Below are positions 1 to 64,000 of a stretch of 64,000 nt of DNA, piece by piece (within the stretch, counting starts at the first letter, position 1; each line of letters starts with the position of its first letter). Both the position numbers and the translations under genes were made by a program. The notes beneath the pieces were generated by a model that did no database searches, was not told the DNA's origin, and saw only the letters and a list, made by a program, of their open reading frames with translations. The stretch is from contig SIBQ01000010.1 in the NCBI GenBank assembly GCA_009695095.1, positions 1-64,000 of the forward strand, written 5' to 3'. The DNA comes from Lacunisphaera sp. GTDB lineage: Bacteria > Verrucomicrobiota > Verrucomicrobiia > Opitutales > Opitutaceae.

Positions 1-82
1 AGATCCCTGCGATGCTCTTGCCGCCATCGGCCGCCCGTAAAATACGGATCTTGTCCTCGGTCGTATGTCCAATGCCTTTCAT
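1..82 (-). CDS. IS3-family transposase OrfA, N-terminal part (runs off the window)
   Basis: The minus strand from an ATG at 80-82 encodes a peptide beginning MKGIGHTTEDKIRILRAADG, which matches the start of the small helix-turn-helix OrfA of IS3-family elements (IS407/IS51-like, recalled from memory). OrfA binds the element ends, and a frameshift fusion with OrfB gives the DDE transposase. Only 27 codons are inside the window, so the element continues to the left. The terminal repeat lies just upstream of this start. Confidence 0.8.
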   Translation of the reverse strand, partial: MKGIGHTTEDKIRILRAADGGKSIAGI

Positions 83-148
83 AGTCTGGGTCCTTCTTCT
101 GGCCCAGACTAACACCGAAGGCAGCTCAAAGTTTCGGGGTCAGGTCAG
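1..148. mobile_element. Right-hand part of an IS3-family insertion sequence
   Basis: The segment from the window edge to about 148 carries the start of an IS3 OrfA and ends in a sequence that reads TGACCTGACCCC on the minus strand (137-148), typical of IS407-group ends. Immediately beyond it the reading frame of an anti-sigma/VWA-type protein begins, and that frame runs into the IS end and stops there. The element therefore interrupts that gene. The other end and the target duplication are outside the window. Confidence 0.75.
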
Positions 149-373
149 GATCTTGGCCACCGGCTTGCGCACCTGCTGATGGAACTCGACCGCCTCGTGC
201 TCCAGCGCGGCTGTGACCGTCGCGGCGGCGGCGCGGATCTCCTCCACAGCCTGCCGGGCCACGGCGTCTTGCCTCAGCGGCTGTTCAAACCCGGCCCGCT
301 CCGCCGGCTCCATCTCGTCGAGGGCATAGGCGGTCAGGCGCGGGTCATCTTGGGAAATATTCTCGGTGTTCAT
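140..373 (-). pseudogene. VWA-domain / anti-sigma-like protein, 5' remnant cut by the IS
   Basis: About 73 codons begin MNTENISQDDPRLTAYALDE and form a charged, alpha-helical N-terminus with the DPRLTAYALxE(L/M) pattern. I recognise this from verrucomicrobial proteins encoded right after an ECF sigma gene, with an anti-sigma-like head followed by von Willebrand A and DUF3520 regions. The frame enters the insertion-sequence terminus and ends at a TGA supplied by it (140-142). Everything downstream, including the VWA domain, is separated or lost. The upstream neighbour is the frameshifted sigma gene at 444-982, so the pair is broken twice. Confidence 0.65.
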
Positions 374-443
374 TTTAAGTTTAGTTTGGTGCTGTGGTTT
401 TCTGGCTTGCCGCGCCGCAGCCTTGGCGATGGCGGGTCCTCGG

Positions 444-982
444 TTACTCTGGCAGTGAGGTCATGCCCGACCGCAGGGTCTTGAGGGCGGTGTGCAGGAT
501 GAAGCCCACGTTGCCGGTCGACAGCGACGTGATGCGGGCGATCTCCTGGTAGCTGAATCCGTTTTGGAATTTCAGCCGGATGACCTCCTGCTGGTTGGGC
601 ATCAGCTGGCCGATCAGCCGCAGGGCGGTCGCGTGCTGCTCGGCGCGCTCCAGCGTGCGGCCGGGCGGGGGCTCGGCGGTGATCAGCCGTTCCACCTGCC
701 CTTCCTCGAAGCGTTTCATGCGCCCCTCCTTCCGCCAGACGTCGAGCGAGCGGTTGCGGCAAACAGTAAAAAGCCATTCGGCCACATGCCCGTCCACCGA
801 GGCGGGCGGCTGGGCTAGGAGGCGCGCAAAGGTGTCCTGCAGACATCACGGGCCCGGTCGGCATCACCATCGAGGAGGCGGACGACATACCCCAGCAGCG
901 GCGCCTGATGGCGCGCCACCGCCGCGGACACAAGGGAGCTGTCATCGGATCTGGCATGGGATTTTCCCGGTTCGATGTTCAC
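444..982 (-). pseudogene. ECF-type RNA polymerase sigma factor, single frameshift
   Basis: Joining two frames gives about 179 aa. The first part (GTG at 980-982) reads through DSSLVSAAVARHQAPLLGYV and LLDGDADRARDV. The second continues QDTFARLLAQPPASVDGHVA, then a region 4 helix-turn-helix containing GFSYQEIARITSLSTGNVGF and a C-terminal LHTALKTLRSGM. The break lies at about 838-842, where one base appears to be missing between the ARDV and QDTF codons. Regions sigma2 and sigma4 are both recognisable. It sits directly upstream of the VWA-type gene cut by the IS, the expected partner. A sequencing error is possible, but the adjacent disruption makes real decay plausible. Confidence 0.75.
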
Positions 983-1089
983 GAGACCTTGCTCCTACCA
1001 CGGATGATTGCCGGGTTTATTAGGGCTTGGACACAGAAATATCCCGCCCGCTCCTTGCCCGGGACGGAATAAGTGCTTTCCTCTCACCC

Positions 1090-2712
1090 ATGCCCCTGCG
1101 CATTTCGTCTGTTCTCTGTATTCTGTCCTCCTTCCTCTGTATTCTGGGCACCAGCTGCGTGCGCCGGGACACCCCGGTGGAGGCCGGGCTCCGCACCCAG
1201 ACGCTGCTGGTCGGCAATGCCGCCGAACCGGGCGACCTCGACCCCCAGACTGCCACGGTGCTAAACGACCAGATCATCCTGATCACACTTTTCGAGGGAC
1301 TCACCGCGCTGGATGAACAGACCACCGTGCCGGTGCCCGCCGCCGCCGAACGCTGGGAGGTTTCGCCCGATGGCCTCACCTGGACCTTTCACCTGCGCGG
1401 CGGGTTGAAATGGTCCAACGGCGAACCACTTACGGCCGATGATTTCCTGCAATCCTGGCGCCGCATTCTCAATCCCGCATTTGCGGCCGAGGGAGCCTGG
1501 TATTTTCTTTCGGTCAAAAACACCGAGGATTACAATTCAGGCAAGCTCACCGATGTGACCGCGGTCGGTCTCGCCGCGCCGGACGCGCGGACCGTGGTGG
1601 TCACGCTCAGACAGCCGACCCCTTATCTTCCCGCGCTCGTCTCCCTGCCGGCGTGGTTCCCGATTAACCCGCGCGTCGTGGCCAGATTCGGCGGCCTGGC
1701 CGCGCGCGGCACGGCGTGGACCCGCCCCGGTAATCTCGTCAGCAACGGCCCGTTCTTGCTCAAGGAATGGACGCCCAACGCCCGCATCACGGTCGAAAAA
1801 AATCCGCACCACTGGGAGGCCGCTCAGACCCGTCTCCAGCAAATTATTTTCTATCCCATCGAAAATCCCAGCGTAGAGGAACGCAATTTCCGCGCCGGCC
1901 AGCTCCACGCCACCTTCAACCTGCCTGTTTCCCGTCTCGCCTTCTGGCGCGAGAGCGAACCCGCCCGGCTCCGGCTCGATCCCCAGATGCAGGGCAATTT
2001 TCTCCGTTTCAATGTCACTCAGCCGGCCCTGGCCAACGCCCGTGTCCGCCGCGCCTTTTCGCTTGCCATCGACCGCGACACCCTCGCCCGTACTGTCCTG
2101 CAGGGCAGCCGCCTGCCGGCGCACGCGCTCACCCCGCCTGGCACCGGCGGCTACACCGCCCGCGCAACGGTGGGCACCGAGTTCGAGACCGCCCGCCAGC
2201 TTCTCGCGCAGGCCGGTTTCCCCGGCGGCAAGGGCTTCCCCGCGCTCGAGCTGCAATGCCGCAACGACGAGCTCAGCCCCAGGCTCGCCGAGGCGTTGCA
2301 GGCCATCTGGCAGCGCGAGCTGGGCGTGACCATCACCCTCTCCCCCGTCGAGCAAAAGACCTGGGTCCAGAACCAGCAGACATTGAACTATGCCATCACC
2401 CTCGCCGCCTGGACCGCCGATTACCCCGACCCAGCCACCTTTCTCGGGCTGTTTGCCAGCGAGAGTGCCTACAACTGGACCGGCTGGAAAAATCCCGCCT
2501 ATGACCGGCTGCTCGACACGGCCGCCAACACCCTCGACCCGCACCGTCGTTACGAGGTTTTCCAGCAGGCGGAGAAACTTCTGCTTGACGACACGCCCGT
2601 CGCCCCGGTCTACATTGGCGCGCAAACCTACCTGCTTCACTCCGCAGTCAAAGGTTGGGATCCCGCTCCGCTGGTCTTCCGCCGCTTCCAAAAGGTTCAC
2701 CTTGAACCGTAG
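1090..2712 (+). CDS. Extracytoplasmic oligopeptide-binding lipoprotein (OppA/SBP_bac_5 family)
   Basis: This 540-aa protein is a family 5 solute-binding protein: NAAEPGDLDPQTATVLNDQI near residue 45, then the FHLRGGLKWSNGEPLTADDF core, and a C-terminal PAYDRLLDTAANT / PVAPVYIG region. It would capture peptides at the outer face of the inner membrane for an ABC importer. No permease or ATPase genes lie nearby, so it is an orphan here. I chose the ATG at 1090 because it directly precedes a hydrophobic signal ending in Cys (ILGTSC), a weak lipobox. A longer frame opens at 1027. The signal-peptide codons (1107-1147) consist of a CTGTCCTCC-type low-complexity repeat that recurs in the WD40 gene near 56.1 kb. 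Confidence 0.9.
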   Translation: MPLRISSVLCILSSFLCILGTSCVRRDTPVEAGLRTQTLLVGNAAEPGDLDPQTATVLNDQIILITLFEGLTALDEQTTVPVPAAAERWEVSPDGLTWTFHLRGGLKWSNGEPLTADDFLQSWRRILNPAFAAEGAWYFLSVKNTEDYNSGKLTDVTAVGLAAPDARTVVVTLRQPTPYLPALVSLPAWFPINPRVVARFGGLAARGTAWTRPGNLVSNGPFLLKEWTPNARITVEKNPHHWEAAQTRLQQIIFYPIENPSVEERNFRAGQLHATFNLPVSRLAFWRESEPARLRLDPQMQGNFLRFNVTQPALANARVRRAFSLAIDRDTLARTVLQGSRLPAHALTPPGTGGYTARATVGTEFETARQLLAQAGFPGGKGFPALELQCRNDELSPRLAEALQAIWQRELGVTITLSPVEQKTWVQNQQTLNYAITLAAWTADYPDPATFLGLFASESAYNWTGWKNPAYDRLLDTAANTLDPHRRYEVFQQAEKLLLDDTPVAPVYIGAQTYLLHSAVKGWDPAPLVFRRFQKVHLEP

Positions 2713-2720
2713 TCCGCTCT

Positions 2721-2765
2721 TGCTGTCATTTTGAGCGAAGCGAAGAATCCATCCGTGTCCATCCG
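2721..2765 (+). repeat. Single arm of a GAGCGAAGCGAAGAATCC-type intergenic repeat
   Basis: The stretch between the OppA gene and the secreted-protein gene contains TGTCATTTTGAGCGAAGCGA followed by AGAATCC, then the low-complexity run TCCATCCGTGTCCATCCGT. A complete inverted pair of the same family lies at 61625-61712. Here only one arm is present, and it overlaps the 5' end of the downstream reading frame. Confidence 0.6.
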
Positions 2766-3237
2766 TATCATCCGTGGTTGTCTCTTTCTGCTGGCACTTG
2801 CTGCCGGGTCTGCTTCCGCATCCGACGTTGCCATTACCCGCGTCTTCACCGGCTGGCGTGACGCCGCCTCATTCAAGCGCATCTCGGAATATTTTGACGG
2901 ACATGAAAACACCGGCGGCCAGCTGGTCATGCGCACCCATCCCGACCAGCGCGCGGGCTATTATTTTCTCATCCGGACGGCCAATCCCGGTGCGCCCCTC
3001 AAGGCGCAGTTCCAGCTTCAGCTGATCGAGCAAGGCGCATCGGTCCAGCGCACCAGCATTTTCCCGGCCGAGATTGGCTCCGGCTCCGGCGTGTTCCAGC
3101 TTGGTCTGACCGGTCCCGAATGGCAGGCCGCCAAGTCCCAACCGGTGGCCTGGCGCCTGCTCATCATTGCGACCGCCGACGGCCGCGTGCTGGCGACCGA
3201 GAAAAGTTATCTCTGGGAAAAGCCAGCGGCCAAGTGA
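2755..3237 (+). CDS. Secreted protein of unknown function
   Basis: This protein of about 160 aa has a cleavable signal peptide (hydrophobic LFLLALAAGSASASD) followed by a soluble domain of about 135 aa predicted to be mostly beta (for example GYYFLIRTANPG and VAWRLLIIATADGRVLA). I do not recognise the family. The GTG at 2755 is the likely start. An alternative TTG at 2731 would place intergenic repeat sequence (a GAGCGAAGCGAAGAATCC-type arm) in the protein. It lies 42 bp after the OppA gene and 3 bp before the glycosylase gene, so it is probably co-transcribed. A periplasmic accessory role is only a guess. Confidence 0.6.
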   Translation: MSIRIIRGCLFLLALAAGSASASDVAITRVFTGWRDAASFKRISEYFDGHENTGGQLVMRTHPDQRAGYYFLIRTANPGAPLKAQFQLQLIEQGASVQRTSIFPAEIGSGSGVFQLGLTGPEWQAAKSQPVAWRLLIIATADGRVLATEKSYLWEKPAAK

Positions 3238-3240
3238 CGC

Positions 3241-4215
3241 ATGAACAAGCTGGCGTGGACTGACTGGCGGCCGCTCGCGCTCCGGGTGACGCCAGAAGTC
3301 CTCGCTGAGACGCTCGATGGCGGACAATCATTCAGATGGTTTCGCGAAGCAAGACCATCTGCCCTTCGAAGCCTTGGCGAAGTAGGGTCGCAGCCTGAAT
3401 CAGAAGTCATCTGGACCGGCACCTGGTCCGACTTTGTCGCTCAATTGAAAATTACTGACGGCCAGCTCTGGTGGCGCGCGCCCGCCGCGCTGAACTCCAT
3501 GGTCGCGACCACCCTGTCCCGTTATCTCGGGTTCGACCGGGACTGGGCGGCACTCACCGACACCCTCCCCTGGCGCAGCGACGCGCACCTTGCGCAATGC
3601 ATTGCCGCTTTCCCCGGTCTACGCCTGCTCCGGCAGCCCTTTGGTGAAACCCTGCTCGGATTCCTCTGCAGCGCCACCAAGCAGATCGTGCAGATCAAAC
3701 GGATGCTCGCGCTCCTCGCGGAGCGGCATGGGGCGGAAATTGGTAGGGCGCGGACTCCGCTCCGCGCCGGAGTGGCGGCGAAGGGACTCACCGCCCTGCC
3801 TTTTCACCGCCTGCCAACCTGGGCCGAACTCGCCGTCATCCCGGAAAAAGAGCTGCGTCAATGCCTGCTCGGCTTCCGCACCAAATTCATCCACGAGACC
3901 GCCCAATATATCGCACAGCGCCCCGGCTGGCTCGATGAGACCGAACAACTGCCCTACACTGCAGCTAGGGCGCGCCTGCGCGAACTGTCCGGCGTCGGGG
4001 AAAAAATCGCCGATTGCGTGCTGCTTTTCGGTGCGGGCAAACTCGAGGCCTTCCCGGTGGATAGCTGGGTGCTCAAGTCACTCGCCCGCCGCTATGGTCT
4101 TACCGGCTGGCAGCCCGCGCCGGTCGCCCACTTCGGCCGCACCCATTTCGGTCCGCTCGCCGGCCTGGCCCAGCAATATCTCTTCGCCTGGGAACGGAAG
4201 CATGGCGGGCGGTGA
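3241..4215 (+). CDS. 8-oxoguanine DNA glycosylase, OGG1-type HhH-GPD protein
   Basis: This 324-aa bifunctional base-excision-repair enzyme would remove 8-oxoguanine and nick the strand through a lysine Schiff base. An N-terminal OGG_N-like region (LAETLDGGQSFRWF) precedes the HhH-GPD domain. The hairpin LSGVGEKIADCVLLFG carries the expected catalytic Lys, and AFPVDSWV carries the catalytic Asp. Two segments look inserted compared with the usual family: about residues 37-54, and about residues 167-185. They correspond to repeat words also found between genes in this window. Both keep the frame and avoid the catalytic motifs. The gene converges on the DUF6498 gene across a palindromic repeat. 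Confidence 0.88.
   Translation: MNKLAWTDWRPLALRVTPEVLAETLDGGQSFRWFREARPSALRSLGEVGSQPESEVIWTGTWSDFVAQLKITDGQLWWRAPAALNSMVATTLSRYLGFDRDWAALTDTLPWRSDAHLAQCIAAFPGLRLLRQPFGETLLGFLCSATKQIVQIKRMLALLAERHGAEIGRARTPLRAGVAAKGLTALPFHRLPTWAELAVIPEKELRQCLLGFRTKFIHETAQYIAQRPGWLDETEQLPYTAARARLRELSGVGEKIADCVLLFGAGKLEAFPVDSWVLKSLARRYGLTGWQPAPVAHFGRTHFGPLAGLAQQYLFAWERKHGGR
3360..3400 (+). repeat. In-frame intergenic-type repeat inside the glycosylase gene (copy 1)
   Basis: The 13-mer AGCCTTGGCGAAG at 3370-3382 is identical to 13084-13096, which lies inside an intergenic inverted-repeat element, and is close to the AGCTTTAGCGAAG at about 28858. Here it is translated as part of a low-complexity insertion between the FRWF motif and the following beta strand. 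Confidence 0.55.
3742..3770 (+). repeat. In-frame hairpin repeat inside the glycosylase gene (copy 2)
   Basis: GGTAGGGCGCG at 3742-3752 is the same word that opens the intergenic palindrome at 10061. In this gene it leads into a perfect 8-bp stem, GGCGCGGA (3747-3754) pairing with TCCGCGCC (3761-3768) across a 6-nt loop. It encodes the Arg/Ala-rich stretch near residues 168-180, which is not expected in the family. Confidence 0.6.
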
Positions 4216-4220
4216 GTTGT

Positions 4221-4287
4221 AAGGTTTAAGGTCTAAGTTTTAAGCCACTACGCCCAAGTTTGGCTTCCACCTTAAAACTTAAACCTT
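4221..4287. repeat. AAGGTTTAAG-type imperfect inverted repeat between convergent genes
   Basis: The left arm AAGGTTTAAGGTCTAAGTTT (4221-4240) faces the right arm CTTAAAACTTAAACCTT (4271-4287). It lies between the convergent glycosylase and DUF6498 genes and supplies the stop codon of the latter (4279-4281). A second element with the same words lies between pyrH and frr (23881-23988). It may work as a bidirectional terminator. Confidence 0.6.
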
Positions 4288-5010
4288 CTCACGCTTTACC
4301 AGACTCCACGAAAAGAAATACACCGCATACACTACCGCGTAGACCAGGAAACTGTCCAGTTTTGCAAAGTGCGCGAAGGCGAAGAAGAAGATCAGCAGGT
4401 GCAGGCGGACGACATTCTTGTAGGGCGCCATCATGCCGGTGAACCCCGACTTCGGATTTGCCAGGCGGCGGTTGACGTCCGCGGCCTTCACGGAGGTGTC
4501 GGGCGGCCCCGGGTCAGCGGGGGCAAGGAGGAATGCCCGCCGCTCGGCCACTGCCGCGACCAGCACGAAGGGCCAGTATTCCCGGAAAACCTGCAGGTAA
4601 AGCGCGGCTTCCGGCCAGTTGTTCCTGCCCGGGTCGATCGGGAAGAAGGAATTCAGAAAAACCGAGTGCACAAAATGAAACATGCCGAAATGCACGGTGA
4701 AGAACGCCAGCAGGAACAACCCGCCAATCAGCATTACCGCCCCGGCTGCCGCCACCGGTGCCTTGGATTCGTTCTGCAGCATCGCGCGGTCACTCCACGC
4801 CTTGGTGGCGATAAATGCCCCCGGCCCGAAGATGCCCCACACAATCATGGCATAGCCCACCAGCAGGCTCGCCAGCCACAGGCTCCAGACGAGATCCTTG
4901 GTCTGCCAGTGATCGAACCACGCCAGCGCCAGTCCCGCCGCAAACGCCAGTGCATCCGGCCAGGCTCCGGCCCAGCCCTTGTCCGTCGCAGCGCTGTTCC
5001 CTGCGGTCAC
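4279..5010 (-). CDS. DUF6498-like integral membrane protein
   Basis: This 243-aa polytopic membrane protein has several hydrophobic helices (ALAFAAGLALAWF, WLASLLVGYAMIVWGIFG, AGAVMLIGGLFLLAFFTVHF, and two at the C-terminus). The WFDHWQTKDLVWSLWLASL segment and the HFGMFHFVHSVFL motif are features I associate with the DUF6498 family, whose function is unknown. The GTG start at 5008-5010 overlaps the stop codon of the upstream VOC gene by one base, so translation of the two is probably coupled. Confidence 0.75.
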   Translation of the reverse strand: MTAGNSAATDKGWAGAWPDALAFAAGLALAWFDHWQTKDLVWSLWLASLLVGYAMIVWGIFGPGAFIATKAWSDRAMLQNESKAPVAAAGAVMLIGGLFLLAFFTVHFGMFHFVHSVFLNSFFPIDPGRNNWPEAALYLQVFREYWPFVLVAAVAERRAFLLAPADPGPPDTSVKAADVNRRLANPKSGFTGMMAPYKNVVRLHLLIFFFAFAHFAKLDSFLVYAVVYAVYFFSWSLVKREKV

Positions 5011-5393
5011 TAGGCCTTCTGGATCAATTCCACCTCGTAGCCCTCGGGCGCGTCGATGAAGGCGATGATCGAGCCGCTCGACGTCTTGGTCGGTCCGTCG
5101 CTCAATTTGAAACCCTTCTTCTCCAGCTGCGCGGCGAAGGCCGCGAGATCATCCACCGCGAAGGCCAGGTGCATCAGGTCGGCTTGCACCGACACGGGTG
5201 CGGCGCCCGCCGGCATCTGGCAGAGCTCGACCTCCTCGTCGCTGTTCGGCGTGGCGAGGAACACCAGTTGGGCTCCGCGCGGCGAGGTGTGGCGGCGGGT
5301 AACCTTCAGGCCCAGCGTCTGCTCATAGAATTTCACCGAGCGTTCGATGTCGTTTACCCGCATGCGGGTGTGAAGAAGCTTTTTGACGGTCAT
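5010..5393 (-). CDS. VOC/glyoxalase-superfamily protein (lactoylglutathione lyase-like)
   Basis: This 127-aa single vicinal-oxygen-chelate domain has an N-terminal LLHTRMRVNDIERSVKFYEQ, a central QADLMHLAFAVDDL, and a C-terminal DAPEGYEVELIQ with the typical metal-ligand His and Glu positions. By family it resembles glyoxalase I, which isomerises the hemithioacetal of methylglyoxal and a thiol, although related small VOC proteins have other substrates. I chose the ATG at 5391-5393. The frame remains open upstream only through repeat-derived sequence. Its stop overlaps the DUF6498 start. Confidence 0.85.
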   Translation of the reverse strand: MTVKKLLHTRMRVNDIERSVKFYEQTLGLKVTRRHTSPRGAQLVFLATPNSDEEVELCQMPAGAAPVSVQADLMHLAFAVDDLAAFAAQLEKKGFKLSDGPTKTSSGSIIAFIDAPEGYEVELIQKA

Positions 5394-5445
5394 GGGGGCG
5401 AGGCTAGCTGTGCCCGGTTCAAAATCAAACCCTTCCCTGATAGTC

Positions 5446-5524
5446 ACCACGGAATACACCAAATACACGAAATCGGTGTTGGTCGGGTGTTTTCTTTTCG
5501 TATCATTCGTGTGTTTCGTGGTTA
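5446..5524. repeat. ACCACGAATACACGAA-type imperfect inverted repeat
   Basis: The left arm ACCACGGAATACACCAAATA (from 5446) and the right arm ATTCGTGTGTTTCGTGGTTA (5505-5524) are imperfect reverse complements made of short repeated words. The element fills the divergent intergenic region between the VOC gene and the dehydratase gene, so it could influence either promoter. Confidence 0.6.
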
Positions 5525-5544
5525 ATTCTGATCCAGAATCATTC

Positions 5545-6501
5545 ATGTCCTCCCTCGACCTCGCCGCCATCCGCGCCGCCCACGAGCGCATCAGGCCCTT
5601 CATCAAGCTAACCCCCGTGCTCACCAGCGAGGCGCTCGACACCGTGTGCGGCGGCCGGCTTTTTTTCAAGTGCGAGAACCTGCAGGTTGCCGGCGCCTTC
5701 AAGTCGCGCGGGGCCTGCAATGCCGTGTTTTCCCTGACGGATGCCGAGGCCGCCCACGGCGTGGTCACCCACTCCTCCGGCAACCACGCCGCCGCCCTCG
5801 CACGCGCCGCCCAGCTCCGCGGCATCACCGCCCACATCGTGATGCCCACCAATGCGCCGCAATCCAAGGTGCAGAATGTCGGCAGCTACGGCGGCTGGAT
5901 CACCTTCTGCGAACCCAACCTCAACGCCCGCGAAGCCGCCTGCGCCTCGGTTGCGGCCCGGACCGGTGCGACCATCGTGCATCCGTTCGACGATCTCCGC
6001 GTCGCCGCCGGCCAGGGCACCGCCGCGGTTGAATTGCTCGAGGAAATATCCCTGCTCGACGTCATTCTCTGTCCGGTCGGCGGCGGCGGCCTGCTCTGTG
6101 GCACGGCGGTGGCGGCCAAGGCCCTGGCGCCGGACATCAAGGTCATTGGGGTTGAGCCGGAGCTCGCCGACGATGTCGCCCAATCCTTCCGCGCGGGCCG
6201 ACGCATCTCCATTCCCACGCCAGCGACCATTGCCGACGGGCTGCGCACCAATTGCACCGGAGAGAAAATCTTCCCGATCATCCAGCAATCCGTGGATGAC
6301 ATCGTCACCGTGTCCGAGGAGAACATCATCGTGGCGATGCGCGCGGTGTGGGAAAAGCTGCACATCGTCATCGAACCGTCCGCCGCCGTGGCCTACGCCG
6401 CCATCCTCCAAGGCAAGGTGCCGGGCGCCGGACGGCGCATCGGCCTCATTCTCACCGGCGGCAACATGGATCTTGCTACCCTGCCGTGGGTCAAGTCTTG
6501 A
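5545..6501 (+). CDS. PLP-dependent threonine/serine dehydratase family protein
   Basis: This 318-aa fold-type II PLP enzyme would deaminate threonine or serine to the 2-oxoacid, or act as a serine racemase. The PLP lysine lies in the motif FKCENLQVAGAFKSRGA, followed by the phosphate-loop SSGNHAAALA and the cofactor-binding VGGGGLLCG. There is no C-terminal ACT regulatory domain, so it is the short catabolic or racemase-like form. The ATG at 5545 matches the usual N-terminus. The frame extends upstream only through the palindromic repeat. Its last 11 bp overlap the convergent MFS gene. Confidence 0.88.
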   Translation: MSSLDLAAIRAAHERIRPFIKLTPVLTSEALDTVCGGRLFFKCENLQVAGAFKSRGACNAVFSLTDAEAAHGVVTHSSGNHAAALARAAQLRGITAHIVMPTNAPQSKVQNVGSYGGWITFCEPNLNAREAACASVAARTGATIVHPFDDLRVAAGQGTAAVELLEEISLLDVILCPVGGGGLLCGTAVAAKALAPDIKVIGVEPELADDVAQSFRAGRRISIPTPATIADGLRTNCTGEKIFPIIQQSVDDIVTVSEENIIVAMRAVWEKLHIVIEPSAAVAYAAILQGKVPGAGRRIGLILTGGNMDLATLPWVKS

Positions 6502-7732
6502 GGACCACCCGGCCCTTCGCTCCCTCCACCTCCGGCAGAAACCCCGTGAGCAAGCCGAGCAACGGAAGGTAGGCGCACACCTTGAACACGTAGTTGATGC
6601 TCGTGTGGTCGGCGAGCCGGCCCAGCACCACCGAGCCGATGCCGGCGATCCCAAAGGCCAGCCCGAAGAAAAGCCCGGCAACCAGCCCGACGTTGCCCGG
6701 CAGGAGTTCATACGCGTAAACCAGGATGGCCGAAAACGCCGAGGCGAGGATGACGCCAATAAACACCGTCAGGACGATGGTGACCGTCAGCCCCACGTGG
6801 GGCAGCACTAGTGAGAATGGGGCCACGCCGAGGATGGAAATCCAGATCACCAGCTTGCGGCCGATGCGATCACCCACCGGGCCGCCGATGATTGTGCCCG
6901 CCGCCACGGCGAACAGAAACACGAAAAGATAAACCTGCGCGGCCTGAACCGACACTTGAAATTTATCGATCAGGTAGAACATGTAGTAATTGGTCAGGCT
7001 GATCAGATAAATATACTTTGAGAAAATCAGCATGACCAGCGTGGCCAGGGCCAGGGCCACCTGGCTCCGCGATAGCCGGACCAGTCCCTGCTCGCCTGCT
7101 GCGTGCGCCCTGAGTTTGAGCAGCCCAAGATTGTGCTGATACCACCGGCCCACCCGGGCCAGCACAAAGATTCCCATGAAGGCCAGTAGCGAAAACCACA
7201 GGATGCTCGCCTGCCCGTATGGCACGATGATCAACGCCGCCAGCAGCGGGCCCACCGACGAGCCGAGGTTTCCGCCAACCTGAAACAGCGACTGGGCAAA
7301 CCCGTGTTTCCCACCCGAGGCCATCCGCGCCACCCGTGACGCCTCCGGATGGAAAACCGACGAGCCCGTCCCCATCAGTGCGGCTGCCACCAGGATCACA
7401 GAAAAATTCCAGGCCTGCGATAACAGCACCAGGCCGGCGAGCGTCACCCCCATGCCCGCGGCGAGCGAATAAGGTTTGGGCCGGCGATCCGTGTAAAAGC
7501 CGATGAACGGCTGCAGCAGCGAGGCTGTCGCCTGGAACGTAAGCGTGATCAGCCCGATTTGCGTGAAGTTAAGCCGGAAGGAATTCTTGAGCACCGGATA
7601 CATCGCCGGCAGCAGCGACTGGATCGTGTCATTGAGCAGATGGGAAAAACTCAGTGCCAGCAGAACGTTCAACGCGGTGCCGGGCTGGGCGAGCGATCCC
7701 GCTGGAATGGCTTTTTCTATCCCCTGATGCAT
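6491..7732 (-). CDS. MFS exporter, fosmidomycin-resistance (Fsr)-like
   Basis: This 413-aa protein has about twelve membrane helices. The head LLALSFSHLLNDTIQSLLPA and the motif GTGSSVFHPEASRVARMASG (around residues 140-160) are characteristic of the Fsr group of major facilitator proteins, proton-driven drug exporters of the inner membrane. The TDRRPKPYSLAAG loop corresponds to the MFS signature between helices 2 and 3. It is transcribed convergently with the dehydratase gene. The natural substrate cannot be told from sequence. Confidence 0.87.
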   Translation of the reverse strand: MHQGIEKAIPAGSLAQPGTALNVLLALSFSHLLNDTIQSLLPAMYPVLKNSFRLNFTQIGLITLTFQATASLLQPFIGFYTDRRPKPYSLAAGMGVTLAGLVLLSQAWNFSVILVAAALMGTGSSVFHPEASRVARMASGGKHGFAQSLFQVGGNLGSSVGPLLAALIIVPYGQASILWFSLLAFMGIFVLARVGRWYQHNLGLLKLRAHAAGEQGLVRLSRSQVALALATLVMLIFSKYIYLISLTNYYMFYLIDKFQVSVQAAQVYLFVFLFAVAAGTIIGGPVGDRIGRKLVIWISILGVAPFSLVLPHVGLTVTIVLTVFIGVILASAFSAILVYAYELLPGNVGLVAGLFFGLAFGIAGIGSVVLGRLADHTSINYVFKVCAYLPLLGLLTGFLPEVEGAKGRVVLKT

Positions 7733-7946
7733 GCCCCATATCGTCGCACGCGAGCATGCAGGTCAAGAGGTCGCGCCCTTGTCACATGAATTGCCCGCCT
7801 GTGGTTCGCTTTGGACAACAAATGAAACCAGCTGGTAAGGATTGAATCCAACGCTTCGTTCCTGCAGGTTAACGCTGCAGTCAAGCCGGCCTATTCCCCC
7901 AACTCGCCGCCAAAGACACCTCATTCCCCATCACCAAACTCTTTCC

Positions 7947-8460
7947 ATGAGAAAAAGCCGAATCAAAGCCAAATTGCGGGCCAACAAACCCGCCATCCTC
8001 GTCTGCGCCCATCTGGGCGATCCTTCCATCCACGAGCTCATGTCCCTGATGGGATTCGACGGCGTGTGGATCGATATGGAGCATCATTTCCACACCATGG
8101 AAACCGCCGCGAATCTGATGCGGGCGATCCGGGTCGGTTCGGCCGATGGCGTGCTGCGCCCGGCAAAGGGCGAGTTCATGCGGATGGGCCGTATGCTCGA
8201 GACCGGGGCGCTCGGCATTTTTTATCCCCGCTGTGACCACGCGCAGGAGGCGGCCGAGGTCGTGCGCTGGTCGAAATTTTTTCCAGAAGGATGCCGCGGC
8301 GTTGACGGCGGAGGCCCCGACATGCCGTACTGCACGATGGACTATGCGGAGTATGTTCGCATGGCCAACGAGGAGACCTCGGTAGTCATGCAACTCGAGG
8401 ATCCCGCCGCCATGGAACACGCGGAACGGATCGCCGCCGTTCCGGGAGTCGACGTGACGT
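7947..8460 (+). pseudogene. HpcH/HpaI-family aldolase, truncated at the 3' end
   Basis: From an ATG at 7947 the frame gives about 171 residues of a class II aldolase/citrate-lyase-like TIM barrel: AHLGDPSIHELMSLMGFDGV with the active-site segment WIDMEHHFHTMETA, then VLRPAKGEFMRMGRMLETGA and TSVVMQLEDPAAMEHAERIA. Similarity stops at about 8460, after the VPGVDV strand. The family continues with an FFGPADLS-type motif, whereas here the frame runs through unrelated AT-richer DNA to 8612. The last third of the barrel is missing, so the product is probably inactive. The break begins the foreign-looking segment that ends at tRNA-Leu. Confidence 0.75.
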
Positions 8461-8508
8461 GGATAGCATCTATGAGCTCAGTGTTTAATTCTAGTGTAGG
8501 ATTCAATT

Positions 8509-8796
8509 TCATCCTGACTCCTGCTGGCTATTTAGCAAGAGCCCAAAGTCTTTATCAAAGTGAAGCTCGAATATCTCGTCAGAACTATCAGGGGAAACAT
8601 ACCAAGTGTTAGGCTTTGGGGATGGGCCTAAGCATATACCTTCGGTGCCCATATGTTCACCTGAGAGGATAATGACTCTGTGGCCCGATAAATTTGTCAT
8701 CCCAAGCAGAGGCTGTTGCAGTAAACGCAGTTTCCAAAGGTATTCATCTGAGTCGGTGCGTTTACTCAATGCAGAGTAACATGGTCGATAGAACAC
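8509..8796 (-). CDS. Small hypothetical protein in an AT-richer segment
   Basis: This reading frame of up to 95 aa may start internally at 8700, giving about 63 aa from MTNLSGHRVIILSGEHMG. The second half has a regular pattern (GTEGICLGP, WYVSPDSSDEIFELHFDKDF) that looks like real small-protein sequence rather than a shadow. The order G-x-E-G-x-C-L-G then SDExFELxFDxDFGLL suggests a conserved beta-rich family that I cannot name. It lies between the truncated aldolase and tRNA-Leu, on DNA of lower GC than its neighbours, and is probably part of an acquired fragment. Confidence 0.5.
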   Translation of the reverse strand: MFYRPCYSALSKRTDSDEYLWKLRLLQQPLLGMTNLSGHRVIILSGEHMGTEGICLGPSPKPNTWYVSPDSSDEIFELHFDKDFGLLLNSQQESG

Positions 8797-8860
8797 TGAC
8801 GCACATCCCTGAGCGTAGGCGTGTTTGTTGCCAGTTTTGTTGCCAATCTAGGGTAGCCAC

Positions 8861-8899
8861 AGACAAACAAAAGCCGCTCACCTTTGACAGTGAGTGGCT
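8861..8899 (-). terminator. Rho-independent terminator of tRNA-Leu
   Basis: On the minus strand a 10-bp stem, AGCCACTCAC pairing with GTGAGCGGCT (forward 8890-8899 and 8872-8881, one G-T pair), is followed by TTTTGTTTGTCT. It begins 11 nt past the 3' end of the tRNA gene. Confidence 0.8.
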
Positions 8900-8910
8900 T
8901 ATTAAAGGAT

Positions 8911-8992
8911 TGCCCGGGACAGGACTCGAACCTGTAAGCCTTGCGGCGAGGGCTTCTAAGACCCTTGTGTCTGCCAATTCCACCACCCGGGC
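8911..8992 (-). tRNA. tRNA-Leu(UAG)
   Basis: This 82-nt gene has a GCCCGGG acceptor stem pairing with CCCGGGC, the extended variable arm of a class II tRNA, the T-arm GGTTCGAGTCC, and the anticodon loop CTTAGAA, giving anticodon UAG (reads CUA and related Leu codons). CCA is not encoded. A clear terminator follows. The DNA between this gene and the truncated aldolase is AT-richer than its surroundings, as often seen where elements have integrated next to tRNA genes. Confidence 0.93.
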
Positions 8993-9000
8993 GTTGCAAT

Positions 9001-9114
9001 TTTCGATTTCAGATTTCGGATTTTCGATTGGGGAGGCAAGCGCTGTTTCTACCCGGCTTCTGAAATCCTAAATCGAGTTCCGAGCGAAGCGACATCATCA
9101 TCCAAAATCGAAAA
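9001..9114. repeat. TTTTCGATTTC-type imperfect inverted repeat
   Basis: The left side ATTTTCGATTTCAGATTTCG and GATTTTCGATT (about 9000-9030) is mirrored at the right by ATCCAAAATCGAAAATTAAA (9100-9119). Between them is a GAGTTCCGAGCGAAGCGACA word related to the GAGCGAAGCGA repeats. It lies between the 5' end of tRNA-Leu and the 3' end of psd, where it may act as a terminator for psd. Confidence 0.5.
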
Positions 9115-10020
9115 TTAAATGGCCCCGCCCGGCCGGTCGCCCATCTTGGCGTAGACCTCAAGGCCCTCGGCGCTGTGCTTGACCAGATCGGCGTCGAGCT
9201 TGATGCGGCCGCGTTGGAAAATCGTCACGACGCATGAGCCGCCGAACTTGAACAGGCCCTTCTCCTCGCCCTTCACCACCGCGCGGCCGGGCACGAACGT
9301 CTGCATGATGCTCCCGACCATCGTTGCGCCGATCTCCACCACCGCCACGCGGCCGAACACTGGCGACTCGAGGAGCGTCACCATGCGTTTGTTTTCCCAC
9401 AGGTAGGCGAGGTTCTGGCGCAACGCGATCGGCGAGACGGAATAAAGAAATCCGTTGATCAGCCGCGGCTCGCCCGGCGTGCCGCTTACGGGAAAATGAA
9501 AGCGGTGGTAATCCACCGGACACAACCGCGAGATGAGCATCGAGCCGCCAGCGAACTCTGTGGCCAACGCGGGATCGCCGAGGAACGCCGCCAGGTCAAA
9601 CCGCTGACCCTTCGCATAAAAACCATCCGTCGCGTCGTAGGTTTGAAACGCCAGGTGCCGTCCGTCCGCCGGCAGCACGGCCACGTGGTCACCCTCCGCG
9701 ATGGGCCGGGCGCCCTCCTTCAGCGCGCGGTAGAAAAACTCGTTGAAGGTTTTGAACGAGAACGGCTTTTTGGCGAACTCGTCCACGTCCATGTCGTATT
9801 CCACGATGAACGGCAGGATTTTATTGGCGCTGGCCCGCAGTGACATCTTCCATCCGTAGTAGCGCGACACGAAGGCCCGCTTGACCAGCAGCCATAGCGC
9901 GAACCGACCCAGCGCCGTCTCATAGGTCCAGCGCAGCCAGCCCCCGCCATAGACCTGCTCGGTCTCGGTGGTTTTCTTGTAACGGTGGTAATAGCGGATG
10001 GATCCGGCGGGCATGCGCAT
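9115..10020 (-). CDS. psd: Phosphatidylserine decarboxylase proenzyme
   Basis: This 301-aa membrane-associated, pyruvoyl-dependent enzyme makes phosphatidylethanolamine from phosphatidylserine. The head IRYYHRYKKTTETEQVYGGG and overall length match the clostridial/chlamydial-type group. The autocleavage site is the FKFGGSCVVTIF segment near residue 260: cleavage before the Ser of GGS creates the pyruvoyl group. The motif PVDYHRFHFPVSG (about residues 165-180) supplies the conserved His residues. A second possible ATG at 10012-10014 would shorten the head by two residues. No phosphatidylserine synthase gene is adjacent. A GGTAGGGCGCG palindrome lies upstream. Confidence 0.92.
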   Translation of the reverse strand: MRMPAGSIRYYHRYKKTTETEQVYGGGWLRWTYETALGRFALWLLVKRAFVSRYYGWKMSLRASANKILPFIVEYDMDVDEFAKKPFSFKTFNEFFYRALKEGARPIAEGDHVAVLPADGRHLAFQTYDATDGFYAKGQRFDLAAFLGDPALATEFAGGSMLISRLCPVDYHRFHFPVSGTPGEPRLINGFLYSVSPIALRQNLAYLWENKRMVTLLESPVFGRVAVVEIGATMVGSIMQTFVPGRAVVKGEEKGLFKFGGSCVVTIFQRGRIKLDADLVKHSAEGLEVYAKMGDRPGGAI

Positions 10021-10021
10021 C

Positions 10022-10094
10022 GAATCTCACGCAAAGTCGCCAAGACGCAAAGGAAGAAATGGTAGGGCGCGTTATCCTTAACGCACCCTACCCG
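10022..10094. repeat. ACGCAAAGACGC-type run and GGTAGGGCGCG palindrome between clpB and psd
   Basis: A TCTCACGCAAAGTCGCCAAG run (10025-10044) is followed by an inverted repeat, GGTAGGGCGCGTTA (10061-10074) facing TAACGCACCCTACC (10079-10092). The opening word GGTAGGGCGCG also occurs inside the glycosylase gene at 3742. The element sits between the stop of clpB and the start of psd on the minus strand. Confidence 0.65.
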
Positions 10095-10099
10095 ATACT

Positions 10100-12685
10100 T
10101 CACCCCAGCACCAGCTCGTCGCCCTTCACCTTGAAAGAGACGGCCGTATCCTCGGCGACTTCGCCGCTGATAAGGGCGCGGGCGAGCCGGGTCTCGAGGT
10201 GGCGTTGCAAGAAGCGCTTGAGGGGACGCGCCCCGAAGACCGGGTCGTAACCCTTCTCGGCCACCCACTCCTTCGCCTTCGTGTCGAGCGAGACGGTGAC
10301 GCGCTTGTCCACGAGCCGCTTGTTCACATCGGCGATGAGCAGATCCACGATCTGCTCGATCTCCTCGAGCGAGAGCGGCTTGAAGAGCACGGTCTCGTCG
10401 ACACGGTTGAGGAACTCCGGCCGGAACGACTGGCGCAGGTCAGCCATGACCGACTCGCGCACGCTTTCCGGGATCTCCGTGCCCGTCACACCCTCGAGCA
10501 GGTGGCGGCTGCCGATGTTCGAGGTCATGATGATGACGGTGTTCTTGAAATCCACGGTGCGGCCCTGGCTGTCGGTGATGCGGCCGTCGTCGAGCACCTG
10601 CAGCAGGACGTTGAACACGTCCGGGTGCGCCTTCTCGATCTCGTCGAAGAGGACGACGGAATACGGCTTGCGCCGCACGGCCTCGGACAACTGCCCGCCC
10701 TCGTCGTAGCCGACATAGCCCGGCGGCGCGCCGATCATGCGCGCGACGGAGTGCTTCTCCATGTATTCGGACATGTCGAGCCGGATGAGGTTGTTCTCGG
10801 AATCGAACAACTGCTCGGCCAGCGTCTTGGCCAGTTCGGTCTTGCCAACACCCGTCGGGCCGAGGAACAGGAAGCTGCCGATCGGGCGGCGCGGGTCCTT
10901 GATGCCGGCGCGGGCGCGCAGGATGGCCTCGCTGACGAGGCGCACGCCCTCGTCCTGGCCGATGACGCGTTTGTGTAGCTCGTCCTCCAGCCGCAGGAGC
11001 TTCTCCTTCTCCCCTTCCATGAGCCGGGTCACGGGGATGTGCGTCCACTTGGAAATGATCTCGGCGATCTCCTCCGCGGAAACCTCCTCCTTGACGAGCG
11101 TGTTCTTGGCGTGGCCGGTCTTCTCGGCCTTCGCCAATTCCTTTTCAAGTTGCGGGATGCGGCCGTGTTTGAGCTCGGCGCTCTTGTTCAAGTCGTAGGC
11201 CCGCTCGGCCTTGGCCATCTCGAGGCGCGCCGCCTCTAGCTCCTCGCGCACCTTCTGCACGCGGCCGAGCGATTCCTTCTCCTTGAGCCAGGTGGTGCGG
11301 AGCGCGGTGGCCTGCTCCTTCGCGTTGGCGAGTTCCTTGCGCAGTTCGGCGAGCCGGCGCTTGGAGGCGTCGTCCTTCTCCTTCTGCAGCGCGGTCTCCT
11401 CGATCTCCAGCTGCATGACGCGGCGTTGCAGCTCGTCGAGCTCGGTCGGCAGGCTGTCGATCTCGGTGCGGATCATGGCACAGGCCTCGTCCACGAGGTC
11501 GATGGCCTTGTCCGGCAGGAAGCGGTCGGAAATGTAGCGGTGCGAGAGCACGGCGGCGGACACCAGCGCGTTGTCCTGGATACGCACACCGTGGTGTAGC
11601 TCGTAGCGCTCGCGGAGTCCGCGCAGAATGGAAATGGCGTCCTCGACGGTCGGCTCCTCGACCACCACCGGCTGGAAGCGGCGCTCGAGCGCGGGGTCCT
11701 TCTCGATGTATTTGCGGTATTCGTCGAGAGTGGTCGCGCCGATGCAGTGCAGCTCCCCGCGGGCGAGCATGGGCTTGAGCAGGTTGCCCGCGTCCATCGC
11801 GCCCTCGCTCTTGCCGGCGCCGACGATGTTGTGGAGCTCGTCGATGAAAAGAATGACGCGACCCTCGGCCAGTTTGACCTCGTTCAGGACCGCTTTAAGG
11901 CGCTCCTCGAACTCGCCGCGGTATTTGGCGCCGGCGATGAGCGCGCCCATGTCAAGGGCGAAGACGGTCTTGTCCTTCAGCCCCTCGGGCACGTCGCCGC
12001 GCAGGATGCGCTGGGCCAAGCCCTCGACGATGGCGGTCTTGCCGACGCCGGGCTCACCGATGAACACGGGGTTGTTTTTGGTCTTGCGGGAAAGGATGCG
12101 GATGGCGCGGCGGATCTCGGCGTCGCGGCCGATCACGGGATCGAGCTTGCCCTTGCGCGCCTGCGCCACGAGGTCGATGCCGTATTTCTCGAGCGCGTTG
12201 TAGGTGGTCTCTGGGTTGTCCGAGGTGACGCGCTGGTTGCCGCGCATCTGCTTCAGCTCCTTGAACACCTTGGCGCGCTCCAGCCCGAAGCTGTCGAAAT
12301 ACTTCTTCAGCCCCGCGGGCTGGCCGACCTTGATCAGTGCGAGGAACAAATGCTCGACGCTGATATACTCGTCCTTGAGCTGGTCGGCCTCCTGTTCGGC
12401 CTGGGTCAGCACCCCGTTGAGCGCCTGGGTGACGTAAATCTTAGAAACATCCACGCTGCCGGAAACCTTCGGCACGCGCTCCAACTCGCGGTTGGCCGCG
12501 AGTTGCAGGGCGCTGACCGTGAGCCCGAGCTTCTCGACGAGCGCAGGCACGATGCCGCCTTCCTGCGCGAGCAGCGCGACGAGCAGGTGCCATGTCTCCA
12601 CCTCGTTGTGTGAGCGGCGGCGGGCCTCATTTCGCGCCTCGGTGACGGCCTGGCGCGACATGACGGTCATTTTTTGCTGGTCCAT
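10100..12685 (-). CDS. clpB: ATP-dependent disaggregase ClpB
   Basis: This 861-aa hexameric AAA+ chaperone rescues aggregated proteins with DnaK/DnaJ/GrpE. An N-terminal Clp repeat domain (about residues 1-145) is followed by AAA1 with Walker [10 protein letters not shown] (about 206) and Walker [11 protein letters not shown]. The long coiled-coil middle domain (about 410-530, [20 protein letters not shown] region) is diagnostic of ClpB against ClpA/C. AAA2 has GPTGVGKTE (about 610) and [11 protein letters not shown] chose [12 protein letters not shown] (ATG at 12683-12685) because it matches the family head. An in-frame ATG eight codons upstream is possible. No CIRCE or HrcA-type operator was recognised upstream. 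Confidence 0.96.
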
Positions 12686-13024
12686 GATATTCAAACCCAG
12701 CTTTAGCATACGGCGTTCCAGGCTTCCTCCGGCGGATTCACCCTGAAAAACCGGCCCGGCCCGGGCGCGCTGGGACAGTCTGCGCGCCTCCTGTGCCACC
12801 CGGGCGACAATCTGGCTGCGCGGGCTGAAAAAAGCCCGCGGAAGCGGACACGGAAAAAGCGAGTTACATCCCCTGTGCCTCTGCAATTTTTCCAGCGTGC
12901 CCAACCCCGCGGGCAAGGTTATGGTCATCAGTGCCAAGGAACAAATCCAACTGCTGTCTAAGACTCCCGCCCGGAAGTGGCCAGTCTGCAACCGCCGGTG
13001 TGTGTCATGCGATATGCGCGGGTC
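12686..13024. other. Intergenic region upstream of clpB, no gene seen
   Basis: About 340 bp upstream of clpB contain no convincing gene on either strand. The open minus-strand frame to 13123 has no family-like sequence and passes into a repeat element. Promoters for clpB are expected here, but I could not identify a heat-shock promoter or CIRCE palindrome by eye. Confidence 0.5.
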
Positions 13025-13167
13025 GTGTCCTAATTTGTCATTGCGAGGAGTCCCGCCCCCCGGGACGACGACCTGTCTTCCATAGCCTTGGCGAAGGAGG
13101 AAACAATCCAGATGGATCGCCACGGCGCGCTTTGCGCACCTCGCGATGACAAGTCAAAATAGGACAC
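13025..13167. repeat. TGTCATTGCGAGG-type inverted-repeat element, about 143 bp
   Basis: The left end GTGTCCTAATTTGTCATTGC then GAGG (13025-13048) is mirrored by the right end CCTCGCGATGACAAG, six further bases and TAGGACAC (13139-13167). The inner part includes an AGCCTTGGCGAAG word and an ATCCAGATGGATCGCCACG word. The latter recurs at about 31650, and the former inside the glycosylase gene. It is a non-coding palindromic element between the divergent clpB and hflX genes. A related copy is at 31614-31693. Confidence 0.75.
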
Positions 13168-13225
13168 CACTATCGCACGGGTTCATTTGACTAGCCGGCG
13201 CGGCGGGCTAGTGAGGGGACTGCCC

Positions 13226-14539
13226 GTGGCCGATTTTCTCGAAAGCAAAAAACCCGCGACCCGCGCCCTCCTGGTGGGCGTGCAGACGCCCGACATGGCT
13301 CCCGGCGAAGGCGCGGAGCTGCTCGCGGAGCTGAACGAACTCGTGGAGAACCTCGACTTGGCCATCACACGCTCCACCCTCATCAACCTGCGCGACCGCC
13401 TGCAGCCCAAGTTTCTCATCGGCAGCGGCAAGGCCGCCGAGCTGATCGCCCAAGCCAAGGCGGACGGCGCCGACGTCATCGTCCTCGACGAGGAACTCTC
13501 TCCCGCCCAGCAGCGCAACTGGGAGGAAGAATCCGGCCTCGCCGTCATCGACCGGCAGGAGGTCATCCTGGAGATTTTCGCCGACCGGGCCCACACCCGC
13601 GAAGCGGTGCTGCAAGTCGCACTGGCCCGCATGGAGTATTCGCTGCCCCGCCTGACCCGCGCGTGGTCCCACCTTTCTCGCCAACGCGGCAGTGGACGGC
13701 TCGGCGGCGAGGGCGAGACCCAACTCGAGCAGGACCGCCGCCTCGTGCGCAACCGCATCACCCACCTCAAGGGCGAGCTGGGACAGGTCATCTCCCAGCG
13801 CGCCACCCAGCGCCGCAAGCGCCAGCGCACCCCCGTGCCCAGCGCGGCCATCGTCGGCTACACCAACTCCGGCAAATCCTCCCTGCTCAACCGGCTCACC
13901 GGCGCGCGCGTGCTCGCGGTCGACAAGCTTTTCGCCACCCTCGACCCCACCACCCGCCAGCTGGTGCTGCCCGACGGCCGCACGCTGCTCCTGACCGATA
14001 CGGTCGGCTTCATCCGCCGCCTGCCGCACCGGCTTGTCGAGGCCTTCAAGGCCACGCTCGAGGAGGTGGTCGTCGCCGATTTCCTCATTCACCTGCTCGA
14101 CGCCAGCAATCCCAACATCGACCAGCACCACGCCACCACCCTCGCCGTGCTCGGCGAACTCGGCGCGGCCGACCGGCCCTCCATCACTGTCTTCAACAAG
14201 ATCGACGCCATCGAGGCGAAAACCCTCACCCGGCTCCGCGCGCAGCACCCCGACGCCTTTTTCATCAGCGTGCATACCGGCGCGGGCCTGGACCAATTGC
14301 TCCACCGCTGCGAGGAGCTGGCGGTCGACGACTACGAGTCGGCGGAGCTGCTGATTCCTTACAGCCGTTACGACATCGTCGGCCGGCTGCACAGCATCGG
14401 CCAGGTGCGGAAACAGGAATCGGTCAACGACGGCGTGCGGCTCAGCGGCCGCTTCCCGGTGAAATTCTCCGCCGTCTACTCGCCGTTCATTTTCAAGGCG
14501 CCGGCCAAGCGCGCCAAGGCTCAGCGGAAAACCCGGTAG
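13226..14539 (+). CDS. hflX: Ribosome-associated GTPase HflX
   Basis: This 437-aa protein has the HflX N-terminal domain (KPATRALLVGVQTPD, LINLRDRLQPKFLIGSGKAA), the glycine-rich linker RQRGSGRLGGEGETQLEQDR typical of the family, and a G domain: P-loop GYTNSGKSSLLNRLTG near residue 210, switch region and DTVGFIRRLPH, then NKID. HflX splits stalled 70S ribosomes during heat stress. The GTG at 13226 is preferred because a GAGGGG Shine-Dalgarno-like sequence lies 7 nt upstream. TTG 13187 and GTG 13211 are alternatives. The 3' end overlaps the convergent ydcF-like gene by 19 bp. It is divergent from clpB, another stress gene. Confidence 0.94.
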   Translation: MADFLESKKPATRALLVGVQTPDMAPGEGAELLAELNELVENLDLAITRSTLINLRDRLQPKFLIGSGKAAELIAQAKADGADVIVLDEELSPAQQRNWEEESGLAVIDRQEVILEIFADRAHTREAVLQVALARMEYSLPRLTRAWSHLSRQRGSGRLGGEGETQLEQDRRLVRNRITHLKGELGQVISQRATQRRKRQRTPVPSAAIVGYTNSGKSSLLNRLTGARVLAVDKLFATLDPTTRQLVLPDGRTLLLTDTVGFIRRLPHRLVEAFKATLEEVVVADFLIHLLDASNPNIDQHHATTLAVLGELGAADRPSITVFNKIDAIEAKTLTRLRAQHPDAFFISVHTGAGLDQLLHRCEELAVDDYESAELLIPYSRYDIVGRLHSIGQVRKQESVNDGVRLSGRFPVKFSAVYSPFIFKAPAKRAKAQRKTR

Positions 14540-15267
14540 AAACAGTAGCCGTAATACTCGCGGAGCGCCGTCTCGGTCAGCTGCCAGGCATCCGCTTTCG
14601 GCACAAAGTCAATCGCGGCCGTTGGACGCGTGCGATCAAACCGGAAATCCACTGGAAAGAGGCTGCAGTCCACGCCCGCCTGCTTGAACAGGTAGGCGGA
14701 GCGCGGCATGTGCCAGCCCGTGGTGACCAGGATCACCCGCTTCCAGCTCTGCACTTTTATCAGCTCCGCCACCGCCGCGGCCTCGGAAGCGGTGTTGGCA
14801 ATTTCCCGGGTCACTAGGATCTTTTCCGCGACAACCCCGCGTTCGACGGCGAGGCGCTTCAATTCGTCCCCTTCCATCGTCGCGGTATTCTCCCAGGGCA
14901 TCCGGGCGCCGGTGAAGACTAGCCGGTCGGCCTTGCCCGCGCGGAGCAAGGCGAGGCCCGCGTCGAACCGCTCCGAAGTCTCCAGGAAATTCGGCGCAAC
15001 CCCACTCTCCACCCGGGGCCCGAGGATTCCGCCCAGCACCACGATCGCGTCGGCCGGTTCGATCTGCGCCAGCGGCACCGCCGGGTGGCACGACTCCACC
15101 CAGCCGATGAGCCGGTTGCCCACGAAGGGAATGCTTCCGAGATACAGGATAACCAGTGCCACGACGATCGGCCAGCGCTGCTTGCGCCACAGGGCGAAGA
15201 GCAACAACAGCACCACCACGCCCAGCGGCAGCACAAAGACGGGCAGGATCTTGTTCAGGAAAAGCAC
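14521..15267 (-). CDS. YdcF/SanA-family DUF218 membrane protein
   Basis: This 248-aa protein has two N-terminal membrane helices (LPVFVLPLGVVVLLLLFALW and WPIVVALVILYLGSIPFVG) followed by a DUF218 domain with PADAIVVLGG, the ARMPWENTATMEGDELKRLA segment and VILVTTGWHMPRSAYLFKQA. Family members (ElyC, SanA, YdcF) are inner-membrane proteins linked to envelope and undecaprenyl-phosphate homeostasis. The catalytic role is not settled. The start is GTG (15265-15267). It lies 6 bp downstream of the GIY-YIG gene on the same strand and overlaps the end of hflX. Confidence 0.88.
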   Translation of the reverse strand: MLFLNKILPVFVLPLGVVVLLLLFALWRKQRWPIVVALVILYLGSIPFVGNRLIGWVESCHPAVPLAQIEPADAIVVLGGILGPRVESGVAPNFLETSERFDAGLALLRAGKADRLVFTGARMPWENTATMEGDELKRLAVERGVVAEKILVTREIANTASEAAAVAELIKVQSWKRVILVTTGWHMPRSAYLFKQAGVDCSLFPVDFRFDRTRPTAAIDFVPKADAWQLTETALREYYGYCFYRVFR

Positions 15268-15273
15268 GGCGTT

Positions 15274-15549
15274 TCAGCGAGGCAGCTTCACCGCCAGCTT
15301 GCCCCTGATCAGCGCCAGCTTTTGCGGGCGCGTCAATCGCTTCAAGTGGTATTCGCGTCGCAGCGCCCGAGTCAGGCTTATGGGACCCGCCCGGTAAACC
15401 AGCCGCACCGGCAACCGTGACTTCGTATATTTGGCGCCCCTGCGGGCATTGTGCTGCTTAAGACGCGCCGCCACGTCCTTCGCCGTGCCAATGTAGAGGG
15501 TGTTGTCGGCGCACCGCAGGATGTAGACGAAAGCTCGCTTGTCAGGCAT
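15274..15549 (-). CDS. GIY-YIG nuclease-superfamily protein (YhbQ-like)
   Basis: This 91-aa protein is a single GIY-YIG domain: VYILRCADNTLYIGTAKDVA supplies the YIL/YIG signature and the catalytic Tyr, with an Arg in AARLKQHNARRG and a C-terminal Glu (ALRREYHLKRL). Stand-alone members of this size include YhbQ, with weak DNA nuclease activity. I chose the ATG at 15547-15549 because the domain begins immediately after it. The longer open frame to 15648 reads through intergenic sequence. It probably forms an operon with the ydcF-like gene. Confidence 0.88.
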   Translation of the reverse strand: MPDKRAFVYILRCADNTLYIGTAKDVAARLKQHNARRGAKYTKSRLPVRLVYRAGPISLTRALRREYHLKRLTRPQKLALIRGKLAVKLPR

Positions 15550-15679
15550 GGGCGGAGTCTCGCGGGATAAAAGCGTCCCGACAAGCTGTCTGATGCGGTG
15601 TGGCTTACGTGAATGAAGCGGGTCATCATTTCCACCCTTGACCCGCAATGGGCTCGGGGCTTCTTTCGGCCGCTCCTAC

Positions 15680-15753
15680 TGCCTGGTGGTGTAATGGTAG
15701 CACAGGCGACTTTGACTCGCCTAGTCATGGTTCGAATCCATGTCGGGCAGCCA
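15680..15753 (+). tRNA. tRNA-Gln(UUG)
   Basis: This 74-nt gene includes an encoded CCA. The acceptor TGCCTGG pairs with TCGGGCA, the discriminator is G, the anticodon stem GGCGA/TCGCC encloses the loop CTTTGAC (anticodon TTG), and the T-loop is GTTCGAATC. AT-rich DNA carrying a truncated restriction gene begins right after it, which suggests use as an integration site. Confidence 0.95.
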
Positions 15754-15957
15754 CTTGAATATCAATGTCTTGTGGATGTTTTTCTAGTGAAATAAATATT
15801 TGTCTTGGCTCAGTCTTGGCAAATATCTTGGGGCATTCCCTAGCTCGTTCGCCTAAACGAGTGGGCCCCAGGGCGGCTCTGAATCGACTTCGGTAGCCTC
15901 ACGGTTGCGGCGCGACTCGCCTTCACGCGCACCGAACAGCTCGCCAACACCAAGGAA
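15754..15957. other. AT-rich junction downstream of tRNA-Gln
   Basis: This stretch of about 200 bp has no recognisable gene. In the frame of the restriction-like gene, coding-like sequence (TRTEQLANTKEV) continues about 20 codons upstream of 15958 to an in-frame TGA without any start codon. The native N-terminus of that protein may therefore also have been lost here. Confidence 0.4.
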
Positions 15958-17449
15958 GTGGGCGATGCGTTCGAGATCTTGGTCGAGGCTTATCTGTGCC
16001 TTAACCCTGTTTTAAAAGCCAAAGACGTTTGGTTGGTAGGCGACGTGCCATCGCGCATCAGAACGCGTCTAAACCTGCCTGCTGGCACCAAGGGTATTGA
16101 CGGAGTTTATGAAGACACTGGCGGGAATTTAATTCCCTACCAGGCGAAGTACCGAACAGACAAAAATATTTTATCTTACACGGAGGTAAGCTCGTTCTTG
16201 GGAGTAACAGAAGAATCGCTCAAAGACCGCGTTATTTTCACAAACGCTCGTGAACTTGCTGGCGACATCACAAAGCGAAAAGGTCTGCGTAGCGTACGGG
16301 CAGCACAGTTTCACAGCCTGGAACAAGAAGACTTCAGTCGTATCAACGCTTGGCTCTGCGATAAAAAGCCTGAGTTTAAACGCTGGTCGCCTTTGCCGCA
16401 TCAAAAAGAAGCCGTCGAAATAATTACGGCTGATCTTACGCAAGCGAGTCGAACGACGGCGGTGATGGCGTGCGGCACAGGAAAAACTCTCGTCGCTCTT
16501 TGGGCGGCAGAAGCGCAGGAGCCGAAAACTGTTTTAGTGCTCGTGCCCTCGCTCGCGCTGCTCTCGCAGACTTTGCCTGATTGGTGCAAGCAATCGATAT
16601 GGGGAAATCGCTTTCGTTATCTGTGCGTGTGCTCTGATGCTAGCGTCGATCAATCGGCAAAGAATGACGACTACGCACTTAAGCAATCAGACTTAGAATT
16701 TACAGTTACTACCGAGCCGAAACAAGTTGCAGGATTTTTGAAGGAGAATGGTTCTGGCGTTAACGTCATATTCTCAACTTACCAATCGGCGGAAGTGGTG
16801 GCGGCGGGACTAAAAGGCGCGTCAGTTGACTTTGCCGTTTTTGATGAGGCGCACAAAACGACTGGGCCGAAAGAAGGTCTCTTTGCTTTTTGTCTGAGTG
16901 ATGAAAATATTTTAATTAAGAAGCGGCTGTTCCTAACCGCGACTCCGCGTCACTATGATCTGCGTAAGCGGGATAAAGATGGCGATTTCATCACGGTCTC
17001 AATGAGTGATGAGAAGGTTTATGGGAAAGTGTCCTATCGTCTCTCGTTTTCGGCGGCGGTGGCTGCTGAAATCATTGTGCCGTATAAGGTAATCATCTCT
17101 GTCTCACTGAACAAAGATCTCGATGACGAGGTATTGCGAACTGGCAGTACGCTCGTTCGCCGAAATCAAATTCAGGCGAAGTGGGTTGCGAATCAGATCG
17201 CGCTCAAGCGTGCCATCCAGAAGACCTCAGCATCCAAAATCATCACTTTCCATTCTCGCGTTAAATTGGCTGAAGATTTCGCGGGCGATGGTGCGCAGGG
17301 ATTTTTTGAGCACGTTAAAGGCTTTGATGTGTTCCATGTGAACGGCGGCCAGAGCGCAGCAAGTCGCAAGGTGACCCTCGAAGATTTTAAAGCATCGCGG
17401 AAAGGCTTAATATCAAATGCTCGCTGCTTAACCGAAGGCGTTGATGCCG
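15958..17449 (+). pseudogene. Type ISP-like restriction helicase-nuclease, truncated
   Basis: About 497 residues match the head of single-chain restriction-modification enzymes of the LlaBIII/Type ISP kind. An Mrr-like nuclease domain contains GIDGVYEDTGGNLIPYQAKY (about residues 45-65, the D...QxK core). It is followed by an SF2 helicase with Walker A ACGTGKT (about 177), FDEAH, LTATPRHY and a C-terminal RecA domain ending ISNARCLTEGVD. Family proteins then continue with an N6-adenine methyltransferase and target-recognition domain, about 1000 further residues. None of this is present. At about 17447 the sequence switches to an unrelated gene fragment on the other strand. GC is clearly lower than in neighbouring genes. 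Without its methyltransferase an active nuclease would be unsafe, so it is presumably dead. Confidence 0.78.
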
Positions 17450-17905
17450 TGCGCTCGGAGCACGTCCGGCAGCGGTTTGCGCATAGAGGGTCCAAGCTGT
17501 CTCGGTGTTGTCGCGACAAACTTGCGACAACGGACACGCGCAGCAGGTGCACTCGGTTCCATCGTGACCGACGAGTGTGCGCAAGCCCGGCAACTGGGTG
17601 CGACCATCCCGCCCGCGGTCGACGTGTCCCAGAGTAATCCACGGATTCAGCGAGTAGACTACGCCGAGCTTGGCCAGCTCCTCCCGCACGCGGATCAGCT
17701 TCGGCTGATAGGATTTGATCCAATCCAGCGGGGCTTGGCCATGGGTGAATTCCTCCGTGTCGATCTTGATGATTACCTCATCGACGCGATAGCGGGCCAG
17801 CACTTCGACCAGTTCCCCCAGGTTGCGGTCAAACGACCACGTCGGGAGAGTGCGGCGCAAAGCATACCAGGCCGCCGATGGATGCGTGGAGGGCTTTCGA
17901 CTCAT
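17450..17905 (-). pseudogene. 5' fragment of an uncharacterised protein cut at the restriction-gene junction
   Basis: From the ATG at 17903-17905 about 150 residues are well formed: TAAWYALRRT-like head (AAWYALRRTLPTWSFDRNLG), then VDEVIIKIDTEEFTHGQAPL, LAKLGVVYSLNPWITLGHVD and a Cys-rich HDGTECTCCACPLSQVC. I recall similar sequences in proteins of several hundred residues from Opitutaceae that look like TIM-barrel carbohydrate-active enzymes, but I cannot name the family. Coding character is lost at about 17450-17460, exactly where the helicase gene also breaks off. One rearrangement therefore truncated both genes. It heads the minus-strand sugar-gene stretch that follows. Confidence 0.55.
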
Positions 17906-18017
17906 CGGCTACAAACCTGCGACCGGACACCGCTCCCAACCGCTCGTCGCGGCCTGGAGGCTCGCGCCGCGGCAACAACGGAAGACCAGGCCCAGGGGAA
18001 AGTGCACGGGAAATTCC

Positions 18018-18866
18018 TTAAAGATTGAAGATCCCGCGCATCGCCCGGGCCGTGTTTTCAATCAGCACCTCGGGCGCATGCTTGTAGAACGGAACTGGCG
18101 GGATCATTTCCGCGGTGCACCACCCCTTGTATGGCACCGCCCGCAAGGCCTGCATGACGGACGGCCAGTTCACATCACCGGAGAGGAGTTCCACGAATCC
18201 GTCCACCGTCCCGACATTGCGCCGATAGTCCTTGAAATGCACCCGGGCAATGCGCTTACCCAGAAGTTGAATCCAATGCTCCGGGTAACCCGTGGCCAAG
18301 GCATTGCCGACATCGAAGTAGGCCCCGACCCGGTCACTTTTAAAGCTGTCGATGAACTCAACCATTTCCCGCGGACTTAGCAGGAATTTGTTCCAGACGT
18401 TCTCAATGCCGATGGTCACCTTGAGCTTCTCAGCCAGCGGAACGGCGGCGGCCACGAACTTCCGCGCCCGCGCATAGGCATCACTATAGGCGACCACCTC
18501 CCCGCCGGGAATAAAATCAACCCCCACCGCGCCCGGGATGACGAGCACGGCGTCCAAGCCCAGATTTGCCGCGACCGTCAATTGCCGCTTCAGGATGGCG
18601 GAAGCCTTGGCGACGACCCGGGGATCGGCACTGGCGGCATTGGCGCCCCAATAGAGCCCGGTGGCTAACCCGGATAATTGCAGGCCATGTTTGTCCACCG
18701 CCTGGCGAATATCCCGCAGCTCCCTCGCCGTGCTCTTCAGGTTTACCGAACCCTCTTCGGTCAGATCAATTTCGAAACCCTCGAAGCCAGCGCCCCGGGC
18801 GAGGCGTAGCTTCTCCGCCAGAGCCATCGAGGCAGGGAAAGACCAAGTGCTAATGCTGGATTTCAT
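18018..18866 (-). CDS. Sugar phosphate isomerase/epimerase (xylose isomerase-like TIM barrel)
   Basis: This 282-aa AP-endonuclease-2-type barrel begins MKSSISTWSFPASMALAEKL and has the metal-binding patterns expected of the family: GFEGFEIDLTEEG, TIGIENVWNKFLL (Glu ligand), VGAYFDVGNALATG (Asp) and RIARVHFKDYRR (His), with a last Glu in GWCTAEMIP. Enzymes of this group isomerise or epimerise ketoses and inosose-like compounds. It follows a Gfo/Idh/MocA oxidoreductase gene by 8 bp, a very common pairing for oxidation-epimerisation of sugars or inositols. The exact substrate is unknown. The ATG at 18864-18866 is the natural start. Confidence 0.86.
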   Translation of the reverse strand: MKSSISTWSFPASMALAEKLRLARGAGFEGFEIDLTEEGSVNLKSTARELRDIRQAVDKHGLQLSGLATGLYWGANAASADPRVVAKASAILKRQLTVAANLGLDAVLVIPGAVGVDFIPGGEVVAYSDAYARARKFVAAAVPLAEKLKVTIGIENVWNKFLLSPREMVEFIDSFKSDRVGAYFDVGNALATGYPEHWIQLLGKRIARVHFKDYRRNVGTVDGFVELLSGDVNWPSVMQALRAVPYKGWCTAEMIPPVPFYKHAPEVLIENTARAMRGIFNL

Positions 18867-18874
18867 GGGAATTT

Positions 18875-19903
18875 TTATTTGAGGGACACCGGTTTGCCGA
18901 TCCCTGCCGATTGCAGTTCGCTCAACACCACCTCGAGACTCGCGATGGCTTGATCCAAGGTGGCGATGGCCGGAGCCCGGCCCTGACTGACGCAGTCGAC
19001 AAAGTAGCAGAGCTCGTTCGCGTAGCCGCCGAGAGAAGAGAGATTTCCCACCGTGGCTGCCGCTTGATTGCCGGCCGCCTTGAACGCGAGGGGAGCGGGC
19101 GCCTGCCCCGCCAATGTCACCCGCAGAGTCGACTTCGCCGCCGAATCGTATTCGATCGCCGCTCGTTCGAAAACGGCCTGAAACGCCATCTGAAATCCCC
19201 AATTGGCCGGATAATCCCAGCCGCCTTCCGCTTCCACCACCACGTCCGGGAAGACATAGCGGGTAAAGATATGGCTCCAGCCGGTTTGATCCCTCGTCCC
19301 GCGAGAAACGACTGAGTCCGGTTTGCCGAGGAGATGCAGCACGTAATCAGTGTCATGGATATGCAGATCGACGGCGGCGCCCATGGACCGTTTCTCGTCA
19401 TTGAGCCAATCGCCGATGCTGTAGGCGGGACGACCCGCACGACGTTGCATCGTCAAGCTGAGCAGGCGCCCGGCTGTCCCCGCCTTCATGAACTCCTCAA
19501 AGGCCTGATACTCGGGCCAGAAACGAATACAGTGTCCGACCTGGAAAAACTTACCGCTGACCATGTGGGCGGCGCGCATGTTTTCCGCGTCAGCCAGCGA
19601 AAGGGCGACGGGTTTCTCGCAGAAAACGTGCTTGCCCGCCTGCAGGGCGATGATGGATGCGGCCGCATGCTCATCCGTCGGCAAGCAGACATTGATGATG
19701 TCACATTCAATTCCTTTTAGCGCTGCCGGCAGATCGCTAAAGACCGGGACGGCCAGATTGAGCCGGGCCGCCTTGGCGCGGGCGGCATCGGCGAAGGTGT
19801 CGACGATGCCAACAATTTCCGCCTGGGCGATACCGCCCAAGGCCTGGGCGTGCATTTCGCCCATAAAACCAAAGCCAACAATCAGAACGCGTTGTTTTTT
19901 CAT
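18875..19903 (-). CDS. Gfo/Idh/MocA-family NAD(P)-dependent oxidoreductase
   Basis: This 342-aa protein has a Rossmann head VLIVGFGFMGEMHAQALGGI, the family motif EKPVAL near residue 95 with the substrate Lys, and a C-terminal alpha/beta domain containing AAVDLHIHDTDYVLHLLG (Asp-x-x-x-His type catalytic positions). These enzymes oxidise or reduce sugars, inositols or sugar acids in the cytoplasm. It is followed after 8 bp by the TIM-barrel isomerase. Upstream, 27 bp away, ends a C-terminal fragment of another sugar enzyme. The operon has thus lost members but these two genes look intact. Confidence 0.9.
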   Translation of the reverse strand: MKKQRVLIVGFGFMGEMHAQALGGIAQAEIVGIVDTFADAARAKAARLNLAVPVFSDLPAALKGIECDIINVCLPTDEHAAASIIALQAGKHVFCEKPVALSLADAENMRAAHMVSGKFFQVGHCIRFWPEYQAFEEFMKAGTAGRLLSLTMQRRAGRPAYSIGDWLNDEKRSMGAAVDLHIHDTDYVLHLLGKPDSVVSRGTRDQTGWSHIFTRYVFPDVVVEAEGGWDYPANWGFQMAFQAVFERAAIEYDSAAKSTLRVTLAGQAPAPLAFKAAGNQAAATVGNLSSLGGYANELCYFVDCVSQGRAPAIATLDQAIASLEVVLSELQSAGIGKPVSLK

Positions 19904-19930
19904 AAGAATGGAAAAAGGAGTTTTGACGGT

Positions 19931-20246
19931 TCAATGCATCTCCACCGTGACCGATCCAATACTGGACCGGAGATAGTGAAAATGCACGTCGGGATGATCC
20001 GCCAGGAGTGACATCGGCACAGCACTATCGGCGAGACGTTTGGAAATCATCAGCGCGCTCAGCCGGACGCCGAACGGATTGTCGTGCGTCCCCGGATGCC
20101 AGATGGAAACTTGGTCGGCTTTCCACGTCTCGTTCGGCCCAACTGTCGCCGCGTGGGTCGGTACGCACTGCTCACCTTGGAGATGAAAAATCTTAACCGG
20201 ATAGGAGATGTGGCCTTCAGGATTAACGGCCAGACGCCTGACACGA
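19931..20246 (-). pseudogene. C-terminal fragment of a sugar-phosphate enzyme (NagB-like?)
   Basis: An uninterrupted minus-strand frame without a start codon gives about 105 residues: [68 protein letters not shown] and a final SVTVEMH before TGA at 19931. The density of conserved-looking residues and biased codon use indicate a real gene end. The ending with [12 protein letters not shown] recalls the C-terminus of glucosamine-6-phosphate deaminase-like isomerases (VPASILQLHPN), but this is a weak guess. Its N-terminal part is missing: at about 20245 it joins, out of frame, the truncated lyxose-isomerase gene. Confidence 0.5.
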
Positions 20247-20646
20247 GCGTCACGCGTGAGCCCGCGGGCAGCACCAGGGGCTCGCCGGTGCGCACCGCCA
20301 CCGGCGCACCGTTGATCGGGACGCTCAGGGTCGCCGGCAGCGACGCCCCGTCAACGGGCTTGGCGGGCCAGAGTTGCAGGGTGAGCCCCCCGACGCGACA
20401 GATGATATCCTCCTTCTTCTTCGCATGCGCGTGGCACGGCGTGAGCTGGCCGCGGCGCCCATACATGAGCTTCTCGCAATACTCCGGCTCGGTCGCGAGA
20501 TTGATGAGCGTGAGCCCGAGGTGCGGGAAATCCCGCAGCCCAAAGTCGGTGATGTCCCAGCGGGCCGCCGGCGGCAGCGTCCAGTGATGGCGCCCGAAAC
20601 AGGCGAGCGCATGTCGGTAGGCGGTGTTGATCTCGGAGCGTTTCAT
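20240..20646 (-). pseudogene. D-lyxose ketol-isomerase-like cupin, truncated and fused out of frame
   Basis: From the ATG at 20644-20646 about 135 residues match the D-lyxose isomerase family (DUF1498 cupin): MKRSEINTAYRHALACFGRH, WDITDFGLRDFPHLGLTLIN, the metal-binding QLTPCHAHAKKKEDIICRVG and [12 protein letters not shown]. The intact family then continues with a YHxFW strand and a GEVSxxNDD motif, which are absent. The frame instead runs into the NagB-like fragment in the wrong phase. An internal deletion of two neighbouring operon genes explains this. Its start overlaps the stop of the upstream fragment (ATGA). Confidence 0.7.
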
Positions 20647-20990
20647 GGTGCGGAGGGGAGGAAGGAAAGATCCACAGCATGCCGCACGGTTTTGCCGGAG
20701 GCGGCGCGCAGCACATGGTGGTCGCCGCGGATGTCCACGCGGTGGACGGTGTCGAAGCCGCGCGGGATGGCGGCAATCCCTATGATGTAGGGCACGATGA
20801 GCGGACGGCGCGGATCGAGCGCCGCGAGGCCGGATTGGGTGCAGCGGATCCGGCGAGTCCGATGTGAAAGTAGCTCGCCACGTCCTCGAGCCCCAGCACG
20901 CCGCGGTGCCGGCCGCCGCTCGAATACCAGAGCACCGTCGAGGCCAGCACCCGCGGATCCTTCAGCGCGAACCACACAATGGTTGCGTTC
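20643..20990 (-). pseudogene. Fragment of an uncharacterised protein, frameshifted
   Basis: Two frames together look like the C-terminal part of one protein: KDPRVLASTVLWYSSGGRH, GVLGLEDVASYFHIGLAGSA in one frame, then LAALDPRRPLIVPYIIGIAA, IPRGFDTVHRVDIRGD and ASGKTVRHAVDLSFL in the next. The shift lies near 20835-20850. I do not recognise the family. There is no credible start at the upstream end. The stop overlaps the next gene start as ATGA, which suggests it was once the first or middle gene of the sugar operon. Confidence 0.45.
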
Positions 20991-21144
20991 CTGCGCGCGC
21001 AAGTAAGGGACGGCACCGTTGCTGATCTGCCTGGCAGCAATACCACAGGCCTGATTCGCCTTTGGCCCACGGAGAACACCGCTGCAGAAAACCTAACTGA
21101 CGGAAATTTACTGATATATTGCCTCGTGTAGCAGCCGGCCATGA

Positions 21145-21960
21145 TCACTTGGCCGCTCCGTTGAATGGGCTCCGTTCAAGTCCGCGACCAAGCACGTCGT
21201 TCCCACGCATCAGGAAAAAGCGCCGCGGAAATTTGCTCCCGGTGCGATAATCCTCATACTGCTTGCCGCCGAACGTCGCATCGGCCGCGATGTAACGCAA
21301 CGCCACCACTCGCCGCCATCGATCCGACTTGTTGGGGATTGAGTTATGCGGAAGCATGGTGTGGTGGGTGGCCAGCCCGCCGGCCGGAAATTCGTACTGA
21401 AATTTGATGGCGTCCAGATCGGGCGGCAGCGCCGACGGATCAATCTCATCTGAAAAAGCTCCCATGCGCTTGCGGATCCTCAGCGCGCCCTTGGTGTGCC
21501 AGCCGGGCAGAACTGACATGCCCCCATTTTCGGCGCTAATGTCGTCGAGCGGAATCCAGATGGCGCCGGCGTGATTGCCGGTGACGTTCCAGTACGGAGC
21601 ATCCTGATGCCACGGCACCTCCTGGCCGGTCCGCGGCGGTTTGCATAGCAGGTGGCTCGACCACAGCACGATATTAGGTCCGGCCTGGCGCTCCACCATG
21701 TCGAGTAGTTCCGGCTGGCTCGCCAACTCAAAGAGCCACGGCTCCTGTTGGTGCGATGAAAAGATTTCTTCCGGCCTGCGGCCCGGCTGGAGCTCGGCCA
21801 GCATCCGCTCCACTTGTTCCCGGCAATGCCGCAACCCCTCTGGCGACAGAAACCGATCAAAGACACGATAGCCCTCGCGCAGAAAACGCTCGTGATCAGT
21901 CGTACCATAGCGAAAATGCCCATCAATTAATTGCATTGGGGTCTTCTCTTTGTTGGCCAT
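21145..21960 (-). CDS. Phytanoyl-CoA dioxygenase (PhyH) family protein
   Basis: This 271-aa non-haem iron, 2-oxoglutarate-dependent oxygenase has the iron-binding HxD in VPWHQDAPYWNVTG (about residues 120-130). The distal His is in the HHTMLPHNSIPNKSDRWRRV segment, where the following Arg can bind 2-oxoglutarate. PhyH relatives hydroxylate diverse small molecules, so the substrate is unknown. It is transcribed away from the second PhyH gene at 22241, which is unrelated in codon usage and only distantly similar in sequence. The 142 bp downstream hold no gene that I can see. Confidence 0.85.
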   Translation of the reverse strand: MANKEKTPMQLIDGHFRYGTTDHERFLREGYRVFDRFLSPEGLRHCREQVERMLAELQPGRRPEEIFSSHQQEPWLFELASQPELLDMVERQAGPNIVLWSSHLLCKPPRTGQEVPWHQDAPYWNVTGNHAGAIWIPLDDISAENGGMSVLPGWHTKGALRIRKRMGAFSDEIDPSALPPDLDAIKFQYEFPAGGLATHHTMLPHNSIPNKSDRWRRVVALRYIAADATFGGKQYEDYRTGSKFPRRFFLMRGNDVLGRGLERSPFNGAAK

Positions 21961-22240
21961 AGCAATTTATCGAGCCACCCGTCGAGTTAATCAAGAGTTT
22001 AGTCGAGGCATTGTGTTAAGCTGGTCAATCTCCGGCGGCGGGAGGGTGTAGTCCGACCGGAGCCGGAGATCCTAAAAGTTGGGCGACGTAGGTCACCGGA
22101 CCGCGACAGTCTAGCTTGCTATGCGAACGCGAGGGGCTGTATTCCACACGGTGATGTTCGGCCCATGGATATTGTAGTTTAACCGGCACGGCTTTAAATT
22201 TAGTATCATTAACAAAAGTTTTCAGAAAAGGAGTGCAAGC
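21961..22240. other. Divergent intergenic region between two PhyH genes
   Basis: These 280 bp separate the GC-rich minus-strand PhyH gene from the AT-rich plus-strand one. I see no coding sequence. Base composition falls sharply from about 22170 onward, and a strong Shine-Dalgarno sequence (AAAGGAG, 22227-22233) stands 7 nt before the ATG of the second gene. Such a motif is uncommon in this window and fits foreign origin of that gene. Confidence 0.5.
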
Positions 22241-23065
22241 ATGCCCCCCCTCACAGCTCTTACCCGCGAACAAAAAAGAAAATTTAAAGAAGAAGGATAT
22301 ATTGTCATCCACAATTTAATTGGAGGAGAGGATTTAAAAGAATTGGATAAAATGACTGATCTTTTATTTAACGGGGAGTTACACCCAGAAACACCCTATC
22401 ATGGCCAATTGCCGGAGGAATTTTATACTTTTTGGGAACCTGGGAAGAAGGATCAGAAAGAAATCCCCCGAAAATATAGGATACGGTTAATGGCTTGGAT
22501 GTTTTTTCACCATCCTTACTTCCGGGATATTGCCTGTCATCCGGCGATCTATTCAGTGGTATCACAATTATTTAATTCTGCTGTCAAATTCTTTGGTGAT
22601 TCGATTTTCATGAAACCCCCAAAACATGGGATTGCGGCAGCATTACACCAAGACACCGCATTTTGGCCGAAATTGGAACCGAGGGCTTTAAACTTCTGGA
22701 TGGCCGTCGACCGGGCGACGATAGAGAATGGTTGTCTTCATCTCATCCCCGGAACCCAGAATGTTGATATCCCCCATAAAAAAGACCCGGTTCAAGGTAA
22801 TATTCTTCCGGATGATCTGGTTGATATCCGCCAACAAATCCCCATAGAGCTAGAATCTGGTAGTGCCATTTTTTTTGATAGTGGATTGGCTCATCGCAGT
22901 TATCCCAATCACAGTGAATATAGTCGCAGAGCCTATGCCGCCGTTTATGTTGCGAAGAACGTCCAGCATATCGAACCCTGGAGAATTATTACATTGGGCT
23001 CGCAAAGCAATTTGTCTTATGAATTTGAACCAATCCAGCCGAGTGTAGAAAAATTTAAACCGTGA
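22241..23065 (+). CDS. Phytanoyl-CoA dioxygenase family protein, AT-rich, probably acquired
   Basis: This 274-aa PhyH-fold oxygenase has the HxD iron ligands in AALHQDTAFWPKLEP (about residues 130-144), an ENGCLHLIPGTQNVDIPHK segment, and the distal His in FFDSGLAHRSYPNHSEYSRR with the 2-oxoglutarate Arg nearby. Codons are dominated by AAA, TTT, ATT and GGA, quite unlike the surrounding GC-rich genes, and a strong AAAGGAG precedes the ATG. Horizontal transfer is the simplest explanation. Its substrate is unknown. It ends 76 bp before pyrH. Confidence 0.85.
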   Translation: MPPLTALTREQKRKFKEEGYIVIHNLIGGEDLKELDKMTDLLFNGELHPETPYHGQLPEEFYTFWEPGKKDQKEIPRKYRIRLMAWMFFHHPYFRDIACHPAIYSVVSQLFNSAVKFFGDSIFMKPPKHGIAAALHQDTAFWPKLEPRALNFWMAVDRATIENGCLHLIPGTQNVDIPHKKDPVQGNILPDDLVDIRQQIPIELESGSAIFFDSGLAHRSYPNHSEYSRRAYAAVYVAKNVQHIEPWRIITLGSQSNLSYEFEPIQPSVEKFKP

Positions 23066-23141
23066 CCCCGCGTAGCGGAGCTCCCGGCCGTGACATCTCG
23101 GGCATTGACGCCGCTTTAGGGCCACCGTTTCATCAGGATTC

Positions 23142-23876
23142 ATGCCCACCAAGCCCGCCGCCCCCGCTATTAAATACAAGCGTATCATCCTCAAGCTGAG
23201 CGGCGAGGTGTTGCGCGGCAAGGGCACGGAGCCGATCGACGCCGTCACGCTCGAGCGCATTTGCGAGCAGGTGAAGGAAATCCACGACCTCGGCGTGCAG
23301 GTGTGCGTCGTCATCGGCGGCGGCAACATCTTCCGCGGTCTGCAGGGCGTCAAGCGTGGCGTCGACCGCACTACGGGTGACTACATGGGCATGCTCGCGA
23401 CCGTCATCAACGGCCTCGCGATCATGGATTGCCTCGAAAAAATGGGCGTCAGCACCCGCGTCCAGTCCGCCATCCCGATGAACCAGATTGCCGAGCCGTT
23501 CATCATGCGCCGCGCCATGCGCCACCTGGAGAAAAAGCGCGTGGTTATCTTCGTCGCCGGCACGGGCAACCCCTACTTCTCGACCGACACCACCGCCGCC
23601 CTCCGCGCCTCGGAGCTGCACGCCGACATTATCATCAAGGCCACCAAGGTCGACGGCATCTACGACAAGGACCCGGCACGGCACGCCGACGCCGTCCGCT
23701 ACGACGAGATCACCTTCGTTGACGCGCTCCGCCAGCGGCTCAACGTCATGGACTCGACCGCCTTCTCGCTCTGCCTCGACAACAACGTGCCCATCCTCGT
23801 CCTCAACCTCGAGCAGGACCACGCCATCCGCGACGCCATCCTCGGCAAGAAAATTGGCACACTGGTGCATAACTAG
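23142..23876 (+). CDS. pyrH: UMP kinase
   Basis: This 244-aa amino-acid-kinase-fold enzyme phosphorylates UMP to UDP in pyrimidine nucleotide synthesis. The conserved blocks are present: YKRIILKLSGEVLRG (phosphate loop), VCVVIGGGNIFRG, DYMGMLATVINGLAI, VIFVAGTGNPYFSTDT with the catalytic Asp, and a KVDGIYDKDP segment. It is followed by frr, the usual bacterial order (tsf-pyrH-frr), separated here by an AAGGTTTAAG-type palindrome. Confidence 0.97.
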   Translation: MPTKPAAPAIKYKRIILKLSGEVLRGKGTEPIDAVTLERICEQVKEIHDLGVQVCVVIGGGNIFRGLQGVKRGVDRTTGDYMGMLATVINGLAIMDCLEKMGVSTRVQSAIPMNQIAEPFIMRRAMRHLEKKRVVIFVAGTGNPYFSTDTTAALRASELHADIIIKATKVDGIYDKDPARHADAVRYDEITFVDALRQRLNVMDSTAFSLCLDNNVPILVLNLEQDHAIRDAILGKKIGTLVHN

Positions 23877-23880
23877 TTTT

Positions 23881-23988
23881 AAGGTTTAAGCTGTAAGCCC
23901 TAAGCCTCTCCTCCGATACTTCCCTGATCTTTTTGCCCCCACTGCGGTCCGCCCCTGCTCAGTGCTAATAACTTACCCCTTAAACCTT
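23881..23988. repeat. AAGGTTTAAG-type imperfect inverted repeat between pyrH and frr
   Basis: The left arm AAGGTTTAAGCTGTAAGCCC (23881-23900) faces the right arm AACTTACCCCTTAAACCTT (23970-23988). The same words make the element at 4221-4287. Lying inside a conserved operon, it could attenuate or separate transcription of frr from pyrH. Confidence 0.6.
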
Positions 23989-23996
23989 ATCCCCTG

Positions 23997-24545
23997 ATGA
24001 GCCACCCCATCCTCAACGACGCGCAGGCCCGCATGAAGAGGGCCGTGGATCACACGCTCCACGAGTTCAGCACCATCCACACCGGCAAGGCCTCGCCCTC
24101 GATGGTGGAGGGCGTGATGGTCGAGGCCTATGGCGGCACCATGATGCCGCTCAAGCAGTGCGCCGCCATCTCCACGCCCGACGCCCGCCTCATCCAGGTC
24201 CAGCCCTGGGACAAGAGCATCATCCGCGCCGTCGAGAAAGCCCTCCAGCAGGCCAACCTCGGCATCAACCCCATCGTGGACGGCGGCCTCATCCGTCTGC
24301 CCCTGCCCGATCTGTCCAGGGAGCGCCGCCTCGAGTTCGTCAAGATCGCCCACAAGCTCGCCGAGGACGGCCGCATCAACATCCGCCACGTCCGCCGTGA
24401 TGCGCATGAGGCTGCCAAAAAGGCCAAGCTGCCCGAGGACGAATCGAAGCGCCTCGAGAGGGATATCCAGGCCGCCACCGACAAGGCGATCAAGGACATC
24501 GACACGCACCTCGCCCACAAGGAGAAGGAACTCACCACGGTCTAA
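23997..24545 (+). CDS. frr: Ribosome recycling factor
   Basis: This 182-aa two-domain protein works with EF-G to split post-termination ribosomes. The signature FSTIHTGKASPSMVEGVMVE (about residues 24-43) and ISTPDARLIQVQPWDKSIIR are clear, as is the C-terminal helical bundle IRHVRRDAHEAAKKAKLPED. Length is typical. It lies downstream of pyrH, and a strong terminator follows. Confidence 0.97.
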   Translation: MSHPILNDAQARMKRAVDHTLHEFSTIHTGKASPSMVEGVMVEAYGGTMMPLKQCAAISTPDARLIQVQPWDKSIIRAVEKALQQANLGINPIVDGGLIRLPLPDLSRERRLEFVKIAHKLAEDGRINIRHVRRDAHEAAKKAKLPEDESKRLERDIQAATDKAIKDIDTHLAHKEKELTTV

Positions 24546-24596
24546 AGCCGTTTTCCACGCGAGGGGCGCTTCCCCTGCCGGAGCGATCCTCACCCC

Positions 24597-24621
24597 AGCC
24601 CGCCGCCCGGCGGGCTTTTTT
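24597..24621 (+). terminator. Rho-independent terminator after frr
   Basis: A perfect 8-bp stem AGCCCGCC/GGCGGGCT with a 4-nt loop is followed by a run of six T. It is placed about 50 bp after the frr stop codon. Confidence 0.9.
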
Positions 24622-24711
24622 CTGCCCCAACCGCACCCCTGCCTGGTTGCTCCGAAAAGCCAACCGATGCGGAGCCGGCGCCCCCGGTCTCTGGCATACT
24701 TTCCGTCCAGT

Positions 24712-25914
24712 ATGTCCAATCACTCGCGCCCTTTTCGCCCACCCCTGCACGTTCTGGCCAAGCCCATCGGCCCACTTTGCAACCTCGATTGCGACTACTG
24801 CTTCTACCTGAAAAAACAGCCACTCTTCCCCGCCGGACACAACTTCCGTATGTCGGACGAGACCCTCGAAATCTTCATCCGCCGCTACATCGAGAGCCAC
24901 GACGGCCCCGAGGTCGCCTTCGCCTGGCAGGGCGGCGAGCCCACGCTCTGCGGCGCCCCCTTTTTCGCCAAAGCCGTCGCGCTCCAGCAACGATACGCCA
25001 ATGGACGCCGCATCTCCAACGCGCTCCAGACCAACGGCACCCTGCTCGACGACGAGTGGGGCGCCTTCCTCCACGAGCACCGGTTCCTCGTCGGTCTCAG
25101 TGTCGATGGGCCGCGCCACCTGCATGACCGGCACCGGCAGGACAAGCACCGCCAGCCCACCTTCGACCGTGTGATGCGCGGCCTCGCTGTGCTGCAGAAA
25201 CATCACGTCGAGGTCAACGCCCTCACCGTCGTCTCCTCCACCAACGTTAGCCACCCGATCGACGTCTATCGTTTCCTGCGAGACGCCGGTTTTCGCCACC
25301 TGCAGTTCATTCCGCTCGTCGAGCGCGCGACCGTGACCGGCGACGACGACTCCGCCGCCCCCGCCCGCCACGCCGCCGTCACCGCGGAAACCGTGCCCGC
25401 TGCCGCCTATGGGTCGTTCCTTAATCGCATCTTCGACCGCTGGGTACACAACGATGTCGGCAAGATCTTTGTGCGCGAGTTCGACACCGCGCTCGCCGCC
25501 TGGCTCGACCAGCCCTCGTCGCTCTGCGTGCATGCCACCGAGTGCGGCCGTTCTCTCGCCCTCGAGCACGACGGCTCGGCCTACGCCTGCGACCACTACG
25601 TCTATCCCTCCGACCGGCTCGGCCACCTTCGCGACACCCCACTCGATGCGCTCGTGTCCAGCCCGGCTCAAGTCACCTTCGGTCGCGCTAAATCCACCAC
25701 GCTGCCCCGCCAATGCCGGGCCTGCCCGGTGCGCTTTGCCTGCAATGGCGGCTGCCCCAAGCATCGCTTTCTCGCCACAGCCGCCGGCGAACCCGGCCTC
25801 AATTATCTCTGCGCTGGCTATCGGGCCTTCTTTGCCCACATCGACACCGATATGGGCCGCATGGCCACACTGCCCCAAGCCCACCGCCCCGCCGCCGATA
25901 TCATGCGACACTGA
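24712..25914 (+). CDS. Anaerobic sulfatase maturase-type radical SAM/SPASM enzyme
   Basis: This 400-aa enzyme has the radical SAM cluster motif in GPLCNLDCDYCFYLKK (CxxxCxxC, about residues 22-35), the AWQGGEPTLCG motif, and a C-terminal SPASM region with many Cys (CVHATECGRSLALEHDGSAY, CDHYVYP, QCRACPVRFACNGGCPKHRF). Anaerobic sulfatase-maturing enzymes convert an active-site Cys or Ser of sulfatases to formylglycine, which fits bacteria degrading sulfated polysaccharides. No sulfatase gene lies in this window. The ATG at 24712 is chosen. The upstream frame continues over the frr terminator and is not coding. Confidence 0.9.
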   Translation: MSNHSRPFRPPLHVLAKPIGPLCNLDCDYCFYLKKQPLFPAGHNFRMSDETLEIFIRRYIESHDGPEVAFAWQGGEPTLCGAPFFAKAVALQQRYANGRRISNALQTNGTLLDDEWGAFLHEHRFLVGLSVDGPRHLHDRHRQDKHRQPTFDRVMRGLAVLQKHHVEVNALTVVSSTNVSHPIDVYRFLRDAGFRHLQFIPLVERATVTGDDDSAAPARHAAVTAETVPAAAYGSFLNRIFDRWVHNDVGKIFVREFDTALAAWLDQPSSLCVHATECGRSLALEHDGSAYACDHYVYPSDRLGHLRDTPLDALVSSPAQVTFGRAKSTTLPRQCRACPVRFACNGGCPKHRFLATAAGEPGLNYLCAGYRAFFAHIDTDMGRMATLPQAHRPAADIMRH

Positions 25915-26036
25915 GCCCAGGAGCCTGGCAAGATCATCACCACCTTCACGCTAAGGGGAATGAGCTGGTTCGCGCCCGAAGTCGGACGCGTTTCTTTTTC
26001 CTTCCACCTCCATGCTCCTTACTCCTTTGCCTCGGT

Positions 26037-26134
26037 TTCGGGACGCGGTAGCGCCCGAGAACCGAGGACAAACACCGGGCCCGCAGCAGCGGACAACGGT
26101 GTCGCTCCATGCTTGCCCTGAGCTGATCGAATGG
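26037..26134. repeat. Hairpin repeat with GGACAAACACCGGGC word and CCTGAGC..TCGAATGG word
   Basis: GGACAAACACCGGGCCCGCA (26066-26085) belongs to the family whose two other copies are at 54054-54087 and, in frame, at 55675-55708. It is preceded by a palindrome around GCGCCCGAGAACCGAGG. CCTGAGCTGATCGAATGG (26117-26134) is a second repeat word, shared with 28880-28897 and with the signal-peptide region at 47493-47510. All lie in the leader of the helicase gene. Confidence 0.6.
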
Positions 26135-26152
26135 GCTCCCTCCTAGCTTCCT

Positions 26153-28165
26153 GTGCCTGACTTCACGCTCCATTCCGAATCGGCCGCCGGTCACCCGGTC
26201 ATCCCCCCGATCAACTTCCAGCGCGACCTCAACGCGGAGCAATACGCCGCCGTCTCCGCCCCGCCGGGCCCCATGCTCGTCCTCGCCGGCGCCGGCTCGG
26301 GCAAGACCCGCACCCTCACCTACCGCGTGGCCTGGCTGCTCTCCAAGGGCGTCCGCCCGCACGAGATCCTCCTCCTCACCTTCACCAACAAGGCCGCCAA
26401 GGAAATGCTCAACCGCGTCGAGGACCTCACCGGCATCCCGGGCCACAAGTTCTGGGGCGGCACCTTCCACCACATCGGCCATAAAGTCCTCCGCATCCAC
26501 GGCGACACCCTCGGTCTCCCGCGCAGCTTCACCATCCTCGACGCCGACGAGGCCGACGGCTTCCTGCGCGACACCGTCGAGGAGACCGACAAGGTCTTCT
26601 TCAAGGACAAGACCCACCCGCGCCCCGGCCCGCTGCACGAGATCATCAGCTTCACCCGCAACACCCAGCGCCCGTTCGCGGAGACCATCACCCGCTTCTA
26701 CCCGCAGCACGAGGAGCTGACCGAGCGCATCGCCGCCTTCGCGAAGACCTACCGCGAGCGGAAGCGCAAGCAGTGCGTCGTGGATTACGACGACCTCCTC
26801 GAGTACTGGCTCGAGCTCCTCCGCGCCGCGCCCGAGATCGCCGCCCACCTCTCCGCCCGCTTCCGCCACGTGCTCGTCGACGAATACCAGGACACCAACA
26901 CGCTGCAGTCGCAGATCGTGGACATTATGGGCGCGCACCACAACGTCATGGCCGTCGGCGACGACGCGCAGTGCATCTACACGTGGCGCGGCGCCAACTT
27001 CGAGAACATCCTCACCTTCCCCGAGCGCCACCCCGGCACGCAGATCTACCACGTCGAGACCAACTACCGCTCCACGCCGCAGATCCTCGCCTTCGCCAAC
27101 GGCGTCCTCGCCGCCCAGCCCAAGGGCCGCCACTTCGATAAGGAGCTCAAGCCCTCCCGCCCCGACGGCGAGCAACCCTTCCTTGTCCAAACGATGGACT
27201 CCCGCGAACAGGCCGCCTTCGTCTGCCAGCGGCTCAAGGGCCTGCACGACGAGGGCCGCAAGCTCGCCGACGTGGCGGTGCTCTACCGCGCGCACTTCCA
27301 GGCGCTCGACATGCAGCTCGAGCTCTCGCGCCTCCAGATTCCCTACGTCATCACCAGCGGCGTCCGCTTCTTCGAGCAGGCGCACGTCCGCGACCTCGTC
27401 GCGCTGCTCCGCTTCGTCTACAACCCCACCGACACGATGGCGTGGCAGCGCGTCGCCGTGCTCCTCCCCAAGGTCGGCGACAAGGGCGCGGCGAAGTTGC
27501 ATGCGGCCGCGCTTGAACAAGCCAAAGCCACCCAGAAGGACTACCTCGACGCGCTCGCCTCGCCCGAGGTGGCCGCCAAGGTTCCGCCCGGCGCGCGCGA
27601 GGAATGGCCGCGGCTCATGTCCACGCTCCTCCAGGTCGCCGACACCATGCGGCATATGAAGCCGAACAACGCCGTCGAGGTCGCGATCGACGGCTGGTAT
27701 GGCGACTACCTCAAGGGCGCCTACGCCAACTACCAGTCCCGCATGGACGACCTGAAGTCCATGATCGGTTTCGCCTCGCGCTACGACGAGATGCAAGACC
27801 TGCTCGCGCAAATCGTGCTGCTCAATTCGGAAACGAGCGACCGCTCCGCCGATCCCGACGCCGATGCACTCAGGCTGACCACCGTCCACCAGGCCAAGGG
27901 CCTCGAGTATGGCGTCGTGTTTCTCATTGGACTTGCCGACGGACAATTCCCGCTCCGCCGCGCCATCGAGGCCGGCGACGTCGAGGAAGAGCGCCGCCTC
28001 TTCTACGTCGCCGTCACCCGCGCCAAGGACGAGCTGTATCTCTGCTATCCCCGCGTGAACACCAAGGGCGGTCCACAGATACTATTGCCTCCATCCAGAT
28101 TCATGCAGGAGGTGTCAGACACTCTTTATCGGCAATTGAGGCTAAAACGTTCCTGGGGTTGGTAG
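26153..28165 (+). CDS. UvrD/PcrA-type superfamily 1 DNA helicase with a replaced C-terminal tail
   Basis: This 670-aa 3'-5' helicase of the UvrD/Rep/PcrA family has Walker A AGAGSGKTRTLTYR (about residue 45), motif II VDEYQDTNTLQSQI, QCIYTWRGANFENI, motif IV-V ETNYRSTPQI, motif V TTVHQAKGLEYGVVFLIGLA and motif VI FYVAVTRAKDELYL. It acts in nucleotide-excision and mismatch repair or fork restart. The start is GTG 26153. From about 28077 the codons abruptly become AT-rich (ATA CTA TTG, AGA, TCA) and the last 21 residues FMQEVSDTLYRQLRLKRSWG + W duplicate a second gene end lying 800 bp downstream (28908-28970). The native tail was therefore displaced by an insertion. Confidence 0.93.
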   Translation: MPDFTLHSESAAGHPVIPPINFQRDLNAEQYAAVSAPPGPMLVLAGAGSGKTRTLTYRVAWLLSKGVRPHEILLLTFTNKAAKEMLNRVEDLTGIPGHKFWGGTFHHIGHKVLRIHGDTLGLPRSFTILDADEADGFLRDTVEETDKVFFKDKTHPRPGPLHEIISFTRNTQRPFAETITRFYPQHEELTERIAAFAKTYRERKRKQCVVDYDDLLEYWLELLRAAPEIAAHLSARFRHVLVDEYQDTNTLQSQIVDIMGAHHNVMAVGDDAQCIYTWRGANFENILTFPERHPGTQIYHVETNYRSTPQILAFANGVLAAQPKGRHFDKELKPSRPDGEQPFLVQTMDSREQAAFVCQRLKGLHDEGRKLADVAVLYRAHFQALDMQLELSRLQIPYVITSGVRFFEQAHVRDLVALLRFVYNPTDTMAWQRVAVLLPKVGDKGAAKLHAAALEQAKATQKDYLDALASPEVAAKVPPGAREEWPRLMSTLLQVADTMRHMKPNNAVEVAIDGWYGDYLKGAYANYQSRMDDLKSMIGFASRYDEMQDLLAQIVLLNSETSDRSADPDADALRLTTVHQAKGLEYGVVFLIGLADGQFPLRRAIEAGDVEEERRLFYVAVTRAKDELYLCYPRVNTKGGPQILLPPSRFMQEVSDTLYRQLRLKRSWGW

Positions 28166-28171
28166 TTGTAG

Positions 28172-28224
28172 GGCGGGATCGTTGATCCCGCCTGTAGGGC
28201 CGGCGCTTGTCGCCGCGCCTATCT
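28172..28224. repeat. GTAGGGCGGGATC palindrome just after the helicase stop
   Basis: GGCGGGATC (28172-28180) pairs perfectly with GATCCCGCC (28184-28192) over a 3-nt loop, followed by TGTAGGGCCGGCGCTTGTCG, a second related word. It lies 6 bp past the helicase stop codon, inside the inserted segment, and could stop transcription. Confidence 0.65.
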
Positions 28225-28276
28225 CCTGCTTGAATTCAGCTATTGCTTTTCAAGCGGCATGCCGTAGCTTGCTTCC

Positions 28277-28567
28277 GTGCGGTTCTCCTGGGATCGGGCC
28301 AAGGAGCGAGACAACCTCGCTCGCCATGGCGTCGATTTCACGACGGCCCAACGGGCCTTTGCCGATCCAAAGTCCATTGTTCTTTTCGACTCTGCTCACA
28401 GCACCCCGCAGGAACTCCGCTGGTGGCTGCTCGGCAAGGTGGACGCCCGAATCCTCCTCGTGCGCTACACCCACCGGCCCGGCGGCGTAATCCGACTGAT
28501 CGGCGCCGGTTACTGGGGGGCAGGACGCGATTACTATGAAAACCACTGGAAAAATCAAATCTCCTAA
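28277..28567 (+). CDS. BrnT-family toxin
   Basis: This 96-aa protein has the BrnT (RelE-fold ribonuclease) pattern: MRFSWDRAKERDNLARHGVD at the N-terminus, FTTAQRAFADPKSIVLFDSA in the middle, and RLIGAGYWGAGRDYYENH at the end. The head corresponds to the FEWDxxKxxxNxxKHGVxF signature. BrnT cleaves mRNA and is neutralised by BrnA, which also represses the pair. It overlaps the downstream gene by 32 bp, the normal compact toxin-antitoxin arrangement. It lies within a segment inserted at the 3' end of the helicase gene. Confidence 0.8.
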   Translation: MRFSWDRAKERDNLARHGVDFTTAQRAFADPKSIVLFDSAHSTPQELRWWLLGKVDARILLVRYTHRPGGVIRLIGAGYWGAGRDYYENHWKNQIS

Positions 28568-28823
28568 AGCCCCGGTCTACGACGCCGAGGGCTATCAGAC
28601 CAACATCAAGGATCTGAACGGGACTCCTTTGCCTGATTTGAGCAAAGTCCAGGCGAAGCCGTTTTGGGGTGGCGCCCGCGAAGGCGCCGGCCGCAAATCA
28701 ACCGGCCGCCAGCCCGTGCTGCTGCGCCTTACGCCCAAGACGGTGCGCCGCCTGCGTGCCGCCGCCCGCAAGCAGGGCAAAACTATTTCAGAAGTTGCCG
28801 AAGCCCGCCTCGTCCTCGCCTGA
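28536..28823 (+). CDS. BrnA-like antitoxin
   Basis: This 95-aa protein is encoded directly after, and overlapping, the BrnT-like gene. The N-terminal half is an extended toxin-binding-type region (LPDLSKVQAKPFWGGAREGA). The C-terminal half VLLRLTPKTVRRLRAAARKQ followed by GKTISEVAEARL resembles a ribbon-helix-helix DNA-binding domain, as in BrnA. The order (toxin first, antitoxin second) is right for brnTA. Autorepression of the pair is expected from the family, but I could not point to an operator. Confidence 0.72.
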   Translation: MKTTGKIKSPKAPVYDAEGYQTNIKDLNGTPLPDLSKVQAKPFWGGAREGAGRKSTGRQPVLLRLTPKTVRRLRAAARKQGKTISEVAEARLVLA

Positions 28824-28879
28824 TCCGCTTCACTTGTCTCGCCATCTTGTCCTCCGTAGCTTTAGCGAAGGATGGAAGC

Positions 28880-28970
28880 CCTGAGCCTGTCGAATGGGCG
28901 ACGGCGGATGCAGGAAGTCTCCGACGATCTGTATCAACAACTCCGCATCAAACGCAGCTTCGGCTGGTGA
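28880..28970 (+). pseudogene. Displaced native 3' end of the UvrD-type helicase gene
   Basis: From 28908 to the TGA at 28970 the sequence encodes MQEVSDDLYQQLRIKRSFG + W, with the GC-rich codons of the rest of the helicase gene. The present end of that gene at 28103-28165 encodes MQEVSDTLYRQLRLKRSWG + W with different, AT-richer codons. The two 63-nt stretches are only about two-thirds identical, so this is not a recent duplication. The simplest reading is that an incoming segment brought its own helicase tail and pushed the native tail downstream. A CCTGAGCCTGTCGAATGG repeat (28880-28897) marks the right boundary. Confidence 0.75.
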
Positions 28971-29079
28971 ATCGGTTTTGAGCTTACTGAAATCATCAAA
29001 GCTCGCCACCATTACCCGACCTATCGGGGCCGGGACTCTGAGAGGGCTCTGTTGCACCAGTATTTTTCGGTGAAGCGAA

Positions 29080-29645
29080 CTCCACATCCAGCCGGGGAAG
29101 ACGGGCATCTTCTGTCGGACAGAGTCGCCTGATCCCGCCACCGCACCAGCCGCGGCCTTGGCCTGGGCGGCTAATTTGAAGTCCGGCGGCAAGGTCGGGG
29201 GCCGGGGCAGATCCGGTTTCAGGGCCGGTTTCTTCGGGACTTTGAGCAGTTTCTTCACCTGGGCGACGAAATCAGGGGTCGGTTCTCCGCTGGCCAGCCG
29301 TGTCCATTGGTAGCGCATGAATTCCTCCGGCACCGCGGTCCCGGCCTCAGGGGTGTCATCGATCACGACCGGGACGATGAAGGTCCGGCCGGCGGCCATG
29401 TCGCGCGTGCGCTCGACCGCCAGCAGCCATTCCCGGCGGAAATAGCCCTCACTGCGCTCCTCGGTGTGCGCCGATACCAGCGGCAGGAACAGCGCGCATT
29501 CGCGGATTTGTTTCTTGATCTTGGCGTCCCACACCTCGACGCCAAAGCCGCGCAGCGCCTCGGCGATGCGCCGGGCGGCGTCCGTGTCCTCCCGGGCTTA
29601 GCTCAGGAAGTCAGCGCCGGGGGTGGAGGCGGGGGAGGCGGCCAT
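29080..29645 (-). pseudogene. TIR-domain protein, nonsense mutation plus deletions
   Basis: The frame from an ATG at 29643-29645 gives MAASPASTPGADFLS, then TAA, then AREDTDAARRIAEALRGFGV and continues KKQIRECALFLPLVSAHTEE, EGYFRREWLLAVERTRDMAA, FIVPVVIDDTPEAG. Intact relatives read VFLSYAREDT here, so the Tyr codon has become a stop and one residue is missing. A loop of about ten residues around the usual FDxxELRGGDxW is also deleted after VEVW. The C-terminal linker SGDSVRQKMPVFPGWMW leads toward the membrane anchor of relatives, but similarity ends at about 29080. The gene is thus inactivated three ways. It lies beside the brnTA-like insertion. Confidence 0.72.
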
Positions 29646-29720
29646 TGACAGGGCCACAGTTGCCACGAGCGCAAGTGGCTGGCCAGACGATTATTGATCC
29701 GCGAATCAGGCCATAGCCAT

Positions 29721-29794
29721 GGGTGGAACGTGGCCTCCGGACGCGTTACCTTGAAATGTAGCCAAGCAAACCCGTCCGGAGGCCGGGTTCCACC
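29721..29794. repeat. GGTGGAACG..GGCCTCCGGACG inverted repeat
   Basis: GGTGGAACGTGGCCTCCGGA + CG (29721-29742) pairs with CGTCCGGAGGCCGGGTTCCA + CC (29773-29794), giving a long, nearly perfect hairpin between the TIR pseudogene and the end of the SDR gene. A weaker relative with GGTGGAGCGCGTT lies at 32217-32273. Confidence 0.75.
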
Positions 29795-29802
29795 ACGCCG
29801 AC

Positions 29803-30513
29803 TCAGAGATCACCGAGCTGCGGACGGAGGATGATCTCCTCCACGACCGTGCGACGACTAAGCCGGTAGACATCAAGAATGGCGCGGGCGATGTCCTCGG
29901 CGGGCATCATTTTCTCGGCGGTGAGACCGCTGCCGGCCCACGACGGCGTCCACACCGCGCCGGGGTGGACGCAGCAGACGCGCACGCCTTTGTCCTTCAA
30001 CTCGGCGCGCATGACCTTGGTCAGGCCGGTCACACCGAACTTGGCCGCGCAATACGCCGCGCCGAAAGCGTAGGCCTGCAGGCCGGCGATGGAGGACATA
30101 TTGAACACGTCGCCGCGTTTGCGGCGCACCATGCCGGGCACGATGGCCTTTGAGACGAGGAAGAGACTGCGGAGATTGTCGGCGATCTGGGAGTCAAACA
30201 TCGCCACCGGCATCTCGAGAAACGGTGCGCCGGCGAACTTGCCGGCGTTGTTGATAAGCACGTCAACGTGCCGGAAGCGCCGGGTCACGGCCCGGGCCAT
30301 CGCGGCAACCGAGGCCTCATCGGCCACGTTGCACAGGAACACCTCGGCGGTGGCCCCGAGTTTCGCGCAGGCGCGCGCAGTGGCGCGGAGGTTTTTCTCT
30401 TTGCGGGCGACGAGCACCAGGCGGACGCCGGGCGACTCGGCCGCGAAGGTTTTGGCGATGGCCGCGCCGATGCCCTGCGAGGCGCCGGTGATGAGGACGA
30501 CGGGATTTTTCAT
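29803..30513 (-). CDS. Short-chain dehydrogenase, sepiapterin reductase-like
   Basis: This 236-aa classical SDR has the cofactor motif VLITGASQGIGAAIA, a VLINNAGKF strand, the catalytic Ser in NMSSIAG and YxxxK in AAYCAAKFGV. The tail VHPGAVWTPSW and RRTVVEEIILRPQLGD closely resembles the tail that I remember for the sepiapterin reductase of Chlorobium, and unlike most SDRs. It is the third gene of a minus-strand group with a PTPS/QueD-like enzyme and FolE2, so reduction of a pterin side chain is a reasonable inference. The ATG at 30511-30513 begins MKNPVVLITGA. The longer frame is not needed. Confidence 0.82.
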   Translation of the reverse strand: MKNPVVLITGASQGIGAAIAKTFAAESPGVRLVLVARKEKNLRATARACAKLGATAEVFLCNVADEASVAAMARAVTRRFRHVDVLINNAGKFAGAPFLEMPVAMFDSQIADNLRSLFLVSKAIVPGMVRRKRGDVFNMSSIAGLQAYAFGAAYCAAKFGVTGLTKVMRAELKDKGVRVCCVHPGAVWTPSWAGSGLTAEKMMPAEDIARAILDVYRLSRRTVVEEIILRPQLGDL

Positions 30514-30608
30514 AACGAGAGATCGCGGAAGCACGGAGGAGCGGAAACGCTGAAGGTCAGTTTGATTGATTCCGAGCTTCAGCTCTTCTGCGTTTCCGCG
30601 ATGACGGT

Positions 30609-31580
30609 TCAGCAGAGCAGTGCGCCGAAGTCCATGAAGTCGGCCGTGAAACCGCCTTTCACCCCCTTGCAGATGACGCTCACGGCGTCGTGGGAGTGCA
30701 GCGACTCGAGGTGCGAGCAGGCGATGCGGAAGTCGGCGATGCGCCGGTCGCGGTCGAACTCGAGGTAGAGCAGCCGGGCCGCGTCCTCGACAAATTTCAG
30801 GTAGGCGCCGTTGAGCTCGGCGAAAGCCTGCTCGTCCTCGCGCTTCACCATGACCTGCGTCTCGGTCTGGAGGGCCTTGAGGCAGAGCGCATGCACGTCC
30901 TCGATCCAGATTTTTTTGCCGTCGACCTCCTCAAGAGTGATGCGTGCCTTGCTGCGCTGCGAGTGCGGCACGCCGTAGGCCTTGCGCTTGGCGCGGGCGT
31001 GCTCGGTCAACTCGGCGGAACACGGACAGGCGGAGGAGTAGACGAAATCAAAATGGATGAAGCGGCGGTAGCGGCCGTCGCGCGTCATCACGCCCTCGAA
31101 GGCGACGCTGTAGAACTGGTAGCCCTCCAGCTTCGTACGCAGGCTGAGCCGGAGCATCGGGTAGGAAAAGGCGAGCTTCAGGCGCGCGTCCTTGGTCTCC
31201 ACTTTGCACAGGTAGCTTTTCAGGATCTTGCCCATCCACTCGCCGGTGGTGACGCCGTCCTTGTGCTCGTAGAATGTCCGCATGATGCGGCTCATGTTGA
31301 TGCCCTTCAACTCGGCCTCGAGCGACACGGTGCCGGTGACGCTGGTCTCGAGGGAGATAACCTTGCCCACCTTGGTGCGGTATTTGAGCGGCAGCTTGAA
31401 GTTGTGGATGCCGACCTGCTGGATCGGGATGTGCGCACCGTGGATGGTCTCGTGGGCCACCTCCATCATGTCGGGCAACGTGGCGCGATAGGCGGCAGAG
31501 GGCTGGAATTTCCGGTCATATCCGCGCTTGATCGGCGGCTGATGCCTGCTGCTCGAACGATGGAGATACATCTGTTTCAT
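30609..31580 (-). CDS. folE2: GTP cyclohydrolase I, type IB (FolE2)
   Basis: This 323-aa enzyme converts GTP to 7,8-dihydroneopterin triphosphate, the first step to folate, queuosine-type or biopterin-type products. FolE2 signatures are [34 protein letters not shown] and the metal/active-site [15 protein letters not shown] with its Cys. FolE2 accepts several metals and often replaces zinc-dependent FolE under zinc limitation. Here it sits between a QueD/PTPS-like gene and an SDR gene on the same strand, separated from the former by a palindromic repeat. Confidence 0.94.
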
Positions 31581-31613
31581 GGGCGAGGGCGGGCGCTGTT
31601 CGGACCGGAATGC

Positions 31614-31693
31614 CTTATCATCGCGAGCCCGGCAAAGCCGGGCGTGGCGATCCAGATGGATTGCTTCGTGGTTTCACTCCTCGCAATGACAGG
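31614..31693. repeat. TCATCGCGAG/CTCGCAATGA-type inverted repeat (second copy)
   Basis: TTATCATCGCGAG near 31615 faces CTCCTCGCAATGACAGG (31677-31693). The centre has GGCGATCCAGATGGATTGCT, shared with the 13025-13167 element (ATCCAGATGGATCGCC). It lies between the queD-like gene and folE2. Confidence 0.65.
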
Positions 31694-31701
31694 CTTGAGC
31701 T

Positions 31702-32178
31702 TCATGTGGCCTCCGGTCCGAAGTATTCGGCGTAGTTACGCGGGGTTTCGTAAAGGCGGACGCAGTGGAGCCGGCCGGCTGTGAGCCGCGGCTCAATCTG
31801 CTGCCAGAAAGCGATGACGAGGTTCTCCGAGGAGGGAATGATGTTTTTCAGGAAATCGACCTCGTCGTTCAAGTTGCGGTGGTCGCACTTGTCCACCACC
31901 GCCTCGTGCAGGATGCGCTTCAGTTTGCCAAGATCGATGATGTAGCCGGTCACGGGATCGGGCTGGCCGCGCACCGTGACCTCGAGCACATAGTTGTGCC
32001 CGTGCCAGTGCGGGTTGGTGCACAGGCCGTATTGCTTCCGGTTCCAAGCGAGGCTCTTCGTCGGGTTGTAGAGCCGGTGCGCGGAGTTGAAATGCACCTG
32101 GCGGGTGATGAACACGGTGCCCCGCAATGCGCGCACGGTCGGCGCGGTGGCTGGGCGACTGGAGGCCTGCTTCGGCAT
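31702..32178 (-). CDS. 6-pyruvoyl/6-carboxy-tetrahydropterin synthase family protein (QueD/PTPS)
   Basis: This 158-aa T-fold enzyme acts on dihydroneopterin triphosphate. Zinc-binding His residues lie in VHFNSAHRLYNP and in LCTNPHWHGHNYVLEVTV, and the catalytic Cys is the one preceding TNPHWHGHNY. The C-terminal Glu is in RLYETPRNYAEY. The acid helix VDKCDHRNLNDEVDF is typical. It could be QueD (queuosine) or a PTPS making 6-pyruvoyl-tetrahydropterin. The neighbours folE2 and a sepiapterin-reductase-like SDR, and the absence of queC or queE, favour the pterin route. Confidence 0.88.
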   Translation of the reverse strand: MPKQASSRPATAPTVRALRGTVFITRQVHFNSAHRLYNPTKSLAWNRKQYGLCTNPHWHGHNYVLEVTVRGQPDPVTGYIIDLGKLKRILHEAVVDKCDHRNLNDEVDFLKNIIPSSENLVIAFWQQIEPRLTAGRLHCVRLYETPRNYAEYFGPEAT

Positions 32179-32216
32179 GGACGGTCAAGCGAAGCCAGAT
32201 TCACGGCGGCGTCAAG

Positions 32217-32273
32217 GTGGAGCGCGTTGCCCTCAACGCGCTTAGAAGCGTCTTGGGGTCAAGCCGCTCCACC
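32217..32273. repeat. GGTGGAGCGCGTT palindrome
   Basis: GCGCGTTGCCCTCAACGCGC (32222-32241) is a perfect hairpin (GCGCGTTG/CAACGCGC), flanked by GGTGGAGCG and CGCTCCACC (32217-32225 and 32265-32273). It is divergently placed between the queD-like gene and the yycJ-like gene. Confidence 0.65.
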
Positions 32274-32332
32274 ACTCTTATCTCCAAATTAACCATTGCC
32301 CGCGCCGCCCCGACGGAGGTTCAATCCGCGCC

Positions 32333-33127
32333 ATGGCGATGCGATTCAGTATTCTCGGCAGCGGCAGCGCGGGCAACTCCGCCCTGCTCCAGACCGACAA
32401 CACCCGCGTGCTGGTCGACGCCGGTTTTTCCACCCGGCGGCTCGCGGAGCTGCTTGCCGAGCACGGCGAAAAGCTGGAAAATATCGACGCCATCCTCCTC
32501 ACCCACGAACACAGCGACCACGCCGCCGGGCTCAACGGGCTGGCGCGCCATCCGCACATCCGCGTCTTCGCCAACCGGGCGACCGCCGCCGCGCTGCAGG
32601 CCGGCCTGAAGCACCGGCCCAACTGGAATCTGTTCGAGACGGGCGCCACGTTCCGCTTCCGCGACCTCGAGGTCAGCAGCTTCGCCGTGCCGCACGACGC
32701 GCAGGATCCCGTGGGTTTGCTCATCGCCCACGGGGAGGACGACCTGCTCTCGCCGCGTCGCAGCCTCGCCTGGCTGACCGACCTCGGCCACGCGCCGGCG
32801 CATGTGCTCGAGCGCATCCGCGAGGCCGATGTGCTCGTGGTCGAGGCCAACCATTGCCCGCAAATGCTCGAGGCCGACACCAAGCGCCCATGGTCCACCA
32901 AGCAGCGCATCAGCGGCCGCCACGGCCATCTTTCCAACACCGCGGCCCGCGAACTGCTCGAAGGTGTCGCCAGCCCGCGCTGGCGCCACGTGTTCCTCGC
33001 CCACCTCAGCCGCGACTGCAACTCCCTCGCGGCCGTCGAGGCTGCGTGCGGGAGCGTCCTCGCCGCACGGTCGTGCGGCTTCTCGGTCGTCGCGCCCGGC
33101 GCCGGCACCCCTTTCTTCACTTTCTAG
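32333..33127 (+). CDS. Metallo-beta-lactamase-fold hydrolase, YycJ/WalJ-like
   Basis: This 264-aa MBL protein has the head FSILGSGSAGNSALLQTDNT, the metal motif LTHEHSDHAAGL (HxHxDH), a His in FAVPHDAQDPVGL, and VEANHCPQML with HVFLAHLSRDCN near the end. YycJ-type proteins have been described as 5'-3' exonucleases or cell-wall-linked factors. The GSGSAGNS signature is shared. It ends 1 bp before the pyruvate kinase gene, so the two were probably co-transcribed. Confidence 0.9.
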   Translation: MAMRFSILGSGSAGNSALLQTDNTRVLVDAGFSTRRLAELLAEHGEKLENIDAILLTHEHSDHAAGLNGLARHPHIRVFANRATAAALQAGLKHRPNWNLFETGATFRFRDLEVSSFAVPHDAQDPVGLLIAHGEDDLLSPRRSLAWLTDLGHAPAHVLERIREADVLVVEANHCPQMLEADTKRPWSTKQRISGRHGHLSNTAARELLEGVASPRWRHVFLAHLSRDCNSLAAVEAACGSVLAARSCGFSVVAPGAGTPFFTF

Positions 33128-33128
33128 C

Positions 33129-34557
33129 ATGCCCGTCAACTTTCGCCGCACCAAGATCATCGCCACGCTCGGCCCCGCGACCGAGAGCGAGGCGATGCTG
33201 GTCAAGCTTATCACCGCCGGCGTGGACGTCGTCCGCCTGAACATGGCGCACGCCAAGCACGACTGGACCCGGATGATCATTCGCCGCATCCGCGCCGCCT
33301 CAAAAACGGCCGACCGCGAGGTCGCGATCATGATGGACATCAAGGGCCCGGAAATCTGCACCGGCGACCTGGAGGTGCCGATCGAACTCAAGGCGGGCGA
33401 AATTTTCGACTTCACGGTCAAACCCTGGGCCGACCGGTCGGGCGGCGAGGAGATCCGGTCGGTCGACGTTAATTACCAAGATCTCGTGAACGACATCAAG
33501 GTGGGCGACACCGTGCTGGTGGACAGCGGCCTGATCCGCCTCGAGGTGCCCTCCAAGGATCACGCGCACATCCGCTGCCGCGTGCTCACCCCCGGCCCGC
33601 TGGCCTCGCGCCGGCACATCAACCTGCCGGGCGTGAAGGTCAACCTCCCCTCCTTCACCGCGAAAGACCGGGCGGGCTCGCTCGTGGGCATCGCCGAGGG
33701 CGTGGACTTCATCGCCCTCTCCTTTGTGCGTGAATCGCAGGACATCGACCTGCTGCGGGTCTTTTTGAAGGAGAACAAATCCCGTGCCCGCATCGTGGCC
33801 AAGATCGAGGACCAGTCCGCCATCGACAACCTCGACGACATCATCCGCGCCACCGACGTCCTCATGGTCGCGCGCAGCGACCTGGGCATCGAGGTGCCAC
33901 TGCACGAGCTGCCCGTCATCCAGCGCCGCGCCGTCCGCACCTGTCTCGCCATCGGGCCGCCCCGTCATCATCGCCACCCACATGCTCGAGTCGATGATCA
34001 GCCAGCCCATACCCAGCCGGGCCGAAATCACCGACGTGGCCAACGCCGTGTTCGAACAGGCCGACTGCGTCATGCTTTCCGGTGAAACCACCGTCGGCAA
34101 ATACCCGCTCGAGTGCGTGCAGGTGCTCGACAGCATCGCCCGCCGCATCGAGACGGAACTGGCGGCGGATTTCCCCGAGCTCGCCGTTTTCATCCAGGAG
34201 TGCATGAAGGTCTTCCGCGCCGCTGTGGTGCTGGCCAACGAGTTTCCCCGTTCCCTGCTGCTCGTGTTTACGCGTCACGGGACCAACGCCGCCGGCATCT
34301 CCGCGCACCGCTTGCCGCGCGCGCCCATCCTCGCCGTCACCGACTCACTCGAAACCCTGCGTCATCTGAAGATGGTGCGCTCGGTCGAGCCCTTCATGCT
34401 CACGCCCTTCGGCGAACCCAAGGCCACCATCGAGCGTGCGACCGCCTCCCTGCTGAAACTAGGGCGCATCTCGCTCGGCGACAAACTCATCATCGTTTCC
34501 GACGTGCAGACCAAGGACCGCCGCATCGACAGCATCCAGCTCCGCACGGTGCAGTGA
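33129..34557 (+). pseudogene. pyk: Pyruvate kinase, single frameshift
   Basis: Joined across one shift the gene encodes about 475 aa. Frame 1 has FRRTKIIATLGPATES, DVVRLNMAHA, MMDIKGPEI, LPGVKVNLPSFTAKD, VAKIEDQSAIDNLDDI and LMVARSDLGIEVP. Frame 2 resumes with RPVIIATHMLESMISQPIPS, the AEITDVANAVFEQADCVMLS helix, GETTVGKYP, and the C-terminal regulatory-type domain. The break is at 33953-33957, where one G appears extra in ATCGGGCCGCCCC (ATC GGC CGC CCC would restore CLAIGRPV). Pyruvate kinase converts phosphoenolpyruvate to pyruvate with ATP gain. Both halves keep the native coding bias, so the lesion is recent or a sequencing error. There is no slippery programmed-frameshift context. Confidence 0.85.
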
Positions 34558-34558
34558 T

Positions 34559-35267
34559 ATTTCCCCGATAAAATGCCTTTCCGCCCTCCTCGCGGTCCTG
34601 TGCCTCGGCGCCCAGGCCGCGGAAACCATGGTGAAAACCGACACGGCCCCGATCGCCGCGCGCCCGGCCCACTTTGTCGCGACCGACGCGGTAGATGCGC
34701 GGGCTCTGCTGCCCGCGCCGCCCGCGCCGAACTCGAGGTCGTGCTCCAGTTCTAGGCCGCGCGCACGCCCGGGCAGGCCGCCCGTTGCGGGCAGATCGAG
34801 GGCGAGGATATCTTTCTCTTCGGCGCGGAAGTCGTCGGCCCGTGGTTCACCGCCTCCAGCCTGCCGCAGACCGCAGCTTTTTTGCAATAGTGCGCGACGA
34901 CTTCATCCCGATCAACCGCGCCGCGAAAGCGCTCTATCCCCGTCGCCGGCCGCCGTTTACCGACCCGCGCATCAAGCCCTGCGTCGAGTTCGCCGACACC
35001 GGCGCCTACCCCAGCGGCCACGGCATCCAGTCGTCGCTCTGGGCCGCCCTGCTGGGCGAGATTTTCCCGGAGCACGCCGCGGACTTCCAGCAGCGCGCGC
35101 AGGAAACGCGGCGCTTCAAGCTCATCTCGGGCGTGCATTACCCCAGCGATATCGTGGCCGGCCAGGTACTCGGCGAGGCGGTCGCCCGCGCGATGCTGCA
35201 AAATACCGCGGTGCGGAAAATTATCGAGGCGCTCCGCGCCGAGGCCGCCCCCTACCAGCCGAAATAA
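34559..35267 (+). pseudogene. PhoN-like PAP2 acid phosphatase, several lesions
   Basis: The intact-looking end (about residues from FFAIVRDDFIPINRAAKALY to AEAAPYQPK) includes the class A acid phosphatase/PAP2 motifs YPSGHGIQSS and SGVHYPSDIVAGQVLGE. Upstream, a signal peptide (LSALLAVLCLGAQAAE) and VKTDTAPIAARPAHFVATDA, RALLPAPPAP are readable, but in other frames and without a start codon. Lesions seen: a shift before ELEVVLQF, an in-frame TAG at 34753-34755, and a one-base loss in the T6 run near 34878-34883 (AAFF/AIVRDD). The protein would have been periplasmic. Its neighbour pyruvate kinase is also frameshifted. Confidence 0.75.
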
Positions 35268-35298
35268 CGGCCGGGGCATCCCCGGCCTGGCGGTCCGT

Positions 35299-35880
35299 TC
35301 AGTTAGCCGGAACCAGCGTGCGTTTCAATTGCTGGCGGGCGCGATAGAGACGGTTTCCCACGACCTTCGGCGTGCAGTCGAGCGCCGCGGCGATGTCGGC
35401 CATCGACTGCCCCTCGAATTCGAAGAGCACCAGCGCCGTGCGCAGGTCGAGCGGCAGCGCCGCCACCGCCGTTTGCACGGCGGCGATCTGCTCGTGCCGT
35501 ACTGCCGTGTGCGAGGCCGGCCCGCCGGCCCGTGATTCGTCGGCCGCTTCGCCGCCCGCCTCGGTCCAAGCATTGAGCGACTGCGCCGGCCGTCGCCGCC
35601 ACCAGCGCTGCCGGTTCCGGGCCTGGTTGGCCGCGATGGAGAAGCACCACGTCGAAAATTTCGCGCCAGCTCGGAAGGTGGCGCGCTTGGTATAGATGCG
35701 CACGAATACCTCCTGCGCCAGATCCTCGGCCTCGGCTGTATTGCCGATCATGCGGAAAATAAAGCGCTTCACGGGCACTTCCCAATGCTGCATCAGCGTC
35801 GCTAGCGCGGCATCCTCGCCCCCCTGCAGGCGGCGCATCAGCTCCTCGTCGCTCGGGCTGGCGCCCGCCTCGGCTTCCAT
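35299..35880 (-). CDS. ECF sigma factor of a metal-type YXH regulatory module
   Basis: This 193-aa sigma-70 family protein has region 2 in LATLMQHWEVPVKRFIFRMI, AEDLAQEVFVRIYTKRATFR and FSTWCFSIAANQARNRQRWW, and region 4 in LPLDLRTALVLFEFEGQSMA with DIAAALDCTPKVVGNRLYRA. It is the third gene of a tightly packed minus-strand set: a single-pass membrane protein, a membrane-anchored periplasmic sensor-like protein, then this sigma, with an ATGA overlap and a 4-bp gap. That is the order of cnrYXH. The set diverges from a copper-type efflux operon, which it may control. The ATG at 35878-35880 is chosen. Confidence 0.88.
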   Translation of the reverse strand: MEAEAGASPSDEELMRRLQGGEDAALATLMQHWEVPVKRFIFRMIGNTAEAEDLAQEVFVRIYTKRATFRAGAKFSTWCFSIAANQARNRQRWWRRRPAQSLNAWTEAGGEAADESRAGGPASHTAVRHEQIAAVQTAVAALPLDLRTALVLFEFEGQSMADIAAALDCTPKVVGNRLYRARQQLKRTLVPAN

Positions 35881-35884
35881 AAGG

Positions 35885-36364
35885 TCAGTGCGGGTGGCCG
35901 AGGTGCAAATCGGGCGCGGCGGTGTGATCGAAGCCAGCGATCTTCGGCAACACCAGGGCCAGGTAGCGCGAGCCATCCTCGGGTGTCATCAGCATGGCCA
36001 CCTTCCGGACATGGGCTGTGAGGGCGGTCTCGCAGGTGGTGCGCAATTCCTGTAATTTGTGCTCGGCAGCGGTCGCCGCAGCCGGGTCGGCCCCGCCGGT
36101 GGCCTTGAAGTCATCGCGCGTCTTGGTCGCCACTTGAATCAGCCGGCAATGCTCCTCGCAGGAAGGGGCGTAGGCCTTGTGCAGTTCCTTGATTTCGGCA
36201 AACTGCCGGTCGTTGAGGTGAAAATCAGTCCGCAGCCAAGCGGAGGTGTCGCCCCGCACCACCGCGGCGTGCAGTGCCGGCTCGCAGCTCAGACGGTAAC
36301 TGACGAAACCCGTGGCGGCGGCCACGAGGACGAGAACCGTGAGCGTGCCCCACAGGTATTTCAT
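35885..36364 (-). CDS. Membrane-anchored periplasmic metal sensor-like protein (CnrX/heavy-metal-resistance family)
   Basis: This 159-aa protein has an N-terminal membrane anchor (LWGTLTVLVLVAAATGFVSY) followed by a helical periplasmic domain: AWLRTDFHLNDRQFAEIKEL, HKAYAPSCEEHCRLIQVATK, then TCETALTAHVRKVAMLMTPE and a His-rich end DHTAAPDLHLGHPH. The W-L-x(n)-L-x-x-x-Q-x-x-x-I pattern and the clustered His, Glu, Cys and Met resemble the CnrX/CzcE-type metal-sensing family. In Cupriavidus, CnrX senses Ni/Co and controls release of sigma CnrH from CnrY. Gene order supports the same logic here, but the metal is unknown. Confidence 0.72.
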   Translation of the reverse strand: MKYLWGTLTVLVLVAAATGFVSYRLSCEPALHAAVVRGDTSAWLRTDFHLNDRQFAEIKELHKAYAPSCEEHCRLIQVATKTRDDFKATGGADPAAATAAEHKLQELRTTCETALTAHVRKVAMLMTPEDGSRYLALVLPKIAGFDHTAAPDLHLGHPH

Positions 36365-36663
36365 GGCTTGAGCGCGGCCTGGACCCGCGGATCCAGGTCC
36401 ACCAGGTAGGTGACGACGATGGCTTCGCGGTCGGCGCGCACATAGGCGCGCGCCAAAGCTTTTCCCGTGTAAGCGGCGGCGCCCAGCGCCACCATCGCGA
36501 CCAGCGACCAGGCCGCGGCATGCGACTGCAGGTAGGCAGGCCAGGTGGCACGGGTCCGGCAGGCGATGCGCTGCCAGACACCGTGACGGAAGTTCGGGTC
36601 GGCCGGCGGTGTCACCCGCCAATCGCGCAGAGCCTGGGGAAGGGAATCACGGGAGGTGTTCAT
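36361..36663 (-). CDS. Single-pass membrane protein, candidate anti-sigma factor (CnrY position)
   Basis: This 100-aa protein has a cytoplasmic N-terminus of about 45 residues (LPQALRDWRVTPPADPNFRH, VWQRIACRTR), one membrane helix (AWSLVAMVALGAAAYTGKAL), and a short periplasmic tail. The size, topology and place as first gene of the set fit an anti-sigma factor such as CnrY, although no sequence similarity to CnrY is obvious to me. Its TGA overlaps the ATG of the sensor-like gene. The start codon is 149 bp from that of the divergent 66-aa gene, with a large dyad in between. Confidence 0.68.
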   Translation of the reverse strand: MNTSRDSLPQALRDWRVTPPADPNFRHGVWQRIACRTRATWPAYLQSHAAAWSLVAMVALGAAAYTGKALARAYVRADREAIVVTYLVDLDPRVQAALKP

Positions 36664-36681
36664 GGGGATTTCAGAATATTA

Positions 36682-36756
36682 TACACCCGGAACAGCGAAA
36701 TCCCTCAAAATCGCCACACGAATCATATTCTGAGGGATTTCCCGTCCGGCGGTGTA
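36682..36756. promoter_or_regulatory. Large dyad between the sigma module and the metal-efflux operon
   Basis: TACACC at 36682-36687 and GGTGTA at 36751-36756, and GAAATCCCTCA (36697-36707) with TGAGGGATTTC (36731-36741), are symmetric about one centre at 36719. Each arm also carries a CCGGAAC/CCGGACG element outside the GAAATCCCTCA block on its own strand. GGAAC-like boxes are typical of ECF -35 elements, so this may be two head-to-head promoters for the divergent operons. It could instead be an operator. Confidence 0.6.
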
Positions 36757-36813
36757 TGACTGGATGACGGCTGCTCAACCCGTGCGGCACCTAAACCAAA
36801 ACTCATCATTCCC

Positions 36814-37014
36814 ATGAAAGCCATCAAACTCCTGCTTGCTTCCGCCCTGCTCGTCGGCTTCGCCACCCTCAGTTTCACCGGCCCCGATTACTGGGCCCGC
36901 ACCCAGAAGATCGAGAAGGAACAGGCCCAAGCCAGAACCCAAGCCAAAGTCCAGGCCACTGCCCAAGTCGCCGTTTGCGCGATCTGCAGTTGCCCGGCCA
37001 TGAAGAAAATCTGA
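36814..37014 (+). CDS. Small secreted Cys-containing protein at the head of the metal operon
   Basis: This 66-aa protein has a signal peptide (LLLASALLVGFATLSFTGPD), a charged helical middle rich in Gln, Ala and Lys, and a C-terminal VAVCAICSCPAMKK with three Cys in CxxCxC spacing, a plausible metal site. I do not recognise a family. It is the first gene of the plus-strand metal-resistance run, which suggests a periplasmic metal-binding or regulatory role. The small size and lack of homologues that I know keep this tentative. Confidence 0.55.
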   Translation: MKAIKLLLASALLVGFATLSFTGPDYWARTQKIEKEQAQARTQAKVQATAQVAVCAICSCPAMKKI

Positions 37015-37118
37015 TCCGCTCCGCGGGCCGGAAACACCGATCCAGCCACCGCCATGCGTGCCGGGGCTGGATTGAACTTAACGCCACAACCCGCAGCTTC
37101 ACTCATCCTCGCTTCTCC

Positions 37119-37478
37119 ATGAAAAAACTTCTTCTCCTTCTCGCCCTCGCGGCTGCCGCCATTGCCGCGGTGGTGATTGTCAATCGCCACGATCACTCCC
37201 ATGCCGACAAATCTGCCGCCATGGCCTCCCCGGCCGTCCCTGACGCCGCGTGGCTCGCCAAAGCCAAGGCCGAATATCCGCTCAAGACCTGCTCTGTCTC
37301 GGACGAGGAAATTGGTGGCGCGATGGGCGAAGGCATCGACCATGTCTACAAACAGGCGGGCAAGCCCGACCGGCTCGTCCGCTTCTGCTGCAAGGACTGC
37401 CTCAAGGATTTCAACCAGGATCCCGCCAAATACCTGCAGCTGATCGCCGAGGCCGCCGCCAAGGCGAAGAAAAGCTGA
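37119..37478 (+). CDS. Small exported Cys-rich protein (paralogue 1)
   Basis: This 119-aa protein has an N-terminal signal or anchor (KLLLLLALAAAAIAAVVIVN), then a His-rich RHDHSHADK and the core AAWLAKAKAEYPLKTCSVSD, GKPDRLVRFCCKDCLKDFNQ, DPAKYL. The Cys pair plus Cys (RFCCKDC) with an upstream Cys suggests a TRASH/YHS-like metal site. A paralogue with the same core is at 44495-44890, after cusA. It ends 3 bp before the CusC-like gene. A periplasmic copper-binding role is inferred from context. Confidence 0.72.
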   Translation: MKKLLLLLALAAAAIAAVVIVNRHDHSHADKSAAMASPAVPDAAWLAKAKAEYPLKTCSVSDEEIGGAMGEGIDHVYKQAGKPDRLVRFCCKDCLKDFNQDPAKYLQLIAEAAAKAKKS

Positions 37479-37481
37479 GCC

Positions 37482-38852
37482 ATGAGCGCGCGGCGTTCTG
37501 CTTTCACCTCAGTGGCCGCCCTCATGGCTGCGGGCGCCGCATTCCTGACCGGCTGCGCCAGCCCGGCGCTGCCCGGGGAAAAAGCCGCCCGTGCCGACAT
37601 GCGCGCGACGGGTGCCGCGCTCCTGGCTCAGGAAGGCCGGCCGGCGCTGCCCGTGCTGCGCGCCGAATCGCCGCCAGACGAATTCGTGCGCTATGCCGTT
37701 CTAAACCACCCCGCTGTCGCCGGCGCGTATTACGACTGGCGGGCGAGCGTCGAGGCGATCACCCCCGCCCGCTCGCTCCCGGAGCCGTCGCTCACCTTCG
37801 AGGCCGACATCGCAGACACGCTGATGGCGTTTATGCCGGGCCTGATGTTCGACTTCATGGGCTCCGGTAAACGAGCCGCGATGGGTCGGGAGGCTGCTGC
37901 TGCCGCCAAGGTCGCCCGGCGCGGCTACATCTCAGTGGTCTTGAACACTGCCACCGAGGTGCGGAAAGCATGGATCGAACTCGCATTCATTGATGAGGTC
38001 ATCCGATTGCGCGAGACGTCGGTCGGCACACTCGAGCAATCACTCGAGATTGCCAACACCGACTACACGACCGGCCGCGGCATGGGCACGCTGGCTGATC
38101 AGGTCCGCATCACGAATGATATCGCCAAAGTGCAGAGCGAAGTGGACACGCTCGCCGATCGCCGGACCGCCGCCCGCGCCCGATTCAAATCCGCCCTGGG
38201 GTTGGCGTCCGCCGATCCCGATCCCGCCTGGCCGCAGGCTGTGCTCTCGCCGACCGCCCTGCCCGGTGAAGATGAGCTCTGGCGCCGCGCCTCCGCGGCC
38301 AACGCCGAACTCGGCCGGATGCGCGCCATGGTCGAGATGGCAATCGCCGGGGTCGAAGTGGCGCGCAAGGCCGGCCGGCCCGATTTCACCCTCGGTGTGA
38401 TGGCCGACCTCAAGGCCGACCCGCTCATGGTCCGGCCCACGGCCACCCTCAAGCTGCCGGTCTGGCTCGAAAAGATCGCCGCCAGCATTGCCGCCGCGGA
38501 AGCCCGGCGCGACGCCAGTGTGGCGCGCGTCACGGCCGAGCAGCTCAACCTGGCGGCCGAACTCGCGCAGATGCTCTACATGGTGCGCGAGGCCGACCGC
38601 ATGATCGCCTATATCGAGCAAACCGTCCTGCCGAACTTCGACCGCACGATCGCGACAGTCGAGGCCGGTTATCAGTCGGGCATGACAAACCCCGGCATGA
38701 TTCCCGAAACGCAGTTTATGGCGCTTGCCATGCGCCTGGAACGCGCCGCCGCCCTGCGCGAGCGCGAAACCGCCGTGACCGACCTGCTGTTGTTGACCGC
38801 CGACGTGGCCCCCGCCGCCCTCTCTGCCGTAGCGACGGCAAGCACCCCCTGA
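37482..38852 (+). CDS. TolC-family outer-membrane efflux lipoprotein (CusC/CzcC-like)
   Basis: This 456-aa protein has a lipoprotein signal (AALMAAGAAFLTGC) followed by two TolC repeats rich in long amphipathic helices: YAVLNHPAVAGAYYDWRASV, LAFIDEVIRLRETSVGTLEQ with YTTGRGMGTLADQVR, and AMVEMAIAGVEVARKAGRPD. It forms the trimeric outer-membrane exit duct of a tripartite metal pump. It lies directly upstream of the CusB-like adaptor and CusA-like pump. Confidence 0.88.
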   Translation: MSARRSAFTSVAALMAAGAAFLTGCASPALPGEKAARADMRATGAALLAQEGRPALPVLRAESPPDEFVRYAVLNHPAVAGAYYDWRASVEAITPARSLPEPSLTFEADIADTLMAFMPGLMFDFMGSGKRAAMGREAAAAAKVARRGYISVVLNTATEVRKAWIELAFIDEVIRLRETSVGTLEQSLEIANTDYTTGRGMGTLADQVRITNDIAKVQSEVDTLADRRTAARARFKSALGLASADPDPAWPQAVLSPTALPGEDELWRRASAANAELGRMRAMVEMAIAGVEVARKAGRPDFTLGVMADLKADPLMVRPTATLKLPVWLEKIAASIAAAEARRDASVARVTAEQLNLAAELAQMLYMVREADRMIAYIEQTVLPNFDRTIATVEAGYQSGMTNPGMIPETQFMALAMRLERAAALRERETAVTDLLLLTADVAPAALSAVATASTP

Positions 38853-38863
38853 TCTTTACCACC

Positions 38864-40882
38864 ATGAATTCGCTTCTCCGTATTTTTGTCCTCACGCTCG
38901 CCGCCGGTTTGTTCGCCCTCATCGCCGAATCCGCCGAGCAGCTCTACACCTGCGGCATGCACCCGCAGATCATCAAGAAGGAGCCCGGCAACTGCCCGAT
39001 TTGCGGCATGAAGCTCACCCCCATCCGGGCCAACTCCTCCGGTGCGACGAGCGGCGAGCGCAAGATCAAGTATTACAAGTCATCAATGAATCCCGGCGAG
39101 GTCAGCGACAAGCCCGGCAAGGACTCGATGGGCATGGACTTGGTCGCGGTTTACGAGGGCGGCAACAATTCCGCCCAGACCATCCAGATTGATGCCGTTA
39201 CCATCCAGCGCATGAACCTCAAGACCGGTCCTGTCACCCGCGGGCCCGTGCTCCGCGAGTTCCGCACCGTCGGCACCGTCGACTACAGCGAGTCGGGCTT
39301 GCGCGACATCACGATCAAATATGAGGGCTGGATCGAAAAGCTTTTCGTCAACTCCACCTGGGCGACCGTGAAAGCCGGCGACCCGCTGTTCGAAATGTAT
39401 TCCCCCGATCTCTACAATGCGGAACTTAACTACCTCGTCGCCCTCCGCATGGAGGGTGCGGCCGGCGGACCACTCACTCGCGCCTCACTCGGCCGCCTGA
39501 AACTTTTCGACCTCCCCCCTGATCTTATCGCCGAACTCGCCCGCTCGGGCGAGGCGCCGCGCACCTTCGTGTTCCGCGCCCCGGCCGCTGGCATGGTCAT
39601 CGAGAAAATGGCGGTCGCCGGGCAGATGATGAAGCCCGGCGAACGCCTCTACCGGCTGGCCGACCTCTCGTCGGTCTGGGTGCTCGCGCAGGTTTACGAG
39701 CAGGATCTGCCGTTCGTGCGCGCCGGGCAGAACGCGACGGTGCGGGTGACTTATGGGCCGGAACGCATGCTCGAGGGCAAAGTCGAAACCCTCCTGCCGC
39801 AGGTCGAGGAACAGACGCGCACCGCCACCGCGCGCATCGTGCTGCCCAACCCTGACGGCACGCTGCGCCCCGGCATGTTCGTCGATGTGCGTTTCGTGGC
39901 CAGGCTGGCGGACGAAGCTGTGCTCGTGCCCGATCTGGCCGTGCTGCGCAGCGGCGAGCACAATACCGTTTTCATCGCGAACCCCGATGGCACGTTCGAG
40001 CCCCGCGATGTGCGGCTTGGCGTGCGCTCGCAGGGCAATCTCTACCAGGTGCTTGATGGCCTCGCCGCCGGCGAACGCGTCGTCACCTCGGGACAGTTCA
40101 TGCTCGATTCCGAGAGCCAGTTGCGCGACGCTATCCAGAAGATGCTGCAATCGTCCGGGGCGGTCACCCCGCCGGCCGCGGCACCGGCCCGATCGACCGG
40201 CCCCGGGGTGATCGGCATGAATGACTCGTCAGCCCTGCCGGAATCCGCCCGGACCCGCTTGCAGGAACTGGCCGGCACCACCATTGAGGGAGCCGAGGCG
40301 CTGGCGGCAGACGACCTGGCCCGCTATCAGAAATCCCTCCCGGCCATGCGGCAGGCACTGGCGGCATTTTTTGACAGCTATGAGCACGCGACCCATGGAC
40401 CGCTCGTCAAATTCAAGGATGCCTTGCCCGACCGCGAAGACCTCAAGGCCGCGCAGCGCGACTTCGCCTACTTCAGCACCGCCGTGACCGACCTCGTCCG
40501 GGAGAACCACCTGCACCATGCAGCCGGACTGCACATCTTCCAATGCCCGATGGCCCCCGGCATCGGCACCGGCCGCTGGCTGCAGCGCTCAGATAAAATC
40601 AAGAACCCCTTCTACGGTTCCGGCATGCTCGATTGCGGCGAGGAAATCGATACGCCCGCGACCCCTGAAAAACCGGCGGTCGTGCATGGTGCACACGGTG
40701 GCGGCATGGCGGCGCTGCCGCCCGGCCATACGCCCATCGACGACCTGTCCGTCGCCGCCTACCTGCTGGCACTGCCGAATCCCAAAGCCGCTGCCGCCAA
40801 TGCGGGCGGCACCTGTGGTAGTTGTGGCATGAGTGAGGCGGCCATGGCCGCGGGCGAACCGTGCGAAACCGGCACCCAGTAA
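38864..40882 (+). CDS. RND efflux adaptor with extra metal-binding domains (CusB-like)
   Basis: This 672-aa periplasmic membrane-fusion protein is much longer than the usual size of about 400. After a signal peptide come two heavy-metal-binding modules, YTCGMHPQIIKKEPGNCPIC + GMKL and YYKSSMNPGEVSDKPGKDSM + GMDL. The adaptor core follows (VTRGPVLREFRTVGTVDYSE, FVFRAPAAGMVIEKMAVAG, ATARIVLPNPDGTLRPGMFV). A C-terminal DUF3347-like region (RTRLQELAGTT, FAYFSTAVTDLVRENH, IFQCPMAPGIGTGRWLQ) and a final GGTCGSCGMSEAAM complete it. The adaptor links CusA to CusC, and the added domains probably collect or deliver copper. Confidence 0.88.
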   Translation: MNSLLRIFVLTLAAGLFALIAESAEQLYTCGMHPQIIKKEPGNCPICGMKLTPIRANSSGATSGERKIKYYKSSMNPGEVSDKPGKDSMGMDLVAVYEGGNNSAQTIQIDAVTIQRMNLKTGPVTRGPVLREFRTVGTVDYSESGLRDITIKYEGWIEKLFVNSTWATVKAGDPLFEMYSPDLYNAELNYLVALRMEGAAGGPLTRASLGRLKLFDLPPDLIAELARSGEAPRTFVFRAPAAGMVIEKMAVAGQMMKPGERLYRLADLSSVWVLAQVYEQDLPFVRAGQNATVRVTYGPERMLEGKVETLLPQVEEQTRTATARIVLPNPDGTLRPGMFVDVRFVARLADEAVLVPDLAVLRSGEHNTVFIANPDGTFEPRDVRLGVRSQGNLYQVLDGLAAGERVVTSGQFMLDSESQLRDAIQKMLQSSGAVTPPAAAPARSTGPGVIGMNDSSALPESARTRLQELAGTTIEGAEALAADDLARYQKSLPAMRQALAAFFDSYEHATHGPLVKFKDALPDREDLKAAQRDFAYFSTAVTDLVRENHLHHAAGLHIFQCPMAPGIGTGRWLQRSDKIKNPFYGSGMLDCGEEIDTPATPEKPAVVHGAHGGGMAALPPGHTPIDDLSVAAYLLALPNPKAAAANAGGTCGSCGMSEAAMAAGEPCETGTQ

Positions 40883-40912
40883 ACCGCCAGCAATTTTCAA
40901 ACTCTCCGCCGC

Positions 40913-43900
40913 ATGCTCATTCGCCTCATCGATTTTTCCCTGAAGAACAAGTTTCTTGTCCTCGCCGCGACTGCGGCGCTGATACTGGGCGGTGTTTATG
41001 CGTTGAAGAAAATTCCGCTCGACGCGATCCCCGACCCGTCCGACACGCAGGTTATCGTCTACACTGAATGGCCGGGCCAGGCGCCGCAGATCGTGCAGGA
41101 TCAGGTCACCTACCCCATCACCACGAAGATGCTCTCGGTGCCCGCCGCCAAGGTCGTGCGCGGCTACTCGTTCTACGGCTTCTCGTTTGTGTATGTCATT
41201 TTTGAGGACGGAACCGATCCCTACTGGGCGCGCAGCCGGGTGCTCGAATACCTGAACGGTCTCCAGGGCGGCCTGCCGGCCGGCGTCTCGCCGCGCCTCG
41301 GTCCGGACGCGACCGGCGTGGGCTGGGCGTTCCTGTATTCGCTCAACTCGAAGAAACACGACCTCGCCGAACTGCGCACGATGCAGGACTGGTTCCTGCG
41401 CTATCAACTCTCCAGCGTCGAAGGCGTGGCGGAGGTGGCGTCGGTCGGCGGACATGTGAAGCAATACCAGGTCACCGTCGATCCGCACCGTCTCCACGCC
41501 TACAATCTTTCCATCAGCGAGGTCGCCATGGCCGTGCAGAAGAGCAACAGCGAGGTTGGCGGCCGCTCGATTGAGATGGGCGAAAAAGAGTTCATTCTCC
41601 GCGTCCGCGGTTACGCGCAGGGCGTCGAGGATTTCCGCAAGATCGCCGTCGGCCGCGGCCCCGGCGGCACGCCTGTCCTGCTGGGCGAGGTGGCCAACGT
41701 CCAGGTCGGCCCCGACATGCGCCGCGGCATCGCGGAGCTGAACGGCGAGGGCGAGACGGTCGGCGGCATCGTGGTGGTGCGCTACGGCGTGGACACCCGC
41801 CAGGTCATCCAGGGGGTGAAGGCCCGGCTTGATCAGGCGATGAAAAGCCTGCCGGAGGGCGTGGAATACACCATCGTCTATGATCGCACCGCACTCATTG
41901 ACCGCGCGGTGAAGACACTCGAGGAAAAGCTCATTGAGGAGAGCCTTGTGGTCGCGCTGGTGTGCCTCCTCTTCCTGCTGCATTTCCGCAGCGCGCTCGT
42001 GGCTATCGTCATCCTGCCCGTCGCCGTGCTGGTCTCGTTCATCATCATGAACACGCAGGGCCTCAGCTCGAACATCATGTCGCTCGGCGGTATCGCCATC
42101 GCCATCGGCGCGATGGTGGACGCCGTGATCATCATGATCGAGAACGCCCACAAGCACCTGGAGCGCGACGGCGGGAAGAAACCGCATTGGGATATCATCC
42201 GCGACGCCTCCATTGAGGTCGGCCCTACGCTGTTCTACTCGCTGCTAGTCATTACGGTGTCGTTCCTGCCGGTGTTCACGCTGCAGGCGCAGGAGGGCCG
42301 GTTGTTCAAGCCGCTGGCGTTCACCAAGACCTACTCGATGGCGGCCGCGGCGCTTCTCTCCATTACGCTGGCGCCCGTGCTCATGGGATTCTTCATCCGC
42401 GGCCGCATCCCGGCCGAGGAGAAAAACCCGGTGAATCGCTTCCTCATCTGGCTCTATCACCCGATGATCGACCTGGTCATCAAGTTCCGCTGGGCGGTCA
42501 TCATCGGCGCCGCGGCGATTGTCGCCTGGGTGTTTTTCCCGTGGAACGCCCTGATCGTTTCCCGGCTGCCCGAGGGTGGCGTGAAAAATCTCGCCGCCAA
42601 ATTCAACTGGGCATTCCCCTATCAGAACCTGGGCTCCGAGTTCATGCCGCCACTCTATGAGGGCGACCTGCTCTACATGCCGACCACCTTCCCGGGCATT
42701 TCCCCCACCAAGGCGCGCGAGGTTCTCCAGCAGACCGACCGGATGATTCGCGCCTTCCCCGAGGTGCACCACGTCTTCGGCAAGATGGGCCGCGCCGAAA
42801 CCGCCACCGACCCCGCGCCGATGGACATGATTGAAACCACCATCATGCTCAAGCCCGAGGACGAGTGGCCCGCCGCCGACATCATGGACCTGGAGGGGAA
42901 GGTCATTGCCCACCGCCGCCGCACGCCCGACGAACTGGTCTCCGCGCTGAACACCGCCGTCCAGATCCCCGGCCTGACCAACGCCTGGACGATGCCCATC
43001 AAGACCCGCATCGACATGCTCGCCACCGGCATCAAGACCCCCGTCGGCATCAAGGTCGCCGGGCCCAACCTCGCCGAGCTGGAACGCATCGCCGGCCAGA
43101 TCGAGGCGCTCATCCACCGCGTGCCCGGCACGGGCAGTGTCTTCGCCGAGCGCGTCATGGGCGGCAACTACGTCGAGTTCGACATCGATCGCGACGCCAT
43201 CGCCCGTTACGGCCTGACGATCGGCGACGTCCAGGAGGTCCTCCAGGTTGCCCTCGGCGGCATGCCGCTTACCACCACCGTCGAGGGCCTCGAACGCTAT
43301 GGCGTCATCCTCCGCTACGACCGCGACTACCGCGAGAACCTCGAGGCGCTGCGTAACATCGTGATTCCTGTGAAATCCGCCGGTGTTTCCGCCGCGATGG
43401 CCGGCGGCACCTCCGGACTGATGGCGCAGGTGCCGCTCAGCCAGCTGGCCAAGGTGCGCGTGGTCGCCGCGCCAATGGGCGTGAAAAGCGAGGGCGCCGT
43501 GCCTAACGCCTGGATTTATGTCGACGTACAGGGCGCGGATCTTGGCGGCTATGTGCATCGTGCGCAGCAGACCGTCAACGACGCCCTGCGCAGCGGCGAA
43601 CTCAAGGTGCCCGCCGGCTACCGCATCTTCTGGAGCGGCCAGTTCGAATACATGCAGCGCGCCCAGCAGCGCCTCCGGCTCGTGATCCCGCTCACCCTAC
43701 TCATCATCATCTTTATCATCTACCTCAACACCAAGTCGTGGATCAAGACCGCCATCGTGCTCCTCGCCGTGCCGTTCTCCCTCGTCGGCGCCTTCTGGAT
43801 GATCTACCTGTTTGACTACAACATGAGCGTGGCCGTCTGGGTCGGCATCATCGCGCTGGCCGGGCTCGATGCCGAGACGGGCGTCGTCATGCTCCTCTAC

Positions 43901-44236
43901 CTCGACCTCGCCTACGACGACTGGAAAAAGACCGGCCGGCTCAACACCACCGCCAACCTCCGCGACGCCATCTACCACGGCGCGGTGAAGCGCGTCCGCC
44001 CGAAGGCCATGACTGCCGCCGTCATCATCGCCGGCCTCATGCCGATCCTCTGGAGCCACGGTGCCGGGGCCGACGTGATGAAGCGCATCGCCACCCCCAT
44101 GATCGGCGGGGTCGTCACCTCCACGCTGATGGAGCTGCTTGTCTATCCCGCCATCTTTTACGTGTGGCGCCGCCGCGGCCTCGCCGCTCTGCTGCCGCCT
44201 TCGTCCCCCTCGGTTCAACCCGCGCTTTCCTCATGA
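40913..44236 (+). CDS. Heavy-metal RND efflux pump, copper/silver CusA type
   Basis: This 1107-aa inner-membrane proton/metal antiporter has about twelve membrane helices and two large periplasmic loops. The head KNKFLVLAATAALILGGVYA, IPLDAIPDPSDTQVIVYTEW, the loop PDATGVGWAFLYSL and MDMIETTIMLKPEDEWP follow the CusA subgroup rather than CzcA. The Met in IETTIMLKP-adjacent MDM and in ALGGMPLTTTVEG lie about where CusA has its methionine ladder, so Cu(I)/Ag(I) is the likely substrate. The stop overlaps the next ATG (ATGA). Confidence 0.92.
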   Translation: MLIRLIDFSLKNKFLVLAATAALILGGVYALKKIPLDAIPDPSDTQVIVYTEWPGQAPQIVQDQVTYPITTKMLSVPAAKVVRGYSFYGFSFVYVIFEDGTDPYWARSRVLEYLNGLQGGLPAGVSPRLGPDATGVGWAFLYSLNSKKHDLAELRTMQDWFLRYQLSSVEGVAEVASVGGHVKQYQVTVDPHRLHAYNLSISEVAMAVQKSNSEVGGRSIEMGEKEFILRVRGYAQGVEDFRKIAVGRGPGGTPVLLGEVANVQVGPDMRRGIAELNGEGETVGGIVVVRYGVDTRQVIQGVKARLDQAMKSLPEGVEYTIVYDRTALIDRAVKTLEEKLIEESLVVALVCLLFLLHFRSALVAIVILPVAVLVSFIIMNTQGLSSNIMSLGGIAIAIGAMVDAVIIMIENAHKHLERDGGKKPHWDIIRDASIEVGPTLFYSLLVITVSFLPVFTLQAQEGRLFKPLAFTKTYSMAAAALLSITLAPVLMGFFIRGRIPAEEKNPVNRFLIWLYHPMIDLVIKFRWAVIIGAAAIVAWVFFPWNALIVSRLPEGGVKNLAAKFNWAFPYQNLGSEFMPPLYEGDLLYMPTTFPGISPTKAREVLQQTDRMIRAFPEVHHVFGKMGRAETATDPAPMDMIETTIMLKPEDEWPAADIMDLEGKVIAHRRRTPDELVSALNTAVQIPGLTNAWTMPIKTRIDMLATGIKTPVGIKVAGPNLAELERIAGQIEALIHRVPGTGSVFAERVMGGNYVEFDIDRDAIARYGLTIGDVQEVLQVALGGMPLTTTVEGLERYGVILRYDRDYRENLEALRNIVIPVKSAGVSAAMAGGTSGLMAQVPLSQLAKVRVVAAPMGVKSEGAVPNAWIYVDVQGADLGGYVHRAQQTVNDALRSGELKVPAGYRIFWSGQFEYMQRAQQRLRLVIPLTLLIIIFIIYLNTKSWIKTAIVLLAVPFSLVGAFWMIYLFDYNMSVAVWVGIIALAGLDAETGVVMLLYLDLAYDDWKKTGRLNTTANLRDAIYHGAVKRVRPKAMTAAVIIAGLMPILWSHGAGADVMKRIATPMIGGVVTSTLMELLVYPAIFYVWRRRGLAALLPPSSPSVQPALSS

Positions 44237-44466
44237 ACCCTGACGAACCGCCCCGCTCCGACGAGATCTGCGTGGTATGTGGCAAGGACACAGCCGGGGG
44301 CCGAGGCTTCATGGCTCTCCACCTCGCAGGCCGTCTTATCGCACTCTGCTGCCCGCAGTGTCAGAAGGTTTATCAGGAAAACCCTTCACACCATACGCTA
44401 CGCCAGCAAACCCGGGAGAGCATTAGCGACATCGAACACAAGTTAGGCTGGCACAATCCCAAGTAA
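44233..44466 (+). CDS. Small Cys-rich (TRASH-like) protein
   Basis: This 77-aa cytoplasmic protein overlaps the end of the pump gene by 4 bp. The core EICVVCGKDT and GRLIALCCPQCQKVYQENPS shows CxxC and CCxxC pairs in the TRASH/YHS arrangement seen in metal-trafficking proteins. No signal peptide is present. Translational coupling to the pump suggests delivery or sensing of copper in the cytoplasm. Confidence 0.72.
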   Translation: MNPDEPPRSDEICVVCGKDTAGGRGFMALHLAGRLIALCCPQCQKVYQENPSHHTLRQQTRESISDIEHKLGWHNPK

Positions 44467-44494
44467 GCCCATCCACCCAAGACACCCTCTCAAT

Positions 44495-44890
44495 TTGAAA
44501 TCCCGATATCTCCTCCTCCCGCTGCTGGCGCTTGCCGCCTGCTTCGCGTCCAGTTGCTCCTACTTCACCCGCCAGGAATCCAAGCACACCACTCCGGCCC
44601 CGTCCGCGGCCGGACGGCTCGCCGAGCCCACCGACCAGGACGCGGCTTGGCTGGCGAAAGCCCGCGCCGATTACCCGCTCAAGACCTGCGTGGTCTCGAA
44701 CGAGGAGCTCGGCGGAATGGGCGGCGCCAGCGACCGCATCTACCGCCAGGCCGGCCAGCCCGACCGGCTCGTGCGCTTTTGTTGCGAGTCCTGCCTCGAT
44801 GACTTCAACAAGGACCCGGTCAAATACCTGAAACTGATCGACGCCCCGGCCATCGCGACGGCCCAACATGCGGCCAAACCTCATCACTGA
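44495..44890 (+). CDS. Cys-rich lipoprotein (paralogue 2)
   Basis: This 131-aa lipoprotein has the lipobox FASSC at residue 21 after a hydrophobic head. The core DAAWLAKARADYPLKTCVVS, NEELGGMGG and PDRLVRFCCESCLDDFNKDP with VKYLKL parallels the 119-aa protein at 37119. The RFCCxxC plus upstream Cys are conserved between the two. A TTG at 44495 is the best start. Two copies flanking the pump genes point to a duplicated periplasmic metal-binding component of this island. Confidence 0.75.
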   Translation: MKSRYLLLPLLALAACFASSCSYFTRQESKHTTPAPSAAGRLAEPTDQDAAWLAKARADYPLKTCVVSNEELGGMGGASDRIYRQAGQPDRLVRFCCESCLDDFNKDPVKYLKLIDAPAIATAQHAAKPHH

Positions 44891-45027
44891 GCCGTCGCGC
44901 CCTTCACCTACCCATGCCGGCCCGCACTGCCGTGCCGCGCCATTACGAAAACGCCCTGCTGGCCCGCGTCTTTTGGGATTACAGTCGCGCCCTACTTCGC
45001 GCAAAAAATACTATCCGATTCGCAGCC

Positions 45028-47302
45028 ATGAAACACTCGCACTCCCACCAGCACGGCGATCACCACCACGTTGACGTCCAGCCGGCGGAGAATGCGAAAT
45101 ATTATTGCCCGATGTGCGAGGGCGTGGTGTCCGACCAACCCGGTGACTGCCCGAAGTGCGGCATGACCCTGGAACGGAATCCCGCGTGGGTCGCACCCGC
45201 CGCGGGCCAGACGATCTACGCCTGCCCGATGCACCCGCAGATCGAGCAGGACCATCCCGGGGCCTGTCCTATCTGCGGGATGGCCCTCGAACCGAAAACC
45301 GCCGTCGCCGGTGAGGCAGAGGAGGAGAATGCCGAACTGCGTGACATGACGCGCCGGCTCTGGATCGGCGCCAGCCTAGCTCTGCCCGTTTTTCTGTTCG
45401 GCATGGCCCATTTCGTGCCCGCGGTCGCGGATATGCCGCTCAGCCGCTGGGTGCAGTTTCTCCTCTCCACCCCGGTGGTGCTCTGGGCCGGCTGGCCCTT
45501 TTTTGTGCGCGGGGCCAAGTCGCTGCGCTCCGGTCACTGGAACATGTTCACCTTGATTGCGCTCGGCGACGGCGCCGCTTGGCTTTACAGCCTCGTCGCG
45601 TTTTTCCTGCCCGGGTGGTTCCCCGCCGGTATGAAGCGTCACGGTGGGGTGGATCTCTATTTCGAAGCCGCCTCCGTCATCATCGTGCTCGTGCTGGTCG
45701 GCCAGGTGCTCGAATTACGCGCCCTCGAGCGCGATCAAGGCGCTCCTCAATCTCGCCCCGCCCACCGCGATCCGCCTCGAGGGTTCCGCCGAGCGGGAGA
45801 TCCCCCTCGCCGAGGTGCTCGCGGGCGACCGGCTGCGTGTCCGACCCGGCGCGCGTGTGCCGGTGGATGGGGTCATCGAGGAGGGTTCGTCCTCCATCGA
45901 TGAGTCCATGATCACCGGCGAGTCGCTGCCGGTGGAAAAAAAGACCGGTGACCGCGTGACCGGCGGCACCGTCAACGGCACCGGCGGCTTTGTCTTCCGC
46001 GCGGACAAGGTCGGCGCCGATTCCCTGCTCGCCCGCATCGTGCACATGGTCGCCGACGCCCAGCGCAGCCGCGCCCCGATCCAGGGCCTGGTGGACCGCG
46101 TCTCCACGATCTTCGTGCCCGCCGTGCTAGTTGCCGCCCTCCTCACGTTCCTGATCTGGTTTTTCGCCGGCCTCGAACCCCGGCTGACCTACGCCATCGT
46201 CAATTCGGTCGCCGTGCTGATCATCGCATGCCCCTGCGCTCTCGGGCTTGCTACGCCCATGTCCATCATGGTCGGCGTCGGCCGCGGCGCCCAGGAGGGC
46301 GTGCTCGTGAAAAACGCCGAGGCGCTCGAATTGTTGGGCAAGGTCACCTGACTCGTCGTGGACAAGACCGGGACGCTCACCGAGGGCCGCCCGGCGCTCA
46401 CCGACGTGATCCCGGTTGCGGGCTTCGACGAGGCCGGCCTGCTCACGCTTGCGGCCACCGTTGAGCGTGCCTCCGAGCATCCGCTCGCCGCCGCCATCGT
46501 ACGCGGCGCCGAGGCGCGCAAACTCACGCTGCCTGCCATCGCTGATTTCCGTTCCATAACCGCCGGCGGTGTCGCCGGCCGCGTGAACAACCGCACTGTG
46601 CTCGTCGGCAATCTCAAGTTCCTCGCCGCCGAGGGCGTCGAGGTGCCGGCCGCGCTCACCGAGCGCGCTGCCGCGTTGCAGGCCGGGGGCAAAACCGTGC
46701 TTTTTGTTTCGGTGGACGGACGCGCGGCCGGTCTGCTGGCTGTGGCCGATCCCATCAAGGCGTCCACCCCCGAGGCCATTGCCCAGCTGCATAACCTCGG
46801 CGTGAAACTCGTCATGGCCACCGGCGACAACCGGGCCACGGCGGAGAGTGTCGCGCGGAAACTCGGCCTGGATGAGTTCGAGGCCGAGGTCGATCCCGCG
46901 GACAAGATCAAACGGGTCAAGGCCCTCCAGGCTTCCGGCGCGCGCGTCGCCATGGCCGGCGACGGGGTCAACGACGCCCCCGCGCTCGCTGCAGCCGATG
47001 TCGGCATCGCCATGGGCACCGGCACCGACGTGGCGATGGAGAGCGCGGGAGTTACCCTCGTGAAGGGCGACCTGCGCGGCATTGCCAAGGCAATCCACCT
47101 TTCCCGCGCCACGATAGGCAACATCCGGCAAAACCTGTTCTTCGCCTTCGTCTACAACGCCCTCGGCGTCCCGCTCGCCGCCGGCGTGCTTTTCCCGTCC
47201 TTCGGCCTTCTGCTCAACCCGATGATCGCGGGTTTGGCGATGTCCTTCAGCAGCGTCTCGGTCATCACCAACGCCCTGCGCCTGCGCCGTGTGCGGCTCT
47301 GA
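45028..47302 (+). pseudogene. CopA-type copper-exporting P-type ATPase, frameshift and premature stop
   Basis: The reading begins MKHSHSHQHGDHHHVDVQPA, followed by two heavy-metal-binding modules (YYCPMCEGVVSDQPGDCPKC and YACPMHPQIEQDHPGACPIC), membrane helices, the actuator motif [18 protein letters not shown], the transport-site [12 protein letters not shown], then [12 protein letters not shown], a HP motif in [12 protein letters not shown], and [10 protein letters not shown]. Two lesions break it. Near 45720-45735 several bases are missing after QVLELRA and the frame changes. At 46349-46351 a TGA stands immediately before LVVDKTGT. The pump would export cytoplasmic Cu(I). It is otherwise well preserved, so loss is recent. 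Confidence 0.85.
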
Positions 47303-47436
47303 CGGTGGCACGGCGGATTGTGCGGCCGGGCGGCGATTTTTGGTACCCCGTTGCAGATCCCGCGGTTTCCACCCCTCCCACGGCCAATTTCAGGTTCCAC
47401 TTCCTACGGAATCTCCCCTATGTTGGTGATCTCCCT

Positions 47437-49632
47437 ATGTGCCTCCGTCCCCACCTGGTGACTGCCCTGGTTTTGATGGTGGCGACCCCTGTCCTGAGCA
47501 TGTCGAATGGAGCATTGCCCGCCGTGCCTTCCCTCGAGGTGCGCCCCACCCCCACGCCGCCGGTCATTGATGGCGTCATCAACCCCGCGGAATGGACTGG
47601 CGCCGCGCACAGTGATGCCTTCCGGCAGGTCACGCCGCTGGAAAACGCCGCCCCGACCGAGCGCACCGAGTTATGGCTCACCTACGACGCCGACAACATC
47701 TACGTCGCCATCCGCTGCCACGACTCCGCTGGTCTTGCCGGCCTCCGCGCCTACTCGATGCAGCGCGACCGGGACACCGGCTCCGATGACCTCGTGCGCA
47801 TCGTCCTCGACCCCTTCCACCGGCAGAGTGATGGTTATTACTTCGTCCTCACCGCCGCCGGCGGCAAGCACGACGGCCTCATCCAGAACAATGGGCAAGG
47901 CAACTACCAGTGGGACGCCCTCTGGCATGGCAAGGTCACCCGCGACGCCGGCGGTTGGAGCGCCGAGTTCGCCATCCCCGTCAAGAGCCTCGCGTTCGAT
48001 CCCGCCAACGACACCTGGGGCTTCAACGTCGAACGCCCCGTCCGCCGCAAGCAGGAGAAGATGCGCTGGTCCAACTTCGTCCGCATCAAGTCTCCCCTCT
48101 CGTTGCCCGACCTCGGGGAGATCCGCGGGCTCGCCGGCCTCCGCCAGGGCCGCGGGATTGACTTCAAGCCCTACGCCAGCCTCACCCGCCACTCGCAGCC
48201 AACGCCGGACGAAAACGAAATCAATTTCAAGCCCGGCTTCGACCTCATCTGGCACGTCACGCCCTCGCTTGCCGCCACGCTCACGGTCAACACCGACTTC
48301 GCCGACGCCGAGGTGGACGAGCGCCAGGTCAACCTCGGGCGCTTCCCGCTGTTCTTCCCGGAGAAACGTGCGTTCTTCCTGCAGGACGCCTCGCTCTTCA
48401 CCTTCGGCGGCAGCTACCGTGACCCGTCCTCCAACTTTGGCGGCAGCTACCGCGACCCGCTGCCGTTCTTCTCGCGCCGGATCGGCCTGGCCGGTGACGG
48501 CACCAAGGTCGACCTGCTCGGCGGCCTCAAGCTCACCGGCCGCGTCGGCCCGTGGACTGTCGGCCTGCTCGACGTGCAGATGGCCGACCACGCCGGCGTT
48601 GATGCGAAAAACCTCGTCGTCGGCCGCGCCGCCCTGCAAGTGCTCAAAGAGTCCAGCGTCGGCGTGACCTTCACCCACGGCGACCCGCGCAGCAATGGCG
48701 GCAACACATTTGCCGGCGCCGATTTCAACTACGCCCACAACCACCTGCCGGGCAACAAGACCCTCAACGCCCACGCCTCGGCGCAGTTCACCGATTCCGA
48801 CCACACTGGCGGCCGGGGCTCCGCCGCCGTCTTCACCCTCAACTACCCCAACGAGCCGTTCGCACTCTCCTATAACTTCGCGCACATCGACTCCGCTTTC
48901 GACCCCGCGCTCGGCTTCGTGCCCCGCACCGGCATCACCCAGGTGCACCTCTGGAACCGTTACCGTTGGATTTTCAAGGACCGCTTCATCCACAGCCTCG
49001 ACACCTGGTTCGAGACCGACCACGTCATGGACCTACACGGCCGGATGCTGGAGCGCTCGATGTGGTTCCCCGGCTTTAGGGCCGATACCCGCGCCGGCGA
49101 CTTCTTCGTCCTGCAATATTCGGATCACCGCGAGGTGCTCGACGCTCCCTTTGCAATCAGTCCCGGCATCTTCATCCCCACCGGCAACCACCGGGGGGGC
49201 ACCTTTCACGCAATCTATCGCTCCGCCCGCTCCCGGCCGGTCAACCTCCTGCTGCAATACCAGCATGGCGGCTTCTTTACCGGCCGCCGCACGGACTATG
49301 AGGTGGAGTTCAGCTGGCGACCGTCCATCCACCTCGAGCTCGCCGCCGAATGGGAGCTGAGCCAGATCCAGCTGCCGCAGGGCGATTTCGATGTCCGCAT
49401 TGTCTCGGCCAAGGCCGTCTACACTTTCAGCTCCGACCTGCAGCTCAGCCTGCTCGGCCAATACGACAATCTTTCGAACGAACTCGGGGTGAACTTCCGC
49501 CTCATGTGGATCGTCCAGCCCGGCAACGAGATTTTCTTCATCATCAACCAGGGCTACTACACCTCCGCCGACTATTTCCGCCCCACGCAGAACGACACCT
49601 CGTTGAAAGCCGCGTGGACCTACCGGTTTTAG
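47437..49632 (+). CDS. Secreted/outer-membrane DUF5916 protein with a CBM9-like domain
   Basis: This 731-aa protein has a signal peptide, a CBM9-like beta-sandwich (PPVIDGVINPAEWTGAAHSD, TELWLTYDADNIYVAIRCHD, about residues 35-210) and a long DUF5916 region with outer-membrane-barrel character (FPLFFPEKRAFFLQDASLFT, alternating strands to the terminal AAWTYRF). The final Phe fits a barrel. Function is unknown. Such proteins are often found with polymer-degrading or export genes. The signal-peptide codons include CCTGAGCATGTCGAATGG (47493-47510), a repeat word also present between genes. I chose the ATG at 47437. The frame opens earlier at 47305. Confidence 0.8.
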   Translation: MCLRPHLVTALVLMVATPVLSMSNGALPAVPSLEVRPTPTPPVIDGVINPAEWTGAAHSDAFRQVTPLENAAPTERTELWLTYDADNIYVAIRCHDSAGLAGLRAYSMQRDRDTGSDDLVRIVLDPFHRQSDGYYFVLTAAGGKHDGLIQNNGQGNYQWDALWHGKVTRDAGGWSAEFAIPVKSLAFDPANDTWGFNVERPVRRKQEKMRWSNFVRIKSPLSLPDLGEIRGLAGLRQGRGIDFKPYASLTRHSQPTPDENEINFKPGFDLIWHVTPSLAATLTVNTDFADAEVDERQVNLGRFPLFFPEKRAFFLQDASLFTFGGSYRDPSSNFGGSYRDPLPFFSRRIGLAGDGTKVDLLGGLKLTGRVGPWTVGLLDVQMADHAGVDAKNLVVGRAALQVLKESSVGVTFTHGDPRSNGGNTFAGADFNYAHNHLPGNKTLNAHASAQFTDSDHTGGRGSAAVFTLNYPNEPFALSYNFAHIDSAFDPALGFVPRTGITQVHLWNRYRWIFKDRFIHSLDTWFETDHVMDLHGRMLERSMWFPGFRADTRAGDFFVLQYSDHREVLDAPFAISPGIFIPTGNHRGGTFHAIYRSARSRPVNLLLQYQHGGFFTGRRTDYEVEFSWRPSIHLELAAEWELSQIQLPQGDFDVRIVSAKAVYTFSSDLQLSLLGQYDNLSNELGVNFRLMWIVQPGNEIFFIINQGYYTSADYFRPTQNDTSLKAAWTYRF

Positions 49633-49677
49633 GTCAAGGGCGGCGGGCGCCCCTGACACCGGCGAGGGCTGCACGGG

Positions 49678-49872
49678 TTACGGGCCGCCGGGTCCCCGGC
49701 CGAATTTGCCTTCCAGCCAAACGTGGAGCACCGGTGGCAGCACGAGCTTGCGGAACGTGGACGTGAGCAATCCACCGACAACGACAGTGGCGAGCTGACG
49801 TTGCATCTCCACCCCCGCGACAGTCGTCATGACCATCGGTCCGAAGTCAAAGCTGGAAACCAGTGCGGTCAT
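49678..49872 (-). pseudogene. C-terminal remnant of an RND efflux pump
   Basis: About 64 residues, MTALVSSFDFGPMVMTTVAG, VEMQRQLATVVVGGLLTSTF, and LVLPPVLHVWLEG, match the last two helices of CzcA/CusA-type pumps (GAEVQRPLATVVIGGL...LVLPALY). Nothing upstream (to 49984) continues the protein, and that stretch has no gene that I can see. It lies at the end of the minus-strand zinc-type ABC cluster and is probably what is left of a second metal pump. Confidence 0.7.
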
Positions 49873-49984
49873 AAGTTCGGCGGTTTGTCGATTCGCCCGC
49901 GGATGAGCCTACTCCCGCTGTCCGAGGCTCGTTTGATTTCATGATTCCTATCTCGGCCAACTGCAACATGGGCGGGGTCGCGCC

Positions 49985-50821
49985 CTAGCGAATCGGGCTC
50001 TCTTTCTTCCGCCGGATGGCGGCGATGATCGCCACCAAGACCAATTCGCCCCCCAGGGCGCAGACGATCGCCGCGCCCGTCGGCAAATCGAGCTGATAAG
50101 ATGCAAACAAGCCCGCGATGCTCGCAAGCGTGGCCGTGATCCAGCCGATGAGCAGCAGCCACCGCAGACGGCTCGCCAAGAAATTGGCACAAACGGCTGG
50201 CACGATCAGATAGGAGAAGACCAGCAACACACCGCCGATTTGGACAAAGCTCGTGACCACCCAGCCGAAGAGGACGTAAAAAAGAAAATCCCACCAGCGC
50301 ACCGACAGTCTTTGCGCCACAGCATCATCCAGCTTAAACGAGAGCGCGAGAAATTGCCGGCGAAACACGAAATGCACGACCCCGAGCGCAACATAGAGGC
50401 CAAACGTGCGCAGCACCTGCTCTGGCGAAACCAGCAACACTTCGCCGATCAGGGTGCGCCGTAATTCTTCGTTGCCTTCCGGGCTCCGGCTCAAAAGCAA
50501 AATGCCGAGCGCCGCGGCCACGACATACACGATTCCGATCAGGGCTTCCTGCGGCACACGATGGTTCGCCCCGCGGGTCAGGGTGAAAATCGCCGCCCCG
50601 ATCAACGTAAAGCCGAGCGAAAACGCGTAATTCTGCCACGAGTGCGATTCGTAATGCAGCAGAATGCCGAGCACGCTGCCCAGCGCGGCGACCTGCGCGA
50701 GCGCCAGATCGACGAAGATGATTTCGCGGCGGACGATGTGCAGGCCGAGATAAACGAGGAGGCCCGGCAACAACAAGCAGGCCAGCATCGGCCACTTCAT
50801 TATTTCGAATGCCTCGTTCAT
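49985..50821 (-). CDS. Metal ABC transporter permease (ZnuB/MntB family)
   Basis: This 278-aa ABC-3 family permease has about eight membrane helices: WPMLACLLLPGLLVYLGLHI, EIIFVDLALAQVAALGSVLG, and the EAA-like coupling region SYLIVPAVCANFLASRLRWL. It would import zinc, manganese or a related divalent ion across the inner membrane. It lies 67 bp downstream of the binding-protein gene, but the ATPase gene normally found in such operons is missing here. Codons are less GC-biased than in the flanking genes, which suggests transfer of the whole set. Confidence 0.88.
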   Translation of the reverse strand: MNEAFEIMKWPMLACLLLPGLLVYLGLHIVRREIIFVDLALAQVAALGSVLGILLHYESHSWQNYAFSLGFTLIGAAIFTLTRGANHRVPQEALIGIVYVVAAALGILLLSRSPEGNEELRRTLIGEVLLVSPEQVLRTFGLYVALGVVHFVFRRQFLALSFKLDDAVAQRLSVRWWDFLFYVLFGWVVTSFVQIGGVLLVFSYLIVPAVCANFLASRLRWLLLIGWITATLASIAGLFASYQLDLPTGAAIVCALGGELVLVAIIAAIRRKKESPIR

Positions 50822-50888
50822 GATCGAATTCTGGCCGCCGGGGAATGCGGAGGTTCGCTGCGGCCCGGGCGGTTGTCACGCGAAACAC

Positions 50889-51806
50889 TCATTTTGCTTG
50901 TTCAATTCCTTTCACGAGCGATTTCACCAGAAAGTCCATCCACTCGACGTAGCCTTGGGTTTCCTCGGAGGTCATCGGGAAAGACGGAAAATCCAGAACG
51001 ATCCCCCCTGTATGGCTCGCCACGGTTTCGGCGGTCTTCCGGTTCTGGTAGGGCTGCACGAGAATCAATTTCAGGTGCTCATCTTTCATCCTAGTAATGA
51101 TTTCGGCCAGGTGCGCCGGCGTGGGCGGAATGCCTGGCTTCGGTTCGAGGAACAGTTCCATTTTCAGGTCGAAATATCGCGCGAAATAAATCCAATAGTT
51201 GTGATAGGTAACGACACTTGTGCCCTTGTTGGGCGCGAGCAAGGTGCGCCACTCGCTGATCTTTCCCTCCAAGCGCGCCTCGAATCGTTTCAGGTTTGCC
51301 GCGAAGGCCGGACGGGATGCCGGCTCGAGCGCCGAAAAGACCCTTGCGATGTGCTCCGCGACTATCCGACTGTTGGCGGGGTTGCACATGAAATGTGGAT
51401 TACCGGCCGCGTGCACGTCGCCTTGCGCCCGATCCAGGGTGGCTGGAACTTCCAGCATGTAAATTCCCTCGGCGGCGACAATCCGGCCAGGTTTTCCCGC
51501 TGCCAGTTTTCCATTTCTTGATCCGTCGAGCAGCGGCCCCAGCCAGCCGAGTTCCAATTCAGCCCCACCTTCAACCAGGACATCAGCGTGATTGAGCTTC
51601 ACGATGAAGCTGGGTTTGGCATCGACAAAGTGCGGGTCCTCGGTCGGCTTGGCGAGCGTGGTCAATTCGATCTGGTCGCCGCCGATTTCCTGGGCCAGCG
51701 CGCCCAGATCAGGAGTGGTCGCGACAACGCGGAGCTTTGCCTGCGCGGTCGCAGCCAGCAGCACCAGTGCAATCAAGTTCGCAAAAATGGTTTTAGTGCA
51801 AGGCAA
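50889..51806 (-). CDS. Zinc/manganese-type ABC transporter substrate-binding protein (ZnuA/TroA family)
   Basis: This 305-aa cluster A-I binding protein has a signal peptide (LIALVLLAATAQA) and the usual metal ligands: His in KPTEDPHFVDAKPS, His in AAGNPHFMCNPANS, the long backbone helix FAANLKRFEARLEGKISEWR, His in VVTYHNYWIYFARYF, and a final acidic residue near SFPMTSEETQGYVEW. There is no His-rich loop, which argues slightly for a low-abundance or manganese-like system, but specificity is open. It sits between the outer-membrane protein gene and the permease gene. Confidence 0.9.
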   Translation of the reverse strand: MPCTKTIFANLIALVLLAATAQAKLRVVATTPDLGALAQEIGGDQIELTTLAKPTEDPHFVDAKPSFIVKLNHADVLVEGGAELELGWLGPLLDGSRNGKLAAGKPGRIVAAEGIYMLEVPATLDRAQGDVHAAGNPHFMCNPANSRIVAEHIARVFSALEPASRPAFAANLKRFEARLEGKISEWRTLLAPNKGTSVVTYHNYWIYFARYFDLKMELFLEPKPGIPPTPAHLAEIITRMKDEHLKLILVQPYQNRKTAETVASHTGGIVLDFPSFPMTSEETQGYVEWMDFLVKSLVKGIEQAK

Positions 51807-51829
51807 GGTATTGGGGCTGTTCAGCGGGC

Positions 51830-53338
51830 TCAGAATTTGTGTGCGCCGTGCGCGCCAAGCAAAAATTCCATCTGGAACCAGAGGGAGTGCTCGTCACCAA
51901 ACAGCTTGCCGTGGTCGTAATTGTATTGTGCCCGGAATTTCGAAAACTCGCTCGGATAAAAAGTCAGGACAGGAGAAACGCGGTGGCGTTCCCCACGAAA
52001 TACATCGCTGGCATCGAACGTCGCAGAGTTTCCGCTGGCATATTCGGCGCGCAGCCCGGCCACCCAGCGCGGGCGGAACCCCCACAACACTTGAGAATAG
52101 AAGCCGCGATCCTTCAAAAGCTCCCCTGGCAGCGGCCTCATCGCGCTGGAGTCGGCGCCCGCTTCGAAGTGTCGAATGAGAATTTCGGTCTGCCAGGTGG
52201 CGAAGGGGAAACCACCTTTGGCATTGGCCGGCTTCCACTTCCAATAAACATCCGCTCCGTAAACCTGAGTGCGGCTGTGCAAGCCCGTTTCGTTCGGACC
52301 GAATGCCGCCGACAGGCCCGCAAGCAGTGTTTGCGTGTCACTGAGCTCGAACGATGAAACCACGCGTGGCACGTAAACCAAATCCTGCAATCCGCGGGCG
52401 GTGCGGTCAAAAGTGGCGCGCCCCGCAAAGCGATTCACCCCCGCCCCATCAGGCTCGCCGGCGTTGCGAAAACTGAACGCCGTGCCGCCCTGACCATCCA
52501 AGACGCCCAAAATCAGTTCGGTGTAGAATGGCGTGGGTGCCAGCCAGGAGAGCTGCGCCGTGATGCTCCGCAAGCCGTCCGGCCCAAAAGCGCGATTCAG
52601 AACGATCGGTTGATCGACAAACGCCCATTGATGCGGATGCTGCGGATTGTGACGGCCGAAGGCGGAGAAAAACTGGCCGAGCCTTAACTGAAGATTGGCC
52701 GGCAGCGACGTGGACTGAAGATAGGTTTCCTCCAGTTCAATCTCGGTGGCGTTGTCGTTGTCCAGCTTGAGCACGATGTTGGCGAATCCTTTGAAGTAAG
52801 GATCGATCGCGCCATCCAGAGCGATTTCGGCGTTGCGCAAAGAGAAGCCTCGCTTCGATGGATCGTGATCGCCGAGTTGGAGCACGCCCGCCGGGTCCTG
52901 TGCCGAAGACCACCCGAAATCCATCTGCGCATCGAAACTGATGTTCATGTATGCTGAGCCCGCGCGGGCCACGGCGACCGGCTGCGACATGGACTGCCCC
53001 AGGACAGGTTGCGCTTGGACCGTGGTGGTTTTTGCTGCCGCGTTGCCGGCAAGTTCAGCGGCCAATTCCTGCTCTAGCCGCTTGTCGCCTTCCGATTTCG
53101 CGACGGGCGTCGATTGCGGTTGAGGGGCGGTGGCAGGTTTCAGCTGACTCAGCTCTTCGAGTTTTCGCGTCAGCGCGTCGATTTGCTGTTGTTGCGCCCG
53201 ATGCGCCTGTTCGAATTTTTCCGTCGTGTCCCGCAACTGCGCCTTCAACTGCTCCACCTCGCTCGCGGGCTGTGCTGGCAGCGAGAGAGAGCTGAGAAAG
53301 AGGGCCGACGACCATCCGATGATCTTGGTGAATTTCAT
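51830..53338 (-). CDS. Outer-membrane beta-barrel protein with N-terminal coiled coil
   Basis: This 502-aa protein has a signal peptide, a coiled coil (VEQLKAQLRDTTEKFEQAHR and QQQIDALTRKLEEL, about residues 28-65), a Pro/Gln linker, then a barrel-like region (SFDAQMDFGWSSAQDPAGVL, NAEIALDGAIDPYFKGFANI, RLGQFFSAFGRHNPQHPHQW) ending in LLGAHGAHKF. The layout is that of trimeric porin-like proteins with a peptidoglycan-reaching coil, and the body resembles the phosphate/zinc-regulated porin-like group. Lying first in a minus-strand set with a metal-binding protein and permease, it may carry the metal across the outer membrane. Confidence 0.78.
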   Translation of the reverse strand: MKFTKIIGWSSALFLSSLSLPAQPASEVEQLKAQLRDTTEKFEQAHRAQQQQIDALTRKLEELSQLKPATAPQPQSTPVAKSEGDKRLEQELAAELAGNAAAKTTTVQAQPVLGQSMSQPVAVARAGSAYMNISFDAQMDFGWSSAQDPAGVLQLGDHDPSKRGFSLRNAEIALDGAIDPYFKGFANIVLKLDNDNATEIELEETYLQSTSLPANLQLRLGQFFSAFGRHNPQHPHQWAFVDQPIVLNRAFGPDGLRSITAQLSWLAPTPFYTELILGVLDGQGGTAFSFRNAGEPDGAGVNRFAGRATFDRTARGLQDLVYVPRVVSSFELSDTQTLLAGLSAAFGPNETGLHSRTQVYGADVYWKWKPANAKGGFPFATWQTEILIRHFEAGADSSAMRPLPGELLKDRGFYSQVLWGFRPRWVAGLRAEYASGNSATFDASDVFRGERHRVSPVLTFYPSEFSKFRAQYNYDHGKLFGDEHSLWFQMEFLLGAHGAHKF

Positions 53339-53594
53339 GGTTTCACCGTGTCAAAGATATGCCTGCATGAACCGGGACCTTCGGAACTGAAGGGCCCGCT
53401 GTCCAGCCGTGCATGTCTCGCTGCTCATTCATCATTGCCGTCATAATAACTCCACGTAGCGCTCCAAGTCTATCATCATTCCACGCAGCTCGCACTTGGC
53501 TTCCGCCTGCCTGCGAGCAGGCTTTCCCCGTCATCCGCCAATTGAACCTGCGATGGAATCAGTGAAGGGGCAGTTTTACCGGATGACCTCAAGC

Positions 53595-53945
53595 ATCATC
53601 GCCCGCCATCAAGACGATCACCTCAAGAACATCGCGTTCCTCATGGGCAAAACCGGCTGTTGGTTCCTGCCCCCGGACTTCGATGTGAACTACCGGTGCA
53701 ACCCTAGCGGCGCGTGGACCGACCGTCACCAGATGACCTTGAACGGTAAACGTGACGGATTCACGCAGGCTGACTTTCTCGCCTGTGCAAAAAACGTCAT
53801 GATGAAACGCGGCCGCGCCGACACAATTCTCGAGGAAGTTCGTTCGGCAGTAACACGATGGCCGAACCACGCCGAACAGGCGCACGTGACGGAATCCTGG
53901 CGCCGGCAAATCCAGGAAAGCCTCCGACTGTCCCTGCCGAAGGGG
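53595..53945 (+). pseudogene. HipA kinase C-terminal fragment
   Basis: In frame are SSIIARHQDDHLKNIAFLMG, KTGCWFLPPDFDVNYRCNPS, GAWTDRHQMTLNGKRDGFTQ and ADFLACAKNVMMKRGRADTI, which match the C-terminal lobe of HipA-family Ser/Thr kinase toxins (N-x-D-D-H-x-K-N active-site loop, HQM-LNGKRD). The N-terminal two-thirds and any hipB gene are absent. Upstream frame to 53496 is not HipA-like. Codons are slightly less GC-rich than the neighbours. It is an inactive relic. Confidence 0.75.
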
Positions 53946-54030
53946 TCGTCAGGGAAAATCACCCACCCCCGTAACCCATGGCGTGTCCTGATCTGCACCC
54001 TCGCCGGGTTGCAAAGCGCAGGTTGACGGT

Positions 54031-54090
54031 TTTGTTTGCCGGGCGACCGGCCCGGACAAACACCGGGCTGGCAGCAGCCAGCAACGGTGC
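54031..54090 (+). repeat. GGACAAACACCGGGC repeat, intergenic copy before the cobW-like gene
   Basis: GGACAAACACCGGGCTGGCA followed by GCAGCCAGCAACGG (54054-54087) is identical over 34 nt to 55675-55708, which is inside the WD40 coding sequence. It is preceded by TTTGTTTGCCGGGC (54031-54044), which can pair with GCCCGGACAAACA, giving a hairpin in the leader of the GTPase gene. Confidence 0.8.
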
Positions 54091-54112
54091 CTTACTAACT
54101 TTCGCTCCTCTG

Positions 54113-55504
54113 ATGACTTCCGCCCCCATCCCCGTCACCGTCCTCACCGGCTTCCTCGGCGCCGGCAAGACCACCCTGCTCAACCGCATCCTGACCGAGC
54201 AGCACGGCAGGAAGATCGCCGTCATCGAGAACGAATTCGGCGAGGTCGGCGTGGACAACCAGCTCGTCATCCAGAGCGACGAGGAGATCTTCGAGATGAA
54301 CAACGGCTGCATCTGCTGCACCGTGCGCGGCGACCTCCTCCGCATCCTCGGCCGCCTCATGAAGCGCAAGGACCGCCTCGACGCCATTCTCATCGAGACC
54401 ACCGGCCTGGCCAACCCCGCGCCCGTCGCCCAGACCTTCTTCACCGACCCGGAGATGAAGGAGCAGTTCGCCCTCGACGCCATCGTCACGCTCGTCGACG
54501 CCAAGCACATCCTCCTCCACCTCGACGACTCGCCCGAGGCCATGAAGCAGGTCGGCTTTGCCGACGTCATCATCCTCAACAAGACCGACCTCGTCACGCC
54601 CGCCGAGCTCGACGCGCTCGAGAAACGCATCCACGGCATCAACGCCGTTGCCAAGATTCATCGCACGCAGAACGCTGACATTCCTATCGCGAAGGTGCTC
54701 AACATCGGCGGCTTCAACCTCGACCGGGCCGTCGAGGTGGATCCGCAGTTCCTCGAGACCGAATATCCCTTCGAGTGGGCCGGCGCCTACGAGCTGGCCG
54801 CCGGCACCTACGAACTCGGCATCGGCGCACATGATCACAGTCACGGGGATCATGAGCATCACCACGAGTGCGCCCCGGGCTGTAATCACAACGAACTGGA
54901 CGTCGTTGTCGCCCCCGTCCGCAGCGCCGCTCAATCCGACCTCGACGCCGCGATCAAGGCCACCGTCCTCGCCTATTCCGACTGGGAGAAAGTCACCCCG
55001 CTGGGCGAGACCATCGCCGCCGACGGCAAGATGCACCGCCTGAAGCTCAAGGACGAGGGCGGCCACTTCCCAGTCAAAATCGAAAGGGCCGGCCACTACG
55101 TGCTCTTCACGGGCCATGACGTGCCCACGCACCTGCATGGCCCCGACGGGAAGATCGTGCGCTACGGCTGGGACCAGGCCTTCCGCCACGTGCACGCGCA
55201 CGACGAGGAGGTTTCCTCGGTCGGCATTTGCGTCGACGGCGAGCTCGACAGCAAGAAGCTCAACGACTGGATCTCGCAGCTGCTCGCGACCAAGGGCGGC
55301 GACATCTTCCGGATGAAGGGCGTGCTGGTCGTCCGGGGCACGAAGAAGCGGCTCGTCTTCCAGGGCGTGCACATGTTTTTAGACGCCAAGTTCGACCGCG
55401 AGTGGAAGGACGGCGAGAACCGCACCAACACCCTCGTGTTCATCGGCAAAAAACTCGACCGCGCCGCCCTGACCGAAGGCTTCAAGGCTTGCTTGACGGA
55501 GTAA
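54113..55504 (+). CDS. CobW/COG0523-family GTPase, candidate zinc metallochaperone
   Basis: This 463-aa G3E GTPase has Walker [17 protein letters not shown] (about residues 10-25), the metal site [15 protein letters not shown] (CxCC), [11 protein letters not shown], and NKTD. A His-rich insertion [13 protein letters not shown] lies near residue 240, followed by a CobW C-terminal domain ending [15 protein letters not shown]. The family supplies zinc to target proteins or acts in cobalamin synthesis. The nearby zinc-type ABC genes and the absence of cobalamin genes favour zinc. I chose the ATG at 54113. It is followed by a WD40 gene. Confidence 0.9.
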
Positions 55505-55583
55505 CCACAAAGGCACGAAGACTCAAAGAATCTGGCTCGGCACAGATTTGTTTTCATCTCTGTGCCTTTGTGCCTCTTTGGTT
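55504..55583. repeat. ACCACAAAGGCACGAAG-type imperfect inverted repeat
   Basis: The left arm ACCACAAAGGCACGAAGACT (55504-55523) opposes the right arm TGTGCCTTTGTGCCTCTTTG + GTT (55561-55583). It fills the gap between the cobW-like and WD40 genes. Confidence 0.65.
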
Positions 55584-55591
55584 CAAATAAA

Positions 55592-56725
55592 ATGAATTTC
55601 ACCAAGCACTGGGCCGCGACGCTCGACGACTACGCCATTGACCTCGCATGGTCGCCTTTGCCTGACGACGGCGAGGACAAACACCGGGCTGGCAGCAGCC
55701 AGCAACGGCGCGACGGCACGCTTCTCGCTGTCGCCTCCGCCGCGGGCGGCATCACGCTCTACGACGCCGCCACCGGGGCGGTGCAGCACGCGCTCGCGGG
55801 CCACGCGAACGGCGCGAACTGTCTGGCGTGGATGCCAGCGCATTTGAGAACAGAAGACGGAGGACGGAAGACCGACATCCTTGCTACAGGAGGTCAGGAT
55901 GGCTGTGTGCGCTTTTGGGATGCTGCCGCCGGTCAACAAACGGCCGAAGCCAAACTCGGTTCTGCGTGGGTCGAGCATCTGGCCTGGCGGCCAGTTCAGA
56001 GGACAGAAGACGGAGGACTGAAAGCAGAAGCTCTCTTGTTCGCAGCGGCGGGCAAAAAACTTTTCGTCCTCCGGTCCGATGGTACGCTTGCCCATACTTT
56101 TCCCGATGCACCGAAGACGATCTCCGCGCTGGCGATCTCTCCGCCATCTGTCCTCCGTCCTCTGCCCTCTGTGATCGCCGCCGCCTACTTCGGCGGCGTG
56201 TGTCTCTGGGATGCCACGACTTTCGCGGCGCAAAAAGAGCTGCCTTACGGCAACGCCATCCTTGCGCTCACCTCTTCGCCGGATGGCCGCTGGCTCGTCG
56301 CGGGCTGCCACGACAACTCCGTCCACCTCTGGGTGCCCGCCGAGGACCTCGAGCTGCACATGAGCGGCTACGAGACGCGCCTCAAAGAGCTCTCGTTCAG
56401 CCATGACTCGAAGTGGCTGGCCACCGGCGGCGGCAAGGACGTCTGCGTTTGGGACTGCGCCGGAGCCGGCCCCGAGGGCCGTGAGCCGCTGCAGCTCCCG
56501 CAGACCGCCCGCACCACGGCGGTGGCGTTTCAGAACCAGCACAGCCTGCTCGCGACCGGCGACGCCGGCGGTACGTTCACGCTCTGGGCCCCGACCCGAA
56601 AGAACCCGATGGTCGCCGAGGTCAAGATGCCGTCCGTCGCGACGAAATTCGCCTGGAAGCCTGACGACTCGCTGCTCGCTGTCGGAACTGAGAAGGGCGT
56701 GGTTTACGTGTTCAAGACGGCCTGA
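55592..56725 (+). CDS. WD40-repeat protein with repeat-derived insertions
   Basis: This 377-aa cytoplasmic beta-propeller shows six or seven WD-type blades (for example DGTLLAVASAAGGITLYDAA, ATGGQDGCVRFWDA, DGRWLVAGCHDNSVHLWVPA, WLATGGGKDVCVWDC). It is paired with the cobW-like GTPase gene upstream and is likely a protein-binding scaffold for it. Four stretches do not look like propeller sequence: [12 protein letters not shown] near residue 28, RTEDGGRKTD near 87, QRTEDGGLKAEA near 137, and PPSVLRPLPSVI near 187. All four match non-coding repeat words present elsewhere in the window. They sit in loops between strands and keep the frame. Confidence 0.85.
   Translation: MNFTKHWAATLDDYAIDLAWSPLPDDGEDKHRAGSSQQRRDGTLLAVASAAGGITLYDAATGAVQHALAGHANGANCLAWMPAHLRTEDGGRKTDILATGGQDGCVRFWDAAAGQQTAEAKLGSAWVEHLAWRPVQRTEDGGLKAEALLFAAAGKKLFVLRSDGTLAHTFPDAPKTISALAISPPSVLRPLPSVIAAAYFGGVCLWDATTFAAQKELPYGNAILALTSSPDGRWLVAGCHDNSVHLWVPAEDLELHMSGYETRLKELSFSHDSKWLATGGGKDVCVWDCAGAGPEGREPLQLPQTARTTAVAFQNQHSLLATGDAGGTFTLWAPTRKNPMVAEVKMPSVATKFAWKPDDSLLAVGTEKGVVYVFKTA
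55675..55708 (+). repeat. GGACAAACACCGGGC repeat translated in the WD40 gene
   Basis: These 34 nt are identical to the intergenic copy at 54054-54087 and are partly shared with 26066-26099. The copy lies in frame between the first two strands of the propeller. Confidence 0.85.
55850..56164 (+). repeat. ACAGAAGACGGAGGAC words translated in the WD40 gene (two direct, one inverted)
   Basis: ACAGAAGACGGAGGAC is present at 55850-55865 and 56003-56018 (identical 16-mers). Its near reverse complement GTCCTCCGTCCTCTG is at 56150-56164 (one mismatch). The longer form CTGTCCTCCGTCCTCTG (56148-56164) matches 1123-1139 in the OppA signal peptide at 16 of 17 positions. Confidence 0.8.
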
Positions 56726-56780
56726 TCTGGCAAGTCATAGCCTTGACCCAGTGAGGGCGCTCGGCGAGGTTGCCGTCAAC

Positions 56781-58256
56781 ATGTCCGGTGATGTCCAAGC
56801 CACCCTGCCAGCGTCCCGTCCGTCGGTCTTTTTGAGCTATGCTTCCGAGGACCGGGCGGCCGCGCGGGCCTTGCGCAACACCCTGGCGGCGGCGGGTCTG
56901 GAGGTGTGGCTCGACGAAGACGAACTCGGCGGCGGCGAACCCTGGGATACCAAGCTCCGCAACCAGATCCGGACCTGCACCTACTTCATGCCCCTCATCT
57001 CGGCCACGACCGAGGTCCGGCGCGAGGGTTACTTTCGCCGCGAATGGCGCCTCGTTGCCCTGATTTTGTTCGCGGGGTTGTTGCTCCGCGCGGCAGCAGC
57101 CCCACCGCTGCCAATCGTCACCCTACCGGTGCCTTCCGCGCCGGGTGCGATGGGTTCCTCCCTCGCCTTGGGGCCGGACGGCGCCGCCTATCTCTCATGG
57201 CTCGAACCGACCGGCGGCGAAAACTGGGCGATGAAGTTCAGCCGGTTTGACGCCGCGCATCTGACTTGGGGCGAGACCCGCGCCATCGCGCAAGGCGCCG
57301 ACTTTTTTGTCAACTGGGCCGATTTCCCGGTGCTCGCCGTGCAGGCGGACCGGCTGACGGCGGTGTGGTTCGTCAACAATCCCGCCCATCACGCGGCTCC
57401 CGGCCACCACGGTGCCGGCTATCGCGCGGTTTACCGCAGTTCCCTCGACCAAGGCCAAACTTGGAGTCCCGAGCTGCCCATCAGCGACGAGTTTCTCCCG
57501 GTGGAGTTTGTCGCCCTCCAGCCCCTGCGCGACGGCCGCCTGCTGGCCGCGTGGCTCGACGGCCGCGCCCACAACACCGGCAGTGACCGGCAGGCACTAT
57601 ACGCCCGGGTGCTCGGCGCCCCGGGACCCGATATGCTGGTGGACGATCTTGTGTGTGATTGCTGCCAGCTGTCTTTCGTGCCCACGACCGACGGCGGCGC
57701 CCTGCTTGCCTACCGTGGCCGCACCAAGGACGAAGTGCGCGACATGCAACTCGCGCGCTATGATGGAAAGAGCTGGAGCGCTCCTACCACGCTGAATCCC
57801 GATGGCTGGAAAATCGCCGGCTGCCCGGTCAACGGCCCGAAACTGGCTGAGTGTGGCGACCTGATCGGCGCGGTGTGGTTCACGGCAGCAGACAACCAGG
57901 CGCGGGTGCTGGCCCGGGTGTCGGACAACGCGGGCGACTCCTTCAGCCCGGTCGTGCGCGTTGATCTCGGCCGGCCGCAGGGCCGGGTGGATAGCGTCAT
58001 GCTGCCCGACGGCACCTTGGTCATGACCTGGCTCGAGATGTCCGCCCAAGACCACGCATCGCCCGGTGGCATCTATCTTCGCACCCTCTCGCTGGAGGGC
58101 AAACTGTCGAAGCCGCAGATGGTCGCGCCCAGCAGCACCGCCCGGATGAGCGGCTTCCCCCGCATGGTTCTGCTGGGCGGACGGCAACTGCTGCTCACGG
58201 ACACGGTGGACAGCGAACCCTCGCGGCTCCGGGCTCTGCTGCTTGATCTGAAATAA
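56781..58256 (+). CDS. TIR domain fused to a secreted sialidase-like (BNR) protein
   Basis: A single open frame gives 491 aa. Residues 13-95 are the first two-thirds of a TIR domain (SVFLSYASEDRAAARALRNT, GLEVWLDEDELGGGEPWDTK, TCTYFMPLISATTEVRREGY, FRREW). It stops at the point where relatives continue with the last strand and helix. Directly after comes a signal-like hydrophobic stretch VALILFAGLLLRAAAAPPLP and a propeller with Asp-box-type features: SSLDQGQTWSPELPISDEF, MLVDDLVCDCCQLSFVPTTD, WKIAGCPVNGPKLAE and VLARVSDNAGDSFSPVVRVD. Two unrelated proteins seem joined by deletion, yet the frame is intact. The TIR part would be cytoplasmic and the propeller periplasmic if it is made as one protein. 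Confidence 0.72.
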   Translation: MSGDVQATLPASRPSVFLSYASEDRAAARALRNTLAAAGLEVWLDEDELGGGEPWDTKLRNQIRTCTYFMPLISATTEVRREGYFRREWRLVALILFAGLLLRAAAAPPLPIVTLPVPSAPGAMGSSLALGPDGAAYLSWLEPTGGENWAMKFSRFDAAHLTWGETRAIAQGADFFVNWADFPVLAVQADRLTAVWFVNNPAHHAAPGHHGAGYRAVYRSSLDQGQTWSPELPISDEFLPVEFVALQPLRDGRLLAAWLDGRAHNTGSDRQALYARVLGAPGPDMLVDDLVCDCCQLSFVPTTDGGALLAYRGRTKDEVRDMQLARYDGKSWSAPTTLNPDGWKIAGCPVNGPKLAECGDLIGAVWFTAADNQARVLARVSDNAGDSFSPVVRVDLGRPQGRVDSVMLPDGTLVMTWLEMSAQDHASPGGIYLRTLSLEGKLSKPQMVAPSSTARMSGFPRMVLLGGRQLLLTDTVDSEPSRLRALLLDLK

Positions 58257-58336
58257 TTTATGGGCCGGACGGCCCAGAGGGGTGACGCGCGCTTGCAAGT
58301 GCCACTCGATGGCTTTTGCTCAGACGCCATCGCGCC

Positions 58337-59767
58337 ATGCCCGAACCCACTACCCTGCCCGCCCCCAGCCTGTTGATCGCCGTCACCGGTGGCCCGGGTT
58401 CCAGCAAGACGCGGCTGCTGGCGGAACTGGCCGCCGCCCAGATTTCCGCCGGTCAGCGGGTGGAGGGCGTGCTGGCAGTCGCGGGCCAGCGGCAGGCACC
58501 CGATGTCGGCGCGAATGAATACTGGCTCCGGTTGATCGGCACCGAGCAGGAGCTCAGCTGGGCGGTGCGGGACGAGAGCTTGGTCCCGCCGTATTATTTC
58601 GAGCCGGAGACCGAGAAGAAGCTCCGCCTCTGGGCCGACCGGTTGCGCGCCGCGCCGCCCACGCCCCTGCTTGTGCTGGATGAATTCAGCAAATTTGAAG
58701 CGAAGCGCAAGGGCCTGATGCCGCTGTGGCCCACGCTGGTGGCGGCGGGGCCGCATATCGTGGTCATCGCCGTGCGCCAGGGGCTGGTCGCCAGCATCGA
58801 AGAGGTCATCGGCCGGCGTTTCGACCTCTGCATCTCCGCCACCGATCCCGATGCGCTGGCGCAACTGGAGCGCGCCTGTGAGGATTTCGGTGAGTGGACT
58901 CGCCTCGGTCTCTTCGGTGGCGCGGCGGGCGGCCTCGAGATGACCGTCGGCTCCGCCCTGCACGCCGCCAAGATACCCCTGCGCGGGCTGGCGATGTCCT
59001 CGCTGCAGGCGGGGATGATGGTGTTCGCCGGCAGCGGCCTGAGCCAGCCGGGGCGGGTCGTGTGGGTACCGTTCATCTCGGGCGGACTGAAGGCGCTCTC
59101 CCCCGCGGGTAACCGGGTGCGGCCGATGATCGCCATCGTCATGCAGGGGCTGCTGTTCGGCACGTCGGTGCAAGCGTTCGGCTGGAATTTTTTTGCCCTG
59201 GGGCTGGGTGGTGCGCTCATCGGTGTCTGGGCCGCGTTGCAGGGATTTTTTCTGCAATACCTGATGCTGGGTGGCGAAATGATGCGTGCTTACGACACCG
59301 TGATGCTCTGGCTCGCGGACAAGTGGCACATCACCGCGCCCGGTCTGCCGTGGCTCGTCGGCGGTTGGGCCGCATTGCACGCGCTGGTTGCCGCCAGCGT
59401 CACAGTAACCGCGTGGCGGCTCAAGTCGCCGCCGGCGGCGTTGCACAACATCATTGCCAGGGAAAACATCCCGTCCGCGGCTTCCACCGGGCCGACCCGC
59501 ACCGGCTGGCGACGGCTGCGTGAATTTGGCCACTGGCAGTTCTGGCTGCCGTTGCTGGTGGTCGCGACGATTCTGGCCGTCGGCGGCAGCACCTGGGAAA
59601 CGCTGGCGTGGATGGTGCTGCGGTTTGTGGCGGCCGGCTGTGTCTTGATGGCGGTGGTATCGCTGCTGCGCCCCGCGCGCTGGGCGGAACAACTGCGCAA
59701 GCGCGGCTGGTGGGGGCCGGCCGTGGCCTTTTCGGGGGCAATGCGCCGAAACAGGTCTGGGAAATAG
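58337..59767 (+). CDS. THEP1-like NTPase fused to a polytopic membrane domain
   Basis: This 476-aa protein has an N-terminal nucleotide-binding domain with Walker A IAVTGGPGSSKTRLLAELAA (about residues 14-33) and a Walker B-like PLLVLDEFSKFEAKRKG (about 108-124), as in THEP1 nucleoside-triphosphatases. From about residue 195 on it is a membrane protein: MSSLQAGMMVFAGSGLSQPG, SPAGNRVRPMIAIVMQGLLF, FALGLGGALIGVWAALQGFF and two helices at the C-terminus (FWLPLLVVATILAVGG). The middle resembles energy-coupling-factor S components only in a general way. I do not know the function. Confidence 0.6.
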   Translation: MPEPTTLPAPSLLIAVTGGPGSSKTRLLAELAAAQISAGQRVEGVLAVAGQRQAPDVGANEYWLRLIGTEQELSWAVRDESLVPPYYFEPETEKKLRLWADRLRAAPPTPLLVLDEFSKFEAKRKGLMPLWPTLVAAGPHIVVIAVRQGLVASIEEVIGRRFDLCISATDPDALAQLERACEDFGEWTRLGLFGGAAGGLEMTVGSALHAAKIPLRGLAMSSLQAGMMVFAGSGLSQPGRVVWVPFISGGLKALSPAGNRVRPMIAIVMQGLLFGTSVQAFGWNFFALGLGGALIGVWAALQGFFLQYLMLGGEMMRAYDTVMLWLADKWHITAPGLPWLVGGWAALHALVAASVTVTAWRLKSPPAALHNIIARENIPSAASTGPTRTGWRRLREFGHWQFWLPLLVVATILAVGGSTWETLAWMVLRFVAAGCVLMAVVSLLRPARWAEQLRKRGWWGPAVAFSGAMRRNRSGK

Positions 59768-59831
59768 CCGGATCATTAACGATGCGGGGCCGGTGAAGAC
59801 CCCGCTTGGCGTGAGTGACTTTACCCGGCGA

Positions 59832-60887
59832 TTACTGCCAGTTGAGCAGCAGGCTGGTGAAGTAGGTGGTGTCGAGGCGCTCCGTGCCGGTCGGTGGCTG
59901 GCTGAGATAGTCGTTGGCCGCACCGAGCTTCAGCTTCCACCGCGAAGCCCCGAGCGGGAGCTCGAGAGAGGACTCGTGATGCAGGCGGTAGTTGGTGAAA
60001 TCCTTGAAGGCGGGAGTGTAGGTGAGCACGTTGGTCAGCTTGGTCTTGGTGAATTGCAGGCTGTGCAGGAACGTCACGTCGAGACCAGGCGAGTCGAAAC
60101 TGGTGTTGTTGGAATACGTCTCATAGAGGTAACTCGCTCCAAGACGGAACTCGAGATCCTGCCCGGCGGTTTTCCTGAGCTTGCGGCCGAAACCGAAGGA
60201 CGTGGTGGAGCGGAAGTCGAGCGCCTTGATCTTGTCCTTCTCGAGTGAGGAACGGGTATACCAGCCGTTGTCCGGGGAATAGAAGAAGGAGTAATCGACG
60301 CTGGCGAACTGACGGTCGGCCGTATTTACGCCGTTGTCCTCGGCCTTTTGGGCGGCGAGGGCAAAGATGAGTTTGTCCTGAGCGCGGGCGAGAGTGGCCT
60401 TGAAGCCGAGGTTGGCGCCGAATTTCTCACTTACTCCGCTGCGGCCGGCAATGGCTACGGACGCCTCGTAGGCCCAGTGGCGTACCTTCTTGGCCGCCGT
60501 TTCCCTGAGCTGGCGCATCTCGGGGCTCTCGCCGCCCTGGCGCCAGACGGCGGCAACCTTGCCGGTGGCGGCACTCATCTGGCCGTGGCCCGCCACCACC
60601 TTGATGCCGCCCTCGGCGGATTCGACCTTGCCCAGCACGGTGCTGCCAGTGTTGAGGGCAACGTTGACGGCTTCATCGGTGGTGAAGCTCCTGATCTTCT
60701 CCTGCGCAATCTCGATGGTGCCCGCGAAGGCTGTCTCGACCTTGAACTTGCCGCCATTGGCGGAGAGCAGTTTTCCCAGCACGACGGAACCATCGGTCAT
60801 TTCAATGCGATCAGCCGCCCAGGCGACCGAGGACAGCAAGATGGTGAGGACGGTGCGAAAAATATTTATTAGCAGCGATAGTTTCAT
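59832..60887 (-). CDS. DUF481-family outer-membrane protein (YdiY-like)
   Basis: This 351-aa protein has a signal peptide (TVLTILLSSVAWA), an N-terminal portion with two small SH3-like repeats (DRIEMTDGSVVLGKLLSANG and VALNTGSTVLGKVESAEGGI) and a C-terminal DUF481 barrel of alternating strands (ANLGFKATLARAQDKLIFAL, STTSFGFGRKLRKTAGQDLE, FTNYRLHHESSLELPLG) ending in LLLNWQ. YdiY-like proteins are salt- or acid-induced outer-membrane proteins of unknown activity. It stands alone, convergent with the NTPase-membrane gene. Confidence 0.85.
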   Translation of the reverse strand: MKLSLLINIFRTVLTILLSSVAWAADRIEMTDGSVVLGKLLSANGGKFKVETAFAGTIEIAQEKIRSFTTDEAVNVALNTGSTVLGKVESAEGGIKVVAGHGQMSAATGKVAAVWRQGGESPEMRQLRETAAKKVRHWAYEASVAIAGRSGVSEKFGANLGFKATLARAQDKLIFALAAQKAEDNGVNTADRQFASVDYSFFYSPDNGWYTRSSLEKDKIKALDFRSTTSFGFGRKLRKTAGQDLEFRLGASYLYETYSNNTSFDSPGLDVTFLHSLQFTKTKLTNVLTYTPAFKDFTNYRLHHESSLELPLGASRWKLKLGAANDYLSQPPTGTERLDTTYFTSLLLNWQ

Positions 60888-60986
60888 GGGATTTGATTTT
60901 ATAAATGCAGCGAAACCGCCATGACAACCGCGAATCTGCAGGCTTCCGGGTTGCGCTTTTCACCGGAGGCCGGTTATTTGTCCGGC

Positions 60987-61604
60987 ATGCCGACTCGCGC
61001 CTGGTTCTCCACCTTCATCTACCACGAGCCCCTGCTATGCGCCGGCCAGGCGCGTTTCAACACCGAGCTGGCCGCGGAATGCCGCAACCTGCGCGACTAC
61101 GATGCCGCCGGCCGGCGCTGGTCGGCAAAAAATTACCCCGGCGGCTACACCTCCTACGCCTCGCTCAACCAGTTGCACAAATTTTCGTCCACGTTCGCCG
61201 GCCTCGAACGCAAGCTTACGGCCCACGTGCGCCGCTTCGCCGCCCAGCTCGACATGGACCTGCGCGGCCGGACCATCGCGATGACGGATTTCTGGGTGAA
61301 CATCATGCCCGAGCACGCGGCGCACAGCCTGCACCTGCATCCGCTCTCGTTCCTCAGCGGCACCTATTACGTCTCCACCCCGCGCGGCTGCCCCGGGTTG
61401 AAGTTCGAGGATCCGCGCTTGAGCAAATTCATGGCCGCGCCGCCCAAGACCACCGGCGTCCGCCCGGCCAACCAGCCGCACATCACCTACCCCGCTAAGG
61501 CCGGCCATGTGATACTGTTCGAAAGCTGGCTCCGTCACGAAGTCGCCGCCAACCGCATCATGACCGCGCGCATCAGTTTGAGCTTTAACTACAATTGGAG
61601 CTAG
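60987..61604 (+). CDS. TIGR02466-type 2-oxoglutarate/iron oxygenase
   Basis: This 205-aa double-stranded beta-helix protein has the iron motif in AHSLHLHPLSFLSGTYYVST (HxH/HP type), the TDFWVNIMPEHA strand before it, and the distal His in ILFESWLRHEVAANR, followed by RISLSFNYNW. These features match the TIGR02466 putative 2OG-Fe(II) oxygenases. The substrate is unknown. The ATG at 60987 gives the usual family length. An upstream ATG at 60921 would add 22 residues without similarity that I recognise. It is the third putative 2OG oxygenase of the window. Confidence 0.82.
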   Translation: MPTRAWFSTFIYHEPLLCAGQARFNTELAAECRNLRDYDAAGRRWSAKNYPGGYTSYASLNQLHKFSSTFAGLERKLTAHVRRFAAQLDMDLRGRTIAMTDFWVNIMPEHAAHSLHLHPLSFLSGTYYVSTPRGCPGLKFEDPRLSKFMAAPPKTTGVRPANQPHITYPAKAGHVILFESWLRHEVAANRIMTARISLSFNYNWS

Positions 61605-61624
61605 GGCGGGTTTTCAAACTGGTT

Positions 61625-61712
61625 TGTCATACTGAACGAAGTGAAGTATCCACGGCATCGATCATGATATCACCGCCGAATGCATGGATTCTTCGCTACG
61701 CTCAGAATGACA
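61625..61712. repeat. TGTCATACTGAACGAAGTGAAG inverted-repeat element
   Basis: TGTCATACTGAACGAAGTGA + AGTATCCA (61625-61652) pairs with TGGATTCTTCGCTACGCTCA + GAATGACA (61685-61712) as an imperfect 28-bp stem. The word family also gives the single arm at 2721-2752. It follows the oxygenase gene. The remaining DNA to 61884 (about 170 bp) has no feature that I can see. Confidence 0.75.
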
Positions 61713-61884
61713 GGAAGTGCGCGTTGGTTGGATTGAAGACACTCCTTGGCTGAATGGCCCAGGGCCGGGCGGGTGAGGTGAAACCCGGCTGCGTCAGTTT
61801 TAATTACCACCGGACATGAGCGACCAGGAGGCACCTGCAATCATTTGGGGTTTACCGCGCCTCTGTCTGGAAATGCACCCGCCG

Positions 61885-62544
61885 TCAGGCCCCCAGATCC
61901 TGAATCTCATCTGACGGGAAAATCAGGACCCCCTGGCCGGGCTGGCCAAAGGAGCAGCGCAACATCGCGCGGGCCACCACCTCGGCCTCGATCGCCCGGT
62001 ATTTCCGCAGACGGCCGAGCAGCAGTGGTTCCGCCAGCTACAGGACTGCGGCCGCCATCCGCTCGCCCAGCCGCGGCGGGGCGCGCGGCCCGAGCAGCAG
62101 GCCCGGCCGGAAGATTCCCAGCGTCGGAAAATCCATCACCTCCAGCGCCTCCTCCATCTCCCCTTTCACCCGGTTGTAGAAAACCCGCGAACGCGCCCCC
62201 GCCCCGAGGGACGAGATGACAAAGAACCGCTGTGCCCCGTTGCGCCGCGCCGCCCAGGCAAAGGCCAGCACCGCCACGTAGTCGACGGCCCGGAATGCCT
62301 CCCGCGAACCCGCCTGCTTGATGATGGTGCCAAGGCAGCAGAAGGCGTCCGTACAGCGCAAATTCACCGGCATTTTTTCCAACGCGGTAAAATCGACCGT
62401 CACCTGCTGGAGCTTCGGGTGCTCCAGCTCCAGCGGCCGCCGGCCAAGCGAGACCACGCAGTCATACTCCGGAGCCTTGAGCAACTGCCGCAGCAGAAAC
62501 CCGCCCGCCAGACCGCTCGCGCCGGCAATTAAGGCTGTGCTCAT
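61885..62544 (-). pseudogene. NAD(P)-binding epimerase/oxidoreductase with a premature stop
   Basis: From the ATG at 62542-62544 the frame reads TALIAGASGLAGGFLLRQLL (Rossmann loop), FCCLGTIIKQAGSREAFRAV, QRFFVISSLGAGARSRVFYN + RVKGEMEE (the S-x-Y-x-K-like positions) and IFRPGLLLGPRAPPRLGERM. A TAG at 62038-62040 interrupts AAVL/LAEPLLLGRLRKYRAI, and the same frame continues as typical family tail to the true stop at 61885-61887. A single C-to-T change of CAG explains it. Proteins of this size and pattern (about 219 aa) are HTATIP2/YbjT-like oxidoreductases. The truncated protein lacks about 50 residues and may be inactive. Confidence 0.78.
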
Positions 62545-62739
62545 TCGGCGAGCTTCCGCAGGTCTGCCGATGGCGCAATCATTTGTGGGACGGGCTTGCT
62601 CGCTCCCCAGGGCAATTCCGGGCCATCCCGCTTTTGGGAAAAGGGGGCTGCCCGCCGGTCCCCGCAAATTGAGCCCCGACTTTCAGCGGTTCAACGCTCG
62701 GGGATTGCATCGGCAGTCGTTTGGGTCCATCTTGCCGGG

Positions 62740-63246
62740 ATGAAAAAGATTGAGCTGAGTGACGAGGCCTTCGCGGCCCTGCAACGGCTCGCAGCCGCCA
62801 GGAATCTGTCCCCCGCCGAGGCGATCGCGGCAATGCTTAGCGCGGCCCGCCCGCCCCCCGGCAGCGACCTCCTCCTCTTCTTCATCACCAGCGAGGAATT
62901 CACCGGGGAGCCCGACCCGACCGAGCGCTACCTCAACCTGCTGGCGTGGTGCGCGCGGAATTACGCCGGGGATTTCGCCGACTTCATTTCCCACCAGGAA
63001 AGCGGCCTCCGCTACCTGATGTTCAATCGCGACGAGATCAACGGGGTGCGCGCCCGCAACCACGCCCGTCAGATCGGCGGCACGCAATTCTGGGCCGTCC
63101 TGACCATCGCCGACGTCACGAAGCGCCACTTTATCTGCCGGCTGCTGGAGTTCATCGGCTGCCACGATGAAACCGTGGGGCAGGCCTGCCATTCCCTCGG
63201 CCTGCCCGCGGCGGAGGCCCACGGCTTCCTGCTGCTTAGTGCCTGA
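62740..63246 (+). CDS. SeqA-like protein
   Basis: This 168-aa protein has a ribbon-helix-helix-like head, MKKIELSDEAFAALQRLAAA, similar in place and pattern to the SeqA head MKTIEVDDELYSYI. It then has a C-terminal part that can be laid on the SeqA DNA-binding domain without large gaps: YLNLLAWCARNYAGDFADFI, SGLRYLMFNRDEIN, HARQIGGTQFWAVLTIADVT, KRHFICRLLEFIGCHDETVG. SeqA of Enterobacteria multimerises on hemimethylated GATC and delays re-initiation. The Asn pair in the SeqA loop TNTNTGRK is not kept (LTIADVTKRH here), so methyl-GATC recognition is doubtful. The alignment is from memory and needs a profile search. No dam gene is seen here. Confidence 0.6.
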   Translation: MKKIELSDEAFAALQRLAAARNLSPAEAIAAMLSAARPPPGSDLLLFFITSEEFTGEPDPTERYLNLLAWCARNYAGDFADFISHQESGLRYLMFNRDEINGVRARNHARQIGGTQFWAVLTIADVTKRHFICRLLEFIGCHDETVGQACHSLGLPAAEAHGFLLLSA

Positions 63247-63294
63247 CGCGAGTTTTGGTTTGTCCGGCGGCGGTCCGCCCGCGAGTCTGCCCCC

Positions 63295-63726
63295 GTGAAC
63301 CCGGAGCCCGCCACGCCCAAGCGCCGCGATTTCCGAAATTTCCTCCACGCAGTGCGCTATGCCGTCGAGGGCTTCTGGGCGGCGGCGCGGCATGAGCCGT
63401 CATTTCGCGAGGATCTCATCTTCGTCGCCATCCTCACCCCCTTCGCGGTCATCCTGCCGGTTAACGCCGTGTCAACGGCCGTGATGATCACCGCGCTTTT
63501 CCTCATCGTCATTGCCGAGCTCTTGAACTCCGCTGTCGAGTGGACGATTGACGACATCTCGCTCGAAAAGCGCCCTCTGGCCAAGCGCGCCAAGGACATG
63601 GGCAGCGCCGCCGTCTTCATCGCCTACATCAACTGCATCGTCGTGTGGGCCATCATCCTCTCCGCCAACTGGGATCGCATCGCGCGGCTCGAATTTCTCC
63701 AATGGCCACCGCCGTTTCTACCCTAG
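63295..63726 (+). CDS. dgkA: Diacylglycerol kinase (DgkA)
   Basis: This 143-aa inner-membrane kinase recycles diacylglycerol (or undecaprenol in Gram-positives) to the phosphate. The family core is AARHEPSFREDLIFVAILTP, IVIAELLNSAVEWTIDDISL and KRAKDMGSAAVFIAYINCIV, with three membrane helices and the catalytic Glu in the AELLNSAVEW helix. The start is GTG 63295. It lies 48 bp after the SeqA-like gene and may share its transcript. Confidence 0.93.
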   Translation: MNPEPATPKRRDFRNFLHAVRYAVEGFWAAARHEPSFREDLIFVAILTPFAVILPVNAVSTAVMITALFLIVIAELLNSAVEWTIDDISLEKRPLAKRAKDMGSAAVFIAYINCIVVWAIILSANWDRIARLEFLQWPPPFLP

Positions 63727-63730
63727 CCAC

Positions 63731-64000
63731 CTACCGCATCCGGCCGAAAAAGTAGGCCGCGAGGCCGACCATCGCCAGGTTCGGCATGAGGGCGGCCCAT
63801 ACAGGATCGAGGAGGCCCTTGCCGCCGAGCAGGGTGGCGAGGTTGGTCAGGATGTAATAGATAAAAAAGAGCCCGATGGATTTCGATACCCCGACCGCGG
63901 GGCTGACGCGCGCACCCGACATGGCGAAGGGAATGGCGATGGCGACGATGATAAGCGGCCCAATGGCGTCGAAGAGCAGGCTGTAATAGCGCACCTGGTA
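63731..64000 (-). CDS. LptF/LptG-family lipopolysaccharide export permease, C-terminal part
   Basis: The last 89 residues of a YjgP/YjgQ permease are in the window: RYYSLLFDAIGPLIIVAIAI, SKSIGLFFIYYILTNLATLL and ALMPNLAMVGLAAYFFGRMR contain the last three membrane helices. LptF and LptG form the inner-membrane ABC complex that extracts LPS. The gene continues beyond the right edge. It converges on dgkA with 4 bp between the stops. Which of LptF or LptG it is cannot be decided. Confidence 0.85.
   Translation of the reverse strand, partial: YQVRYYSLLFDAIGPLIIVAIAIPFAMSGARVSPAVGVSKSIGLFFIYYILTNLATLLGGKGLLDPVWAALMPNLAMVGLAAYFFGRMR

Follow-up and report, generated by a model that had tools for sequence, protein, structure and literature searches.

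The DNA analysed here, a stretch of 64,000 nucleotides referred to as the window, belongs to a metagenome-assembled genome of 41 contigs and 91.5% completeness whose nearest named relatives are Opitutaceae (Verrucomicrobiota), a family of soil and water bacteria. It carries a gene for a WD40 protein, for which AlphaFold2 yields a model with a mean pLDDT of 90.1 and eight-bladed propellers among the best PDB fold matches. A first-pass annotation had described four intergenic-type repeats, translated in frame within this gene. All four segments are indeed in frame in the WD40 ORF, and they fall into two unrelated classes: one is a copy of an element that we term H, and the other three are heptameric stretches. 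The features discussed below are as follows.

26026..26101, + strand: intergenic H of the long hairpin-1 type (61.8 bits), ahead of a helicase gene that is UvrD/Rep-like as judged by eye from its sequence
54035..54089, + strand: intergenic H, 24 nt upstream of the start of a CobW-type GTPase gene (covariance-model score 68.7 bits)
55592..56725, + strand: WD40 gene, eight-bladed beta-propeller, 377 aa (Pfam WD40 PF00400, E 7.7e-26)
55657..55710, + strand: H within the WD40 gene, 54 nt, in frame, blade 1, encoding 18 aa (65.2 bits)
55844..55873, + strand: turn of blade 2, stretch of heptameric repeat including the first copy of the 16-mer, after core column 66
55996..56030, + strand: turn of blade 3, stretch of heptameric repeat including the second copy of the 16-mer, after core column 107 (edges approximate)
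56144..56173, + strand: turn of blade 4, inverted heptameric repeat including a copy of the 16-mer that carries 2 mismatches, after core column 147 (edges approximate)

The WD40 gene had no match in a plasmid collection. Its 5' leader (55505-55590) is a foldback of another repeat-like motif (CCACAAAGGCACGAAGACTCAAAGA ... TCTGTGCCTTTGTGCCTCTTTGGT), and a further, TGTCATTTTGAGCGAAGCGAAGAATC-like repeat forms an inverted pair at 2715-2752 and 61684-61721 of the window (89% complementary). Just upstream of the intergenic H at 54035, ORF 53553-54026 encodes the C-terminal part only of a HipA-like protein (PF07804), possibly the truncated remnant of a toxin-antitoxin system.

Structure and copies of the H element

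The 34-nt word reported as identical in the GTPase leader (54054-54087) and in the WD40 coding sequence (55675-55708) is confirmed, and alignment of copies places it at the core of H, an element of 54-76 nt with two hairpins. A third copy of the word, equivalent in structure, is found at 26067-26101, with 0 expected from 100 shuffles. H has the layout TTTGCC-(hairpin 1)-GGACAAAC-(hairpin 2)-CGGTG, in which hairpin 1 is variable in both stem and length, and hairpin 2 follows the pattern CACCG-g-NNNNNN-AGCA-NNNNNN-aa-CGGTG, with a conserved asymmetric internal loop and an AGCA loop. A longer form (locus L108) contains extra hairpins nested within hairpin 2. Both words singled out by the first-pass annotation recur elsewhere in the genome of the window, the H core in 15 places at ≤3 mismatches (reversed controls, 0) and the 16-mer of the heptameric stretches in 13 places at ≤2 mismatches (reversed-pattern control, 1). 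A covariance model, built from 15 of the 22 own-genome copies, detects 22 copies of H in 2.14 Mb at E<1e-4; whole-genome work on H used the stretches around matches. One match of the model within nuoM (L109) was rejected as a chance hit, the site resembling ordinary NuoM sequence. No Rfam family matched at H up to E 10.

The stem of hairpin 2 covaries. Pairing is retained in 92.4% of cells, a percentage that leans towards structure, as the structure was derived from the same sequences, and double changes occur at 7 of the 11 pairs. Doubly changed cells number 57 versus 12.9 in shuffles, related copies inflating this count, and the covariation score is 0.400, compared with 0.115 for shuffled alignments and at most 0.072 for slid controls. 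Among the deviations from canonical pairing, 23 A-C mismatches versus 9 G-U pairs hint at the complementary strand or single-stranded DNA as the folded form, a weak hint, since dropping one pair leaves 14 versus 6. All six reading frames are open in 26 of 46 elements, compared with 13% of shuffled ones, and H is unusually tolerable because most copies are free of stop codons in any frame.

Insertions at recurrent turns of the WD40 propeller

The H insertion in the WD40 gene comprises exactly 54 nt and sits between tcgcc and cgacggc. Orthologue alignment reveals clean presence or absence: the insertion is common to the genome of the window (G000), G093 and G037, and its 18 residues are cleanly missing from G071, G113, G130 and G147, other orthologues likewise lacking the segments. 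No target duplication was detected at the one site compared, where the empty allele differs by a net 54 nt. For the H insert, the placement between propeller strands proposed from the sequence is borne out by the AlphaFold2 model, in which the H-derived residues 26-40 have pLDDT values below 50 and lie between strands 15-20 and 44-49, and probably form a disordered loop. In a tree of six WD40 proteins, G000, G037, G093 and G071 group together, and the insertion-free G071 is sister to the insertion-bearing G093; this implies a single gain followed by a clean loss, or else repeated gain. The inserts of the three species differ at only 3-6 of 54 bases, as opposed to 37-46% at the fourfold sites of this gene, so that a single old neutral insertion is insufficient by itself and conversion, independent insertion or constraint must be added. 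In G027, another turn of the WD40 protein contains an insert resembling H.

The remaining three segments share the 16-mer ACAGAAGACGGAGGAC, which had been described as occurring twice directly and once inverted. The two direct copies are exact (55850 and 56003), but the inverted one (56150-56165) has 2 mismatches; the number of matches within the gene was reached by 0 of 100 shuffles. The 16-mer is a stretch of a repeat with a 7-base period that is unrelated to H. Across 94 distinct orthologues, 136 insertions of at least 6 aa were identified; 134 of them occupy the W-x-P^DG turn in one of blades 1-4 (following core columns 20-24, 66, 107 and 147-149) and two lie elsewhere, with none at the equivalent turn of blades 5-8 in these 94 proteins. 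We pooled 86 inserts of at least 10 aa from 56 orthologues for a test of periodicity, and their DNA identity at lags 7, 14 and 21 is 0.473, 0.464 and 0.435 versus 0.275, 0.278 and 0.322 in stretches taken from the core of those genes, the highest control at lag 7 being 0.291. Many WD40 inserts are therefore heptameric arrays. Their units fall into several families, and a spacer often separates a direct arm from an inverted one. The remaining inserts represent further repeat families or none that was recognised. In G050, a unit word taken from the insert of its own WD40 gene occurs 267 times in the genome, compared with once for the control. No clean array of 6-, 7- or 8-nt units was detected in the window at a strict threshold, so the arrays of this particular gene are short and degenerate, and the 7-base period rests on the pooled orthologues. 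Stop codons in the heptamers (in frame 0 TGA and 5 TGG; out of frame 22 TGA and 11 TGG; a small sample) carry no evidential weight because in-frame TGA is excluded by construction. The heptamers and H are two unrelated contributors to the WD40 inserts.

H in other proteins and genomes

Seven own-genome copies of H lie in frame in proteins, namely the WD40 protein, SufD, Mfd, a DinG-like helicase, a GT2 glycosyltransferase, a DUF2339 protein and a YgjP peptidase, the names Mfd and DinG-like being inferred from domains. When compared with nine relatives, Mfd, the DinG-like helicase, GT2 and YgjP have orthologues without the insertion in most of them. SufD does not show a clean insertion, its loop being also altered, and DUF2339 is too variable across the nine relatives for a presence or absence call. 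At H-bearing loops, relatives often contain other repeat-derived peptides, such as SQPSTLNPQ in SufD of G093. The H copy in ygjP is antisense to the gene and common to G000, G071 and G037; its stem in G037 (GATTCC/GGAATC) differs from that in G000 and G071 by compensated changes, indicating that the stem was maintained within a coding region or replaced by another copy. Copies of H were also observed in apparent linker regions of the dihydrolipoamide acyltransferase (E2) of G093 (L358) and G037 (L386), around position 2001, followed directly in G093 by a heptamer-derived peptide (TQKTEAREQKTEAK).

H is present in 12 of 150 Opitutaceae genomes, with 2-42 copies in each of seven sampled genomes of the genus, 19 and 21 copies in the two genomes of genus g28, and one or two in three further genera. 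Outside the family, none was detected in a class-wide sample of 384 genomes under stricter filters. In one region of g28 (L335, G027:C253:5500-11500), H is located at 886, 4210 and 4574, each time in a short leader preceding a gene. G147 (L278/L288, G147:C81) harbors identical tandem pairs of H at 22-62 and 90-130, near contig ends, which suggests that a tandem array of H breaks this assembly. Two viral contigs also contain H, and in one of them (L330, IMGVR_UViG_3300031825_000402) it is positioned at 1956-1991 between genes for a MuA-like transposase and a MuB-like ATPase, identities that derive from a reading of the ORFs. A Mu-like phage is a possible vehicle for the transfer of H between hosts.

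Orientation was analyzed for 106 copies from ten genomes with a rough codon-based gene finder. Within genes, this finder alone yields 34 sense copies and 1 antisense copy; it missed the WD40 gene (sense) and ygjP of G000 (antisense), and with both added by hand the ratio is 35 to 2 (binomial p 1e-8, a value that is too small because some copies are orthologous and not independent, with the two antisense copies representing one event). Sense copies make use of all three frames (15/11/8), and a particular peptide is hence not the target of selection. Between tandem genes, 33 copies are sense versus 10 antisense (p 6e-4). A start codon follows many of the intergenic copies at a distance of 12-60 nt. 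In G071, a complete genome, the orientation of H matches the chromosome half in 24 of 27 listed copies (Fisher p 7e-5), with halves placed by the GC skew of sampled stretches; non-adjacent genes of G071 match their half weakly (27 of 45). A search for rRNA genes as indicators of replication direction gave no match in either genome. The copy in ygjP follows the chromosome half against its gene, and a copy at 862015 does the opposite. Transcription and replication are confounded as causes of H orientation in G071.

Origin of the insertions and known repeat systems

The best explanation, which we consider likely, is that two classes of dispersed non-coding repeats, H and heptameric arrays, have invaded the WD40 gene. 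H would be a small palindromic element made up of two hairpins in succession, non-autonomous and actively mobile, which spreads round the chromosome by means of a factor supplied in trans, and the heptameric arrays may arise or expand by slippage, template switching or copying. Insertions would be kept in genes only where their net length preserves the frame and the peptide lands in a tolerant surface turn, where it may well be neutral. In proteins that are presumably produced, the insertions of H-bearing genes should be translated as floppy surface loops. Counting against the invasion are the failure to find a mobility enzyme, the low divergence of the WD40 insert among the three species and the altered loop of SufD.

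A specific version of this invasion, which we put forward tentatively, has H moving as single-stranded DNA on the lagging-strand template, in an HUH- or integron-like manner comparable to IS200/IS605 or to REP elements with TnpA-REP. Folded hairpins with a conserved bulge and loop, the lack of target duplication at the WD40 site, the agreement of H with the chromosome half in G071, which non-adjacent genes follow weakly, and the ygjP copy that is antisense to its gene yet agrees with its half are consistent with such a route. It is weakened by the placement of the G071 halves from the GC skew of sampled stretches only, by the confounding with transcription, which is a good predictor for intragenic copies, and by the lack of an associated Y1 transposase. 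No mobility enzyme for H was found in searches for PF01797 in the window's genome and at the Y1 loci of relatives: this Y1 transposase family is absent from the former (91.5% complete), and H occurs within 1.5 kb of 1 of 30 Y1 loci in the latter, leaving a Y1 transposase as partner of H unsupported. More speculatively, H could represent a new class of structured mobile elements that favors the sense strand of transcribed regions, employs machinery other than a REP transposase and at times passes from host to host, for instance on a Mu-like phage.

Alternatively, H might be a transcribed, cis-acting RNA element under selection for a role as leader or in translation or stability, with intragenic copies as by-products. 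The sense bias inside genes and between tandem genes, the many copies shortly before start codons and the covarying stem would fit, but the genes share no evident theme, orthologues in close relatives do without H, and the excess of A-C over G-U in hairpin 2, albeit a weak test, disfavors a folded sense RNA; we regard this reading as unlikely. It is highly improbable that the segments are ordinary fast-evolving, low-complexity loops sharing words by coincidence or amino-acid convergence: these tolerant turns do vary in length among many orthologues, but DNA identity to intergenic copies, the use of three frames, one antisense case, the 7-base period and match counts that shuffles never reach all contradict this. 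An assembly or binning artefact, conceivable for a window from a 41-contig genome of 91.5% completeness, is scarcely credible given the same WD40 insertion in the independently assembled G093 and G037 and the presence of H, including in-frame insertions, in the single-contig genome G071.

Invasion by H and heptameric arrays would document, outside Rickettsia, the repeated entry of structured repeats of several unrelated families into proteins. With 94 orthologues recording many insertions at four equivalent turns, the hot-spot gene makes an old question directly testable, namely whether such insertions are merely tolerated or are a source of new protein segments, and the orientation bias together with stem covariation offers clues to a mobility or RNA mechanism.

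Rickettsia palindromic elements (RPEs) are dispersed palindromes of ~150 bp found in frame in proteins (reviewed in PMC10969869). The first-pass annotation had likened the WD40 insertions to them, and this holds for the behavior of H but not for the 16-mer, which is heptameric and not a palindromic element of the same family. The annotation had named two outcomes that would speak against its reading, orthologues with these segments in unrelated codons and words confined to one place in the genome, and neither was observed. Like RPEs, H is palindromic and dispersed between genes as well as in frame inside unrelated protein genes, at exposed loops; it differs from RPEs, as these are described, in phylum, in its length of 54-76 nt, in its two successive hairpins and in its use of three sense frames. 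Miniature inverted-repeat elements (MITEs), which are small and non-autonomous, can form in-frame fusions (PMC10969869), and H resembles them in these respects; unlike MITEs, it is not enclosed as a whole by terminal inverted repeats, the ends TTTGCC...CGGTG lacking complementarity, and its WD40 copy is not flanked by a target duplication. Heptameric repeats are known as the cyanobacterial heptanucleotide and as GGGAATC of Xanthomonas and Nostoc (PMC4692102). The WD40 heptamers share with these the arrays of 7-nt units and the many copies per genome, but have other unit sequences, stand in frame at a recurrent hot spot and are often arranged as a direct arm, spacer and inverted arm.

Intragenic REPs occur in many bacteria, and the largest number of GTAG REPs within genes is reported for Opitutus terrae (Di Nocera et al. 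2013, PMC3733652). In-frame palindromic repeats thus have a precedent in this part of the tree. H shares with GTAG/CGTC REPs the form of a short hairpin repeat, and many REPs of O. terrae, a relative, are likewise intragenic and in frame. H differs in having no GTAG/CGTC at the hairpin foot (among 46 elements, GTAG occurs in 1, CTAC in 2 and CGTC in 5; GACG, present in 18, lies by eye within the variable hairpin 1), no regular Y1 link, and an asymmetric internal loop with an AGCA loop. A search of the open-licence literature yielded no account of H, of its orientation bias or of translated heptamers at a recurrent hot spot. Collectively, H is real, RPE-like in its behavior and not a REP as tested, and the element families and the multi-family hot-spot gene appear to be new instances of a generally known phenomenon.
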